From: Nautilus pompilius
Taxonomy: Eukaryota; Mollusca; Cephalopoda; Nautilida; Nautilidae
Direction of reading: 5' to 3'
DNA: 64,000 nucleotides
NCBI GenBank assembly: GCA_018389105.1
Contig: JACATO010000653.1
Span: forward strand, 248,001-312,000
A program made the position numbers and the translations under genes. Positions 1 to 64,000 of the stretch are shown in pieces. Within the stretch, counting starts at the first letter, position 1, and each line of letters begins with the position of its first letter. Under the pieces are notes generated by a model. That model had not been told where the DNA came from. It searched no databases and saw only the letters and a program-made list of their open reading frames with translations.

Positions 1-1
1 A

Positions 2-241
2 CTTTATAAAACTGATTTTATTGACAAACTAAAAATTTCAAGAAATGAAAGTGATGATGAGCTGTGGCTCCAATGTTCAGGAAGAATAAACATTCCAACA
101 AGTTGGTACGCACAGCTGAACAATGTAAAAGGCTTCATGACTCTGAAGACAACTTCAGTCCACAATATGGAGAGATTTAGTGCCTTCTTCAAAATATACA
201 ATCTTTATCTCTTTACCTTTCAATGCTCACTACAAATTTGA
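2..241 (+). other. Unexplained open frame at left edge
   Basis: From the first bases of the window the + frame is open for 79 codons to TGA at 239-241, with no ATG near its start. That is long for such AT-rich DNA. It contains ESDDELWLQCSGRINIPTSW, which looks protein-like, but I recognise no family. It could be a 3' coding exon or a transposon fragment continuing off the left edge. Confidence 0.25.
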
Positions 242-860
242 AGCTTTCAGCTTAACCCCTGTCTTACCTGACAAAGACTTATAATGCACATACTCTTATT
301 TTTGAACTACTGCGATACTCAACTTTGTGGAATGAACTCTCTTATTCTCGTTACATCAATCATTCGAAATCACAGGTTTTAATGTAACTTAATTTTCCCA
401 CAGCATCCATAGTGAAAAGGTTTTTTTTTACAAAGAATGAATATTTCTGAAGAAATAAAATAAAAAAAGAGATTTAATATCAACATTAATTTTAGAGTAA
501 ATAAAATAATTTACACATTTTTTATCAAATGGTTCAAAGAAATATAAATTGCATCAAAAGTAACAGATTGATTCACACTGAGTCACTCAATCCAAAAGAA
601 ATTCTGTTTGTATATAGAACAAAAATCTTTTTGTTAACTGCATTAAAACAGTCATAATGGCGGTGATAGACTGAGGGTATTAAATACAAATCAAGTCTGA
701 ACAGTATTCCCACAAAAACAAAACTAGATAAACCTATCTAGATATTAATTAGTTATTTACTTTCAAGATCTCATGTTGTTCTTTCTCTTCAGTTACTTTT
801 TTTTTAAAAATTAATTTAAACTTTTAATTCAGTTTTTAAAAACTTGTAATAAATTCAAAG

Positions 861-996
861 TGAGTCACCTGGACAGCTTGGGCTTTTTAATGTGGAAACA
901 AGATCTCTATATTTCTTGACTGCTCAAAAAACTAATGCAGACAATGAGGCATTTTCTCTGCTGCAGGAAATTGGAGATTCTGATATTTTGAAATGA
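861..996 (+). pseudogene. Doubtful MG6-like exon ending in TGA
   Basis: After a possible acceptor (attcaaag) the frame reads ESPGQLGLFNVETRSLYFL and continues to FSLLQEIGDSD before TGA at 994-996. The pattern P-G-x-x-G-L-x-x-V-x-x-x-S-L-Y-F-L resembles the family's MG6 segment (P-G-S-x-V-G-L-x-A-V-D-x-S-V-x-x-L), and the position and strand are right for an upstream exon. No in-frame donor precedes the TGA, and the phase does not connect to exon 1. It may be a decayed exon, an alternative end, or chance. Confidence 0.3.
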
Positions 997-1174
997 CAAA
1001 GAGTAAAATTCTTGGAGTGAAACACTGAAAAATACAGTTTTGTTCCTTTTGCTAATTTCAATGGCATCAAATCAACAGCAACAAAAATAAAATAATGAAA
1101 TAAATATTTTTTTTGCTAATTTTTTGTACAATGGTAACCCCATCCATCCTTACAATTTAGTGATTCCAAAATGG

Positions 1175-1460
1175 GGTTGCAAATCTGACCAATATCATGA
1201 TTATTTACATGCAACATTTAGTCTTTTGACTGTTTTCCATGGCATGGCCTATACAACACCAGCCTCATGATGATACTTTGGGATGCAGTTATTCCATGGC
1301 CTAGACTGGTGCAGAAATTGCATTATTTCACCGGCCTGTTTTTACAAAATATTTGCAAAGTGTGCACCTGCATCTTGCACTGATGGTACTGGAAGTTAGA
1401 GTAGCAAGAATTTGTTACTGTGTTACTAGGATTACACTGAGAAACAGATTGGGAACTGCT
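1175..1460 (+). repeat. Dispersed repeat, copy 1
   Basis: This stretch aligns by eye with 21540-21880 in the same orientation. Shared landmarks include aacatttagtc/aacatttaatc, ccatggcatggcc/ccagtgtatggcc, caacaccagcc/caacaccaacc, gcagttattccatgg/gtagttattccatgg and cttgcactgatgg. Copies differ by substitutions and small indels, so both are old. The family is not identified. Confidence 0.7.
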
Positions 1461-2117
1461 GTTCCAATTATTACTTTAAAATTTTCAGAATGTTGACCTT
1501 TATATGTATATATTAAAATAAAACTTTCTAATGGATACATCTGTGAACTGGGAATACTGAAAAATGAAAATATATAAATATTATACTAGATTAGATCTGT
1601 AGTTTAGGTTTAGGTCTATTAGAAAAGGGACAACACAGCTTCATCAAAATGGTAGAGAAAAAGAACAAAATCCTTTCTTTATCTTGTTATAGACATTTTA
1701 CTTACACAAGAATTTTATTTATGCATCGGTATCCATAAAACTATCCATCAAATCTTTGAGCTGTTCTATTAAAAATATCAACAAACAATAGCTCTCATTC
1801 ATATATAAATACACGCAAAATTAATCTTTCACCTGTAAATAGTTGGTAGGTCGGCTTTTAATGGGATATGCATGCAATTATAGCAGGTAAGAGAAAACAT
1901 GGAAGCCATTTTGTTATGCATGACTGTTATAAGTCAATAAATTTAGGTTGTTTGTTTCCACAAATAGCCAATTAATTTTAATAGAAAGAGCAAAACTTTA
2001 TGACTGTCTTTCTCAGACATTTTATCTAAATGAAATGCAAAAATGATTATAACCTACCTATACGAGGTAAATGGCAGAAAAGCTGCTCTGATATTTTAAT
2101 AAATGTAGCCCATTTTA

Positions 2118-2136
2118 TATATATATATATATATAT
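2118..2136. repeat. TA microsatellite
   Basis: A run of alternating TA about 19 bp long, in the sequence before exon 1. Confidence 0.9.
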
Positions 2137-2426
2137 TGCCCTCTCAAAGACATGAAGTAAAACAGCTGACATTATGTTCACCACTTGCTGAGAGACCTGT
2201 CCATCTCCGCATCACATTTATGGTTTTTTATTTGTAACTTGAACAATTTAAGGGTTTTTGAGGGCTCCATCCTACTTTCCTTAATTCATGCAAAAAAAGG
2301 TTTTAAAAAAAGAGAAAAAAGCCTAAATTTGAAAATATGCCCATGTTTCATGATTGGCAAGTTGACCAATGTGTGCTGTCTGTAACTGAGATAAAGACCA
2401 AGCAACTGATTTTTTTCTTTTTACAG

Positions 2427-2532
2427 AAAGTAGTAGGGATGAAATTTTCGCCCCTGGTCCTTCACTTGCGAAGAAGACACATGTGCGTAAATTCTTCCCA
2501 GAAACCTGGATATGGACAGATGCTCAAGCTGG
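2427..2532 (+). CDS. Exon 1 (in window): bait-region end and start of MG7
   Basis: The acceptor follows a T-rich tract (tttttacag) and the donor is gtaggt. The exon carries 2 bases of a split codon, 34 codons and 2 bases. It reads a linker ending in KKTHVRK followed by [13 protein letters not shown]. The F-P-E-T/S-W motif is the hallmark start of MG7 across A2M, CD109 and complement proteins. The preceding exon must end with one base of a codon; it was not found in the window. Confidence 0.92.
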
Positions 2533-5500
2533 GTAGGTTATTATCTCAATATCCACTTTTGTATAAGATCATCAACTTACGTAAGCATACACTCGCATTT
2601 AAACCTATTCTCATGTGTAAATACCTCTTGTGGATGGCTATGATATGGTAGAACACCTCAACAAAGAAAACCAAACTACTCAGAACAAACCTACTGCAGC
2701 CACCTCCATCACAAGTACGTACTGATGCTTTATCCAAACATAGTTTATTAGAATTTGCTCATTGAATTGTATATATGGAAATGTTTTATATCTGCTGATA
2801 AAGAAAACTCAAGATTGATATGTAAAATACAAAAAAAATTCCCCTGCTGTCACCGTTAGTTCTGCAGGGGACTCTTTTTTGGAGCAGGGGTAAAAAACTG
2901 CATCACCAAAAAATTATGGGTTCAATATGGTTTGGATCATGTATACAATCCAGAACTAAACTCTGATGATGACAATGGGAAAAGATTGCCAAAATGTAAG
3001 TTTATTTGGTGATTCATTTACTGCAAAAAAGGTGGAAAATGTCTGAACTAACCTATTTTGTGTAAATAACATATCATCAGTGACCTTCCACTTTCGTTTT
3101 GAAGATCTTGTTTTTAATGCTAAATATTTAATCTTTAGTTATCCAGATAATCAACAAGGGAAGGTGATTAATAAGAAATTATGGAAACAAGATAACACCC
3201 AGTAGGTAAAAGTAACCATCTTCATTATTTCAACATGTTATTTCTATCCACAAGCCAAATGGTAAGGTGTTAGAAAAAGAAAGGAACTTAGAGTGTGGAA
3301 TTATGGGAAACACAAGAAGACAACACTAAATTACATAATGTTAAAACCTCCGCTGCGGTAGCAGACCTTGTGAAATCTCCAAGATTTAGAGTAGATTAGT
3401 TATAAACCAATATTTCTTTCAGACAAATTCACCTTTATTGTTGTACTTATAAAATACATCTCTGATGCAGATCCTGGAAACAGCAACTGTAATAACTCTC
3501 ACAAATGAAACAGTACTTGTGCTCATTTTTATTTCAAGTATACACTTCCTCAGCATCGCATTAAGGAAGTTGTTTTTTTTTTTAAATTATCAGTTTATAG
3601 AAACTTATTTAATGTTAAAACTCTGGACTATTGCTATGGTGACAGTGCAGAAAAGAACAGAATAAACAAAGCATTTTATGGCTTTTTTTGCAAGTGGATT
3701 GGATGAATGTAGGCCAGGCCAGCATTATATGATGTCAGAAACTTTGATGTAGTAGTATATATTTGTAATCATTTATTTTTGTTGAGTTAAAATTCCATAA
3801 AATGTCTATTTTTTAAAAAAAACCCCAACAATCTGTTGAGAAGTTTGTTGACATCTTCTGTGTCAGTGTATTTAACCACGTGACATGGGTGAGTCTGGAG
3901 ACGCCATAACTGGGCATGTACATCAACTACCACAGCAGAGGGTCACCCAAGACAATGGACCCTGTCTCGGGGTAGAATACCCTCACTGTAATGTACTCAA
4001 GGTGTGGTAAATCCCCCCTCTCCAAAATTACAAGACACTTAATGGCTCTGTTTGAGAGATGTCCAGAAGCCAGAATGAGGTGGAAATTAAAAGGAACTGC
4101 AGCAGTTGAAGTGATGTGGCACAAAGCCACTCACACCAATATATGCCAACAAGTAGGCACGACCATGGACTATCCCTCCACACACCAATTGGTAGAAATA
4201 AAATCCAAAAAACCTACACAAAATCTTCAAACTTAGAAGTCAGAATAATAATGAATTTTTCAGCTTCATAGGATCTTGACTGTGTTCCCACAGGGGTAGT
4301 GAGTAACTACTTTGGGGGTTGTTCCATTTACTTATAACTAATTACCTTTAGGTCAGATGGAAGAGCAGAATTTACTGGAATAGTTCCTGATAGCATAACG
4401 ACCTGGTATGCTACAGCGTTCTCCATCCACCCAGACGAAGGACTAGGTCTTTTAGACACACCCACAACAGTAAGTACAAAACTGTGTGTATCCTTCTCAC
4501 CAGACACACACTGCACCTACAATCCTTTACACACACACAATGGTTATAAAGCCTTTCAGTGTTTGGTAACTGTTTATATACATAAGACAGAACAAAAATA
4601 GTATTGCACAACCATAAGGCTCTTAAGTAATGCAGCAATGAATCCTTAACTTTCAGGTAGCTGCAGTCTTCAGTCTTTTACCACATTCCCAGTTTGTTGT
4701 GGTGTGATGTGAATGATAAACTGGTTCAATTCATGCTTAACTGTTGAAAAGGGATGTTCTGAGGCACAGAAGTGATTTCTCTGGGCTTCTTGGAAATCCT
4801 CCTCTGACAGTTCCTTGGTCTCTTGACTTGTGCCTGGTCTACCAGAGCATTTTCTATCATTAACTGAACCTAAACATCTTCATTCAACTTCTAATGGAGT
4901 TTGATGGGTGGTGGATTCTTGATGGAATCTTCACCTTCAATTCAGCATGCCACAAACTGGAATTAACCTTTTAATGTTGTCAATTTTGGTTTCACAACAG
5001 TCTGAGCAGCAAACCAAAAATCCATAGACATTTTTAGCCTAAGCATGGGAGACAAAAACTAATAATGATGAAAACTATTCTCCAATATCCTCATAAAACT
5101 CTCCCAAATGAGCCCCTAAAATATGAACAGACATTTTAAACTTAGAAAACGAAAATCTTGGGACAATAAAATAGTTTCATACTTTTGTAATTTTAACTAA
5201 ATGAAGCTAAATCATTGTTAATGATGAAAGAAAAGTAATTCTTATGTGAATATATGTAGAAATGCATTTGTCAGTAAAGACAATAGTTTTCTCAGGTTTC
5301 TTCTACCAGAATGTTGCTTTCTGTTGAATAAATATTTGAAAAAAAAAAAAGAATTTATTTTAGCATGATTATTCTTTTACAGCTGACTGCCTTCCAGCCA
5401 TTTTTCATCAGACTGGATCTTCCATACTCTGTTATTAGAGGGGAAGAATTCCTTCTGAAAGTCATTGTTTTCAACTACATGTCTCAAGATAAGGAGGTAA

Positions 5501-8500
5501 GGCGGTGTGGTTGCTTCTGAGTCAAAATCAACTTGGGTAAATCTTGTCTGTCTGATCATCTTTTCATGAGCTATTACAGTTGAGAAACACATCATATCCA
5601 TATTAAAAATAACTAATTATGGCTAGCATGAATGTTAACTAGACATGCTTTGTTTTATTTGTATCAAATATAAACTTTACCTATTATTAATAATCTATCC
5701 TGTCAAAGACAAATTCTGCTTCTGCCACAAATGCAGCAGACTGTATTACACACAAAGTACATATACACTGACAATAAAAAATGAGTGCACCATGTGAAAA
5801 CATTGTTATCTGTCCTTTCATTGCTTTATTGTTAATGGAGATCCATTATTCTGGCAAAAAACCCTGAAAACATAAAATAAGATGAACTGTGTATTAATTA
5901 AAACAACTGCAACATTGTGATAAATACAGCACAAGTAACTCGTTTAACTTGTAACTGACCACCAGCCATCTTCAGGTAGATCCACAGCTAACTGACATAA
6001 GCTGAATATTTTCCTTAATTTTCCGATGTTCACTGGTTTCCAGGAGTTATGATCAACAAAGACTCCTCTTCATGTAACATTATATAGTTCTTTGATACAA
6101 TTTAAAAAGAAATCATTTTAGGAGTGTAAAGGGAAACATGTAGGAGCAAATCAGGAAAGAACGAAATCTAATGTACAAAAGAGAGGTGGTCAGTAGTGGA
6201 TATGGTCCCACCTGATTTTAGTGTATGACTTAAAGTGGCCTTGCACATTCCCTATCAGCAGGAGTAGCGGGCAATAAAGCCCTTTGTCTTACAGAGAAGT
6301 TTTCAGTTCTTAAAGTAATGTTATTGGGGTTGGAGAGAGGCAAAATGTTTTCCTAGAGAATCCTAAGCATTCTCAATAGGATTTGGCTCAGGAGAACCTG
6401 CTGGCCATGTCATACAAGTAATGGTTTGGTCTTGAAGATATTGGTTGATTACATATGCCTTGTAGATGATGTCTGTTAAAATAAGGTTGTTAACTCCCAT
6501 TATACCTGTGTATGGTCTGACACAGAGATCCGGAATCTCATCCCTTGCAGGTCTGTATACCCATCCAATAAAATTCCTGTCCAGACCATCACACCTTCAC
6601 TACTGCAGTGACTCTTTTTTATATGAAGTTTTACATGCTCCATGTTCCCTCCAGATGAGTAGGCACTATGACTAACACTGAAGGTTAAATCTTGACTTGT
6701 CAGTAATGAAAACACGGCTCCAGTCATGTAGTGTCTAAGCCATGTTTCACAACACCAGTCCAACCACTACTGATTGTGGTAGTGGGTCAAGGATACACAC
6801 TACTGGTCACCTTGCATAGAGCCCTTTTTCATGCAGCCCCCTGAATATGGTTGAGGCTAATACCAGCTTTCCTGTGGCTGCAGAGAAATCAGGAGCCAGT
6901 TGGATCGGTGTTGAAGTTCTACTTTGCTGAGCAAAAAAAAATACATAACAATCATCTGCTGAGATTGCGACCTGTGATTCAACCGTGAGCCAGTCCTTAG
7001 ACAATATCTCTTTTATTTGAAATTGTCTCCAAAGTTGAGAAACCACACTTCTGTTGGCATTTAGCCATTCCGCCATCTGGGTGTGTTTGTTACTGTCCAG
7101 TTGGTTCTACTGTTAGCTCTCCACTTTAGTGAATCTTTCAAATGAGTCTGTCTAAGCATTTGTAGCATCGCTCTTCCAAAAAAGTGCCCCGACAGAGCTG
7201 AAATATATATGAACAGAAGCAAGTTTTTAATGTCTTAATGCCAAAGCCATTTTACATGTTTCTACTGGAACTCATTTACACATTTCTTTGATAAAGTTGT
7301 TACATGAAGAGGAGTTTGTATCAAACATTTGGTGCATAAAAATTTAACCATTTGAGGAATATTTTTATTTTCTGATTGTTGCTTAACTTTTGAAAATCAT
7401 TGTAGTTAATTCACACAAGTTTAGTTGGGTACAGATCTGGAGGTTAATAGGGAGACCAAATTGTAGTTTTATTGAGCCCTTCAAGGTGTTGGCTACAAAG
7501 TTTTCCTGTGAGCTTTAGATCATTCATTATCTTGTTGCGATATAAACTCATCAACTGTCAAACAGTTGCAGATGGATCACAGCGATGCTATTGTAGTATC
7601 CCCTCTTTTTAAGAATTCCATCAATTTTTTATCATCTAACCAGCTGAAAATTCATTAAAACAACCCCACACTCCCAAAAAATGCAGCTCTCTTTATTCTT
7701 TACTCTGGCCATACTGTTGTTGCTTAGAACCAAATATTTCAAACTTACTCTCATCCAACCAAAACACTCTGCACCCAAATGTGGTGTTTCCAAGGTGTTA
7801 CCATATATAAACAAGAGGTTTTTTTTATATAGATGTTGAGATGTTAATTATTGCAGAGAAATCCTGCCATTTATTGGTTACTTGTCAAGAAAGGATTTGC
7901 TTTAAATTTTGGATCCAGTAATCCATCTTCCTATTTCATGGATTTTCTCCTTTTTCCTTTTGCCTTTTAAATTTATGACTGAGCTAGTTGACTTTGCCCT
8001 GTAAATGGCACCATTCCATATATATTACCCACAGGTTTTGTCTTGGAGTGACTGGTTTTATGAAGGGTGATAACAGACTGCTGGATTTATGTGGTGCTTT
8101 GTTTTCAGCTGCCATTCTCACCTGCCAAACAAATAATCAAGTCATGTCAATAATGAGGTCCACTGATAGAGCCACCAATTATTTAAATTAATAGTAAGAA
8201 ATGCTATCAGGTACAAACAATAACACCATGCTTTCGGTGTGAACTAAACTTAGCAAGCAGACAACTTGCAGGATCTATAACTGTGCAAAGAGCTTGAAAT
8301 AATGATATCTCTTCATACATGGTGCAAGGGACTTTCTATTGTTCTTTGTTGAGATAATGTATTTTCATATTTTTTATTAACAATAGTTTTGGAAAAATAC
8401 AGATGAAAATGTCTTCATATGGTGGACTTATCATTTTGGATGCTAGTGTATGTGTGTGTGTGCCCGACCATTTTATTGCTGCTCTGTCTCTAATGGGGTG

Positions 8501-11500
8501 GACCTGCAACTGACAAATTTTGAAAAAAATAGCCCCTACTCAAAAATATAGTCTGAGACAAGGGGAAAATTCCAAAGAGAAACAAAACAAGCCCCAGGAA
8601 TGGTTTCACTACAAATGGTGTTTGTTTTGATTAATAATACCTACCGGTCAAGACTGAAGGAAGTGAGTACATGCGGCCGATCTATCAGCTCCACAACTTT
8701 GCTGGTGTTTAAAAGTGTTGGAATGTCTTTTGATGTTATTTTCTCTTCTGTGAGAAATAGAGATTTCACAAACACAAACAGCACATCTTGCATAATTTAT
8801 CCCCTTTAAAGGACAATACAATATTATTGAGCATCTTTAATACGCTTTCCTAAACTTCTGCTCACTATAAACTTTTTTTTTCTCTCTTTTGGAGTCATTG
8901 GGGACAAAGCAGAACCATGTTCTTCAACCATTTTTCTTTAGTGATCAGAGCAACCTAGATGCTTACTACTGAGTGCATAGAAAAACTGGAATACAGCAAA
9001 ACACCGGAATAATAGACCAAAATACACAGGCATTTTTTAAAAGTAACCCTGACAAACTTTTGTAAGATCGAGATGCAAAGCAGAGAGCAGTTCATTATTT
9101 CTGGAAAATTTTGGGTTGATGAAAAAATTCTGGAATTTTGCATAGATTCATTACAAAGAAAAACAATTCGAATAATTGTGTCGAAATCGTAAGAGTTGGC
9201 AGGTCTGCGTCAGTAGGTTATTTCAAATTTGCATTATAACAACAGTCAAATTGGGCATGAAACTCATAAAGAATTCGCATGTGAAGTTACCAAACATGGC
9301 AACTTCATGACAACATACCAAAAAGCAGCAATACCTAACCACAGATTGTAACACTTGGTGTGATGCAGTGTGTCATCAGCCAACTTTGGCAGAGTTAGAG
9401 ACAGACACTGTTGTGGTGCTCCTGAACCTATCACCCATCAACTATCCGGTTCAATGCAACAGCACTATTGCAACATGTTCCTCCAGGACAAATTGTGGCA
9501 GACCTCTGGTCAGACTGTACAAAATCAGCTGCTCTAGATGCTCAGTAGCCACACACCTCTAACACTAGCACATCACAGGATGAGACTAGAACCCGTCTGT
9601 GCTTCAGTTTGGCAGACTGGTCTTCTCTGACAAGAGAAATCCAACTTCACTTTATTAATAGTCATTTGTGTGTTTGGTGAGAATAAAACCAACATTATGC
9701 TGACAAATGCGCTAGGAAGAGACTGTTTTAAGGTTGGAGGCAGTTCAGTCTACAGTGCTGCATCACATGACTACAAAAGTGAAAATATTCCCTTTGGTGA
9801 AACTATTTATTACAGGTCAATGTTGGCTGGATGAGGTCACCAGATCTGTTGTTATATTATTTCTACAATGTCATGGAAGTCATTTTGCTTTCAATGGATG
9901 ATAGAGAGCCCATTATGCAAGAATAGTAAGGCACCAACTTTTGAGAGAAAAATATCCAATATCTTCTATGGCCAGCTCATTTCTCTAACCTAAACCCCAC
10001 AAAACGCCTAAAATGAGTACTTCTATGCACACTGGACAGTGGCCATGTGCTCCTGGAGCCATTCCAAACTTAGTCAAGCACTGAGAGAAGATTTGGTGAA
10101 CAGTATGAAAGACAGGTGCAATGTTGTAACGCAAACCAGAGGTAGCCATGCGAACACAACTAAAGACCATGTGACATTAGGGTCTGTAGGTAGTGAGTAT
10201 TTGTTGCCATTATGATGTTACTAAATATATCAAGTGCAAGATGAAATCTGTATGTCAACTAAGTTGTAAATTGTTCGTTCTTCATAAATTTGTACAATGT
10301 ATACACAATATCCCAATTTTGTTTTAATCAGTATATATTTATATATCTATGCACTGCAGCATATAGTGATTTTGTAAGTTAGTTACATTTATGATGGTAT
10401 ATTAACCACAAATTTCACCTTCCAGGCACAATATGTAAACTATACCATTTTAATGGCAAGCAATGGATAACTATGTAGACAAAACTCAGAATTCGTGCTA
10501 CATCAATTGTTGTCTGAAAATAGTATTCACATGACATAAATATTCCTCATTTACATGGTGTATAATCAATCTAATGACTGACTCTATTATATCCTACAGG
10601 TTACTGTGACTCTGGAAAAATCTGATGCTTTTGATGTTCGTATTGGAAAGGGAATCAAGACTACAGCTACTATCACAAAGAAACTTCTGGTAAGCATGCT
10701 GTTTGAGTTCATTAGCCATTTTTGTATGTGCATATTTTAAATAAAGTCTAAAATCTTTCGAATTTATGTGTTTAAATTTTTTGCTAAGCCACTAGCTTTT
10801 TTTTTCATTTTCTAAAAAATTTAGCACATTAATTACTTCCCTTTAGTCATTAAACAAGCTAAAAATAAATGTTCTCAGTTCATATTGAGAGATTATTAAA
10901 ACTATGTAGCTATTATGTCCTACCTCAGAATTAGCAGTAAAAGTCATGGCAAATGCATGTGGCTCTATTTATTCTTAATTTATCTGAACCAAACATAGCT
11001 GGTTTTTACATACTGCTTGTAAAGCAGAAGTCAGTCACTTCTGAAGTAGATGTTAACCCTAGATAGAAATACAAGTAAATACTTATTTTGAATAATAACT
11101 GAATTCACTTTTCTCTTTTTAATGTAGATTGATTATTGATCAAATTATAATCTATTTTAAAGCCTAAATGTGCCAAAGTCTATTTCTATTTAATAACAGA
11201 AATATTGAAATGCAGCCTTTTCTGTTTTTAGTAATTCATTTTAAATATATAATAATGTCTGATAATGCTACCATCACATGAAATCACTACACAGTAATGT
11301 CTGACAATGCTACCATCACATGAAATCACTACACAGTAATGTCTGACAATGCTACCATCACATGAAATCACTACACAGTAATGTCTGACAATGCTACCAT
11401 CACATGAAATCACTACACAGTAATGTCTGACAATGCTACCATCACATGAAATCACTACACAGTAATGTCTGACAATGCTACCATCACATGAAATCACTAC

Positions 11501-14500
11501 ACAGTAATGTCTGATAATGCTACCATCACATGAAATCACTACACAGTAATGTCTGATAATGCTACCATCACATGAAATCACTACACAGTAATGTCTGACA
11601 ATGCTACCATCACATGAAATCACTACACAGTAATGTCTGACAATGTTACCATCACATGAAATCACTACACAGTAATGTCTGACAATGCTACCATCACATG
11701 AAATCACTACACAGTAATGTCTGACAATGCTACCATCACATGAAATCACTACACAGTAATGTCTGACAATGCTACCATCACATGAAATCACTACACAGTA
11801 ATGTCTGACAATGCTACCATCACATTAATCACTACACAGTAATGTCTGACAATGCTACCATCACATTAATCACTACACAGTAATGTCTGACAATGCTACC
11901 ATCACATGAAATCACTACACAGTAATGTCTGACAATGCTACCATCACATGAAATCACTACAAGTAATGTCTGACAATGCTACCATCACATTAATCACTAC
12001 ACAGTAATGTCTGACAATGCTACCATCACATGAAATCACTACACAGTAATGTCTGACAATGCTACCATCACATGAAGTCACTACACAGTAATGTCTGACA
12101 ATGCTACCATCACATGAAATCACTACACAGTAATGTCTGACAATGCTACCATCACATTAAATCATTACACAGTAATGTCTGACAATGCTACCATCACATG
12201 AAATCACTACACAGTAATGTCTGACAATGCTACCATCACATTAATCACTACACAGTAATGTCTGACAATGCTACCATCACATGAAATCACTACACAGTAA
12301 TGTCTGACAATGCTACCATCACATTAAATCACTACAAGTAATGTCTGACAATGCTACCATCACATGAAGTCACTACACAGTAATGTCTGACAATGCTACC
12401 ATCACATGAAATCACTACACAGTAATGTCTGACAATGCTACCATCACATTAAATCATTACACAGTAATGTCTGACAATGCTACCATCACATGAAATCACT
12501 ACACAGTAATGTCTGACAATGCTACCATCACATGAAATCACTACACAGTAATGTCTGACAATGCTACCATCACATGAAATCACTACACAGTAATGTCTGA
12601 CAATGCTACCATCACATGAAATCACTACACAGTAATGTCTGACAATGCTACCATCACATTAATCACTACACAGTAATGTCTGACAATGCTACCATCACAT
12701 GAAATCATTACACAGTAATGTCTGACAATGCTACCATCACATTAAATCATTACATAATATTGTTTGTTTTATTTGCTCTCTATGGACAGAGCCCTGATTT
12801 ATGATTTACACAGTGGTTCCAGTGTCAAGTCAAAAGCATATATCACAAACATTTAGTTCCAACAATGCAGTGATTCAGTTCCCTCATCTTGTCACTAAAT
12901 ACTCCAAATGCCTGCAGCCATTTGGTATCACAACTACTGTCATCAAGACCAGCAGAAGAACTAACTTTGTGCATATTTTCCTTGCATTTTGTTTTGAAGC
13001 GGTTAGTGCTGTAACCTTGCCCCACGTTAGACATTTTGCTTTACTGAGTCATGTGAATCACCACACCATGGATGCTCTCTGTCCTCAGACTTGCACAATT
13101 CTGCTATCAAGTGCACTTTTGTGAGAAAAACATTAAAAGGGTCTCTCCACTTGGCATTCCAAAAATGAGGAGAGTCCCAGGCCAGACCCAGTCACCCATC
13201 TGTAAACTATGTGAATTGGTCATAGACACAAATAAAATCAGGCCCATCACAGTTAAAGATTATCACCATCCAGGTGGTGTCGGGCCTTTGATTTCCCCCT
13301 GATGTAGCCAGGCACATTTAGAACTCACTTTTCCATTTCTTGAATGAGCCAGTGAGATTAGGGACCCAGGTGTCATGTATACAAACTACAGGTAACTCGG
13401 TAGGTGTTTGTGATAGCATAGTACTGACATCTTACAGATCTGTTAAAGAGGTACAAATGGATTATGTGCTGTACCCAAGAGCTCCTACAAAATAGCCTGC
13501 ACAAAGTAGCAGAAATAATTTATTTACTCCAAATTTCCAAGCTGATGTGAAATAAGACAATAAGGTAAAGCCAGGCAGAACTTCCCGCACACACATGGGT
13601 TAACAGGGCTGCTTTTGCATCAGTTTTAACACTAGACAGGCAGTGTATTTTGGTGACATACACTTACATTCAAAATTATGAGCACACCATATGGAAACAC
13701 CCGTCCCGCCTTCTCAACATCGTTTTTAATGAAAATACGTTTTTTTCAGCAAAAACCACGAAAAATCAGCTGAAACTAGAATAAAAATTGTGCTCAGCTC
13801 TGTGTAACTAAAATGAAAACCCACCAAGTTTATCCACCCATGAGTGCCCCCCTTCCTGTTGGGGTATTTAGATAGAAAGGGGCTGTTAATCAAATGGCTG
13901 TTCTGTTGCTTCAGTAAAATCAACAGGATCTTGTATTTCTCAGAACAGAAAAGCAAAACAAAACCCTGACAGCAGCCAGATACCAAATGCAGGCCAGGTT
14001 TTCGATGTAAACAGCACTACTCCCTGACGGACCTCCTGTGTGCTTCTGGATCATTTTCAACTCTAAAAGTTTCCCCAGCTGGATGCTGGATGCCCATGAA
14101 GATTTATTCTTTAGAATTCTGTTTCAAGATATTTGCAACACCCTTTGAAGTACCCTTATATCAATACTGGTTACTCCATTTGGGGGGGGGTGATATGTTA
14201 GTAGCATTCTGCTCTTCTAAATACAATACATCTAACATTCTGACTGAATGCTATAACATTTTGCAGTATTTAGCTGTAGGCGAGGGGAAGAGAAGCTGGC
14301 AACAAGCAAGTTTATTAATGAATATCATGGCTGCTATGCTTCATTATTGTAATTGTTATGTTGCAGGCAAAGAAAAATGGCGGAACAAGTGTGTCCTTCT
14401 GGATTGTACCACGTGGAGTGGGTCACATAAAAATAAAAGTGGCAGCTAAAACCAATGATATCGCTGATATCATAGAAAAGGATTTACTGGTTAAGGTAAA

Positions 14501-17500
14501 ACTGTTATTAAAAGTAATAAAAATTATTATTCTATAAATTGGTTGAAATCCATTGAAATCGATGTCAAATGCAAAATCAGGGAGCTGATTCGCATCATTT
14601 AACTGTTGGAAATCTGAATCTTTTTGTTGTCCAAAATCATACCAATCTCTTTTCTCAGTTCCCACAGTCTTTCTAAATTGAGCCATCTTGCATCTGTGTG
14701 ATACAGAACATCCAAGTGTTCAGATTAAACTTCCTCAAGCAGGATTACAAATTGTCTGTGGTTTAATCCTCCTGCTCAAATGAAGTTGACTACTTCTGTA
14801 ACTGTGTCCACAACATCGCTTAGATTTAAAACATTCTCATTGAGAACCTCTTGGTGGATGATGCAGTATAGGAAAACAATATTCTGATTGGCATTTGTTT
14901 CTTTGACTTGGTCTTGAATTCTTTTCAGCAATCCAACATTTTTATCTGTCAGATTTGGACTTCCATCGGTGGTCACACTCACCAATTTTTCCTCACTCCA
15001 CTCCTTTACTGCCTCTGATAAATCTTTCCCAGCTGTCGTATCTTTTCAATGATTGCATTGATGCCAGTTCTTTGGTGAGCCCAAACATTTTGAGCATACC
15101 TTGAATAAAAATGATAAACTGGGCTGTGTTTTTGACATCACAACTCTCATCAAGTGCCAGTGAAAAATATTCAGAATTACTTACCTTATTTCTTAACTGC
15201 AGATGTGGGTTCTCAGTGATATCATGGGTCTCATGAAACTGGTTCTTCTTGTCTGGACTTAAATAGAGGCAGAGCCAACCGCATTCCTTGATAAATTCAC
15301 CTTCAGAAAACGGCTTGCTGTTCTTGGCAATTTTTTGTGCAATCATGTAATCACTCTTGTGATGTCATCCTTGGATGCACATTGCTTTGTGAAAATACTT
15401 TCCTGTTTCTGCAAATTAACAACTATCTCATCAGCCTTCTTTCTTTGTCTGAAAAGTTCTTATATTTCTCTACATGTTTACTGTCAGAAAGGCAACACAA
15501 ATTATACTTTTTTTGAGCACTGCTAAACTTTCTCTGCATATTAAGTACACCGGTTTTCCACCCACTTTAGTTAAAAAGTATTTAGAGGTCCATTCTTTGC
15601 CGAATACTTGGCACTGAGTGTTCACTTTCCTATTCTTTGATATATTTATTGTTGAATTAACACTCAAGGGTTGTAGGTGATATAAATATAAAATTAGCAA
15701 ACTGGCACACACAAAAAACAATATATGGAAAAATTAAAGTAAGGCCCTGCTCAGTGGGAAGCACAAAAGAAAATGTTCTTCTGATTAAAATTATCCATCT
15801 GGTGGAGAAAAACACATGACACACCAACTGAGGTCATCCCAGATAAAGATTTAGTCAAGTGTGACCTGATATTTGGATTAGTCTTCCACACTGACCTAAG
15901 GTTTGGTTTGTGTCAAAGGTCTTGCTGCTATGACTGCCCAACTCCCACTTCTGATTAGGACACAATTAAAATGAATTATTTCTGAAATTGGAAAAACTAA
16001 ATTTTCCAAAATTATTAGACACAGGGGCAGGCCAGATACATCCCTGTGAGCTGCATTTTTTTCACCCCAGCTCTAGGTCACACTCTCAAGGCACAACACT
16101 GCTCCATATTGCATACAATACTATATATATATATTCAGTGAACCAGAGCCTCTGCCTCTTTTTCTAGCACCTCCAATCTCAGGTGTTAATACTTAATTTT
16201 CCCCCTAAATCTTTTACCAGTCTTCTTCCTATGCAGTTTTCCTTGATCTTGATCCAGATGTTCACCATCATTATGATCCTGCATCCTTATAACATAGTGG
16301 TCGTCGAAAGGTTTTGGGAAGACGGCCATTTTACAATCTCTCTCAGATGCTGCAGCTCAGTCACTGATCGATGATGGTGGTGGGTTGGGACAGTTTCTCT
16401 TCCTTGTTCTCATTGGCCATAGATCATGTAGACTCCTTGATGTTACTGATGCACATGTGCATGTTATACTATTACATCAGGTGATAGCGGCACCACTGCT
16501 GTTTTTTCCATAGGCTGAAGGTGTCACAGAACAAGTCAACAAGCCAATCCTTATAACCTTGTCACCTGGCATCACCAAGATGGTCCAGAAAGTACAGGTG
16601 ATTTTCCCTGCACACACAATACCTGATTCCCAGCACATTGAAGTGAGTGTCATAGGTAAGAGCTGCTTTTGTTGTGTCCGACTGGATCATCCAGTTTTGT
16701 TGGAAATTAAGAATAATTTCCAAAGGAAAAATCCAGAAAACGTTTTTTTTTTTTAAATGTTAGAAGAGAACAAGTTTTCTAACTAACAAAATTTATCAAA
16801 AAGTGGCAGGTAGGGTTCATTCAAAGCAGAGAAGATACACAAAAGAGAAGTTTAAATCTAAATAAAGTTTGAATTATAACGACCAGCTATAAATGTAAAC
16901 TGAACGAGTGGAAGTATGATTAGTTTAATCTTGAATTTAAGACAGGGAGCTGTACAAGTTTGTTTTTCAAATCGATATCCATCATATTGTTACTATTTCC
17001 ACATGTAAAGTTAACAATTTTATCATACAAACTGTTAGGTTGTTACAAAAATTTTGACGGTTTTTTTAACTGTAACAATGAGACTTCATATTGTTGCTGA
17101 ACACAAAGTTTATTAATCAAAGTAAGTTTCATTACAATCAATACACTTCTGTCAACGAGTTACAAGTGCATTTATACCTTTTTTTGAAAAAAATCTGGAT
17201 TTCTGGAGTTGATAAACTGTTGGAAGGCAGTTTCAATTGCTGCTTGGTTGGAGATGGTTTTCATATGGAAGAAGCTGTCATGGTGTTTGAAAAGGTGATA
17301 GTCTGTGGGAGAAAGGTCTGGTGACTAGGCTGGGTGAGGGAGAACTTCGTACCCTAATGTGTTCAGTTTCTGAAGAGTCACTTTTGCAACCTAAGAATGA
17401 GCATTGTCGTGGAGCAGGAATGGACCTCTTTGATTCACCAATGCCAGCTGTCATTTGGGGAGTTTCTGATGAATAATAATTAATTCATGACAGTGCCTTT

Positions 17501-20500
17501 CAGCTGTGATGGTTTCACCAGGTTGCAAGAAGTTATAGTGGATGACACCAGTTTCAGTCCACCAGACAGTGACCATGACCTTCTTTGAGTGGAGGCTGGG
17601 TTTTGGAATGTGGTTAGGTGCCTTGTCTCTGTTGAGCCACTGTGCTGATCATTTGCGATTGTTGTAAAGGATCCATTTTCCATCACACACAATTATTCGG
17701 TCAAGAAATGGGTTGTTTTGTTTCTTATGACAAGTGAAGAGCAGATCTCCGATCGATGATTTTGCTGTTGTTAATTCAACTCGTGAGGCACCCACTTGTC
17801 AAGCTTTTTCACCTGGCTGATTGTGTCAAGATGTCAGAAAACAGTTTCAGTGCTTACCTCGAGCTCTCCAGCAATTTCTCGCTCTGTTTTTCTTGGATCG
17901 GCTTCAACTGAGGCTTTCAGATGATTGTCATCATCACAGCTGGAAGGACGTCCACTATGTTCCTTATTCTTGAGGCTCACATCTCATGATTGAAACTTTG
18001 CAAACCATCGTTGTACTGTGCGCTCATTTGCTGTGTCCTCGCACCTTGCCTGCTTAATGCCACGAGTTGCCTCGCTCGCTTTGTGGCCTGGTTTGAACTT
18101 GTGAAGCAAAATGGCACAAAAATCCTTCCTATCCAAGCTTCACTCAGAAACCTGAAAGAAATGTCTGTTCTATGGATTTTATAAAGGTAGGTTTTGTATA
18201 ATGTGTGCCAAAGCACACGCTACAAAACGATTTGTAACTTATCTACATACACCTTCACAAGAATGCAAAAAGTGAACCCCAAATTAACATAATATAAAAC
18301 TGACAAAACGTTTGTAACCACCTGATACCTGATGACTCTATAATAGATTGGCTGTACACACAACTCTCTAACCATGCTGTTTATAGTCACAAATGTGCAC
18401 AGTATAGTAAAAAAAATAATTTTAGATGAAATTAGGAGCATTCACTCAATTTCCTGCTATTGTATTAAAGAGCTAAATACCCTGTCTTTACCTAAAACCT
18501 GGCATTTTTTAACATTTTTAGTTAAGCCAATCTTTGTAACTACTTTTTGTATCCATGAACTTAAATGGCTCATCAGGTGCTGATGTTTATCACTAGGTGT
18601 GTCCAAAAGTGCTGCTGTTCTGGATTTTATTGTTCTTATTCTTAAGAAGTTACTGATATAAGGATGTAATTATTACATTTGTGGTAAAGAATTCTTTCTC
18701 AATTAAATAATAATAAAAAAATAACTTAAAATACTGTACTTTTACTGATCAAGTTTTACTGTGTACAAGTGATAATTCTATGCAGTCTGGCAATGTGACT
18801 GGCTCATCTTAAGGTGGGAGACATGGCCAGCATCCTGGATTGTAATTACCTAGGACCTTCTTACTCTACAAATTGTGTTGGTCCCTTCAGCCCCTGTTTA
18901 GTTCCTAAGTTTTTGATACTATACAATTCTGGTGTAAGCTTGAATTATGTAAATCTGTGACTAAAGAGAACTGTTTGTTAAAACCTACTTTTGCATTCCA
19001 TTTATTCAGCTTTCAGACTTGTGAATCCACGGGCACATTTTGACATATTTTATTACTGATCACCTGTTCTTTTATTCTGGGAGTTATTTGTAGGCTCGCA
19101 GCAGTCTGGGATTGTGGATTCTTTATGTCATGACAATAATTGGTTTGGAATCCAAATTCCACTTTGGTGCAACTCTATGAATCACACTCTGTGCCTGATT
19201 AATCTAATCTCTCTGTGGGCACTAAATCATTTTTACCTAATTGCTGTGACTTTTTTAACTTTCATCTAGTACTCCATTTTGGATATAAATGCATACATTT
19301 ATAATATTTCCACAAGCCCATATATATATATATATATGTTAAAACAGGTGTGTGTATACTTTCATTAGAATTTCACAATTAACATATTTTATCATGGTTA
19401 TTTTACCTTAGTATTTATGGTGTATTCTAGAATTCATTTACTGCAGAAGTCAGCTGCCTACTTCTTTTTTCATTATACATGTAACCGATGCCAAGTTTGC
19501 CAGAATTTCAGGCTTCTGTATATTTTGGCCTATACCAGCACAATACACCCCCCAGTTTTATACATTTTAGTAATATTATCAATTTATATTTGTATTAAGC
19601 TAGGGAAAGTCACACATTTTTTTCCCTTAGGTAGTTAATTTAGATATTTCAACAGGAAGCCAAATAGTTAGAGTTGAAGAGTGTGAAAATATTAGTATTA
19701 TCTTTGAAACAGTCTCCTGCCAGAGAGAGAGAGAGAGAGAGATGGGGAGGGAGAGAGAGAGAGAGATGGGGAGGAGAGAGAGAGGAGAGAGAGCGAGAGA
19801 GATGGGGAGGGAGAGAGAGAGGGAGAGAGAGAGAGGGAGAGAGAGAGAGAGAGAGAGATGGGGAGGGAGAGAGAGAGGGAGAGAGAGAGAGGATTAAAAA
19901 AAATAAAAAAGAGATAGCAAGAAGGAAAAGAAAATGACAACAAGAGCTGGAACTTCTGGCTATGAAATTGTGTTTTGCAAATAATTTTTTCACAATGACA
20001 CTGTTATGTTCTATAGTTAATATAAGTGGCAGATGAATGCTGTACTCTATAAGTTTAGTCTCATAAGTTACAGCTAATAGCAAAAATTTTGTATACAAGT
20101 TTTTTCTTTTTGTAACCAGTAAAAAATGTAAATTTCACACTAAATTATCAATTTTTAAAAAAAAAAATGATGCTTTTATTACGTCTGACTGCAGGTGATA
20201 TAATGGGCTCAGCAATTCAAGGTACAGAGAAGTTTGTGGCGATGCCAATTGGCTGTGGTGAGCAAAACATGATCAGATTTGCTCCCAACATCTATGTCTA
20301 CAGTTACCTGAAAGCAAATGATCAGCTCACCTTGGAAATGAAAAACAAAATTATTACCTATTCTCAACTAGGTGAGTTAGAGAGCTTGTCTAGTAAAAAA
20401 ATGTATTATTTCTTAAAACCTTATCCATGGTGTACACTTGTGTATTTACTGTGACGTATCTTTGATTTTGCTCTAACAGGATACCAAAGACAACTGACAT

Positions 20501-23500
20501 ACAAACATTTAAATGATGGATTCAGTGCATTTGGGATGAGGGACAGTTATGCAAGCACTTGGTAAGTCAAAAGACCACAAATGCGTGGAACATGAACAAA
20601 ATCCACTTGTTCTCAAATGAACTTAAAAAAAATTTGATTTCTTCGATATCATATTTCAACAAACTTCCCTTTCGCTGAGTTAATTCTTTGTGATTAAACT
20701 ACATCTATAAATGTCATGTAATACTGCAATAAGAATTTAAAAAGAAAAACCCAGATATTTCTCTTTCTCCAAGAAATCTGCTCCAGTTATGAGCTTTGTT
20801 TTCCCACTCAGAAATTCACCTTCCTATTTTTGTCATAAACCAGCCAGGAAAACCAGTACCCTACTTGGATTGAAAAAGATATATTTGATGTGTTCACTTG
20901 TACAATGAACCTCAGCTTCTCTGTGAGATTTAGAACGATGATTTGAAAGTCAGTTATTCTCTTTATGTTTGTAAAATAACTGAGCTAACAATAAACACAG
21001 ACAATGGTGAGATCTGATCACATTTAGAAAATAAAACATATATTTGAAAATTTAACTGATTCTCCAAAAAATTAAATTGAAATTTACAGCTTCATTTTTA
21101 ATGAACAAGCAAGATAAATATGGCATATTGCTTTTTAGAAAAACAAACAAAATAGAGCCAAATTTGAATGAAAATCTGGTTTAAATGGAAAGAATTCTAC
21201 AAGATACCAGTTTAATGACTTATATGGAAAAAAAAAACATTAACATAGGGCACACACTGTAGACGCCTTGGTAATATAATTTTCTTTTTTTGTTTGCTTA
21301 AATAAGAAAATAATAAATTATATTTTTTATTTTATAATCTAAAACAAAAAAAATAAACTAAATCAAATATTGTTTCATTTATTTTCTAAAATTTTTCATA
21401 AATCACATTTATTCCTAGATGTAACTGTGCAGGCCATTACCAATCAACAGATGTTCGTAGACCAATGACCAAATAACAATCATCTTCACACCTCGGATTA
21501 TTCTCATACACATACAGAGATTATCTACTCCAAAGCTGGCCAGCATCATAATCACTTTCATGTAACATTTAATCCTTTGACAGTTGCTGACATATCTATG
21601 CCATATTTTCCATGGTACAATCTGTACCAGTGTATGGCCTTCACAACACCAACCTTCCAGTTCCAAACTGATACTGCAAGATGTAGTTATTCCATGGGCC
21701 TAAAATGCTAGATTTGTATTTTAAAAAAATCAAATATTCTGGGGAAACAATGCCACAGCAGGATGTGTGCCTGCAACTTGCACTGATGGAGCAGGAAATT
21801 GGGGTTGCAAGATTTGTCACTGTGCTAACAAACCTGTCAACCTCCCACTGTGCAGAACCAAGACAGCTCAGACAACAAACTCTGTTGAATAAATGCTTTT
21901 GTTTGCAATCTGAATGAATTTAATTTCATATTCATGATTTTATAAGTTCAAGTGCATACTAATGTCACTATAACTAATATAAATTACAGGTACATGTAAT
22001 TTCCTCCTTTTGGGTTGAATAACAGGACTTTTTCAATTTTTAAAACTGAACATATCAAAGATTTAACACAGTTAAGGTGCATGACTCAGTCCCTGTGACC
22101 AACACATTTTGTAAATCAGTTTCTTCTTTTTATTCCTTAGACAGATTAAGCAAGAATTCCATATCGTTGTAGAAAAATTAAGGCATAAAGCGTAAGTTCA
22201 AAAACCAACTTCTTTCAGTGAATGGTGTGAATCATCCTGCAAGGTGGCTTGCTTAGCATCCTTGAGAACCATGCCATTTATTACCATATTGAAGCAGTCT
22301 CCAGGCAAGTTGACTTTAGTGGACAAGAGAGCAACCAGAATGTCATTGGCCATAATGTCTCCCTTGGTGTGGATTTTCTTCACCATGCTGAAGACATGTC
22401 CACTGTCTGTATGCAGAACTCATTTTTGGGAGTGTAGAAGAAGTGGAAAACGTTTATCACCTGTAACATTGGTCAGATCAATACTTGTCCTCTCACTTAC
22501 TTTTGGCATGTTAAAGAATTCTTCACAATGTGTTGGCAGCCAATCCTGGCATCCAGTCAAGGTTGAGCCACAATGCAAACAAAGCCCTCTGATGCTGAGT
22601 CTCTCTTTGTCTCCTCAAAAAAGTAACCAAAGGTTCTTCGGAACTGTGTTGCCAAATGAAAATTTAGCAAGCATCTTGTCCATCAAAGCACAATAGAAAT
22701 GTCTGACATACTTGACGAAGTTGCTAAGGGAAAATGTATCCTTCTCTTCATCAATCAACGTTCAGGCATCCATACTAACAGCAAGCAGATGGTCTGGAAG
22801 CTGGTGCTGCTGCTTGATAACCTGGACTTGAACAAACTTTCCCAAGAACTTCTCATCTCTGAGTAGTTGTGAATGATTTTAAATGCCACTGTTTAAACAT
22901 TGGTACAAATCACACCTTGAAGAAAAATAGTCTAAACATTGTCTTATACCTGTACAATTCATAAACATTTTTACTCATACAATACTCTGCCTTAACTCAC
23001 TGCCTATATGTGGGTCATCAATTGACTGCTACATTTTTTAGATCACTGAAGTTTCCTTCAAGTGTGGATGACCAACTACACATAGCTACCTTTGCTGTGT
23101 CAAGACATAGGGGGAAAAAAAAAAAATCATTTTCTGGCTATAAAAACCTGAAATATTACATCCAATTTAATAGCACCAACACTACAGTCAACCATTGATG
23201 TTCTGTAAAATGTTTCTTATCACTTATTTTTGTTTTGAAAGTGGTGCAACTAAATACAGGCCCCACCAGCCACTAACTAACATCAGAAATGGGAAGTGTC
23301 AGAAGTATGCAGACACTTCTTCCAGGCAGTTCAGCAGACATACAGCTTCGTTAATAGTGTTTTAATTTGTTTGGTTAGTGCCAACCTTCAGCCAGCCACT
23401 GAAAGAGGAGGTGGGCAGGAGAGAAAGGTTTTGTTTGAAGTCTCAGAAATACTGTCACACTAAAGTAGTAGTGAGATGATAATAGCTTTACTTTTAGAAA

Positions 23501-26500
23501 CATTAGAAGCTGGAGTCTTTATTGGAAAAAGGACACTGAGTTCTGCAGAGATTTACTAGAATGCTTCCAGAACTTAAGTATTTGGAATTTGCTGCCAAAT
23601 GATTAGACATTAATCTACCAAGTTTGAATTTTAGGCATCTAAGGGAAGATCTAATAGAGGTTTCAAGCTTATGAAGGAGGAGCAGATTTTTCAGCCATCT
23701 ACAGCTGCTAATCATAATTATAGATCAGCTGAAATTATGGCACATTTAGTCGTCAAAAAATATTTTTTAAAAATTATTGATTTGTTAATGATTTGAATAA
23801 ATGGCTGCATGCGTAGTTAATTAATAGTGATGATGTTAATCATTTTAAGAATTACATTGATGATGATCATTATTCATCTAAGGATGGTGCTTACATCACA
23901 CTGCCCCCTGTTAGCTGACAGACGAACTACTACTGTTTGTGATTTGATTTTAATGATTTAATGTACTGATCACCAATTATCAGATGCATAGAATAATTAA
24001 TTAAATATATCCAGCTCACTAATTTAGAGAGTACATTATTATTGTGGAGCTCTTTTTGAACAAGAGTTAGAGAAATGCCACCAGAAGCCAGATGGACGCC
24101 AATAAGCTCAGCAACAGCACAAAAACATGTGCACGGTCTTTATGATGAGGAGTCGTGGTGCTGCCCCTTACGTTCTTAAAAATAATAATGAAGATTTAAA
24201 TTTACTTAATTTCCCTTGAAATTAATAACATAGATAAGTTATTAAAGAATTCTAAGTTATTGAATAAATTAACTATTTATTTACAGAGTAATTGGATGAC
24301 AATAATTACTGCAGCAGTCTATAGTTTGAGGTTGGTGACAGTATCCTCGTGATCAGTTGTCTTCAAAGCCACAGTTAAAAAAAAGGAAAAAAATCTGATT
24401 AAAGACAGAGAAATAATGAGTTCTAATTTGCCAGTTTCTAGGTAATGGAGACGTAGAATTTATTTGGTTACAAAAGTACATCATGCATGCAAAAAAGATG
24501 AAAAAAGTAATCACTTAATATTAATTTTTATAGTTTTTGATATAAAAAACAAAAAAAAATACTGTACAAATTCTTTTTATGACTAATTTTTATCAGGTTG
24601 ACTGCCTTCGTGATGAAATGTTTTGCTCAAGCCAGTAGGACTATACCTGATGTCCAAATTAACAGCTTAATAATGAAGAGGTCACTGGAATTTATTGTGT
24701 CCAAAAGTTCTCGCACAGGTGATTTTATCGAAAGTGGACAGGTCATTCATCAAGAAATGCAGGTATTTGTTTAAAAGTTTTCTGATAACTTCATTTAATA
24801 ATAAATTTTAATTGATATAATGGAGCATGTGAAGCAGGAAGAGTGGATGCAATTGTCACTTCCCCACCAGCTCTAAAGACATGCTATGTTGGAAGACATC
24901 ATTGCTTCAACTGCAGAGGTTATCTTAAGCCAGCTGGAAGCAAAGGGGGTATGCCTTTCAATCTTTATTTATTCTCTCAAGAGATAATGAACAATGACCA
25001 AAATGTGCTGCCTTTTTACTTCATGCTGGTGGACTTAAATTTCAGGGATTAAGCTGCACATTGGTACCTGAGGAGATGATAAAAACCTTCTGAAAATGCA
25101 TGACTGTGTTGGATAATTATGTTTATGCCTTTGAGTTACATTTGTTTCATCAACTTGAACAACCACCAAGTAAATCAAATTGCCATTTTGTGTCATCTTA
25201 GACAGAAAGCCACCATGTAATTTTATTTGTGTTGATGAGACAATTTGAGATAAAAAACTCATTTGTAAGTGCTGCAGTCCACTCTTGCATTCAAATTTCT
25301 CTATAAAATTGGTCATGCTACTCGACATGAGTGATATCCTGTAAACCCTTCAGAGGATGTTGTTCATATGCATTTCAGGTCCCTCCAAGGGAAATCCTCA
25401 AAAGAAAGGAATGGACAAAAGTGTATCTCAAGTTTTTAAAAGTTGCAAAGATTACTGTAAAGTTCTGTGTGTTATATGTGGTTTTTTAAAGAAAATTTAC
25501 CCTTTGAAAATTGGGTGCTTATTATACAAGGTATCAGACATTGCACTTTCCCCCCAGACCGCTGGGGCCATCAACAGTGACAGATGAGCGAGCGATAATA
25601 TATATGCATACATTAGAAAACCTCATGTGGCAATTTGACTGAACATTGCGTCTTGTGTGTTTTGGGGGATATGAGTATTGAATGTCACTGGGTTGAGTAT
25701 AATTGATACTGGCAATGAAATGGGGAGAAACAAAACAGAGAGTCCATACTGAAACTATGTGTAAAATTTAACTACAAAAAACAAAAATGCAAGTAATATT
25801 TTTTTGGATAATTGGCATGCATTGATATGATGTACATTTAGATTAAAACCCATCAAACTCATCCCTGCTGTCTTCTTCACTCCACTGCATGAACTGTTCA
25901 TCTGTCATGGTAGCAGTTGTGTCATAGTAGATATCATTATTGTCGCCCCTGTTTTCTACAACCTTGTCATCCCTCGTCTCAGACCACAGGATGTCATCTT
26001 CAGTTCTGCCCATGGCAATGGACAGGCAGCACCCAAGGAAGCCAATTTTGATGATCTTATGGTCAACTTCTTCCCAGTTATTTCTGATCCAGATGGCAGT
26101 AGTGGGCATGTCAGGTTGGCACATGCAACCAATGGGAGTGAAGGTGTGTTCGCCCTCCATCATCCATGTATTCCATCTCAGATGGACCCCACACCTGACT
26201 GGGCAGCTACAAGCTACATCCATGACCAGCAGCATGGATGTCATACCCCCAGGGATGATGGCGAGGTCTGTGAAAGTCTTCGCAGATTTCAAACACTGGC
26301 ATCTGAAGGTGTCCAGTGACAGGAGCTTGTGGAGCAGCATGTCCAGTCTGCCCCACATGGTGTCCACCCAGTCTAGCATGCAGGCTTCATCCATCCACCC
26401 CTTGGCATGGACCCGGATGTGGACACCATTGGGGAACTGATCCTTTGGCATGATCTTCCTCTTGAAGATGATGTATGGCAGGAGTTCACTTCTGTCAGCT

Positions 26501-29500
26501 ATACACCCCAGCATGACTGTGAAGCAGGTATTCTCATGGCCAGTCATCTTCATGGTGACGGTCTTTGACTCTGATGGGGGTCACTGTGCGCTTGTAGGGA
26601 TGGTCGAACATCATGGGCGTCTGGTTGGCACTCCCTGTGAGACTTGTGGGGTAGTCATGTTGTTTTCTCAGTTTGATGATAAACTGTTAGTACCTCAACA
26701 GCTGATGTTTGTTATCATCAGGTAGCTGTCTGCTGGCATATGCTCAGTTGATTGCAGACCATGAAGCATGCACATTAGGGTAAGGACATTTTTCAGATTT
26801 AAAAGCCTGTGGTGGCAAACGATGAACTTTTGCCTAAAACTTACAAAAATGCCTTTCGTTTTGTCAAACTGTGAAAAAAGCTCCCGCACCTAACAAGACG
26901 TTGTATTAGGCCAGGGGTCGGGAACCTGCGCTCTTTGATGGCCCCTGTGCGGCTCCCAACATGGATTTTACGTAATGCAAATGGAGTAATTCTATGGGTA
27001 TTTTAGCATAAAATTAGCATTTTGCAGCTCTGTTAGACTAAAACACAGCCGATGCAGCTCTTTAAGCTGAAAAGGTTCCCGACCCCTGTATTAGGCTGAT
27101 GCATCAAAAGAAAATACTGCTATTTACAAAAGTCTTTATTTGCAAATGAATAGAGTGTACATCAAACTTTAAAAAAAGGTTTTTAATTTGTGAATTACTG
27201 TTTATGAACTTGCTGTCAAGGTATGTGTCAGTTTTGCAAGTGCTGTGAAGCTCCTCCATTAGCTTCAGAGCTCGCTTGGCCACCATATTGGAGTGAGGCA
27301 CATCAAGCACTGATCGGTCCTTTATCCAATGGGTGGAAAAACATTTTAAGGCCTTAAGACACTTCAATTTAGAGACAGCAGCATGCAGTGTCTTCTAAAT
27401 AGTGCTGATTGAGAACCATGCCTTCGCCCATGTAGTTGTGATGAAGTCACCAGTAGCTTTCAGCTGATCTCTCCATTTCGGAAAGAGAAAAAAGCAATCA
27501 GTGCAAAGATTGTCCGTGAATTCCACCTGGCACTATGAAGGGAGGGCAGCTTTCGCCATTTCATATAAGCCCATTTTCCCTCCATCCAAAGTTTTTACGT
27601 TTTGGCATCGTTTCTCTGCCAGAATAGATTTTTTGTGAGTCCTCATAGCCTGCCAAAACATCTTCAATGAAATTATAGTTGATGTTGGGTGACCGTGATG
27701 TTGTTGAGAAAAAGTAATCCATCACGTGCCGTAGAACCAGGTCGAGAATGTGATGTTGGCATCCGATATATTGAGGCTCTTCTAGTCCCTTTTGTCTGAA
27801 CTGTCTCTGGAGTCTGACAACAACACCACTTTGGTGGCCTGTACTAACTGCTGTGGTGTCAGAAATAATCATTTTGACACTCCTCCATGCATTGTATTCA
27901 TCCAGCAGAGCTTGCAGTGGGATGAAGATGTCCTCAGCTGATCTGCTTTCATAAGCCAAATGCCAAGGTGTAGAGTTCTTGCAGGATTCTTTAGACAGAC
28001 CACCTGATATTCTTTATTGTCAGTTCTCTTCCCATCAAAATGCAAGCAAAATTCCTCTTCACCAACAATTTATTTCAGCCGGTTCTTGACTCTTTCTGCA
28101 TCCTTGATCACTCGACGCCAAATTCCTGATTGTGATGGTGTGGGTGCATCTATTCTTTCTTCAGCCAAGTTTTGAAGAACATTTGATGCTTTCCATGTAG
28201 ACAAGGACACTTTTGATACCAGCTTGGCAGCAGATTTTGTTGCGCGATACTTCCGTTTCATGAAGGGAGACTCTTCTGCAACACCAGAATCAGTGCTGCT
28301 CTTTTCATCTTCAGTACTACTACTCCTCAGCTCTTGCACTTGGCTGGTTGACGGTTCTGATGAGTTTCTTGGCCATTTTGAAGGATGGATCGTTGATATA
28401 GGAGCCACTTTATCAGTCGTGTATCCCAGTCGGCCTCTTGATTCAATTTGTTTTCTGTAAAGTTCTTTGTCTTCACTGCAAAGCCAGTTTCCACTCGGTT
28501 TTGTAATATCGAAAAGACAAGTGAGATTTTTTTCAAATTCTTCATTCTGCCGCTTTCTATATTTTTCGAACATTTTTATGAGCTTGTCAACCTTTGCTGA
28601 AACTTGCTGTTCAGAAAGAAAAGGGAAGCTCAGTTTCTCCCAAAGCTTCAGCAATTCTTGAGATATCTTCCTTATTCGGTGTGCTCGCCCTTTGAGTTCA
28701 TCGTACAACCCCAATAATCTACCAGTTTCTCCCAAAGCTTTAGCAATTCTTGAGATATCTTCCTTATTCGGTCTGCTCGCCCTTTGAGTTCATCATACAA
28801 CCCCAAAAATCTACCAACAATGTCTCTGTTCAAAGGAATTTTGCACATGATCTCATTTATGTCCTCTCTCATTTCTGGTATGCTGGGACGCCGCCTTGTA
28901 GTTTTTGTCAAGTTTTGTGTCCATTTCTTTCCGGCTGATTCCACCGCTGATTTGGATCGTTTACTTTTAAAAGACATGTTCGAAGCTGAAAACAGAAAAC
29001 ATGCAATGAAAATCTTTAAACAAACTTCAACAAAAAAAACCATCAAATTACCTACTTGATACAAACCTTACCTTGTCTACACGGTGTAATATCCCAGCCC
29101 GGTCTTGGGGAGAAGGCGGTGTTTACTGACACAAGTGTATTACTAAGAGACGAGCTTGTGCTCGCAGTCACGCTGAGACCTTGTGTGTCGTGATGTGTAA
29201 ACGATGAAGCTAAAAAGGGTCAAACAGAATGGGGGCAATCTAAGGTCATGAGTTAACAACAGGGATCAATAGAGCTCAATGAATGAGGGTAAAATAAGGT
29301 CACGAAGGGCCAATCAGAATGCACGGGAATGCGCCCGAGCGCATACATCACACACAGCACACACACAAAACGGCAACACTGACAACAAAACAGCTGCTGC
29401 TGAAACCCACTCAGCCCTCACTTCTTGTGTGCAGCAAAGATGAAATGATGTTGGGTGCGGGAGGTTTTTACATAACCAAAAGAAAATAACATCAAAAAAC

Positions 29501-32500
29501 TAACATATAGGCAAAAAGTTCATCAAATGCAACATCAGGAAAATTAAAATTTTGAAAAACGTTAAAAGTCATCACCCTAATGCACATCATTTCTGAGATG
29601 CCTTAAAGTCAGACATAGATTGAGTTTTATAGAGAGCAAGTGCATTCATGTGTATCTCTGTGGTGGAAACCCCTAACACTCTGCATGTGCCTTTCAGTGA
29701 TGAAGGAAAGTACCTCCTTCTCAAGCTTGGGACAGGCTGACCCTCACCCAGACCAGCCAATTTTGAACACGGCATGGCTTCAATCTTCTCCTGATGTTGG
29801 CCTCGTTCACCTCAAACCTTCGGGCTACAGCTCTGTTGCCATTCAGCTGCAGAGCTGATCATTTGGAGTTTATCTGCAGCAGTGTAGCTCATACGTCGTG
29901 TTGACAGCATGGTTGTGGGTAACAGTATGTAGAAAGAGGGACTGAATGAATATTATCCCCATGCGGAGTTTATATACATGTTAACATAATTCCTCGGTCA
30001 CTATGCCACTGTGTAATAAATGAGGGTGGCGTAGTAACTGAAATTGACTTTCTCCTCAACGACCTTTGAACTCCATGGTATAATACACGAGGTATTCAAG
30101 AAAACCTGATTTGTGCATTCAGGTGACTTGGTTTACCACATCACTGAAACTATTACATACGTTCCATAATATATTTCCAAATTTAGTTTATTCTGGGTGG
30201 CCCCACTAAATTAAGACGTAGTAATTTCTCAGTTGATTTTAAGTTGTAGATGGCCATTTTTCTGTTGTATAACAGCCATTCTCCATCAGGTTGGGCCAAC
30301 CTGACGTATCCTGAAATATGCCTGTGTATTATAATGGGAAATATATGTTTCTACTGATCAAAATTGGGGTGTGTATCATATACGATAGTGTATAATACAT
30401 GGCACTTTATGGTATAATGACCACATATAGTAGCAAAAAGGAGCCAAAAGGTGTTTCAGATGTAACAGTATAGGTCATACATTGCCCAGCATGCGATTTT
30501 GTGTGTAGTCATTGTGGCAAAACAAGACACTATGCAGGGCCTTGCAAAAAGTCAGGTCCTCAGGAAGCCTCAGCCTCAGTGAGGACATCCACAGAAAGGA
30601 ACATACCAGGGGAAAAGAAAACAAAAAAACAAAATGAATACGTTGTACAGTGCATTAAAATTTGGTGTGTTTTCATGCTCCCATGCAGGTTATAAATGTA
30701 TGACTATGGAATGTCATCCCAAATAACCTGTAGCATTTATTTATTCAAGGTGTTTGGTTGCTATTAGACTCCTTCAGTAGCCATATAATCTCAGTGATAT
30801 TTATATTAGGACTCTGTGCAAGTCAAGGCATCTTTGTGAATGTCCGTCTGGGCCATCAGCCTCTTTTTCAAGGAAAAATAAAAATTCTTTGTGATTTTGG
30901 ATAATTACAGTTTGTTTGTTTTTAAGTAGAAATCATTCAACCAATTAGAGGTATGTATTCCAATCTTATCAAACTCAGTTATCTATTTATTCTCAAGATT
31001 AACAATGTACCTCAGTTTGTGTCTGGAGAGTTTGAATAGTTCCTTCCTGATCATGGAATTAAATATAAGAAATCTCTGCCTCTTTGGCTATAAACCGATG
31101 GTTAAGTGGAAAGACAGAGCAGGGCACTTTTCAAAATGTTGTGGAAGGAAAGAGGTGGCAAGATGACTTAAAAAAAATTCTTACAGCTATACAGACCCAT
31201 GCCAAATATATTACAGAAGCAACCCATGCATTTCTCACGTTTGGGAGGGAGTTGAAAACCAAGCTGCCAAAGTTGAGATGCAACAAACATCACCAATGAA
31301 AATGTTAGTAATCATGATTGGCATAGCAAATTAGCAAGAGAATGTGGCACAGTTACCAATGCAGTCATTCATAAAAATCAACTTTTTCTGAAGAAAACCA
31401 AGAGGTCTGGAAAACAACCAACTTCAAAAGTGAGCCATAATTTGTTCAAACCAAGGATGGTAAAAGACTGACTTTGACATCTTGTTATAGAAGAAACAAC
31501 TTATTTGTGAAACTTTATCACACTCCTGAAGAACCATGGTTGGAAGCTCAGAAATCCACCACCAAAGACATTTCAAATATGATCACTTTCACCAAGATTT
31601 TCAGTTGTATAGATATAAATATTAGAGTGAGAATGGTTGAAATATCAAGACTGCGCATTATAAGTTAAGAAAAAAGCATTGATTAATCTATCTGGAAATG
31701 TGAAGTGGAGTCAAAATTGGATACACCGTTTGATGTGTAGGATCTTGTGACTAAATAGTTGTTTCTAGTTTTGGACCACTGATGTTTAATTTTAATTTCT
31801 TAAAGCTGCATGCAAAGTTAAATTTGCAGAATTGTTAAGCATATTTTGTTTCTGAGAAAAAAGGGGAATAATATTTGAATATATGATGTTCAGATGCTTG
31901 ATTGCAGATGCTTAATTTGTAGCCATCTTTGCTTTCGTCTTTATGTATGAGGCTAGGCAGCCATTGGGTGTTTTTGTGGTAATAAATGGTTGGTGAAAAA
32001 TCAAGAGGAATGTGTGTTATTCATAGAATAACAAAGTATTAAGTTATAAATAAGATCAAATCAAAGTAAATTTTATCTAATCAATAATATCAACCACAGC
32101 CCACAAGATATCCCAATTGAAGAGAAGGAAACAGATCCCCTTTATCATAGATGGTGAATTCACAAAGTGTCGCTATGGTAAGGACAGCAAAAGGTATTTG
32201 GTGCTTAATCCTGAGTCTTGAGAAGATTAAATTAACTTTTTTAATTTACAAGACTCTGACAAACTGGAAATGAGGGAGCCTCCCAGAAAGAAAGACCCAC
32301 AGTACCAACTGCACTGGTGTTGTCGTTGTGTAACCATAGATCCAAGGATGAGACTTAGGCACAGAATGCATTTAAGTAATTTTCACAATAAGATAAATAA
32401 TGATTAAATATTTTATATATATATATAGAGAGTAACTTTTACCTAATCAATATATAATCTGTGGTATCTTTAATCTTTTAGACATATAATGTTGAGCTAT

Positions 32501-35500
32501 AAATATATAATATATGCAAATGTTTTGGAAGTGACAGTGAGTTTACATTTCTAAATGCCCTTTTAAATGCAATAGAAAATCTTAATAAATTCTAATTTTT
32601 AAAGCCTTCATTAAAGTTCCTTTTTAAAGAAAGAGATATCTAAAGATCCCTGCACCCTAATCTTCTCACAGGAAAACAAAAAATATACATAAGATGCTGT
32701 AATGAATCAAACATTTATCAGTACACAATGACAGTACCACTAGCTATCTGTACTAACAAAGTCCACCGACTTTAAATAATATTTACTGGTAGATCGAAGA
32801 TTGGTTTTTCCCACAGTGTACATCACAAATGTTTATCAGTACACGATGAATCTGTCACTAGATGTCTGTATTAACAAAGGCCATTGTCTTTCTGCAATTC
32901 AGAATGAAATTGCTGCTGTCATCTCACCCCACTTTACAACAATATGACCCCTCACACACACACCCACTTTGCCAAAAATGACATCAACAGGGCAGTTACC
33001 AGCTCTGACAGCTCTCAAAACAGTGTCACATTCCTTTTACTCTCCTTCCCTAACTAAAGTTTATTCTAAAGCATTTTTTTTCTTACAGGGTGGAGCAAAA
33101 AGTGGAATAACAGTGGCAGCTTATGTTGTCATATCGCTTTTGGAAAACCAAGAAACTTATGGTGTAAGTCACATACCATCCTCACTTTACTACCACTTGT
33201 CCTTCAAAGCAGTTAACAGAATAATATACATATTTTTAATTATTTCAAATATGCATATAGGTGTTTAAAAACAGCTACCTCTAAATGTGTGGAATTAAAA
33301 GCTCCAGTGTCAGTCTAAACAACAGTATCCTCAAAACGGCAGAGACTTGTATTTGAAGCCAACTTCAGAGTTTCCCAAGCAGCTAAGAAACTCAGATTTC
33401 TACATATTATCACCTAATGGAGGACTGAATACTAGCATAACATGATCTGAAATTGCTGGACATTACGGCATGCATAAACCCATCAGCTATGACCACAGGA
33501 GCACAAATTTGCTATGTATATTTACTAAACCTGAGAAGCCCCTTTATTGTATCAGTGTTGACAAAGCAAGCGATCATCAAGTTAGGCTAAGTAAAATCAT
33601 TCTGTTTAGCCACCAGTTAATTTCAACCGTAACTTGCCAATAATTTGGCTTGGATTTACCAAATATATTGAACATTTTCTATCATAACAGTGAACAGACG
33701 TGCAACATCTTGCATAACTATGGTGTTAGCCATACATGTTTTAAAAGTATTAACCTGCAAATTTTTAAAATTTCGGCAAAATAACTCCGAGATAAATGTC
33801 GCAGAAAGTGTAAGCTCAGTTTACAGTGGGGCAGAGTGTATTTTGAATCAATAAAATGAAATACATGTTTTTTGGAAAATATAATTTCATTGAATGTTTT
33901 CCTTCTTCTAGTCACAGGTGAAAGATATGGAAACTGTTATTAGGCGTTCAACAAAACACATAATGGATGGTCTGTCGACCAAAGACAATGCATATACTTT
34001 AGCTATCTGTTCGTACGCACTTGCTCTGGCTGAGAGAAATGGAAAACTGGACGATACCCTGCGCAGACTCGAAGGGATAGCTGAACACAAAGGTTTGTCA
34101 CAGTTTCTTAAGGTTGGTGCCTATTGTTGTTCACCCACCGAATAGCAATGGCAGAAAGATGATAGAGAATTTATTGATTTGCAGATATATATTGTAATTG
34201 AAAAGTACTTGCACTGTAGTTTCTCAAATATTTTTTACATCAATTAATAACGTTATTTTTAGGAGGAATGAAATCCTGGGGTTTTAGAGTATCAGGTTCC
34301 ACCATCCAAATCAAATCGAGTAGCATTGAGACAGCAGCCTATGTCCTATTGACGTATGCCCATCTACAGAACATCTCTGCAGGAATACCCATTGTGAAGT
34401 GGCTGGTGTCTCAGAGGAATTCACTGGGAGGTTTCTCTTCTACACAGGTACCATATCTATGTACAATGGTTGAATATTCTGCTACGCAGTTATCTCTTCT
34501 TTCTTTTGCGAAAAATTTGGTATAACTTGTTATTTTACGTCAAGGACCACATTTACTTCAGTCACAGCAGTAGCCATCTTTTCTATTTCTCTTTAGATCT
34601 GCGAAGATACGGATCAAGCAAACAAACTTGCCTTTTATTTTTACAGGATACAGTAATTGGCCTCGAAGCATTGACCAAATTTGAAGTTTTGCAGAAAGCG
34701 AAAGGGGAGAAGAATATCACTGTGGTCATTAAAAATGAAAATGGCCAGACTGCTTCTACAAAAATCACTGAGAATAATTCCACTGTTCTGACCACCATGG
34801 AGGTAAAATTTCAGCTCCTTCCTTATCTAATGTCTCTTTGGTGTGTGCACGTACAAAACTCTTTTGCTGGAACCTGCAATTTAAATAGAAATCTTTATAA
34901 GATAATATTTCCATATTGTATTGTAAACTACTGTATATTCCATTATTCCTAATATGAAAAATATATATTACAAGATGAAATAAACAGACAACTGGATGGG
35001 AAATAACAACTTGTGTGATTTTATAATTTGTGATTGTAGCTTAAAATTGAAACACTAGTAAATGTCGTAGATCATGGGCCAAACAAAAATGTCAAGTTCT
35101 ACTACCTAATTAGTGCATGCATTACAAATGGTTATTTATACTGCTACTGTTATCAAAAATTCTGAAGTTTTGATTTTAATTACTGTAAGAGGATACAATA
35201 GTCAAAGGCAAAAACCTAATTCTTCTGGGATATTTAGAAGCAAATAAATCTACAACACAATCCAAATTCACATACTGATGATAAGGTATATGCATCAGAG
35301 CCAGTTGTAATTTATCAGAATCAGAAATTTTTTTTTCTTAGATATCATCTTAAGTCCAACAAGTTGAATTTTCTTTTTTGATGTTGTGCTGATCTGTGCC
35401 ATTGCTGTTTCATTCTACTTTTGTCAACAATTCATGAGTTGTGGTTTGGTCTGAATGCGTAAGTGGATCCCTTTGATTTTCTTCAGTCGTGATTCTGGAA

Positions 35501-38500
35501 CAAAATATCAAATTGTTTTCTAGTGCAAGTAGCATCTTGTTAGCATGCGATAATAAAGTAAAAAGCCTCTAATTATTGAAAATCTTGTCATAATGTGTTT
35601 AAAATATTAACCTACCTAGTATTTACTAATTATTACAATTCCCAGTGTATATAATTGGCAGGTAAAAAAGATAGTAAGGTGCTTTTAATTATTCCAATTA
35701 AATTGATGATTCTTCAAATTGTCACTATATACTGTCCATCCCAGCATATAAAATTGGCAGAGCCAGACGCTTACATTTGAAATGTTTACAACTTTTGTAT
35801 ATTTATTTATTTTTTACTACCAAAAATTATCCATGTCATAAATTGTCATGTTTCAAGTAGTGGAATGTTCTTTAGGTGGCACTGTAGTTCTTTTTTCAAC
35901 TCTACTTCCTCAAAATATCTCAAATACAAGGTAATTAGTTGTTTTTTTTTTCAATTTTGGACTAAGTTGTGCTTAACTGAAATAAAGTCATTTTTTAAAT
36001 TTATCAAAAATGGTTTTTCGAATTTTGGAGATCAATTATTTGGCAGAATTCCAAGATGAGGCTAAGAAGCCATTTTCTATCAGTTTCCACACAAAATCCC
36101 AATATCCAAATTTTCACTATGAGCATAGCAGACAGGTAAGATCAGAATTGGTTCTGCAAGCAGATAAATCTACCTAAAGCTTAAGATCACATAAAAAAAT
36201 AAAGTACTCACCTTTTCATTTTTTGGAAAATTCAAGAAAATTTGAATGAGATGAAATTACTTATAATTAAACAGGGCACATGCGGGTGACCTGGAATTAA
36301 ATCGTAATTTTATAAGATGTACATGTTCACAAAAATAATTCTTTAAATTTAACTTTTAAAATTTTTTTTTGAATTCCAAACAGGTAAATCAACCGTGACA
36401 GCTGTTTGTTTTTCTAAGCATCAACTATTGGCAAAGCTAAAGTAATTGTTGTTCATTGTAGAAAATGGAAAAGCTTGTGCTCTGCTTATGATTGTTTGTC
36501 ATGGACTATCTATCTACCATTCTCCATGTTACAGATGTATAAAAAGTCAAAAGAACTAACACTGACAGCTGAAGGTACTGGCACAGCTCTCATCCAGGTA
36601 AATAAATACAATTTTCAGTATCTTTGCTCCTTAAAGTTAAGACATTTCTTTTTTTTTTTGTTTAAAAATACTTTTAAGATATTTCTCTTACAGGTAGGCA
36701 AGTTGTGAAGACTTTCAATTACAATGTTATTACCTGAATATGTATGACTGGAAAGTATTGCTCCTTAGCATATATACTTTCTTCTTTGCTTGTTTGTTAA
36801 AAATATTTAATTTACTGAAGAATTATGACATTTTAAAATGAGCTGACCTATGTTATTCACTTCAGTTCATGTGGTGTCCCATAACCCATAGGTCTTTGGA
36901 GCACCTCGAGAGGTGTGTCTAGGGCTGTACAGCTGTTTTGAGGACCTATATTATTACTGATTTCAAAAAAATGTAAATTTAAACTTTCAATACTTTTTGC
37001 CAATTTAAGGGTGACTCTATAGCTCTCCTGTCAAGAAGACTACAAACAACTTTGTTTGTCATAGTCCTTCATTCAGGCTCTGATATCGCTATATTTCTAT
37101 TCCGACTTGAACTGAGCTCAGAAACACAAATCAGCAGACTCCAAAAGTATGAGTACAAGAATATTTCATCAACTTTTGATCATCTGTATCATAGAGACAA
37201 AATAGTAACCATAATAACATCGATACATTTAGCTAAACTTTAATTTAAACCCATCCATGTAAGAATGAGCACAATAAATGCTCCAATCATCAGTGATTCA
37301 TAATAAATGTCGCCAAATCAGTCATGATTTAAATTTAAGAAGTATAAAGTTCATGGTATCCATACATACGATTTATGGTTTTGAGAAAATGAAAAATTAC
37401 CATGACTTCTAGGTTATAGATTGATGCAGGTTAAAAGGCAAATGAGCTAAATTTCCCATTTTTCTTAACTTCATTCATAAATAAGACAAAGCTAAAAAAG
37501 ATGAGGTAGTTGACCAAAACCAGCCAGATCACTGCATGAAGTCTTGCAAAACAGCAACAGAAACAACAAGGAATGTGGTGTATAGTATTTCCATGCTTAT
37601 GAACATTTACAAGTTTTTCTGAATTTATCAGTGAACTACTATGTGACAAATTTCTGAAAGGAAGTTTCTGTGATATGGTTGTGTGCTACCTGATACACAC
37701 AAAGTAGCAACACCATGATGGACCAAGTTCTCACTCCCAACTCAGCGGCCATTTGTTTTTCTTTTAATCTCACTTGAACAATGTTAAGTCTGCAACAAGT
37801 GGCACGCTGTGATAATATATGCTCCTCTACCCTGTCCTCGGGGGTTTTCCATCAGGGTGTACACCTGCGATTTGCCTTAGTTATGCACAGGGCACCCTTT
37901 ACCTTGTGCCATTCCTGGTCACGTTCTTTCACTGATACCGTACCTACGAGAAGCAGCCAGAATCCATCCATTCTCCTCAGCAGATTTAACGACTCCCAGT
38001 TTAAAGGATGCTGTGTAGGGTCTTTGTGACGTAACAGGTGGCATTTTGAAAATAAATGGGGTTCTGTAATAGGGGTTTTTATACTCACAATTAAGATTGA
38101 AATGGATCAAGATGGCGGTGGCTTGTTATCAATTGAGTGATTAAACATACTTTAATGAACAATGGAAACTGGTCCTACTGAAAAAAAAACAGGTGTTCAC
38201 CAGGTAGTTTCATGGGAACCTTACAGCCAAATTTTCAGGTTTAGCACTTTTTTTTTTCCAATATTGACAAATTTAAATTTTAATCCACAAATAAGAAGTC
38301 GATTTGGATTTTGAGATGAGCCCTAGAGTTTCTGGTAAAATAAGTCTCACCTCATAAACTGGGAATTACAGTAATTATGATAATTTCCAAAAACATAGGT
38401 AGAAAACTGATTAAATCAGGTTAATTACCCATAGAAATCAGGATAGTTTAAAGGACACTGATTGATGCATTCTATTTAAAACCACGAGATAGATGTTCTC

Positions 38501-41500
38501 TGTTCTAGCATGCCAACCATAAGTGATTATCACTTAGTATGTACAATGAATGGGAAAAGTATTTAACTATTTCAGAGTAATCAATCTACTTGTAAATTGT
38601 ATGTCAGTCAACTGATCTTCCTATGTGTACCAGTCACAAAAGGAAAAGAAAAAAACACCACTCAAGTCAAATGCATAGAAAAAAAAACAATGTCTTCCTG
38701 GTTTATGCTACCTAAGATCCATAAAAGTTGTAAACTTCTTACCACCCTGACATAATGCATAACCTTGATTTCTTTTATTCCAAGGTCACCTGGAAATACA
38801 ATGTACTGAGTCAGTCTGCTAAAAGCAGCTTGGATCTTGATGTGAAAGACTTGACATCCAACTTGAACTTTGTGCACATACAAGTTTGTGCCAGGTAGGA
38901 ATAGAGAATGTTAGCGTCGTATTTGGAATTGCTGAACCATACGCACAGTACATATATCATTTGATAAATTGTTTAAAGAGTAAAATGAATTTATTAATCA
39001 CAGACAGAATATTTTAATTGAAATCTGTGAAGTCGGTTTAACTGTGACAACTGACACAGTGACTAACATTAATGTGTTATCACTGCAGGTTCAGATGTGA
39101 CTAGAAGAAACCTACATCCATAGTTACCTTCCTGTGACAAAAAACTATTTAACTGGGTTCTTTTATGTTAAAGACTGGCATTTGGCCAGCTATTTAAGTG
39201 TAGACCATAAATTACACCACTGATAAACAGTTTCATTCCAAGATGTGACAACAGCTGCATGGTCACACACTTGTTTGTTTGTAAGGTTAGGCGCCTTCAA
39301 ACCGATTTTCAGACTGGAGGGGCTGAGGCTTTTTTCCGACAGGGTTTTTTGGATGGGGAAGCGGTTGCTCTAACAGAGCTCTGCTCCAAACACTAGGGAT
39401 TTTTCCTTAACTAACAAAGGGCTTTGGCCCTTCAAATGGGCTTCAGCCCCACTCAAAGAACTCTGCCCACTAGAAGTTTCAGCCTCCCCACCAACTCCCT
39501 TCTTCAGAGATGCTCACACATACAGGGAATTTACACTACACGACACATTCCAAACACCACAAAAAAGATCTGAAAAAGTTGTCATTTGATTTGTTGTTAT
39601 GTATTAATGCCAACATATTCATCCTAAAATACTAAGTGCTTTAGTTTAGTAAATATAAGGAGAAATAAAATTAGCAAAATGATTTTTAAAATGGTCGACT
39701 ATAGCATTTTACATACCTCTGGTATCCAAAGGTTTTCATCCATTTTTGAACTGGGGCACTAAATTTTCAATATGAGCTACACCAGTCATTAAAAAGTGGA
39801 ATATGGACCAAATCAAGCAAGGACACCGTGTTATGGCTACTGAGTCTTTAGTGTGGCATGATCTTAAACTCCAAATAAATAAATATATATTTATACTTAA
39901 TTATATCTCACCATATGCTGTAAATGTTTAGGAAATTTTGCATTAGCCAATTCCTCTTGAATGAAGAATTCAACTGTATTCACAAGAATTCTTTTCTAAG
40001 GCACAAACAAGTTGCATTTTTAAAATCTGGATTTGATTTTGTAAAACCATATATTAATAACGACGCCATATTGATTCTGTGACCTACTGCCCTGCAGGAT
40101 GTGACATAACCTTTCTGGATGTTTACTTTATGTAAATGGACAAACATTATTAATACAAAGCCAAGATATCAGAAATTGACTTTTATTTAACATAGAATGC
40201 CATAAAATGCTCATCGTGTGCATTTTTTCAAAATACTGAAAGGTAAGCAACTGAGCAAGAAGAATAATTACCACCATGGTTACCTTTTTGTTACAAAATC
40301 AATATGTAATAAGACCTTAAAATGGAGAACGTTATATGTAATTTTCAATGGCAATATGTGATATACCCCCATTTTTATGTCATGTACAACTCTGGTTGTA
40401 GAAAGAAATAAAGTAGAGTGTTAGTTTTTTGCTTTTCTAATCACCTAATAGGTAGTAATTGAACTAACTAATAAAAGTACATTTTAAAAATCCTTTTTTG
40501 TTGGCACCATTAAGCTTTAGTCTATTGGACTATTTTGGAGCACTAGCAAAATGTATTATGGTATTGGTCAAAAACTACATCAAAACATAGTAACCAACAT
40601 CTCATGGGTCCAAGTCCAGCTTCAGCTACTTTTATACTCCAAAAATAAATGTGTACTGAGAATTAGCATCTTTACCTGCCAAAATATTCCTCTTGAGGAC
40701 TGTACCCTCATGCTGGTGAAAAGGTTATCAAAACATAAGTTCATTACTACTAATAAGATGGAGAGTACTAAAATAATTCTGTACTTTCAACTAAATCGCC
40801 ATAATAACATTTTAGTTTTGTCTTATAAAAAATTATAATCATTTATTTAATTATCAGACAGGTGGGAGAGTTAAAGAAACAAAACTGATTTAAAATATTT
40901 TGCTACACTATATTCTTTTACTGCTGTTATCAACTTTAAAGCAATAAGCATTCATATTAGAACCATGATGATGCTAAATTTAAAGTGGGATGGGAACAGA
41001 ATCTGAAGCAAGTTCCTATCTACTGATAATTAAGACAAAATTCCCACAATGCAATTCCCGTTTTGTAAATTGTTAAACAAACACTAGAAATTTCTGTCTT
41101 TTTTGGGGGGGGAAGGCAATATTTAAATAGTTATTGTAACTTCTAGTTAATTTCCTCTGACCAGCTAACAGATAAGACAGACAGAGTTGTGCCCCTTTCA
41201 TCATCAAGTTGTAATCTAAATATACTGTACTTTTCAAAAATGCAGCAGAGTTATATTGAATTCTAGAGTAAGATTCGGTCAGAATTACAAAGATAGACTA
41301 GCTTAAGATGCCTGTTGGATGGTTTGACTATATATTCATTTTATCCTGATTTTTTTCCAATTAGCACATAAGTGTGACTGGATGATTTGATGCCAACAGT
41401 AAAGCACATGACCAAATGGTGCATTGAAAGTAGGCAGAGACATGGATGAACATGATATTTGGGTTCATAACTTATTTAATAAACAAATAAGTTTAGATAA

Positions 41501-44500
41501 ATCATTTCATAAATTCAGATGCAATTACTTAAAACAAGACTGACTAGAAATCATAATTATTAACTATGACATGTACAAGTGGGAAAATAGGGAAACTGAG
41601 GTGAGTTTCTACAGGGCAGAGGTAAATTGTTATGGCACCAATAATTTCTAATTGAGTGTAAATAAGTTATAATTGGCACCATGATCAAAGCATATAATGT
41701 TGATTATAGCTCATTTATATTTAATTAGGAATTACTTGTTCTGTAATAACTTACCCTTGTAACATCTATAATCTCACTTAATTATTAATTACATGCTTAA
41801 ATATATATAAAAATTAATGTCATGCACTAAAATGAATATATCTTATCGACTTAGTTTTTGAAAAAAATCTGGATTTTCGGGTGAATTTAGGCTTCCATTT
41901 AGCTGATAATCCTCCACAATGCTAGCAAAATTGTCCTAATTCCTCAAAGCATTCAATATCATTGTACCTGATGGAATACATTTTGTTAGCTGCTCCTTGG
42001 ACACCATGTTGGCATCAGACTGGTCATTGATATAATTGTTGATGATGCCCATATCACAGGGTTGTAGGCATAAATGGCATATTGTTGGAAGGAAGATAAA
42101 CATTTAACACATTCTATTACATCACTAGCACTACAAAGAGAAAATGAAATTTATTCATGACCATTCCTTCTTCGTTTTTTTAGATTTCATTGTCAAGCTT
42201 TAGGAACATGACACCAAGCATTTAATGATAAATAATTCTGTATGTCACAAGAAAAGAAGTTTTGCCCTTAATGTCAAATGCTCTTGGAGCTAGCCAGCTT
42301 TTTTGTCTTGAAGATTAAAGTGCCATCAGGCAACACACAAAATTGAGACCTGATTAATAATCTTTCTGGAAATATGTGTAATCCAAGCATTGGCAACACA
42401 TGTGCTTGAATCTTTCTTTCCACCTACTCAACTATCCATGGGGTGGTTTAAAGTTCTTGACCATAGTTTTAGCTAGATCTGATGTTTTTTTTTGCAGAAT
42501 GTCACAAGTGAAAGAGAATCTTTGTCCCTTATTTTCTAAGAACCAATTTAGGTTGGCTACCTCTACATCACCATTCTTACCTAGACAGTACTCTCTGTCT
42601 CCATTCATATTTTGGCTACATTTTGATTCTGCAATAATTCATGTATAAAAGTTTACATCCATTGTATATTTACATAAGTCTTGCATTCATAATTTATAAA
42701 GTTTTCACATATTGTAAATTTTGCACAAGTTACACAGGTGAAAATTGTACATAATACTAGTATATATGTATGCCTAATAGTCATGTGTGTGGTTTTATAA
42801 TGTTGAGTGCATGTAAATACATAAGAGAGTGCAATGTATTCAGCATCAGAGCACTTTATGACTCTAGTTTGGATTCTGATTTCTTGTATCTTGTCACCAT
42901 AAAATAAAATTCTACCATCAGTTTGCCGTACAACTGCATACATCTTTATGCAACATTTAATATCAGATTCAGAAAAATATTAATGAGTTGCCAATATTTT
43001 TTTCTTTTATAAGCAATCATCATAATAGGTTTTGGATTTTAGAAAGTTTATCAGAGCTGCCAGACCTTTATATAAACAGCTACTACATTTTCCTCTGGGG
43101 ATTGCTAAGTATGGAAGTGTAGTATTCTTAACTCAATTGCCAAAATCAAGGAGATTTTACTGTGGCAATGAGTAAGTCATATACTACTGTACAGTAAGCT
43201 TGAAAATGTAAGATGTTCTATTTTATCTAATTACATTGTGCATAATTCTATACTTCAGTGTTTAATACTGAAATATAGAATAATTATATTTTATTTCCGA
43301 CTAAGCTGTATGATTTTCATTTTTCCTAAGATGGGTACACTTGAATATCTGATATGGAGACCAACAGACTACTGTAGCTTATAGCGAGACTAATAAATGC
43401 TACATATCTTTAAGTATTGCATTCAAATTACAACAAAAATATTAAACCTATTTGCCTTGTTTTTGTAGTATTTTCCTCAGCCTACATAATTCTTTTATAA
43501 TCTCTTCAACAGTGTAAACAATGAATTAATATAATGCTAAGTATATGTGTAATGTGTTTGCATACTGTAAAAATTGAGTGTGCATAACCTAAATATATGT
43601 AAGTGTACAGAATATTTACATGTAAAATACAATTATTTTACAAATTATGATGTAAAAAAAACATGCGCATTTTGTAAACATCCATGTAAGTATTACTCAT
43701 GTCAGCTTTATGTAGGACACTTAGATGGGAACATCAAACATATTAGAAATTTCCATCTAAGACGGATTGAGATGTCATAACATAAGTTCTAATAATTTGT
43801 TAGCCAGATTTGGAAATTTCTTTTTTCATATCCACAATTCCACAAACTGTAATTTCACACATTTAACACTTAAGTTTCATTGTCTGACTACATCTAAATT
43901 GCCCTTTTAATCTGTACATATGGAATTTTTCAATCAAAATTATGCAAATAAGCAGTTGCTTTTAGGCATCATTGATTATTCAGAGTGTTTTGCATTATGG
44001 AACATAATACAAATGATTTTGGATTTCACAAAGTTATGCAAATAGACATATTGCAATAGTAAATAGATAATAGCATAAAATATCAAAAGATGTGTAAGAG
44101 GAAAAGAGAATAGGGTGCATTTATGTAAAAAAAACAATCACAGTGTTAGGGATTCCCCATCTATAAATCATGAGAGATCCTATTTAGAGTTTGCAGTATA
44201 TAATCCTCATTATCCAGAATACAGCTATTTTGAAGAGAGCTAGAAATTTTTTTTATGTAATTTTAGCTACAAAATTGTCTACAGAGATTTTAATTGCCTA
44301 GTTTAGCCCACCTACAGATGTTTTCTCTATTGAAGCATTTAAATCCAGGTAAAGAGAACATGATGTAACATGCTACCAGGATTCATAAAGAAAAGAGAAA
44401 ACCTTCTAATTTAGATAGCCAGGTAATGTAGCCTAGACAAGCTCTTGCTGATGAAATGTTCTTTAACCTTGGATCTTTTATATTTACACCTGTAAATAAT

Positions 44501-47500
44501 TTATTTCATTTACAGGTGAAAAGTGTAGAAACAAAGAATAATATTACTGCGTGTTTAAACATTAAAAACAGAAAGTAGTAATGGTTAGAATAAATCCATT
44601 ATCTAGCATATTTGGTAATTTAATTAAATATTTAACATATTTCCATATAAACCACCAGTTTTAAATCACTACAACTGCTTCATTAAAAATAAATATAAAA
44701 ATTTCATATTAAGCTCTTTAAAATTAGACAAATTACAATAATATCTTGTGTATAATGTGTGGCATCACATGAACAGTAGTTCTTCATCAACTGCTTTTTA
44801 TTTGGTGACTTGGACAGCTGGACAAAGGACCAACCAACTGGAATGGTACTGCTGGAAATTGGCATGCCAACAGGGTTTGTTGCCAGCCTGACTAACCTAC
44901 AAACAATCAGTGCCATCAAGAAAATTGAAAAATCCTCCAACAACGGGATCATACTGTATTTAGATAAGGTAAGAAAAAAAATAACAGTAACCTTTTTGTT
45001 TTTAAGGAAAGAAAAGAAACTAAGATATATTTTTAAAATTTTGTTTATGATCTGCTATCTACTAGCTTCAAACTTGATGTACTACATTATAATGTTGCTT
45101 AAAAAAGACTGTGTTAAGAACATGCCAAAGCAACATCACCTGAAAGGGGGGAAAATAGAATATCCCAGGCAAAGAAACAGCTTATATTAAAAGTTTTAGA
45201 AGCATTTGTGAAGCGCACACATATATTAAGACAATATATGTGAATATATTATTTGTTATAAGAATTTATCAAAATTACAGCATTGCTATTTCTGCTATTA
45301 CAAGTTTGTTATAATTAATAATAGATTGTCACCAATGTTATTACTAGCCATTATCTGCATTCAGAATTTAAGAGTTCTACTTTCTATTTACAGCTGATAA
45401 AAAACAAACCACTTTGCATTGAAGTCCATGGTGCTAGACAGTACAGTGTGGCCCAAATCCAACAAGTGCCTGTGAGGTCAATGGTATATTATCAGCCAAG
45501 TAAGCCAAGCTTCATCTACCCTCAGATAAGGATGAAAGACGATTTTGTTACCAAGTTCTAGTGTTGGCTGTTCCCTCAATACACCCGAGATATTTACGTT
45601 CATATTGTGTCATTGAATTATACTTAGAAAAAAGAAACCACTCTGACCAAAAGAAATAAGTCTTCTCTGGTCACATGACGTACATCTACAAACTAAAAAT
45701 ATGTAATCTACCTTAAACTCCAGTATCCCTATTTTTTCTTAAAAAATAAAAAGGATAAAGGAAGATCAGACACGAATGTGCCCCTGTTTTTAAAGTAAAA
45801 TTTAAAGCTTGAAGAACCAAGAATCAAGTAAACTACACCTGTCTGCCCCTAATTTACCCCACTAAATCTCAGTGTTTTAATCAAGGTCGGACAATAGTTA
45901 TAAAATTCTGCTTTACAAACAAACGCGCACCTAGAATTGTTTAAATAGCTCGTTCAATAGGTTGGAGATCTTTGTGCAAGCTGATATAGCTCAAGGAAGT
46001 GTTTCTGACTGCATTCCACACCATGATGCTGCAACTTCCAAATATAGTTTATCAGGCCAAAACACAATGTAAAAAGGAATTGTGTGCATGGTGATGCATT
46101 TGGCCCTTGGTTTCATCAAAGAAAAGGGTTAAATCTAGAATTATCTTGAAAAAGACACATGAACCTAAACTGCTGCCCATGGAAGTGGCATTACTACCAT
46201 AGCTTTACTTCTAGCCAGAGAATGGAACCAAATCAATAATATTCACCACGATGAGGCTAAACCTATGGAAACCTACAACAAATACACAGTTTTAATAACC
46301 ATAAATTTTAAACGACATTTAATGTCGCTTTCACCAAGAAATGACTCTAAAATAGATGGCTAAAAGTATGGAATGGGTAAACTTCTGGTGCAGGTCTTTA
46401 TCATCAACAACATTTGGGTCGCTGAATGAATATTGCTTTATCTCATCTGGTGCCTGCCTATGTGCGACTTCTAGTAACTTCCTAGATGGTGCTCTACTTC
46501 ATAAATTAGATCTTTCTGCTATCTTTTCCATGGCTCTCACTGTGGAAATGGCCAGTTCTAGTCCCAGAGAAGTCCACCCAAATCCTGCCAACAGCCGGGA
46601 CTCCAAGACACCCGACTGATGTAGTGGGTGCCATTTTTAACAGGCCCTGACTGCACACACAGGCCTTTATCTTCAAACTCCTTCCATAGCGATTTTAAAA
46701 AGAATCTCACCTGTGTGCTTCAGTAAAGACATCAGCGAGGCTTCATCCATAAGTGAGAGTTCATCAGCGGTTTGTTTGTGCTACTATCAACGGCTGTACT
46801 GTTTCTAAACCTAAATTTACCAAGGCCACTAACAGCAGCCAGTTTTAAAATAGGAATAAAACCTGACACATCACTCTTTAACCAGAACTTGAAAGTAGTT
46901 GATACCAGCTCTGCAGGCCTGGAGCTGATTTTTGATAATTTTTATGATAGTAACAAACTATAAAAGATATTTATTCATTAGTTAATAAATATCAGTAATC
47001 TAACATTGTAGACAGTGATGGATTCTCTGCTAACATTTAGTTTTATTGTGAAGTCATAAACAAAGATGTAGGTCATAATAAAGCAAATAATATGCTTACT
47101 GCATAATCCTCAAATTTCTGTTCTGCCAGTAAGTTATCACATATGATACTGGTTAACCCTGACATAAAAGGGGTGTCTGACTTATTCACGTATGATACTG
47201 GTTAACCCTGACATAAAAGGGGTGTCTGACTTATTCGTGTATGATACTGGTTAACCCTGACATAAAAGAGGGGTCTGACTCATTACCACTTGTGCTTGTA
47301 CTGAACTTGTCAAAACGCTATATTACTATATGTTATCTTTTGCTGAACTTTCTTTACTGCCAAATCTCACTTAATCTGGAATATTCTTGTTGCTTCTAGC
47401 TTTGGTTAATGATTTTAGGATGTTCCTGTTCTGTTCCAAAACCCGACATTCCAGGATTTTTTCAGATGTGACAACAACAGGTTCTTGCACATCCACCCTA

Positions 47501-47834
47501 CCTGGAATGACTTGTCATTTAAAGAAAATCAAAATGGGTGATTCTAGAACAAAACTCTGCAAACAACCAAAATATTTACTTAAAATGTTTCCATTTCTTT
47601 TCCAGAATATTTAGAATGTTTTTATGTAAATGCTAACTTGATCTTTTTTTTTTATTCCATCCTTTAGGTGAGAGAAGAGTTGAGTTTTATGCTCCACACA
47701 TTCTGGCGGCAGCCTCAGCAGCAGACGTATGTGGGAATGAATGCCCCTTTCTGTCAGTACACACAGGAACAGCAGCACAACTGGTTCTCTCCAAGTACCT
47801 GATTACTGTACTGCTATTCATCATATGTTTTTAA
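2427..47834 (+). CDS. CD109/TEP-like thioester protein, C-terminal half (18 exons)
   Basis: This is an alpha-2-macroglobulin superfamily gene, closest by eye to CD109 and the TEPs. Such proteins are secreted or GPI-anchored and attach covalently to targets through an internal thioester. The 18 exons (listed separately) join in phase into 771 codons plus TAA with no internal stop. In order they encode MG7 (PETWIWTDA, then AFQPFF and PYSVIRGEE), the strands leading into the TED, the thioester GCGEQNM at about residues 252-258 of this partial product, the TED helices, VIHQEM with its His about 117 residues after the thioester Cys (close to the spacing in C3), [13 protein letters not shown] closing the TED, the MG8 receptor-binding domain, and a hydrophobic C-terminus. 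The family is usually about 1,400-1,500 residues, so the N-terminal MG1-MG6 and bait region are missing here. The CD109-type identity rests on the GPI-like tail; an unanchored TEP is the alternative. Confidence 0.93.
2533..4351. other. Intron 1
   Basis: AT-rich sequence with short ORFs only. Nothing recognisable was found. Confidence 0.6.
4352..4469 (+). CDS. Exon 2: MG7
   Basis: It begins after ctttag and ends before gtaagt. The first base completes the Gly codon started in exon 1, and 39 codons follow. The reading includes [15 protein letters not shown] and [10 protein letters not shown], matching the MG7 pattern V-P-D-S-I-T-x-W and the GLGL-x-x-TP turn of CD109-like proteins. Confidence 0.92.
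5383..5496 (+). CDS. Exon 3: MG7 core
   Basis: A phase-0 exon of 38 codons between ttttacag and gtaagg. It starts [20 protein letters not shown] and runs through [14 protein letters not shown], one of the most conserved stretches of the family. Confidence 0.95.
5764..8450 (-). mobile_element. Outer Tc1-like element (interrupted)
   Basis: Terminal inverted repeats can be seen. The left end tacactgacaataaaaaatg continues gagtgcaccatgtgaaaaca. The right end, read inward on the - strand, is tacactagcatccaaaatg followed by a matching ccaccatatgaagaca. On the - strand a degenerate Tc1 transposase lies at about 7330-8000, with [20 protein letters not shown] (like the W-S/T-D-E-S-K-F block) and, in a shifted frame, [13 protein letters not shown]. 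It carries stops and frameshifts. The coding part is cut at about 7.33 kb by a second Tc1 element. Confidence 0.75.
6055..7325 (-). mobile_element. Inner Tc1-like element inserted in the outer Tc1
   Basis: Inverted ends share ACTCCTCTTCATGTAACA (left about 6062-6083; right, inverted, about 7301-7318). The enclosed 1.27 kb is a usual Tc1 length. The - strand shows a decayed transposase of a different Tc1 subfamily: the helix-turn-helix part [20 protein letters not shown] at 6807-7076, [16 protein letters not shown] at 6500-6763 (family: V-M-V-W-G-G-I), and further on [16 protein letters not shown] (family: S-P-D-x-N-P-I-E). Stops and frameshifts make it inactive. Confidence 0.8.
8451..9280. 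other. Intron 3 sequence between Tc1 relics
   Basis: AT-rich. Short ORFs without recognisable domains; a GT-rich microsatellite tail directly follows the Tc1 end. Confidence 0.5.
9290..10200 (+). mobile_element. Degenerate Tc1-like transposase relic
   Basis: Translated on the + strand with frameshifts, this gives [13 protein letters not shown] (family R-L-x-W-A), an FTL block, [12 protein letters not shown] and [20 protein letters not shown]. The last equals the Tc1 C-terminus L-x-x-S-M-x-R-R-C-x-x-V-I-x-A-R-G-G-H. It belongs to the same broad subfamily as the inner element at 6.1-7.3 kb but points the other way. Terminal repeats were not located. Confidence 0.7.
10600..10689 (+). CDS. Exon 4: end of MG7
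   Basis: A phase-0 exon of 30 codons between atcctacag and gtaagc. [13 protein letters not shown] matches the CD109 strand that follows the NYL motif. The 5.1-kb intron before it contains the nested Tc1 elements. Confidence 0.88.
11251..12755. repeat. Minisatellite, about 36 units of 42 bp
   Basis: Tandem units of the type TAATGTCTGACAATGCTACC followed by ATCACATGAAATCACTACACAG. Most are 42 bp; variants of about 40-41 bp carry CATTAATCAC or a shortened CTACAAG. Marker variants (CATGAAGTC, CATTAAATCATTAC) recur in the same order near 12.06-12.17 and 12.36-12.46 kb, which indicates block duplication. It lies wholly in intron 4. The 187-codon ORF on the - strand is a by-product of the 3-divisible unit, not a gene. 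Confidence 0.97.
12756..13655. other. Intron 4 unique sequence
   Basis: Moderately GC-richer than the surroundings, with overlapping short ORFs on both strands (longest 107 codons, + strand, 12801-13124). No recognisable domain. It could be a decayed transposon of unknown type. Confidence 0.4.
13659..13850 (+). mobile_element. Solo end fragment of the outer-type Tc1
   Basis: tacacttacattcaaaatta followed by gagcacaccatatggaaaca matches the terminal repeat at 5764 and its subterminal sequence. No matching opposite end was found, so this is a truncated copy. Confidence 0.55.
14367..14495 (+). CDS. Exon 5: CUB-type segment before the TED
   Basis: A phase-0 exon of 43 codons between ttgcag and gtaaaa. 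The stretch [18 protein letters not shown] corresponds to the F-x-I-x-P-x-x-x-G-x-I-x-V-x-A motif that ends the MG7/CUB boundary. A hAT relic begins within about 50 bases of its donor. Confidence 0.9.
14540..15700 (-). mobile_element. BED/hAT transposase relic (GTF2IRD2/ZBED-like type)
   Basis: Read on the - strand from 15.7 kb down: an N-terminal zinc-finger-like part ([33 protein letters not shown]); [20 protein letters not shown] at 15287-15346; [55 protein letters not shown]; then GLNHRQF and [17 protein letters not shown]. These are the ordered blocks of the hAT-derived GTF2IRD2/ZBED-type transposases. Several frameshifts and stops show it is dead. It sits in intron 5, just downstream of exon 5. 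Confidence 0.88.
15701..16513. other. Rest of intron 5
   Basis: No gene recognised. A short TA microsatellite is at about 16122-16133. Confidence 0.5.
16514..16655 (+). CDS. Exon 6: link into the thioester domain
   Basis: The acceptor is tccatag and the donor gtaaga. It has 47 codons plus one base. It reads [19 protein letters not shown] and ends HIEVSVI, matching the family segment A-E-G-x-x-x-x just before the TED. Confidence 0.9.
17035..18325 (-). mobile_element. mariner element with degenerate transposase
   Basis: About 1.29 kb, the usual mariner size. The ends form imperfect inverted repeats: left TTAGGTTGTTACAAAAATTT and right (inverted) TCAGGTGGTTACAAACGTTT, both followed by a T-rich GACGG/GTCAG block. 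On the - strand the relic transposase shows the HTH region ([16 protein letters not shown]), an HDNAHS block, YEVLPHPA and [14 protein letters not shown], which is the D34D-type third catalytic region. Stops and frameshifts are present. It lies in intron 6. A clean TA duplication is not preserved at the left end. Confidence 0.88.
18326..19715. other. Intron 6 sequence
   Basis: AT-rich with only short ORFs. A TA microsatellite is at about 19320-19337. Nothing else recognised. Confidence 0.5.
19718..19894. repeat. GA-rich microsatellite
   Basis: (GA)n interrupted by GGGGAGG and GATGGGGAGG blocks. Long Arg/Glu-rich and Ser/Leu-rich ORFs here on both strands are artefacts of the repeat. It lies about 300 bp upstream of the thioester exon. 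Confidence 0.97.
20195..20371 (+). CDS. Exon 7: thioester site GCGEQNM
   Basis: It lies between ctgcag and gtgagt and holds 58 full codons. The thioester motif GCGEQ is at 20251-20265, followed by NM and [13 protein letters not shown], the standard TED helix start. The Cys and Gln that form the thioester are both present, so the bond should form. The preceding residues (AMPI) fit the usual R/A-M-P-x-G-C pattern. Confidence 0.98.
20480..20561 (+). CDS. Exon 8: TED
   Basis: A short exon between ctaacag and gtaagt; it has 26 full codons with split codons at both ends. It reads [19 protein letters not shown] and ends SYAST(W), equal to the family's GYQ-x-x-L-x-Y-x-x-x-D-G-S/F-F-S-A-F-G and S-T-W-L. 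Confidence 0.96.
21540..21880 (+). repeat. Dispersed repeat, copy 2
   Basis: Second copy of the repeat seen at 1175-1460, in intron 8 of the thioester gene. It may extend further left; the short open frame on its - strand shows no family I recognise. Confidence 0.7.
22190..22870 (-). mobile_element. hAT transposase relic, C-terminal part
   Basis: On the - strand: [31 protein letters not shown] and VTGDKRFPL, then [27 protein letters not shown] and [10 protein letters not shown]. The last part matches the hAT C-terminal dimerisation region (family: H-S-N-A-x-x-E-R-V-F-S-M-V-R-K). It differs from the hAT type at 14.5-15.7 kb. Stops and frameshifts are present. Located in intron 8. Confidence 0.75.
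22871..24596. other. Rest of intron 8
   Basis: AT-rich. The short - strand ORF at 23503-23715 and the remaining sequence show no family I can name. Confidence 0.45.
24597..24762 (+). CDS. Exon 9: TED with thioester-proximal His
   Basis: It lies between tatcag and gtattt. The first base completes Trp, and [13 protein letters not shown] follows. The exon ends [10 protein letters not shown]. The His codon is 24748-24750. In complement C3 the His of VIHQEM is the residue that shifts the thioester toward hydroxyl groups; here it is conserved. The following intron is the longest in the gene, 8.3 kb. Confidence 0.95.
25843..26773 (-). mobile_element. pogo-like transposase relic, DDE half
   Basis: An ORF of 236 codons (25843-26553, - strand) with upstream frameshifted sequence. 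It reads [20 protein letters not shown] then [47 protein letters not shown], a WMDE block, [23 protein letters not shown] and RTEDDILW. This is the block order of pogo/Tigger-type DDE transposases. Key acidic residues have changed (family NADQTP is here SANQTP), so it is inactive. Its N-terminal half lies 2.8 kb away at 29582-29910, separated by an insertion. Confidence 0.88.
26912..27088. mobile_element. 177-bp hAT-type MITE with perfect 8-bp TSD
   Basis: It starts CAGGGGTCGGGAACCT and ends AGGTTCCCGACCCCTG, perfect 16-bp inverted repeats. It is flanked by TATTAGGC at 26904-26911 and 27089-27096. The 8-bp duplication and CAGGG ends identify the hAT superfamily. It has no coding capacity. It sits inside the 2.8-kb element, so it is the youngest of three nested insertions. 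Confidence 0.95.
28631..28814. repeat. 92-bp tandem duplication inside the transposon gene
   Basis: 28631-28722 and 28723-28814 are near-identical copies starting cagtttctcccaaagctt. Each encodes, on the - strand, GR(F/L)[11 protein letters not shown](D/H)RI and [14 protein letters not shown]. As 92 is not divisible by 3, the duplication shifts the frame and inactivates the ORF. Confidence 0.92.
29582..29910 (-). mobile_element. pogo-like transposase relic, N-terminal half
   Basis: From a Met at 29908-29910 (- strand) it reads [18 protein letters not shown] and then, in shifted frames, [18 protein letters not shown] and [20 protein letters not shown]. This matches the pogo DNA-binding region (Y-T-A-A-F-K-L-x-V-I... 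G-N-R-A-A-A-R-x-F) up to F-K-A-S-x-x-W-C. The next codon is TGA where the family has Trp. Just beyond lies the boundary of the inserted 2.8-kb element; the frame resumes at 26773. Confidence 0.85.
29911..30429. other. Sequence flanking the pogo relic
   Basis: No ORF of note. Repeated TATAATAC/ATTATA-type motifs may be remains of the pogo element's end; its terminal repeats could not be fixed. Confidence 0.35.
30430..31500 (+). mobile_element. Gypsy-type LTR retrotransposon relic (gag zinc knuckle and integrase pieces)
   Basis: On the + strand the frame near 30.45-30.56 kb gives two CCHC-like knuckles; the second, [14 protein letters not shown], fits C-x2-C-x4-H-x4-C exactly. At about 31.0-31.3 kb, with stops, come [29 protein letters not shown] and TDG[14 protein letters not shown], then [17 protein letters not shown]. 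These are integrase core and tail blocks of Gypsy-type elements (family D-N-G-P-Q-F-x-S-x-E-F and A-N-G-x-V-E-R-x-N). Protease, RT and RNase H are largely missing, and no LTRs were found. It is an internally deleted fossil in intron 9. Confidence 0.78.
31501..33088. other. Rest of intron 9
   Basis: AT-rich with a TA microsatellite near 32405. No gene or element recognised. Confidence 0.5.
33089..33163 (+). CDS. Exon 10: TED
   Basis: A phase-0 exon of 25 codons between cttacag and gtaagt. It reads [20 protein letters not shown], which follows directly on exon 9 as in CD109 (Q-G-G-x-x-S-x-x-T-x-x-A-Y). Confidence 0.95.
33912..34092 (+). CDS. Exon 11: TED
   Basis: It lies between cttctag and gtttgt and holds 60 codons plus one base. 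[16 protein letters not shown] matches the family's D-N/P-Y-x-L-A-x-x-x-Y-A-L helix. Confidence 0.95.
34263..34447 (+). CDS. Exon 12: TED end
   Basis: It lies between atttttag and gtacca. After a completed Gly codon come 61 codons including [33 protein letters not shown] and a final Gln. These are the classic final TED motifs (E-x-A-A-Y-x-L-L and W-L-x-x-Q-R-N-x-x-G-G-F-x-S-T-Q). Confidence 0.96.
34647..34802 (+). CDS. Exon 13: TED/CUB junction
   Basis: A phase-0 exon of 52 codons between tttacag and gtaaaa. It starts [12 protein letters not shown] (the D-T-x-x-x-L-x-A-L motif) and contains an N-glycosylation sequon in KNITVV. Confidence 0.93.
34803..36534. other. Intron 13
   Basis: AT-rich, no recognisable element. 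Confidence 0.5.
36535..36597 (+). CDS. Exon 14: CUB segment
   Basis: A very short phase-0 exon of 21 codons between gttacag and gtaaat. It ends [14 protein letters not shown], matching the family's G-x-G-x-A-x-x-Q strand before MG8. Confidence 0.85.
37700..38110 (-). mobile_element. pogo/Tigger-like N-terminal fragment
   Basis: On the - strand: [20 protein letters not shown] followed by [12 protein letters not shown], matching the pogo helix-turn-helix Y-T-A-S-F-K-L-x-V-I-x-x-A-E-E-N-G-N-R-A-A-A-R-x-F-G-I. In another frame [17 protein letters not shown] continues it. The DDE part is absent, so this is a truncated relic in intron 14. Confidence 0.75.
38785..38894 (+). CDS. Exon 15: start of MG8 (receptor-binding domain)
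   Basis: It lies between ttccaag and gtagga and has 36 codons plus two bases. It reads VTWKYNVLS and ends HIQVCA, corresponding to the V-x-Y-N-V and V-x-V-C-x segments of CD109. Confidence 0.88.
38895..41840. other. Intron 15 sequence
   Basis: Mostly AT-rich without recognisable genes. A compositionally distinct GC-richer patch at about 39285-39540 may be an unrecognised interspersed repeat. Confidence 0.4.
41850..42650 (-). mobile_element. Tigger-like transposase relic
   Basis: On the - strand, with frameshifts: [20 protein letters not shown] and [14 protein letters not shown] (family W-x-x-x-x-R-x-x-x-I-P-V-S-G-P-x-L-Q-x-K and F-K-A-S-N-G-W-L), then [23 protein letters not shown], and [20 protein letters not shown] (family L-P[15 protein letters not shown]). 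The order is that of TIGD/CENP-B-type pogo transposases. It is dead and lies in intron 15. Confidence 0.8.
42651..44817. other. Rest of intron 15
   Basis: AT-rich; nothing recognised. Confidence 0.5.
44818..44968 (+). CDS. Exon 16: MG8
   Basis: The acceptor ttggacag has a weak pyrimidine tract. The donor is gtaaga. After completing a Ser codon it has 50 codons with [16 protein letters not shown] and IILYLDK, matching G-M-x-L-M-E-V-x-L-L-S-G-F and L-N-L-Y-L-D-S of CD109. Confidence 0.92.
45394..45499 (+). CDS. Exon 17: MG8, alternative last exon possible
   Basis: It lies between atttacag and gtaagc and has 35 codons plus one base. It includes [18 protein letters not shown] and ends VYYQP, matching the family's V-x-V-Y-D-Y-Y-x-P end of MG8. 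Reading through the donor stays open for 20 more codons to TAG at 45559-45561. An AATAAA follows at 45745-45750, so a shorter unanchored product is possible. Confidence 0.92.
45500..45561 (+). CDS. Possible read-through extension of exon 17
   Basis: If the gtaagc donor at 45500 is not used, translation continues [20 protein letters not shown] and stops at TAG. The product would lack the Cys pair and hydrophobic tail of exon 18 and so be soluble. It may equally be intron sequence that is never translated. Confidence 0.3.
45562..47139. other. Intron 17 sequence
   Basis: A GC-richer part at 46.35-46.9 kb has short ORFs (87 codons, + strand, 46356-46619), but I cannot assign them. It may be a transposon remnant. 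Confidence 0.35.
45745..45750 (+). promoter_or_regulatory. Candidate poly(A) signal for the read-through form
   Basis: AATAAA 184 bases after the read-through TAG. Such hexamers are common in AT-rich DNA, so alone this is weak evidence. Confidence 0.3.
47141..47286. repeat. 49-bp tandem repeat, three units
   Basis: Units begin (a/g)tatgatactggttaaccct and include gacataaaaggggtgtctga. Starts are at 47141, 47190 and 47239; the third unit has small changes near its end. It sits about 380 bp before exon 18. Confidence 0.93.
47668..47834 (+). CDS. Exon 18: C-terminal exon with GPI-signal-like tail
   Basis: The acceptor is tcctttag. After completing a Ser codon it has 54 codons and TAA at 47832-47834. 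A short Cys pair (CGNEC) is followed by a small-residue stretch and a hydrophobic end, [11 protein letters not shown], with no charged tail. That layout is typical of GPI-attachment signals and matches the end of CD109. The exact cleavage (omega) site is not assigned. Confidence 0.82.
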
Positions 47835-48013
47835 AACCAGACAAATAACAAGCCTTCCATTGCTTGTTTCTTGTGTTATTTTTAGTTTAATAATCACACC
47901 CTGTCCTATATCACTCTAAATGTTTAATCCCAGCAACCTGCCCTGTTATTAACCCTTGACAGACCAGAGGCTGCTTAAAAGAGCCTGATTTTTAAAATAA
48001 TAACAATAATGAT

Positions 48014-48019
48014 AATAAA
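48014..48019 (+). promoter_or_regulatory. Candidate poly(A) signal of the CD109/TEP-like gene
   Basis: AATAAA 180 bases downstream of the TAA of exon 18, on the coding strand. A plausible end of the transcript. Confidence 0.45.
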
Positions 48020-51000
48020 ACGCTATTTTGTAAACAGTCAGATATATGTATGCACCCCCCTAAATATATAATCAAGTTTGATATTCTTTAAAGATTTCTC
48101 CCCCACTGAGCTAGAGAGAAGATATCTAAATTACTGTTTATTCTACGATCACAATCCAGAGAGCTGCTGCTGCTGCTGCCCAGTGTTTTTCCAAGCTCCA
48201 GAAATATTTTAGAATCACTGGCCATGTGTAGTTCACCTCTCATGAAGAGATTAAAAACCCATGAGATATATAAGTTTGATGCTGTGGCCTGTCCTTATTA
48301 AATAAGGCTCTGTAATGGTGGGCACTTTTACTACAGTGCAAGCAGCGATGGAATTCACAATTGACCATCAAGGTGAATGCTAACAAAACATCTGGAAAGT
48401 TTCTGGCTGAAGAGCCCTTTTCCGTTTAGTTTTATCTGGTAAACCCTGCTTACTTCAAATGCAGAGAACCAAGGTAAAATGCTTCAGACAAGTTGTTTTT
48501 TCACCAAAGTTATGTCAACTTCTATCAGATCACAATGATAAAGGAGAATGTACGCTCAGAATAGGCGAAAGAAGAGAGAATGATTCAATGTCTGGAAACA
48601 TCTATAAGCTCATAAACACAGACCAGAATAATTCCATGTTACCTGTGTATGGTCCAAGCATGGACAGAAACTGTCTGATTCCTTAGTCCTCACACATAAC
48701 TAGTGTAAGCCACATATCATGCTTGTCTGATTAAGATCCAAAATCTAAATATCATGAATGTTAAGTTTACCCGGAAAATGTGTTAATGTGTGATCTGACT
48801 AACATGAAGCATTAATTTTTTAATCATCACTGAAAGTAATCTATTGCATGATAATCTTTTGTAAATGCTTACTGCAAATTAACATCAGTGCATTCATAAT
48901 AGTCATTAGGACTGAGGATAATGGCGGAGAACGGTCATTAATCTGTTCACAATGATGTGATCATGGGAAATAGCTGAACTAACCCTATAGTTTTGATGGA
49001 TGGTATTTTTTTATTATGATCATTTTGAAAAATCTTGTGGCTCAATATGCATTCATCCTACATTCTCTACACAACGGAGAAGAAAGTTTTCTCATTTACA
49101 GTTGTGTTCCACATCTCTAGTTACTGATCAGAAAGATGCCTTAAAGATGTAAGGTCTAGGTTTTGGAAAAACTCCCCTTCCCAGTCTATATTGTATAATG
49201 ATGATTTCAAAGACTAACAAAAAACTTTCAATAACTGTGTTCCTAAGATTGTATTTGCACTATGCTTAGTTAAAACTACGTCAATACATAATTAGCAGAG
49301 GTATTTAAACTTTGTAAAAATGCCATAACCAAGCTACTGGAGAACTATGTATATTTTTTAATGACACATAAAATCACTGATAATTTTTTTTTCAAGTGAT
49401 GGTCAGGACAGAATGCACTCCACATAAACCCACCATTTAGTTTACATGCGTGATTGTCTCAATCCAGAAGAAAGTAAGCACCTACCACCGATTTTCGAGT
49501 TATGTAAAATTCCACCAATTGATCTAAACAAGTGAATTGTATGTCACCTTTGTCCATTTTTTCATGTAAACAAATGCATTTTGTTATCCTTAAATGTGTA
49601 AGAAAAACATTTGCCACATGCAGCGGCTACCTTGACAAGCATCGATGCCAAGTGTTTCCTCTGCAGTTTTTCCCACAAGCTGCTCAGTACCATTTCAGTG
49701 AGTCCATAAATCTGCTGACAAACACCTGTGGCATCAGCACCAACCACTGGTGGAGAGTAGCCAGTGAACAGGGCCCTGATGATGAACTCTGAAACCTAAC
49801 ACACCCTGTGCAGATCTTGTCAGCGCCATATTTTAATGAAGACAGCAACTTTATGCTCTCAGACACAGTCTCGCTGCAGGAAGTTTAAGTTGGGCTTTGC
49901 CCCAAAAATGGCACAATCTGATTTTAGGGAATCCCATTTCTGTAGATAATTGCATTTGATGGACCATAAAAAAAAACATGCGGTGTGTGATTGCCCCATT
50001 GCACTTTTGTTACTCCAATAATGTTTTGTTTACACTGGTCTGCTTGACATTCACCCTTGTGGCACCAGACCCTCACTCTCACAACTGACATCACTGAATC
50101 AGCTTTCATCTGTGAAGAGGATAATCCTCCACACCCAACAAGACAAGTACATATGCTGCTGCATCAATTAAAGCCACAAGGCTTGGTGGAAGTGTGGGTC
50201 TGACATGGAAGTCTTCACCTTACAAAACACTTAGCAGTTAATAGACTGCTAGACAAATAATTAGATCTTATTTTCACCTTATTTTGCATAATAGTGGCCA
50301 TAGATGAGTGATCAAGATCTTTCTTTGGACTTGGCCATAGTCACGAGTTTATTCCCAGCATCAAGCTCTCTAATCATCATCTATAATTCCACATCTAAAG
50401 TGATAGCCTTTCATACTTTCTTCTCCTGAATGCCATTATTATTCTTGGCAGACATACTGAACTAGCTACACTTGCTTTGGAGACAGGAAGTAATGGGCAA
50501 CACATGCAGACAGATTGTGCCGAGAGCAAACACTGACGGAAGTGTGGATTTGTTAACAAGCTGACCACTAGTGGGTGAAATATGAGTTGCAAAATATGTT
50601 GCTGTCATCATAAAATGCACAAAGAGTAAAATAAATATCTTAAAATATCTCGAAATATTTTATTATTTAAGGGAAAATATTTTATTTTTTTTCAAATCCG
50701 CCATAGATTTGAGGGGTTACAAGACGTAGTATGAAATTGTACCCTAATTATAAAATGTCATGGGTGTGAAACGACATTCTACGAGATGTCGTTGTAAGAG
50801 AGATGTCTGTATAATACTTAAATGAGAGTAAAAACTAAGTTATGAACATAAAAGTTCAGTTATTTCCATAACTTGTGGTGTTTCTTTCCCATTTATACTT
50901 ATAAGCAAAAAATGTGGCATAATTATCTCTCCTGCAGTTTGTTTTCTGTCATTGGTTATCCTGACCTGCCAGATGTAATTTAAACTAGACAAAAGGTAAA

Positions 51001-52860
51001 CAATATGAAATAGGGTCCAGTATTCAAAATTCTTCTTCTTTGAATGATGCACTGCTAATATCTTTCATTTGATAAATCCTCAAAAATAATGCTTTCAGGA
51101 AATATTTTTTCTAATGATTACTAAATGGAAAAGAATAGATCCAGCAGTCTTTTTAAGGGTGGAATCTATGGATGAAGTTTATTTCAAGTGAATGATTTAA
51201 ATATCTGTCACATTCTCAAAAAGGGCTATAATTTACTGCTTATGAACACTTGCTTTTAAACAGTTTAATGCATTTCTCATTTTTAAATATGGTTTCTTTG
51301 TCAAAACTATTTAAAACTTAAGATAACTAGTCTGCAAGTTCTTCCACTGATTCCATCATAGTGAGTTTTCTTCTTGTATTACTCTTTACAGCACTTGTCT
51401 GGATATCTTGACCACATTCAAATCCTTGTACAGTTAGCTATAACCTGTTTTAATAAATCCTTTAAATTCTGCTAATCACCTTTCCATTAATGCCAAATCA
51501 AATGACTAATACAACTGAGCCAGTGCTTCATATGTCTTAATTAGTGGCTTAATTATTTCAATTAACTGCGCATTCCACAGTAGTTTTAATACGAAACACT
51601 GTTGTATGATCTCTTATTGCTGAGCACTCCCAGAAAATGTTAACCCATCTATAATACAACATATCCAATTAAATAAAAATACACTCTACAGCAATTTTGC
51701 TATGTTAAAATGCCCAACTAACGATTAATTAATACACTCTGGCTACTGAATAAATGAGATGCAGAGTTATAGCTCTTCTTACATAAAGTCATCATCTAAA
51801 TATACTATTCAAATTTTAGCAGAGTGGCAATAGCATTTTCAAATATTTTCTTTCCGAGATAAATGTCTTTCATGATCAAAGCATTTTCATGATTTTGTAT
51901 TTCCATGAAATTTAAAAAAATGTAAAAATTGCTACTCTACTCTGCTATGAGTGGTGTTGGCTGCCTTTATGTCTCTCTAAATCCGGCCTGTTCCAAATTC
52001 AATAAAGGTACATAACAAACCTGAAAATTTATGAAAACTAAACTATCGAATAAAGTTTACAATACTTGAATATTTTGGTTTGTTACGTAATTTTTAAAAA
52101 ATGATTCTTTTATTTGTAATTAAATAAAGCTGTAATAATACAGCAATGGCATTAAAATCATTGTACATGCTTTGCATCCTTATAAACAGCAGAACCATGC
52201 ATATCATGTACTAAATGACAAAGTAGCTGTGTACACAACATCTCAATTATTTTGGATTTTCTTAAGTAAACTTTGAAATTTTTTGCCAAGATTTTGTACT
52301 AAAATACCAAGTCTGTGTGCAGTGATGGAGAGAAGTGTAGTATGTAACTACAGATGTTTATATGTTTGAGTGTCCATACTTCTGTTTCTGTATCCAATAA
52401 CCCTGCACAGCAGGATGAGATCAGAGAAACAAACAATGTCATGTGCTTATTATGGGAAGAATTTATCATTATTATGATTTCATAACAGCAGCCATTCACG
52501 TGATCAGGAAATGATAGGATGTTGGACCTTTAAGTTATCCTTTTTGGACATGGTCATCTGGAAGGGCTGAGTGAGAGAGAGAGAGTGTGTGGGGGTGTTT
52601 CAAGAGGAGACAGCCACCCCTTCCTAAAAAGTTGACGGTGATAGTGCAATGATAGCCTTATTCTCTGCTCTATTATTATAGGACAATCAGATGAGTGAAA
52701 ACATGGCTGAGGGTAACAATGACAGATGATTGTTTGCCTGGACTTGTATAAATGATGTTCACAGAGCAAAAGTTACAGATAACAAGCACAGACACATTCA
52801 AAAAGTAAATAATCAAATTGGACAGAGAAGTTTACAGTTTGTATTGAATAAAAATGAGGT
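48020..52860. other. Intergenic stretch after the thioester gene
   Basis: AT-rich, with a short (TGC)n at about 48163-48179. Frames on the - strand at 49.5-50.6 kb look faintly transposase-like but could not be matched to any family. No gene is supported. Confidence 0.4.
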
Positions 52861-52870
52861 TCTGTTATTG

Positions 52871-53219
52871 AGGGATCTGATGGGGCAGCACGACAGTAAA
52901 GTATGGAGGGCTTTGATGAGGCAGCACGACAGTAAAGTATGGAGGGCCTTAAGTATCGAGGGCTCTGATGAGGCAGCACGACAGTAAAGTATGGAGGGCT
53001 CTGATGGGACAGCACGACAGCAAAGTATGGAGGGATCTGATGGGGCAGCACGACAGTAAAGTATGGAGGGCTCTGATGGGGCATCACGACAGTAAAGTAT
53101 GGAGGGCTTTGATGAGGCAGCACGACAGTAAAGTATGGAGGGCTTTGATGAGGCAGCACGACAGTAAAGTATGGAGGGCTCTGATGAGGCAGCACGATAG
53201 TAAAGTATGGAGGGCTCTG
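52871..53219. repeat. 36-bp minisatellite, nine units
   Basis: Units of the form gaggcagcacgacagtaaag plus tatggagggctctgat. Nine copies are present, one carrying an extra cttaagtatcgagggct insert. The unit is divisible by 3 and stop-free in several frames, which creates ORFs of up to 159 codons on both strands. These are not genes. Confidence 0.96.
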
Positions 53220-55285
53220 GTTGCTGGGCACTTTCCCACACTTGATATTATTTTGTCAATTCCCCTCCACCATAAGTTATCATGCAGACTTTTTTCATTT
53301 CCCCCTTTCCAAATAAACCTTGATGGTTCTTCACTGTTGATTTCTTTTTTGCTGCTTAATAAAAAGAAAGCAGTAAAATTAAGTGAATGTTTGTCCAATC
53401 ACAATGCAGATACATACATTTCTAATAACTGTTTCTATACAATATAATCTCTTCTATAAAAAAGCAGCTACTTGACCAGTCTCTCAAATTCTCTAAAACT
53501 ATGATCAAAATTTACTCGTTATTCGAACTCACTTACTTGATTTAGTTTTCCAGTTAAATAAGTAACTGCTATCCAATGCCACCCTTTTTTCCTCCTAAAT
53601 TTTTCTTGATCTGCTGTTATCCAATTACAAGATGTCAGTGCATGTGATAGTTGAGGCATTGTCTAGCAGACCACCACAAATAAACTGATTTAATTTCTTA
53701 ATATTAATATGTAAGTCTAGTTCCTTTTATACTTCCTATAATCCAACTTTTGTAACATCTTAGCTGCTGAATTGTTTGTGATCCATTAATATCTTCTCTT
53801 AGAGCATCAGAAAACAGCTACATTAATCAAAATTATCCTTGTTTTTCCCAAAGGCCGACTGTGTTAGACACGGTCAGGCAATGAGAAAACCAGCATTTAC
53901 TGAGATATAAGGTAAGGATGCTGCTGTGAGGTACTGCATAATTTAAAAAGAGCCGATCAAATCACTACACCATGCAGGAAAGATCCAAAACAATTTTAAA
54001 AAAACCTATTGTAGTGAAAAAGGTGGCGCATAACCAAACATGGACTTTCTGCCAAAATTACACCAAAAGCAGGTGACAGTTAAACATGAAGGTAAAATAA
54101 ATACTTCAGGTATTTAACAGACAGGGAATTCATTCTCTGCCTCAAATATAATGGCTACATCTTTAAACCAGTGGCTTCTCAGGAAAGAGAACAATAAATT
54201 ATATAATTACAATGGCAACAGCACTAGTTCACCATAGTTTATCTACTATGAGTAGCAATCTGTGTTAATTAAATATTAATTGCTGCATTAATCTTTATTT
54301 AAATAAACAGAAAAATTTCAAAAAAGAAACTATCATATTGTGAGGCACTGCAGATTTTGTCCACTGACTAAACATTTTAACCTTCATCATACGAAAGCTA
54401 GAGTTGTTTACACCCAACACGTCATTTTTTATATAAGCTGGAACAAATTGATATATTTGACCTTTGTGAATAATCAGTGAATGAATTTAATCTATAAACA
54501 GAAAACCCATAAGCACATGCAATGGACTGATAAATTTTAATGCTGGTTGCTCAATGTATGTCAATAGAAACTGTAAAACACCTGTTTCTTTAAGTAAATT
54601 ACTGTTTCAGTGATATCTCTCTGCGATAATTCTGACAGCAGCCTCTATCTACAGATTTTCCCTCATTTCCAAACTTAATCCAACTGTTTATCAGTTAATC
54701 CTGCATGAAAAAAGTCCATTTCCATTTCATGCTAAATAATCTGTGTTACAAAAATAGTTATTTTAGCTGATTGAAACCTGCCTTATCTTGGGTTTAGCAG
54801 TCACTGCTAACCAACAAATCTGCCAGTTCTGGCAGCCAAACACTTCAATCAGCTCACAGTTTCAGTCTTGTTTTTATCTGTTATTCATTTTTTCTTTCAC
54901 CAATGAAATCAGAATGCAAGAAAAAACAATAAGAAATACATATTCTAAACAATAAAAGGGCTTTATAAAACTATTTTTGCCCTTAAATGGATTAAGAACT
55001 TTGAGCAAAAGTTGTTTTGTTGGGAAGGCCAAATTGTTTAATTACAGAAACATGAGAAGCTGACATTTATGATACTAGTCACTGACAGTGGTTAGGGAAA
55101 CCACCCAGTCACACTTCTCGAACACTGGAGTGGTGATCCATTGGATACTGATCCAGTGATGGGTCAAGTACACTTCAAAGGCATCCTCCCAGCTCTCTGT
55201 ATGCTAAGTTACCACCTTCCTGCCACCGTTCTTAGTTTTTCAGTCTCTATCAGTAATTCCTTCTTTGTTTTGTCTCATGGTGCAG
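53220..55285. other. Intergenic, no gene seen
   Basis: AT-rich sequence with no recognisable coding or repeat structure. Confidence 0.45.
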
Positions 55286-55455
55286 CCCATAGAGCAGAAG
55301 CCAATCCCATTTTAGTGAGGAAAGCAGATAAAATGGGAAGTAACAATACTGAAAACCATGATAAACCAAATAATAAAATATTTTCAAATATGGATGCATT
55401 TGATAAAACAAGAATAAACTTGTGCCTACAAAAATTAAAGTCTCATCTAAAGCAG
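55286..55455 (+). CDS. Candidate exon, unknown gene
   Basis: An open frame of 56 codons plus two bases lies between a good acceptor (tgtctcatggtgcag) and a donor gtaatg. It contains ADKMGSNNTENHDKPNNK and RINLCLQKLKSHLKQ. The product is not recognised and the splice sites are only consensus matches, so it may be chance. Confidence 0.2.
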
Positions 55456-56239
55456 GTAATGCCAATTTTTCTGATGCTTCCATCCAGCTAAATGTTTGTG
55501 ATAAAGTTTATTACACTTATATCCCCGAGCAGCTTGCAATCAGCATCAAACCAAATACCTATAAAGGTATTCGGATCTTGGATAATCACAGAGTCAGCAG
55601 GTGGATTTTATACAGACTCTGATGCAGGTATATCACCTGAAGTCAATCTGTACCTTGCTGACTCTGGTTCAACCGCCATGCATATTTTTCCCTTCTGTTG
55701 ATCAACTACTTTTGAATTTAATGAGCCACTCTGCTTAATGTAGCACCTTACTGGGACTACCGATGGTGGGCTCGTATGTTTCCCCGCAAGACCCTGAAAA
55801 CTTAGTGGTTCAGTAAAAAGGAAGCTAACAATCAACTACCTGGTGAGTATTAATTAACACAATGGTGCAACATCTTCCTTAAAAAATGTGTGAATTTAAT
55901 ACTTAAATGTTTGGAAGAACTGAAACAACACAATGAATAAAAATTTCTATATATTTTCTAACATTAAATAAAAAATTGAAGAACCTGCAGCCGCTATCCT
56001 ATTAATTCTTTAAATAATGTTAAACAAATTAAAATTAATTTGTGATGTCAATGAATTACTTTAACACTAGAACTACCAAAGATGCGTATGTATCAGAAGA
56101 GTAAAATCTTGACTACTGTGGTAAAAGTTGTATAAAACTATTATTTTGTAACATTTATTTGTTTTTTAAAGATGTCCATCAACTTTTTTTGTTTTTTTTC
56201 TTAATGCTCAAATGTTCAAAACGTTGCATGTTAAATAAT
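55456..56239. other. Intergenic
   Basis: Short overlapping ORFs on both strands at 55.4-55.8 kb; none assigned. Confidence 0.35.
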
Positions 56240-57110
56240 ATATTTACACTGTTCCTTCATGGAAGTGTTTGTGCAATTAACACAAAGTTGCACAAGGGCA
56301 GCGCACTCTCCACACACACCATTTGGCATCGTTTGTAGTTAGCAGACATGTCACCAATGTCTGCTGTAGGCTCAGCTACATGCTTCACGTTCTGTCTTTC
56401 CTCACCATGTATCAAACAGAGTTCCTCAACTAGCTTCAATTTAAAGTTTTTCTTGCTGATCCTCTTCCTTGTGAAGGACGTAGGTTGTTGCTGAACTCTT
56501 GAACAGACTACCTGCAAGCACCATCTGGTCTACTATATCAGCTCCAAACATCAGTCTCTAGAATCATCTTTGCATCATGCCCAATTGAAACAAAAGGGTG
56601 AAGCATGCTGGGTAAAATGTCCCCTTTTTTTTGGTATGCACATGTAGACTGTTGTCCAACTTGTCCTGCAACTGTTTTACAAATTTCAATAATGTGAAAA
56701 AAATGTCAGTGTAACATTTCTCGTTTTCCTATGTGGGGTTCCATTAGGTGATGGACCACACTTTCATCCAGTACCTGGCTGGCTGGCCCCTGTCCTTGCC
56801 TAAACAGGGGAATCACCTAGGATATATTCTGACTCAACATCTGCTGCGAGCCAAAATATGGTCTCAAATTTGTTTTGTTTGTTGGCCATAAACTGCATCC
56901 ACCATTGTCTTGCTTTAGTGGGGAAAAGTTGCTCTGCCACAAGCTTTCCACCAACAGACCTTCAGCGCCATAACTCCATAAGCACACAGCGATGTGGTGG
57001 GTTCTTCCAGTAACCATGTGAGCTTCAGCTTCAGCACCCTGTTGTGGGAGGTAAAAACATGAGAGATTTTCCACGATATTAAACGCTTCACCTAGATGTA
57101 ACAATGCAGA
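56240..57110 (-). mobile_element. piggyBac-type transposase relic
   Basis: On the - strand, using more than one frame: FMANKQNKFETIFWLAADVE (family M-P-x-K-P-x-K-F/W-G-I-K-x-W-x-x-x-D), then GKREMLH, ICKTVAGQVGQQSTCAYQKK, and a C-terminal segment ELCLIHGEERQNVKHVA, YKRCQM and CVWRVRCPC. The last matches the Cys-rich zinc finger at the C-terminus of piggyBac-derived proteins (K-R-C-x-x-C). Many stops; inactive. Confidence 0.72.
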
Positions 57111-58382
57111 TAAATTTTAAAATAATTCATATTTCCTCAAATATACAGATTTTTTTCCCAAATAATTGCTTTTCTGATTTTAGATAATAATAAACTAACT
57201 CCATTTTCTAAGATTGAAATCTTGCATTTTTCTATATATTCCATGCACATACTAAAGTTACAAAAAATTAAATTTCTTTTAAATCTAATAAAGATTTCAA
57301 TTTAAATATTTAATTTTTCAAAATATAAGTTGTCCCCCTTCAACTATTAGGTTTTTTTAAACTTTCAAAATTAAAGTGAAAATGCAATTTGATGCCAATA
57401 TCATGTTGCTCTCCAGACTATAACTCATCAGCCCTGGATGTAATGAGAATTATAAACATCTCCGTATATAAGATTCAGCCGGCCATCATTTCATCAGTTT
57501 GTTTTCTAACAGAGTTCAGATTTAGAAATTGCATTGTTAACACATCAATAGGTAGGTCGTCGCTGAAACGAAGAAAGACCAGTGGTGTGACTTATGAGCA
57601 ATAACCAAATTAATAAATCTATAAGTTTTATTAGTAATTTCCGAGAGCAACATATCACTTTTAGTTTTTCTTTGTTTGCCCAGTGAGTGACACTCACTTG
57701 CAGAAGAGGTGGCCTTGCCGCCGCTATCAAGCAGTCAGTACAATTCTGGTGTGTTCTAAGTTAATCAAGCTCAGACAGCAGCCCTCGACTCTCACAATTT
57801 GTCCAGTTTTCATCAAAATAGTTTAAATTAGGGAAGTTGGTTTTTACATAACAGTCAAAACAAATCAACTAAAAAACAACAACAACAACAATTCCATGAA
57901 AACTGATTAGCTCTTCCATAATTGTCTGTCTGTCCAAATGTACAGCAATAAACAGTATTGTGAAGTGGGTCAAAGAACAGGTGCTCTGTGGTGCTGATGA
58001 TCTAATAAGTACCAGTCATTAAAAGTTTTCTCAAAGAGCTTACAGAATTCTTATATAAAATACAAAATACAGAAAAAACCCAAAATGAATTTAAATGATT
58101 TCATTTTTTAAAATTATAAATAGAAATAAATCCTTGTTTTTTCACAATGATTTAATAATTACCACTCACCACTTGTGCTAATTGACTGTTGTGAAGTCGG
58201 ACATGTAGGGTCAGAAGAGTGGCGTTAAGACATAATAGACAAATGATGCAATAGAAACATGGTGTTGAAGCCCTATTACGGCATAACAGGTACCTGAGAT
58301 CACAGAATTTACAGACTGTAGAGCAAGTTTATCAGTAGATGTTCAATGATTTACTCTATATTTCACTATGTACCACCATTAG
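57111..58382. other. Intergenic
   Basis: AT-rich; a short (CAA)n at 57869-57890. No gene supported. Confidence 0.4.
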
Positions 58383-58499
58383 GCTTCCCACCTCCATATC
58401 GAATTGGGGTCATCACTATAGAAATTCAAAACTGCTTTAATCGAAGAGAGATACCTGGAGAAGTTTGGAGGGGAATCTGTGGTCCCAGATCCATTAGAG
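58383..58499 (+). CDS. Candidate exon, unknown gene
   Basis: A 117-bp exon is bounded by a plausible acceptor (taccaccattag) and a near-perfect donor (GAG|GTAAGA), phase 2 to phase 1. It encodes FPPPYRIGVITIEIQNCFNR followed by REIPGEVWRGICGPRSIR. The composition is protein-like, and the strong donor in AT-rich flanks supports a real exon of a + strand gene. I do not recognise the family, and no partner exon was found. Confidence 0.4.
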
Positions 58500-58689
58500 G
58501 TAAGAGAGGTTGCAAGATAATGGATTCTTTATCACTCTTCCTAATTCAGTATGCAGATGTCTCAGGGGTAATTTACGAAAGGTGAGTCATTGTCTTTTAA
58601 AAGCATTAAGACTCCTGACTGTGTGGACGTACGAAAATTGGCTGACTGGCTACAGGGCTTGATAATGGAAAACATTCTTCATCACTCAT

Positions 58690-60390
58690 GTTAATAGCAT
58701 CCATAGCATCTCTCTCTCTCTCGTTGGGCAGCATTCGTCTGCAAATGCGTGACCTTCCCTTCACTCACAAGCTGAACGAAGAGAGAGATCATTGCTCACC
58801 TGGCGCCTTTGCATGCCTGGTTTTCACGACGGCGGAAGCCAAAATCCTCTTACACACCCTGCATTCGGAGTCCTCGTCTTCTTCTGCAATGTACAGATAA
58901 TAGATTTCGTTTCGGTCTCACTCATCTCCATGGTGCAATGCAACACGTGCCCGATCACCCAACGAGCCAGTGTCCCTCTGTCGCTGTCTCTTTATAAATC
59001 CATTATGAACCCGTAAAATGTTACCACATCTCTCTCTTCTTTTGTGTCTACCACGTCGAGGTGCATCGCCATCCATTGAGCTGCATCCCATCTACGGCGG
59101 CGCTCGTTTCTTTTTCTTCCACAGCCAGTGTTTTCATCAGTTACTCCGTCGTCTACCGCTTCATCCCTTTGCTCATGCCCTTCACGATCAAGTTCATCAT
59201 CAAATACATCAGGGTGTTAGAGATATCGATAAACATGCGATCAGTGGATGAATACTCCCTCGTTAAATCTCTTGATCCTACCAAAGAATCAGAGAGCAGG
59301 GCTGTGTTGCTGGCCCCGACAGTGGATCAGCTGTAATACGAAGCAGAGCAGTAAACAGGGTTCTGAAGTCCACCGTTACTGCATCGGAGAAATGACGTTG
59401 AGTCCAACATTCACGAAAGTCGTTACCAACACCGTGGTGGCATCAATCAGTCCCTTGCCGCAGCTACTGAGCTCCAACCCATGTTTCCTGTTCACTAACA
59501 GCAAGGATCCCCAAGACACCCACCACTCTGGTGGCATTTGGCGCTGTCCGACTGCACGTAAATTTTTCTTACATATGGAAAATCCTCCTTCAAATGCATC
59601 ACGATTCCTTAGTAAATGGAAATGACGGCAATGCAGCCCGTTTGGAACCACCTGAGCGGTGGATCATGCATTCATGCCCTCTTCCCCATGGTCCACCACA
59701 AGGATCATTCCGTCTGTCGCAAGAATTTCCGTTTATTGATGCGATTCGGCTTCTTAGATTGTGCGCGCAAGCTGCATGGCCCATCATAACCTCCAACTTA
59801 TCCTCACAACCTCGTGACAAAATCTGGCGCTTTTTTCTTGGAAATGCATGATACGAAGCGTAATCCGACACCCACTGCACTGAGGCCCTACCCCCCACAG
59901 CTCTCCGTTGAAGGTTTTGACAGTGAGAAACCAAGTCGCAAGTTGAGAATGGTCTTTTTCCAGATGATGTCCTCAAATTCATATTCCATGAGCAATTCAA
60001 TAGCACTCAGTGCCTTTCAGCACAGAGTTTGCCGTGCTCCATCTGCCAGGGTGCTAACCATTCTGCTGACCATACCCAAATTGTCTTAGAGTAGAATTCC
60101 ACAGCCAACCACTTTCTGATCGAAAGATGTTAATGATGAATGGAGCTTCATAAAAGATCTGTGCGAAATTCTGTTCTCACTGGCACTGTCGCATTCCAAG
60201 TAGTCTGAGTAGACTGACTCTTTGATTTTCATTCGCGTAAATCGTGGTAGGACCAGTTCTTCTCCATCTAGCAGAAAATTATTCCTCCTCGGAGTTCTTA
60301 TATTCCTCAGCGACAAGATAAATCCGATGGCCTTCTCGATGTTCGATTCTCGGTAACGAGATGTGCTCCTTTCCAAACTTCGATCTGGTC
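58690..60390 (-). mobile_element. Unclassified transposase-like relic (QSDxAxCxQSGG family)
   Basis: A GC-richer block, read on the - strand from 60.38 kb down: SNIEKAIGFILSLRN, NNFLLDGEELVLPRFTRMKI, MVSRMVSTLADGARQTLC, KALSAIELLMEYEFEDIIW, LRWFQTGCIAVISIY, YVQSDSAKCHQSGG, LELSSCGKGLIDATTV. I associate the last blocks with a multicopy invertebrate family with a DDE-like core (x-S-D-N-A-x-C-Y-x-x-G), recalled, not checked. It has several stops and frameshifts. It can also be read as fragments of an unknown host gene. Confidence 0.5.
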
Positions 60391-60594
60391 AACAAAATTA
60401 AATGTATTATACTCATTATGAATGCAAACCAACTTTTTTTAGACTAATTTTTCATGCTGATTTCAAAATTTCACTCCATTTGTATGCAGCACGTATCAGT
60501 TTTTCAGTAGATAAATGCAAATATTTACATATTTGTATATATGAAATCATTGACGTAATAAATAAGGACATATTATTTTTAGAAAGTAAATGAG

Positions 60595-60600
60595 TTTATT
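60595..60600 (-). promoter_or_regulatory. Candidate poly(A) signal of the 287-aa ORF
   Basis: AATAAA on the - strand, 87 bases past the stop codon of the ORF. Confidence 0.45.
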
Positions 60601-60686
60601 GAGTTAAAAATCATCACTATCATTCTACAAAGAGTGAATACACAAAAAATGGGTCAGACAAAACAGACAAAGTTAGAACAACAGAG

Positions 60687-61550
60687 TTAGAAACATTGTG
60701 ATTTGGATTTCCTGCGGTGTTCCTGATCTGGTTGATCACGGTAAAGTGTCCAGCAGTAGTCAGCCAGCATACTGTCATTCCAGAAGCCTTGGTACCGTTT
60801 CTCCATAGCACTAATGTCCTGGTGAAATCTTTCACCATGCTCATCAGACACTGCTCCAAGGTTATCTGCGAAGAAATCCAGATGGGAGTCCAAGTAGTGA
60901 ACTTTCAGTGACATGCGACAACTCATTGCTGAGTAACATTTCAGAAGATTCTTGATGCCATCCTTGTAGTCCATTGCCTTCTTGTTGCCCAAGAAATTCT
61001 CACAGATCCAATTGAAAGCATTCCAGGCAGGCAGTTCCAGTTCATCCAGTGTTGTCTGGAACTTGACATCTTTGAGTACTTCTCTAATTTGGTGTCCGAC
61101 AAAGATACCCTCTTTCAACTTCGCCTGTGTGATTTTGGGAAACTTTTCTACAATATACTCAAACCCTCTGACATTTCTCTTCCCTAGTGTCTTTACAAAC
61201 TGTTTCATCAGTCCAAGCTTTATGTGCAAAGGAGGCAATAGGACATTACATGGATCTACAAGAGGTGTATTCTTGATGCTAGACAGTCCTGGCTGGTATG
61301 ATGTTCTTGTCTGCCAGTTTGATTCCAAATAATTTTTCCTCTGATTGAACCAGTCACGTAAGCCATTTGAGCAAGCTGAGCAGATAAAATGTGGTGCCCA
61401 TAACTTGTCCTGATCTCCAAGAGGACAGTCAAAGTATAGCTTATAAATCTTCTTGATCTCTGGTGTTGTTGTACGTTTTTGAGCTTTCACAATAAATTGT
61501 CCACAGACATAACAAAACACATCAGGAGGATTTCTACACTGTCTTGACAT
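60687..61550 (-). CDS. Intact 287-aa ORF of a multicopy zinc-finger/ERFHQDI transposon-associated family, internally deleted
   Basis: The start is taken at the Met of MSRQCRNPPDVFCYVCGQF (61548-61550); the frame is open 34 codons further up, but that part comes from a degenerate tandem repeat. N-terminal part: C13-x2-C16 and C57-x2-C60 pairs, with LGDQDKLWAPHFICSAC, a likely zinc-binding domain. From about residue 100: PLVDPCNVLLPPLHIKLGLM, then FVGHQIREVLKD, HYLDSHLDFFADNLGAVSDE, HGERFHQDISAMEKRYQGFW, MLADYCWTLYRD and a basic tail RRKSKSQ. Family members as I recall them are about 600-700 residues, with a large middle region that is absent here; the two ends are fused in frame. A poly(A) signal lies 87 bases after the stop. 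No other copy in the window is this intact. Function unknown. Confidence 0.75.
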   Translation of the reverse strand: MSRQCRNPPDVFCYVCGQFIVKAQKRTTTPEIKKIYKLYFDCPLGDQDKLWAPHFICSACSNGLRDWFNQRKNYLESNWQTRTSYQPGLSSIKNTPLVDPCNVLLPPLHIKLGLMKQFVKTLGKRNVRGFEYIVEKFPKITQAKLKEGIFVGHQIREVLKDVKFQTTLDELELPAWNAFNWICENFLGNKKAMDYKDGIKNLLKCYSAMSCRMSLKVHYLDSHLDFFADNLGAVSDEHGERFHQDISAMEKRYQGFWNDSMLADYCWTLYRDQPDQEHRRKSKSQCF

Positions 61551-61604
61551 TGTTAACACTGTAAAACAAGTAAGGAAATGGATACAAACGGTTATACTTA
61601 TATT

Positions 61605-61730
61605 GAATTTGAGATGTTGAAATATTTCATCAGACAAATTATGACTGGACAATTTGAGATGTTGAAATACCTATTCCATCAGACAAAACTTGATTGGTTA
61701 ATTTAAGATGATGAAATATTGCATCTGAAC
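61605..61730. repeat. Degenerate tandem repeat upstream of the 287-aa ORF
   Basis: Three diverged units of about 45-55 bp share ttgagatgttgaaata, catcagacaaa and a gactgga/gattggt block. They could be subterminal repeats of the transposon carrying the ORF. Confidence 0.65.
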
Positions 61731-62841
61731 TATGAAGCAATGAATAATGTAGTTTATTTTAAAGGTATGTTTCCATGATGTAAATGAAATACATGCATAC
61801 ACGTCATTAATTGGAATTTCTATATAATGCATGAGCTAAAACCAAAAAACTTCCTCATCTTGAAAACTGTATGTGATGTCAAAAAACTAATTGTATATTT
61901 GAAATCAGCATTAAAAACTACACTAAGTACACCTTGACACATGCTTGATGAAAAATACTCGTTGACCAGTGTAATTCGCGATGCCTGTTCGAAATTCTAT
62001 CTTACCAAATGGGTTGATCAATGTCTTCAAAGATTTTAGACTGATAGACGAACACAAAGGCGCTAGTAGCACTTTTCTCTGGATACTTTTTGGTTACAAT
62101 GTATATTGAACACTGACCATCGTAGTCAACAGATCTCCGAAACTTGTTTTCCCAGATTCTCCGTTCAATTTTCGCCAAACTACCTCCATTAGACCTTCAA
62201 TGATATTTGGAACCAACATGGAACACGCTAAACGCAGAATCATAGCACAAATACAATACAATTGGCACTTGGAAGCTCTGAGAACGATTTGGTTTGTCAT
62301 CGTCATTCTTTGCTCTCACAACTGCTGGTGGCATTGTCATCAATCCCGAAAACGACTTGAATATTCTGTAAATTCAACTCTCCGGGGATAAGCCCTGATG
62401 AGGGCTCAGTGATATCAGCTGTAGTATTATGTTTACTAGGCGGTGATTCATTGTGCCTCATCCAACAACCCAGTTTCTTCCTTGAGGACACCATCATCAT
62501 CAGAATCCAAATGATGCCGACTCGATCGCCTCCGCACAACTTGATTTCACAGGCTGAACTCCACCTGCTTTTTGAGAAAGTTTGCTTCCTATATCCAAAC
62601 CATCACAATCACTAGCAGCTGAAACAGACTGGACATCTCGGTCTGTTGTATTTGCATGCAATTCGAGCTACTTCCGTCTTACTAGACGTCATTAACGCCT
62701 CACTGGAGTTTCTACCTATCAAGTTGGGGGAAGTGAATTTTCGATAATTTCTTTCGTGATGCACCGAGAATAAAACAGAGCCCGGCAAACGGCTTCTCTC
62801 CGCCACGGAGATTCTCAAAAATAAAAACGAAATCTATTTCC
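61731..62841. other. Region with unassigned - strand ORFs
   Basis: Between 62.09 and 62.82 kb the composition is richer in GC, and short - strand frames (for example SDDDGVLKEETGLLDEAQ and RKLNGESGKTSFGDLL) look like a decayed coding region. I could not assign it. Confidence 0.3.
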
Positions 62842-62939
62842 CCACCTTGACCTGGGTTTGTGTACTGACGAGAAAGTGACCACCTGTGGCCCACCTTGAC
62901 CTGGGTTTGTGTACTGACGAGAAAGTGACCACCTGTGGC
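62842..62939. repeat. Perfect 49-bp tandem duplication
   Basis: ccaccttgacctgggtttgt and the rest of the unit repeat exactly, starting at 62842 and 62891. No difference was seen between copies, so the duplication is recent. Confidence 0.93.
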
Positions 62940-64000
62940 CTGTTAATCAGTTTATCCCCTTGTCAGACCAGCCCCATGCTCAAAGTTAATAGTTACACTG
63001 AAATCACCCCTTTAAAGTCTCTCACAAATAAAAACCATTCACACGTTTCTATTCAATCAAACACCTTTTGTATCTATCTTTTTCATAATCATATTCAAAT
63101 TCAAACAAATAGCGAAATTTTGTTGTCATTTGACAGGATGCTGCAGGCTGTTGTATGTGGAAACACCAGAAGACTGGTCCAGCGTTCACTCTAGCGGCAG
63201 ACAAAAGACTGATTACTTTGAGCTGGTCAGGTGCTACCCCCTAAAGTAACAACCATTTCACACACAGTATTCCTTGTCGAGATGAAAGAGCTGATATTAA
63301 ATGGGGTTAAGAGTTTATACAGTAATCATGCCACATCCTGACAGAGGAAGCAAAATGTTTAGAAGATGCACATTTTCTTCTCACTAATGCGATTGCACAG
63401 TTCCCTTGATATAAATACATTTTTTACTAAAAGACACTTTTCTGAAAATCTTTTATAAGAGTTAAAAACAACAATCACAATTATCTTAATACAGTAATAT
63501 TTCCTCACGTTCCCATTGCTGTTTCACTGGAACACAACCAAATCCATTGCAAGACTACATGACTGCAACTTTACCAATATGTACATTGACATCATAACAA
63601 GCGGTTTGTTTAACAGGAGAAACTCAACAATGGGTATTAAGGTTTGCAGACATCAGCCTGCCAAGGAGAACTGTTGGTGTGCACACGTTGTCTCTTTATT
63701 GCCACTAAAACAAAGTAAAAATGACCCACAGACTATTTGCGGATTATACAGTTTTAAAACTAGAGCACAGTACATCACAGCATCACAGCATCCCCTTATT
63801 GATTTTGTTTTTGATGCTTCTTTCAAACGAGACGTTAATGGGTACGGTACTAACAGCCAAAGCAACCGAAAACAGCGTGGGCAGAATAACTGCCCTATTT
63901 CTGACATCTCAACTTTTACGATAGAAAATTACTTATGGAACCAACCATTAAATGTTTCACATTTCTGGTTTATCAACAATGGTACTGATGCTGTTTATCT
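62940..64000. other. Right end of the window
   Basis: Short ORFs only; no gene or element recognised. Confidence 0.4.

Follow-up and report, generated by a model that had tools for sequence, protein, structure and literature searches.

Interrupted gap repair is a described source of internal deletions in the transposons Ac/Ds. The ends of CACTA (CMC-EnSpm) elements begin with CACT[A/G], and the target duplication of PIF/Harbinger elements is TWA. Three described systems, considered here from excerpts of the respective reports, are closest to the locus studied. During experimental invasions of P elements, copies with internal deletions overtook the full-length element and some of them had repressor properties (PMC12393704); such derivatives keep the ends of the element and some the N-terminal domain, they can outnumber the full-length form, and two of them, KP and D50, may act as repressors, a retained DNA-binding domain being one criterion (PMC12393704). 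In the PIF/Harbinger superfamily, which duplicates 3 bp of the target, derivatives form a deletion series of one putative autonomous element, some with internal tandem repeats, and the internal deletions are attributed to abortive gap repair (PMC2213677). The animal CACTA elements, exemplified by SmTRC1, have CACTA-kind ends and a protein with two D residues and a C-x2-C motif (PMC1636069).

The window, i.e. the whole stretch of 64,000 nucleotides of Nautilus pompilius DNA that was analysed, contains an open reading frame for which the original prediction, made from the letters alone, offered three readings: a co-opted gene, a repressor-type deletion derivative, or a very young deletion copy. 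In this report, we compare the frame with its relatives in the window's own genome (727.6 Mb) and conclude that the element carrying it is very probably a non-autonomous, internally deleted copy of a recently spread DNA transposon of 2.3-2.4 kb, which is now decaying neutrally.

The open reading frame and its element

The frame is located on the minus strand, where it runs from an ATG at 61550-61548 to a TAA at 60689-60687 without any internal stop, so that the predicted intact frame of 287 codons was borne out. The product contains CYVC (residues 13-16) and CSAC (residues 57-60), corresponding to the proposed N-terminal C-x2-C/C-x2-C arrangement, followed by the conserved C-terminal motifs PPLHIKLGLMKQFV, ERFHQDI, and ADYCW; a literal search of the literature for the motifs GERFHQDI and LPPLHIKLGLMKQ gave no match. 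The N-terminal part matches the Pfam model zf-AD below the cut-off (E 0.012, 16.2 versus 28 bits), and an AlphaFold2 model of the 287-aa protein alone has a mean pLDDT of 35.6. The start codon and the nearby poly(A) signal were likewise found as described, AATAAA beginning at position 60600. The features of the surrounding element are listed in Table 1. At its right end, GTTGACCAG is followed by ATCGAAG in place of TG-TWA, and since both the TG and the target duplication are absent, the window copy does not represent a clean insertion.

Table 1 Features of the element carrying the open reading frame (positions in the window)
Feature	Position	Strand	Basis and remarks
Internally deleted DNA transposon copy, 1587 nt end to end	60385..61971	-	Homology to other copies stops on both sides; mapped on the L034 element
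5' terminal inverted repeat CACTGGTCAAC	61961..61971	-	After TTA at 61974-61972 (ATTA precedes the left end); L001 row
Tandem repeats of 45-49 bp, within the element's 5' untranslated part	61606..61718	-	Repeat families D2 and D3
Open reading frame (ATG to TAA, 287 codons) in which 801 nt of the 554-codon L034 frame are deleted in frame	60687..61550	-	List of open reading frames and alignment with L034
Deletion junction, 3 nt (AAA) matching neither side exactly	61333..61335	-	Between GAGGAA and TTATT; alignment with L034
AATAAA poly(A)-like signal in the 3' untranslated region of the element	60595..60600	-	86 nt past the stop; also present in copies L042 and L043
3' terminal inverted repeat GTTGACCAG	60385..60393	-	L001 row; final TG and target duplication of other copies absent

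The statement that all other transposon genes in the window are broken did not hold, because an open 236-aa frame, possibly a fragment, is present at 25843-26553 (minus strand) and has a match to Pfam DDE_1 (E 1.2e-16). Three further open frames of 130-221 aa are located at 27561-29064 (minus strand), two of which were scanned and gave no Pfam match above the cut-off. The window also contains a minisatellite at 11228-11791 (minus strand) that is open as a repetitive 187-aa frame, a repetitive segment at 52773-53447 with three overlapping open frames across both strands, and a perfect tandem duplication of 49 bp at 62841-62938.

The full-length form and the deleted segment

The larger form present in the same genome is an element of 2.3-2.4 kb with a single open reading frame of 554 codons, which has CACTGGTCAAC as its inverted repeats and a target duplication of 3 bp (TWA). 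A protein search of the genome gave at least 218 matches, 136 of 7189 candidates having been scored. Copy L034 has a 617-aa frame that contains the 554 codons from the same MSRQC start, copy L041, after small in-frame losses, still has an open frame (551 aa), and copy L030 is near-complete and frameshifted. The comparison with full-length copies that had been proposed along with the original prediction mapped the deletion: compared with L034, 801 nt are missing in frame from the window copy, with an ambiguity of about 3 nt, and two ends of a larger protein are indeed fused, residues 1-72 of the 554-aa frame being joined to residues ~340-554, with residue 73 fitting neither side. The window copy has the ends and the flanking sequence in common with the longer element and lacks the middle, as an internal-deletion derivative does. 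The deleted part contains FIDSSKRSLKAVLLHNG and CGDLKVIGMLMGMQSGFTKYCCFLCLWDSR. A query placed inside it (residues 76-299 of the 554-aa frame) gave at least 152 genome matches (150 of 3647 candidates scored), and with the lost part so widely matched, the longer version can be taken as common and the short one as derived from it.

When the 554-aa frame was compared with Pfam, no model was matched above the cut-off; zf-AD alone appeared, at E 0.68, and no match was found to a CACTA transposase domain such as Transposase_21 or to the Harbinger DDE transposase domain. Scans that reach close relatives only gave 3 pattern-matching stretches in viral_contigs and 8 in genome_contigs, none of which was confirmed as a relative of this frame.

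Ends, target duplication, and superfamily

For the flank test, 14 of 73 loci were dropped, namely 8 duplicates and 6 in which no end could be recognised. At 34 of the remaining 59 sites the 3-bp flanks are identical, in most cases TWA, compared with 20.3 such sites on average and 29 at most when the data were shuffled 1000 times; the base before the target duplication is A in 55 of these 59 sites and the base after it is T in 53. Terminal inverted repeats and a 3-bp target duplication as in PIF/Harbinger are thus found across the element family, whereas the window copy itself has no duplication. The signals for the superfamily appear to conflict, since the CACTG ends, which conform to CACT[A/G], point to CACTA and the TWA duplication points to PIF/Harbinger. 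As far as the excerpted reports go, the elements resemble the PIF/Harbinger derivatives in being a deletion series of one putative autonomous element with internal tandem repeats and a 3-bp duplication, but differ from them in their CACTG ends and in the absence of a Pfam transposase match (PMC2213677). With the animal CACTA elements they share the kind of ends, CACTGGTCAAC resembling by eye the sequence CCCAGTCAAC quoted for Aedes aegypti, and the arrangement of D and C-x2-C in the deleted part recalls, again by eye, CACTA-type transposases; they differ from SmTRC1 in the absence of a Transposase_21 match, in a duplication of 3 bp instead of 2 bp, and in an element length of just 2.3-2.4 kb (PMC1636069).

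Sibling deletion forms

The search for further deletion forms relied on similarity to the window element, including its C-terminal sequence; every form examined keeps this sequence, and any forms without the C-terminal part would have been missed. Form A2 (26 sites) also lacks 801 nt in frame, and its junction is located 18-19 nt further along than that of the window copy; all 21 further elements that were aligned with the window copy in this region carry the A2 junction. In form B (188 sites), the in-frame deletion measures 591 nt and its two sides overlap by 2 nt at the junction. In the form represented by L031, L033, and L036 (194 sites), the 5' untranslated part is joined to element position 1267, and both the normal start and the N-terminal domain are missing; on paper, an internal ATG opens 241 aa in L031, 240 aa in L033, and 173 aa in L036. 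The L042 form (9 sites) has a stop at its own junction, and the L032/L037 and L035 forms, which the site counts omit, have an early stop or no start. The scattered deletion copies that the original prediction had named as evidence against its claim were found for the sibling forms and not for the window junction, of which a search allowing up to 3 mismatches gave a single occurrence in the genome.

The length of the 5' part varies among 45 copies, with classes near 326, at 372-377, and at 413-425 nt; all three classes occur in form B and in the full-length copies, and two occur in A2. The A2 copies L008 and L015 (G000:C2074, at about 1.11 and 2.22 Mb) have the same 30-nt flanks although they lie 1.1 Mb apart on one contig, and this pair is a segmental or assembly duplication.

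Age and substitution pattern

Divergence of the copies from the majority base ranges between 0 and 3.5%. Coding changes were counted in the shared segments, with rates derived from the 3' untranslated region and from synonymous sites, partly of the same copies, and the neutral expectation was 70.8% nonsynonymous, 24.9% synonymous, and 4.3% stop changes. Form B (n = 32) has 293 nonsynonymous and 115 synonymous changes and 14 stops (16.4 expected, ratio 0.89), and form A2 (n = 20 distinct) has 218, 64, and 16 (10.4 stops expected, ratio 1.20). Eight copies of other forms gave 18 nonsynonymous and 8 synonymous changes and 1 stop (ratio 0.84), and three full-length copies just 10, 6, and 0 (ratio 0.59). 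Stops versus synonymous changes, relative to expectation, amount to 0.70 in B and 1.45 in A2. The B sample consists of 29 copies taken from exact junction matches in contig order and of L038-L040 from earlier searches, and as most of these copies were picked by an exact match, it leans to unchanged junctions; L048 (truncated) was excluded from B and L015 (duplicate site) from A2. Copies L074-L077, considered as a diverged positive control for selection, turned out to be young copies with indels.

The window copy, at 1.05% divergence from the majority base, has 9 nonsynonymous changes, 1 synonymous change, and no stop, several of these ten changes being shared with other copies and hence not all private. 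Judged from these counts, the substitutions in A2 and B appear to have accumulated at neutral proportions, and the window frame seems to be without sign of constraint, its 9:1 count, a small number, giving no indication of purifying selection. Fully open frames were found in 4 of 21 A2 loci (L004, L005, and the pair L008 and L015, whose flanks are the same) and in 4 of 32 B copies (L039, L040, L045, and L059), where L039 and L040 had been chosen because they are open and L059 is without one codon. As open frames persist in both forms, a single open copy at 1.05% divergence needs no special explanation. In the compared segments, A2 is not distinguished from the other forms by any site, and neither is it from B in the 5' part (45 copies); this lack of form-specific sites together with the low divergence would fit one recent burst.

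Origin of the deletion and possible roles of the short frame

The preferred reading combines two steps. An excising full-length element would leave a gap, and where its repair breaks off an internal deletion may result, as suggested by junctions with 0-3 nt of shared sequence and by the account given for PIF/Harbinger derivatives; the full-length protein would then move the deleted elements in trans, to which the spread of the deletion forms points and which the same report likewise suggests (PMC2213677). That the window frame has stayed open is most likely due to the youth of the copy and to a deletion length that is a multiple of three, and not to any need of the host or the transposon for it. 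As the window copy has its own junction, its deletion is probably an event separate from that of A2. What counts against this is that the two deletions have the same size of 801 nt at junctions 18-19 nt apart, a coincidence that independent events would seldom produce. The identical size would be accounted for if the window copy were an A2 element whose junction had been rewritten by gene conversion from a full-length element, and the alignment around the junction is indeed gapless; nevertheless, the window copy shares no more than two derived bases with any single copy in the compared segments and nothing ties it to A2, so that we regard this origin as unlikely, the test being a weak one owing to the lack of diagnostic sites between the forms. 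That the junction is an assembly chimera might be supposed from its single occurrence in the genome, but the window copy's own changes fall on both sides of it, an indirect point against, and we consider an artefact very improbable.

Concerning function, a repressor of the KP type would be a short product that retains the N-terminal C4 domain and the C-terminal part, binds the ends of the element, and blocks the full-length protein, and that would be favoured during an invasion. Both ends of the protein are kept in three in-frame forms (the window copy, A2, and B), B has reached 188 sites compared with 9 for the L042 form, and the P-element derivatives offer a precedent. On the other hand, the form that lacks the N-terminal domain matches B in its spread, which argues against any need of a two-ended fusion for spreading; stops and nonsynonymous changes gather in A2 and B at about neutral proportions, a fully open frame has been lost in 17 of the 21 A2 loci and in 28 of the 32 B copies that were inspected, and the zf-AD match is sub-threshold. 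Taken together, we consider a KP-like repressor improbable. Since the 194-site form can encode a C-terminal fragment, it is not a fully non-coding control and leaves room for a role of such fragments; the broader idea that short products of the deletion forms, two-ended fusions or bare C-terminal fragments, helped as dominant-negatives to end the transposon burst is improbable. Recruitment of the fusion by the host and its maintenance by selection, for which the intact frame with its start codon and poly(A)-like signal might speak, is very improbable: nine of ten coding changes are nonsynonymous (the chance of at least nine is 0.22 if the ratio is 1, and 0.0007 if it is 0.2), the surrounding element is complete except for two terminal bases and belongs to a young repeat family, and open frames exist in other copies, too. 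Among the three options of the original prediction, it is the very young deletion copy that is supported by the divergence of 1.05%, by hundreds of sibling deletion elements, and by the neutral substitution patterns.

Significance

The derivatives resemble the internally deleted P elements in that they keep the ends and in some cases the N-terminal domain, but they belong to another transposon family, and here the main in-frame form is equalled in number by one that lacks the N-terminal domain (compared with the excerpted PMC12393704). An intact frame that fuses domains amid decayed neighbours can be merely a young deletion copy, and a comparison with sibling copies of the same genome can reveal this even where no second species is at hand. 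The young family described here, with a 554-aa protein that has no Pfam match above the cut-off, may merit an entry in repeat libraries.
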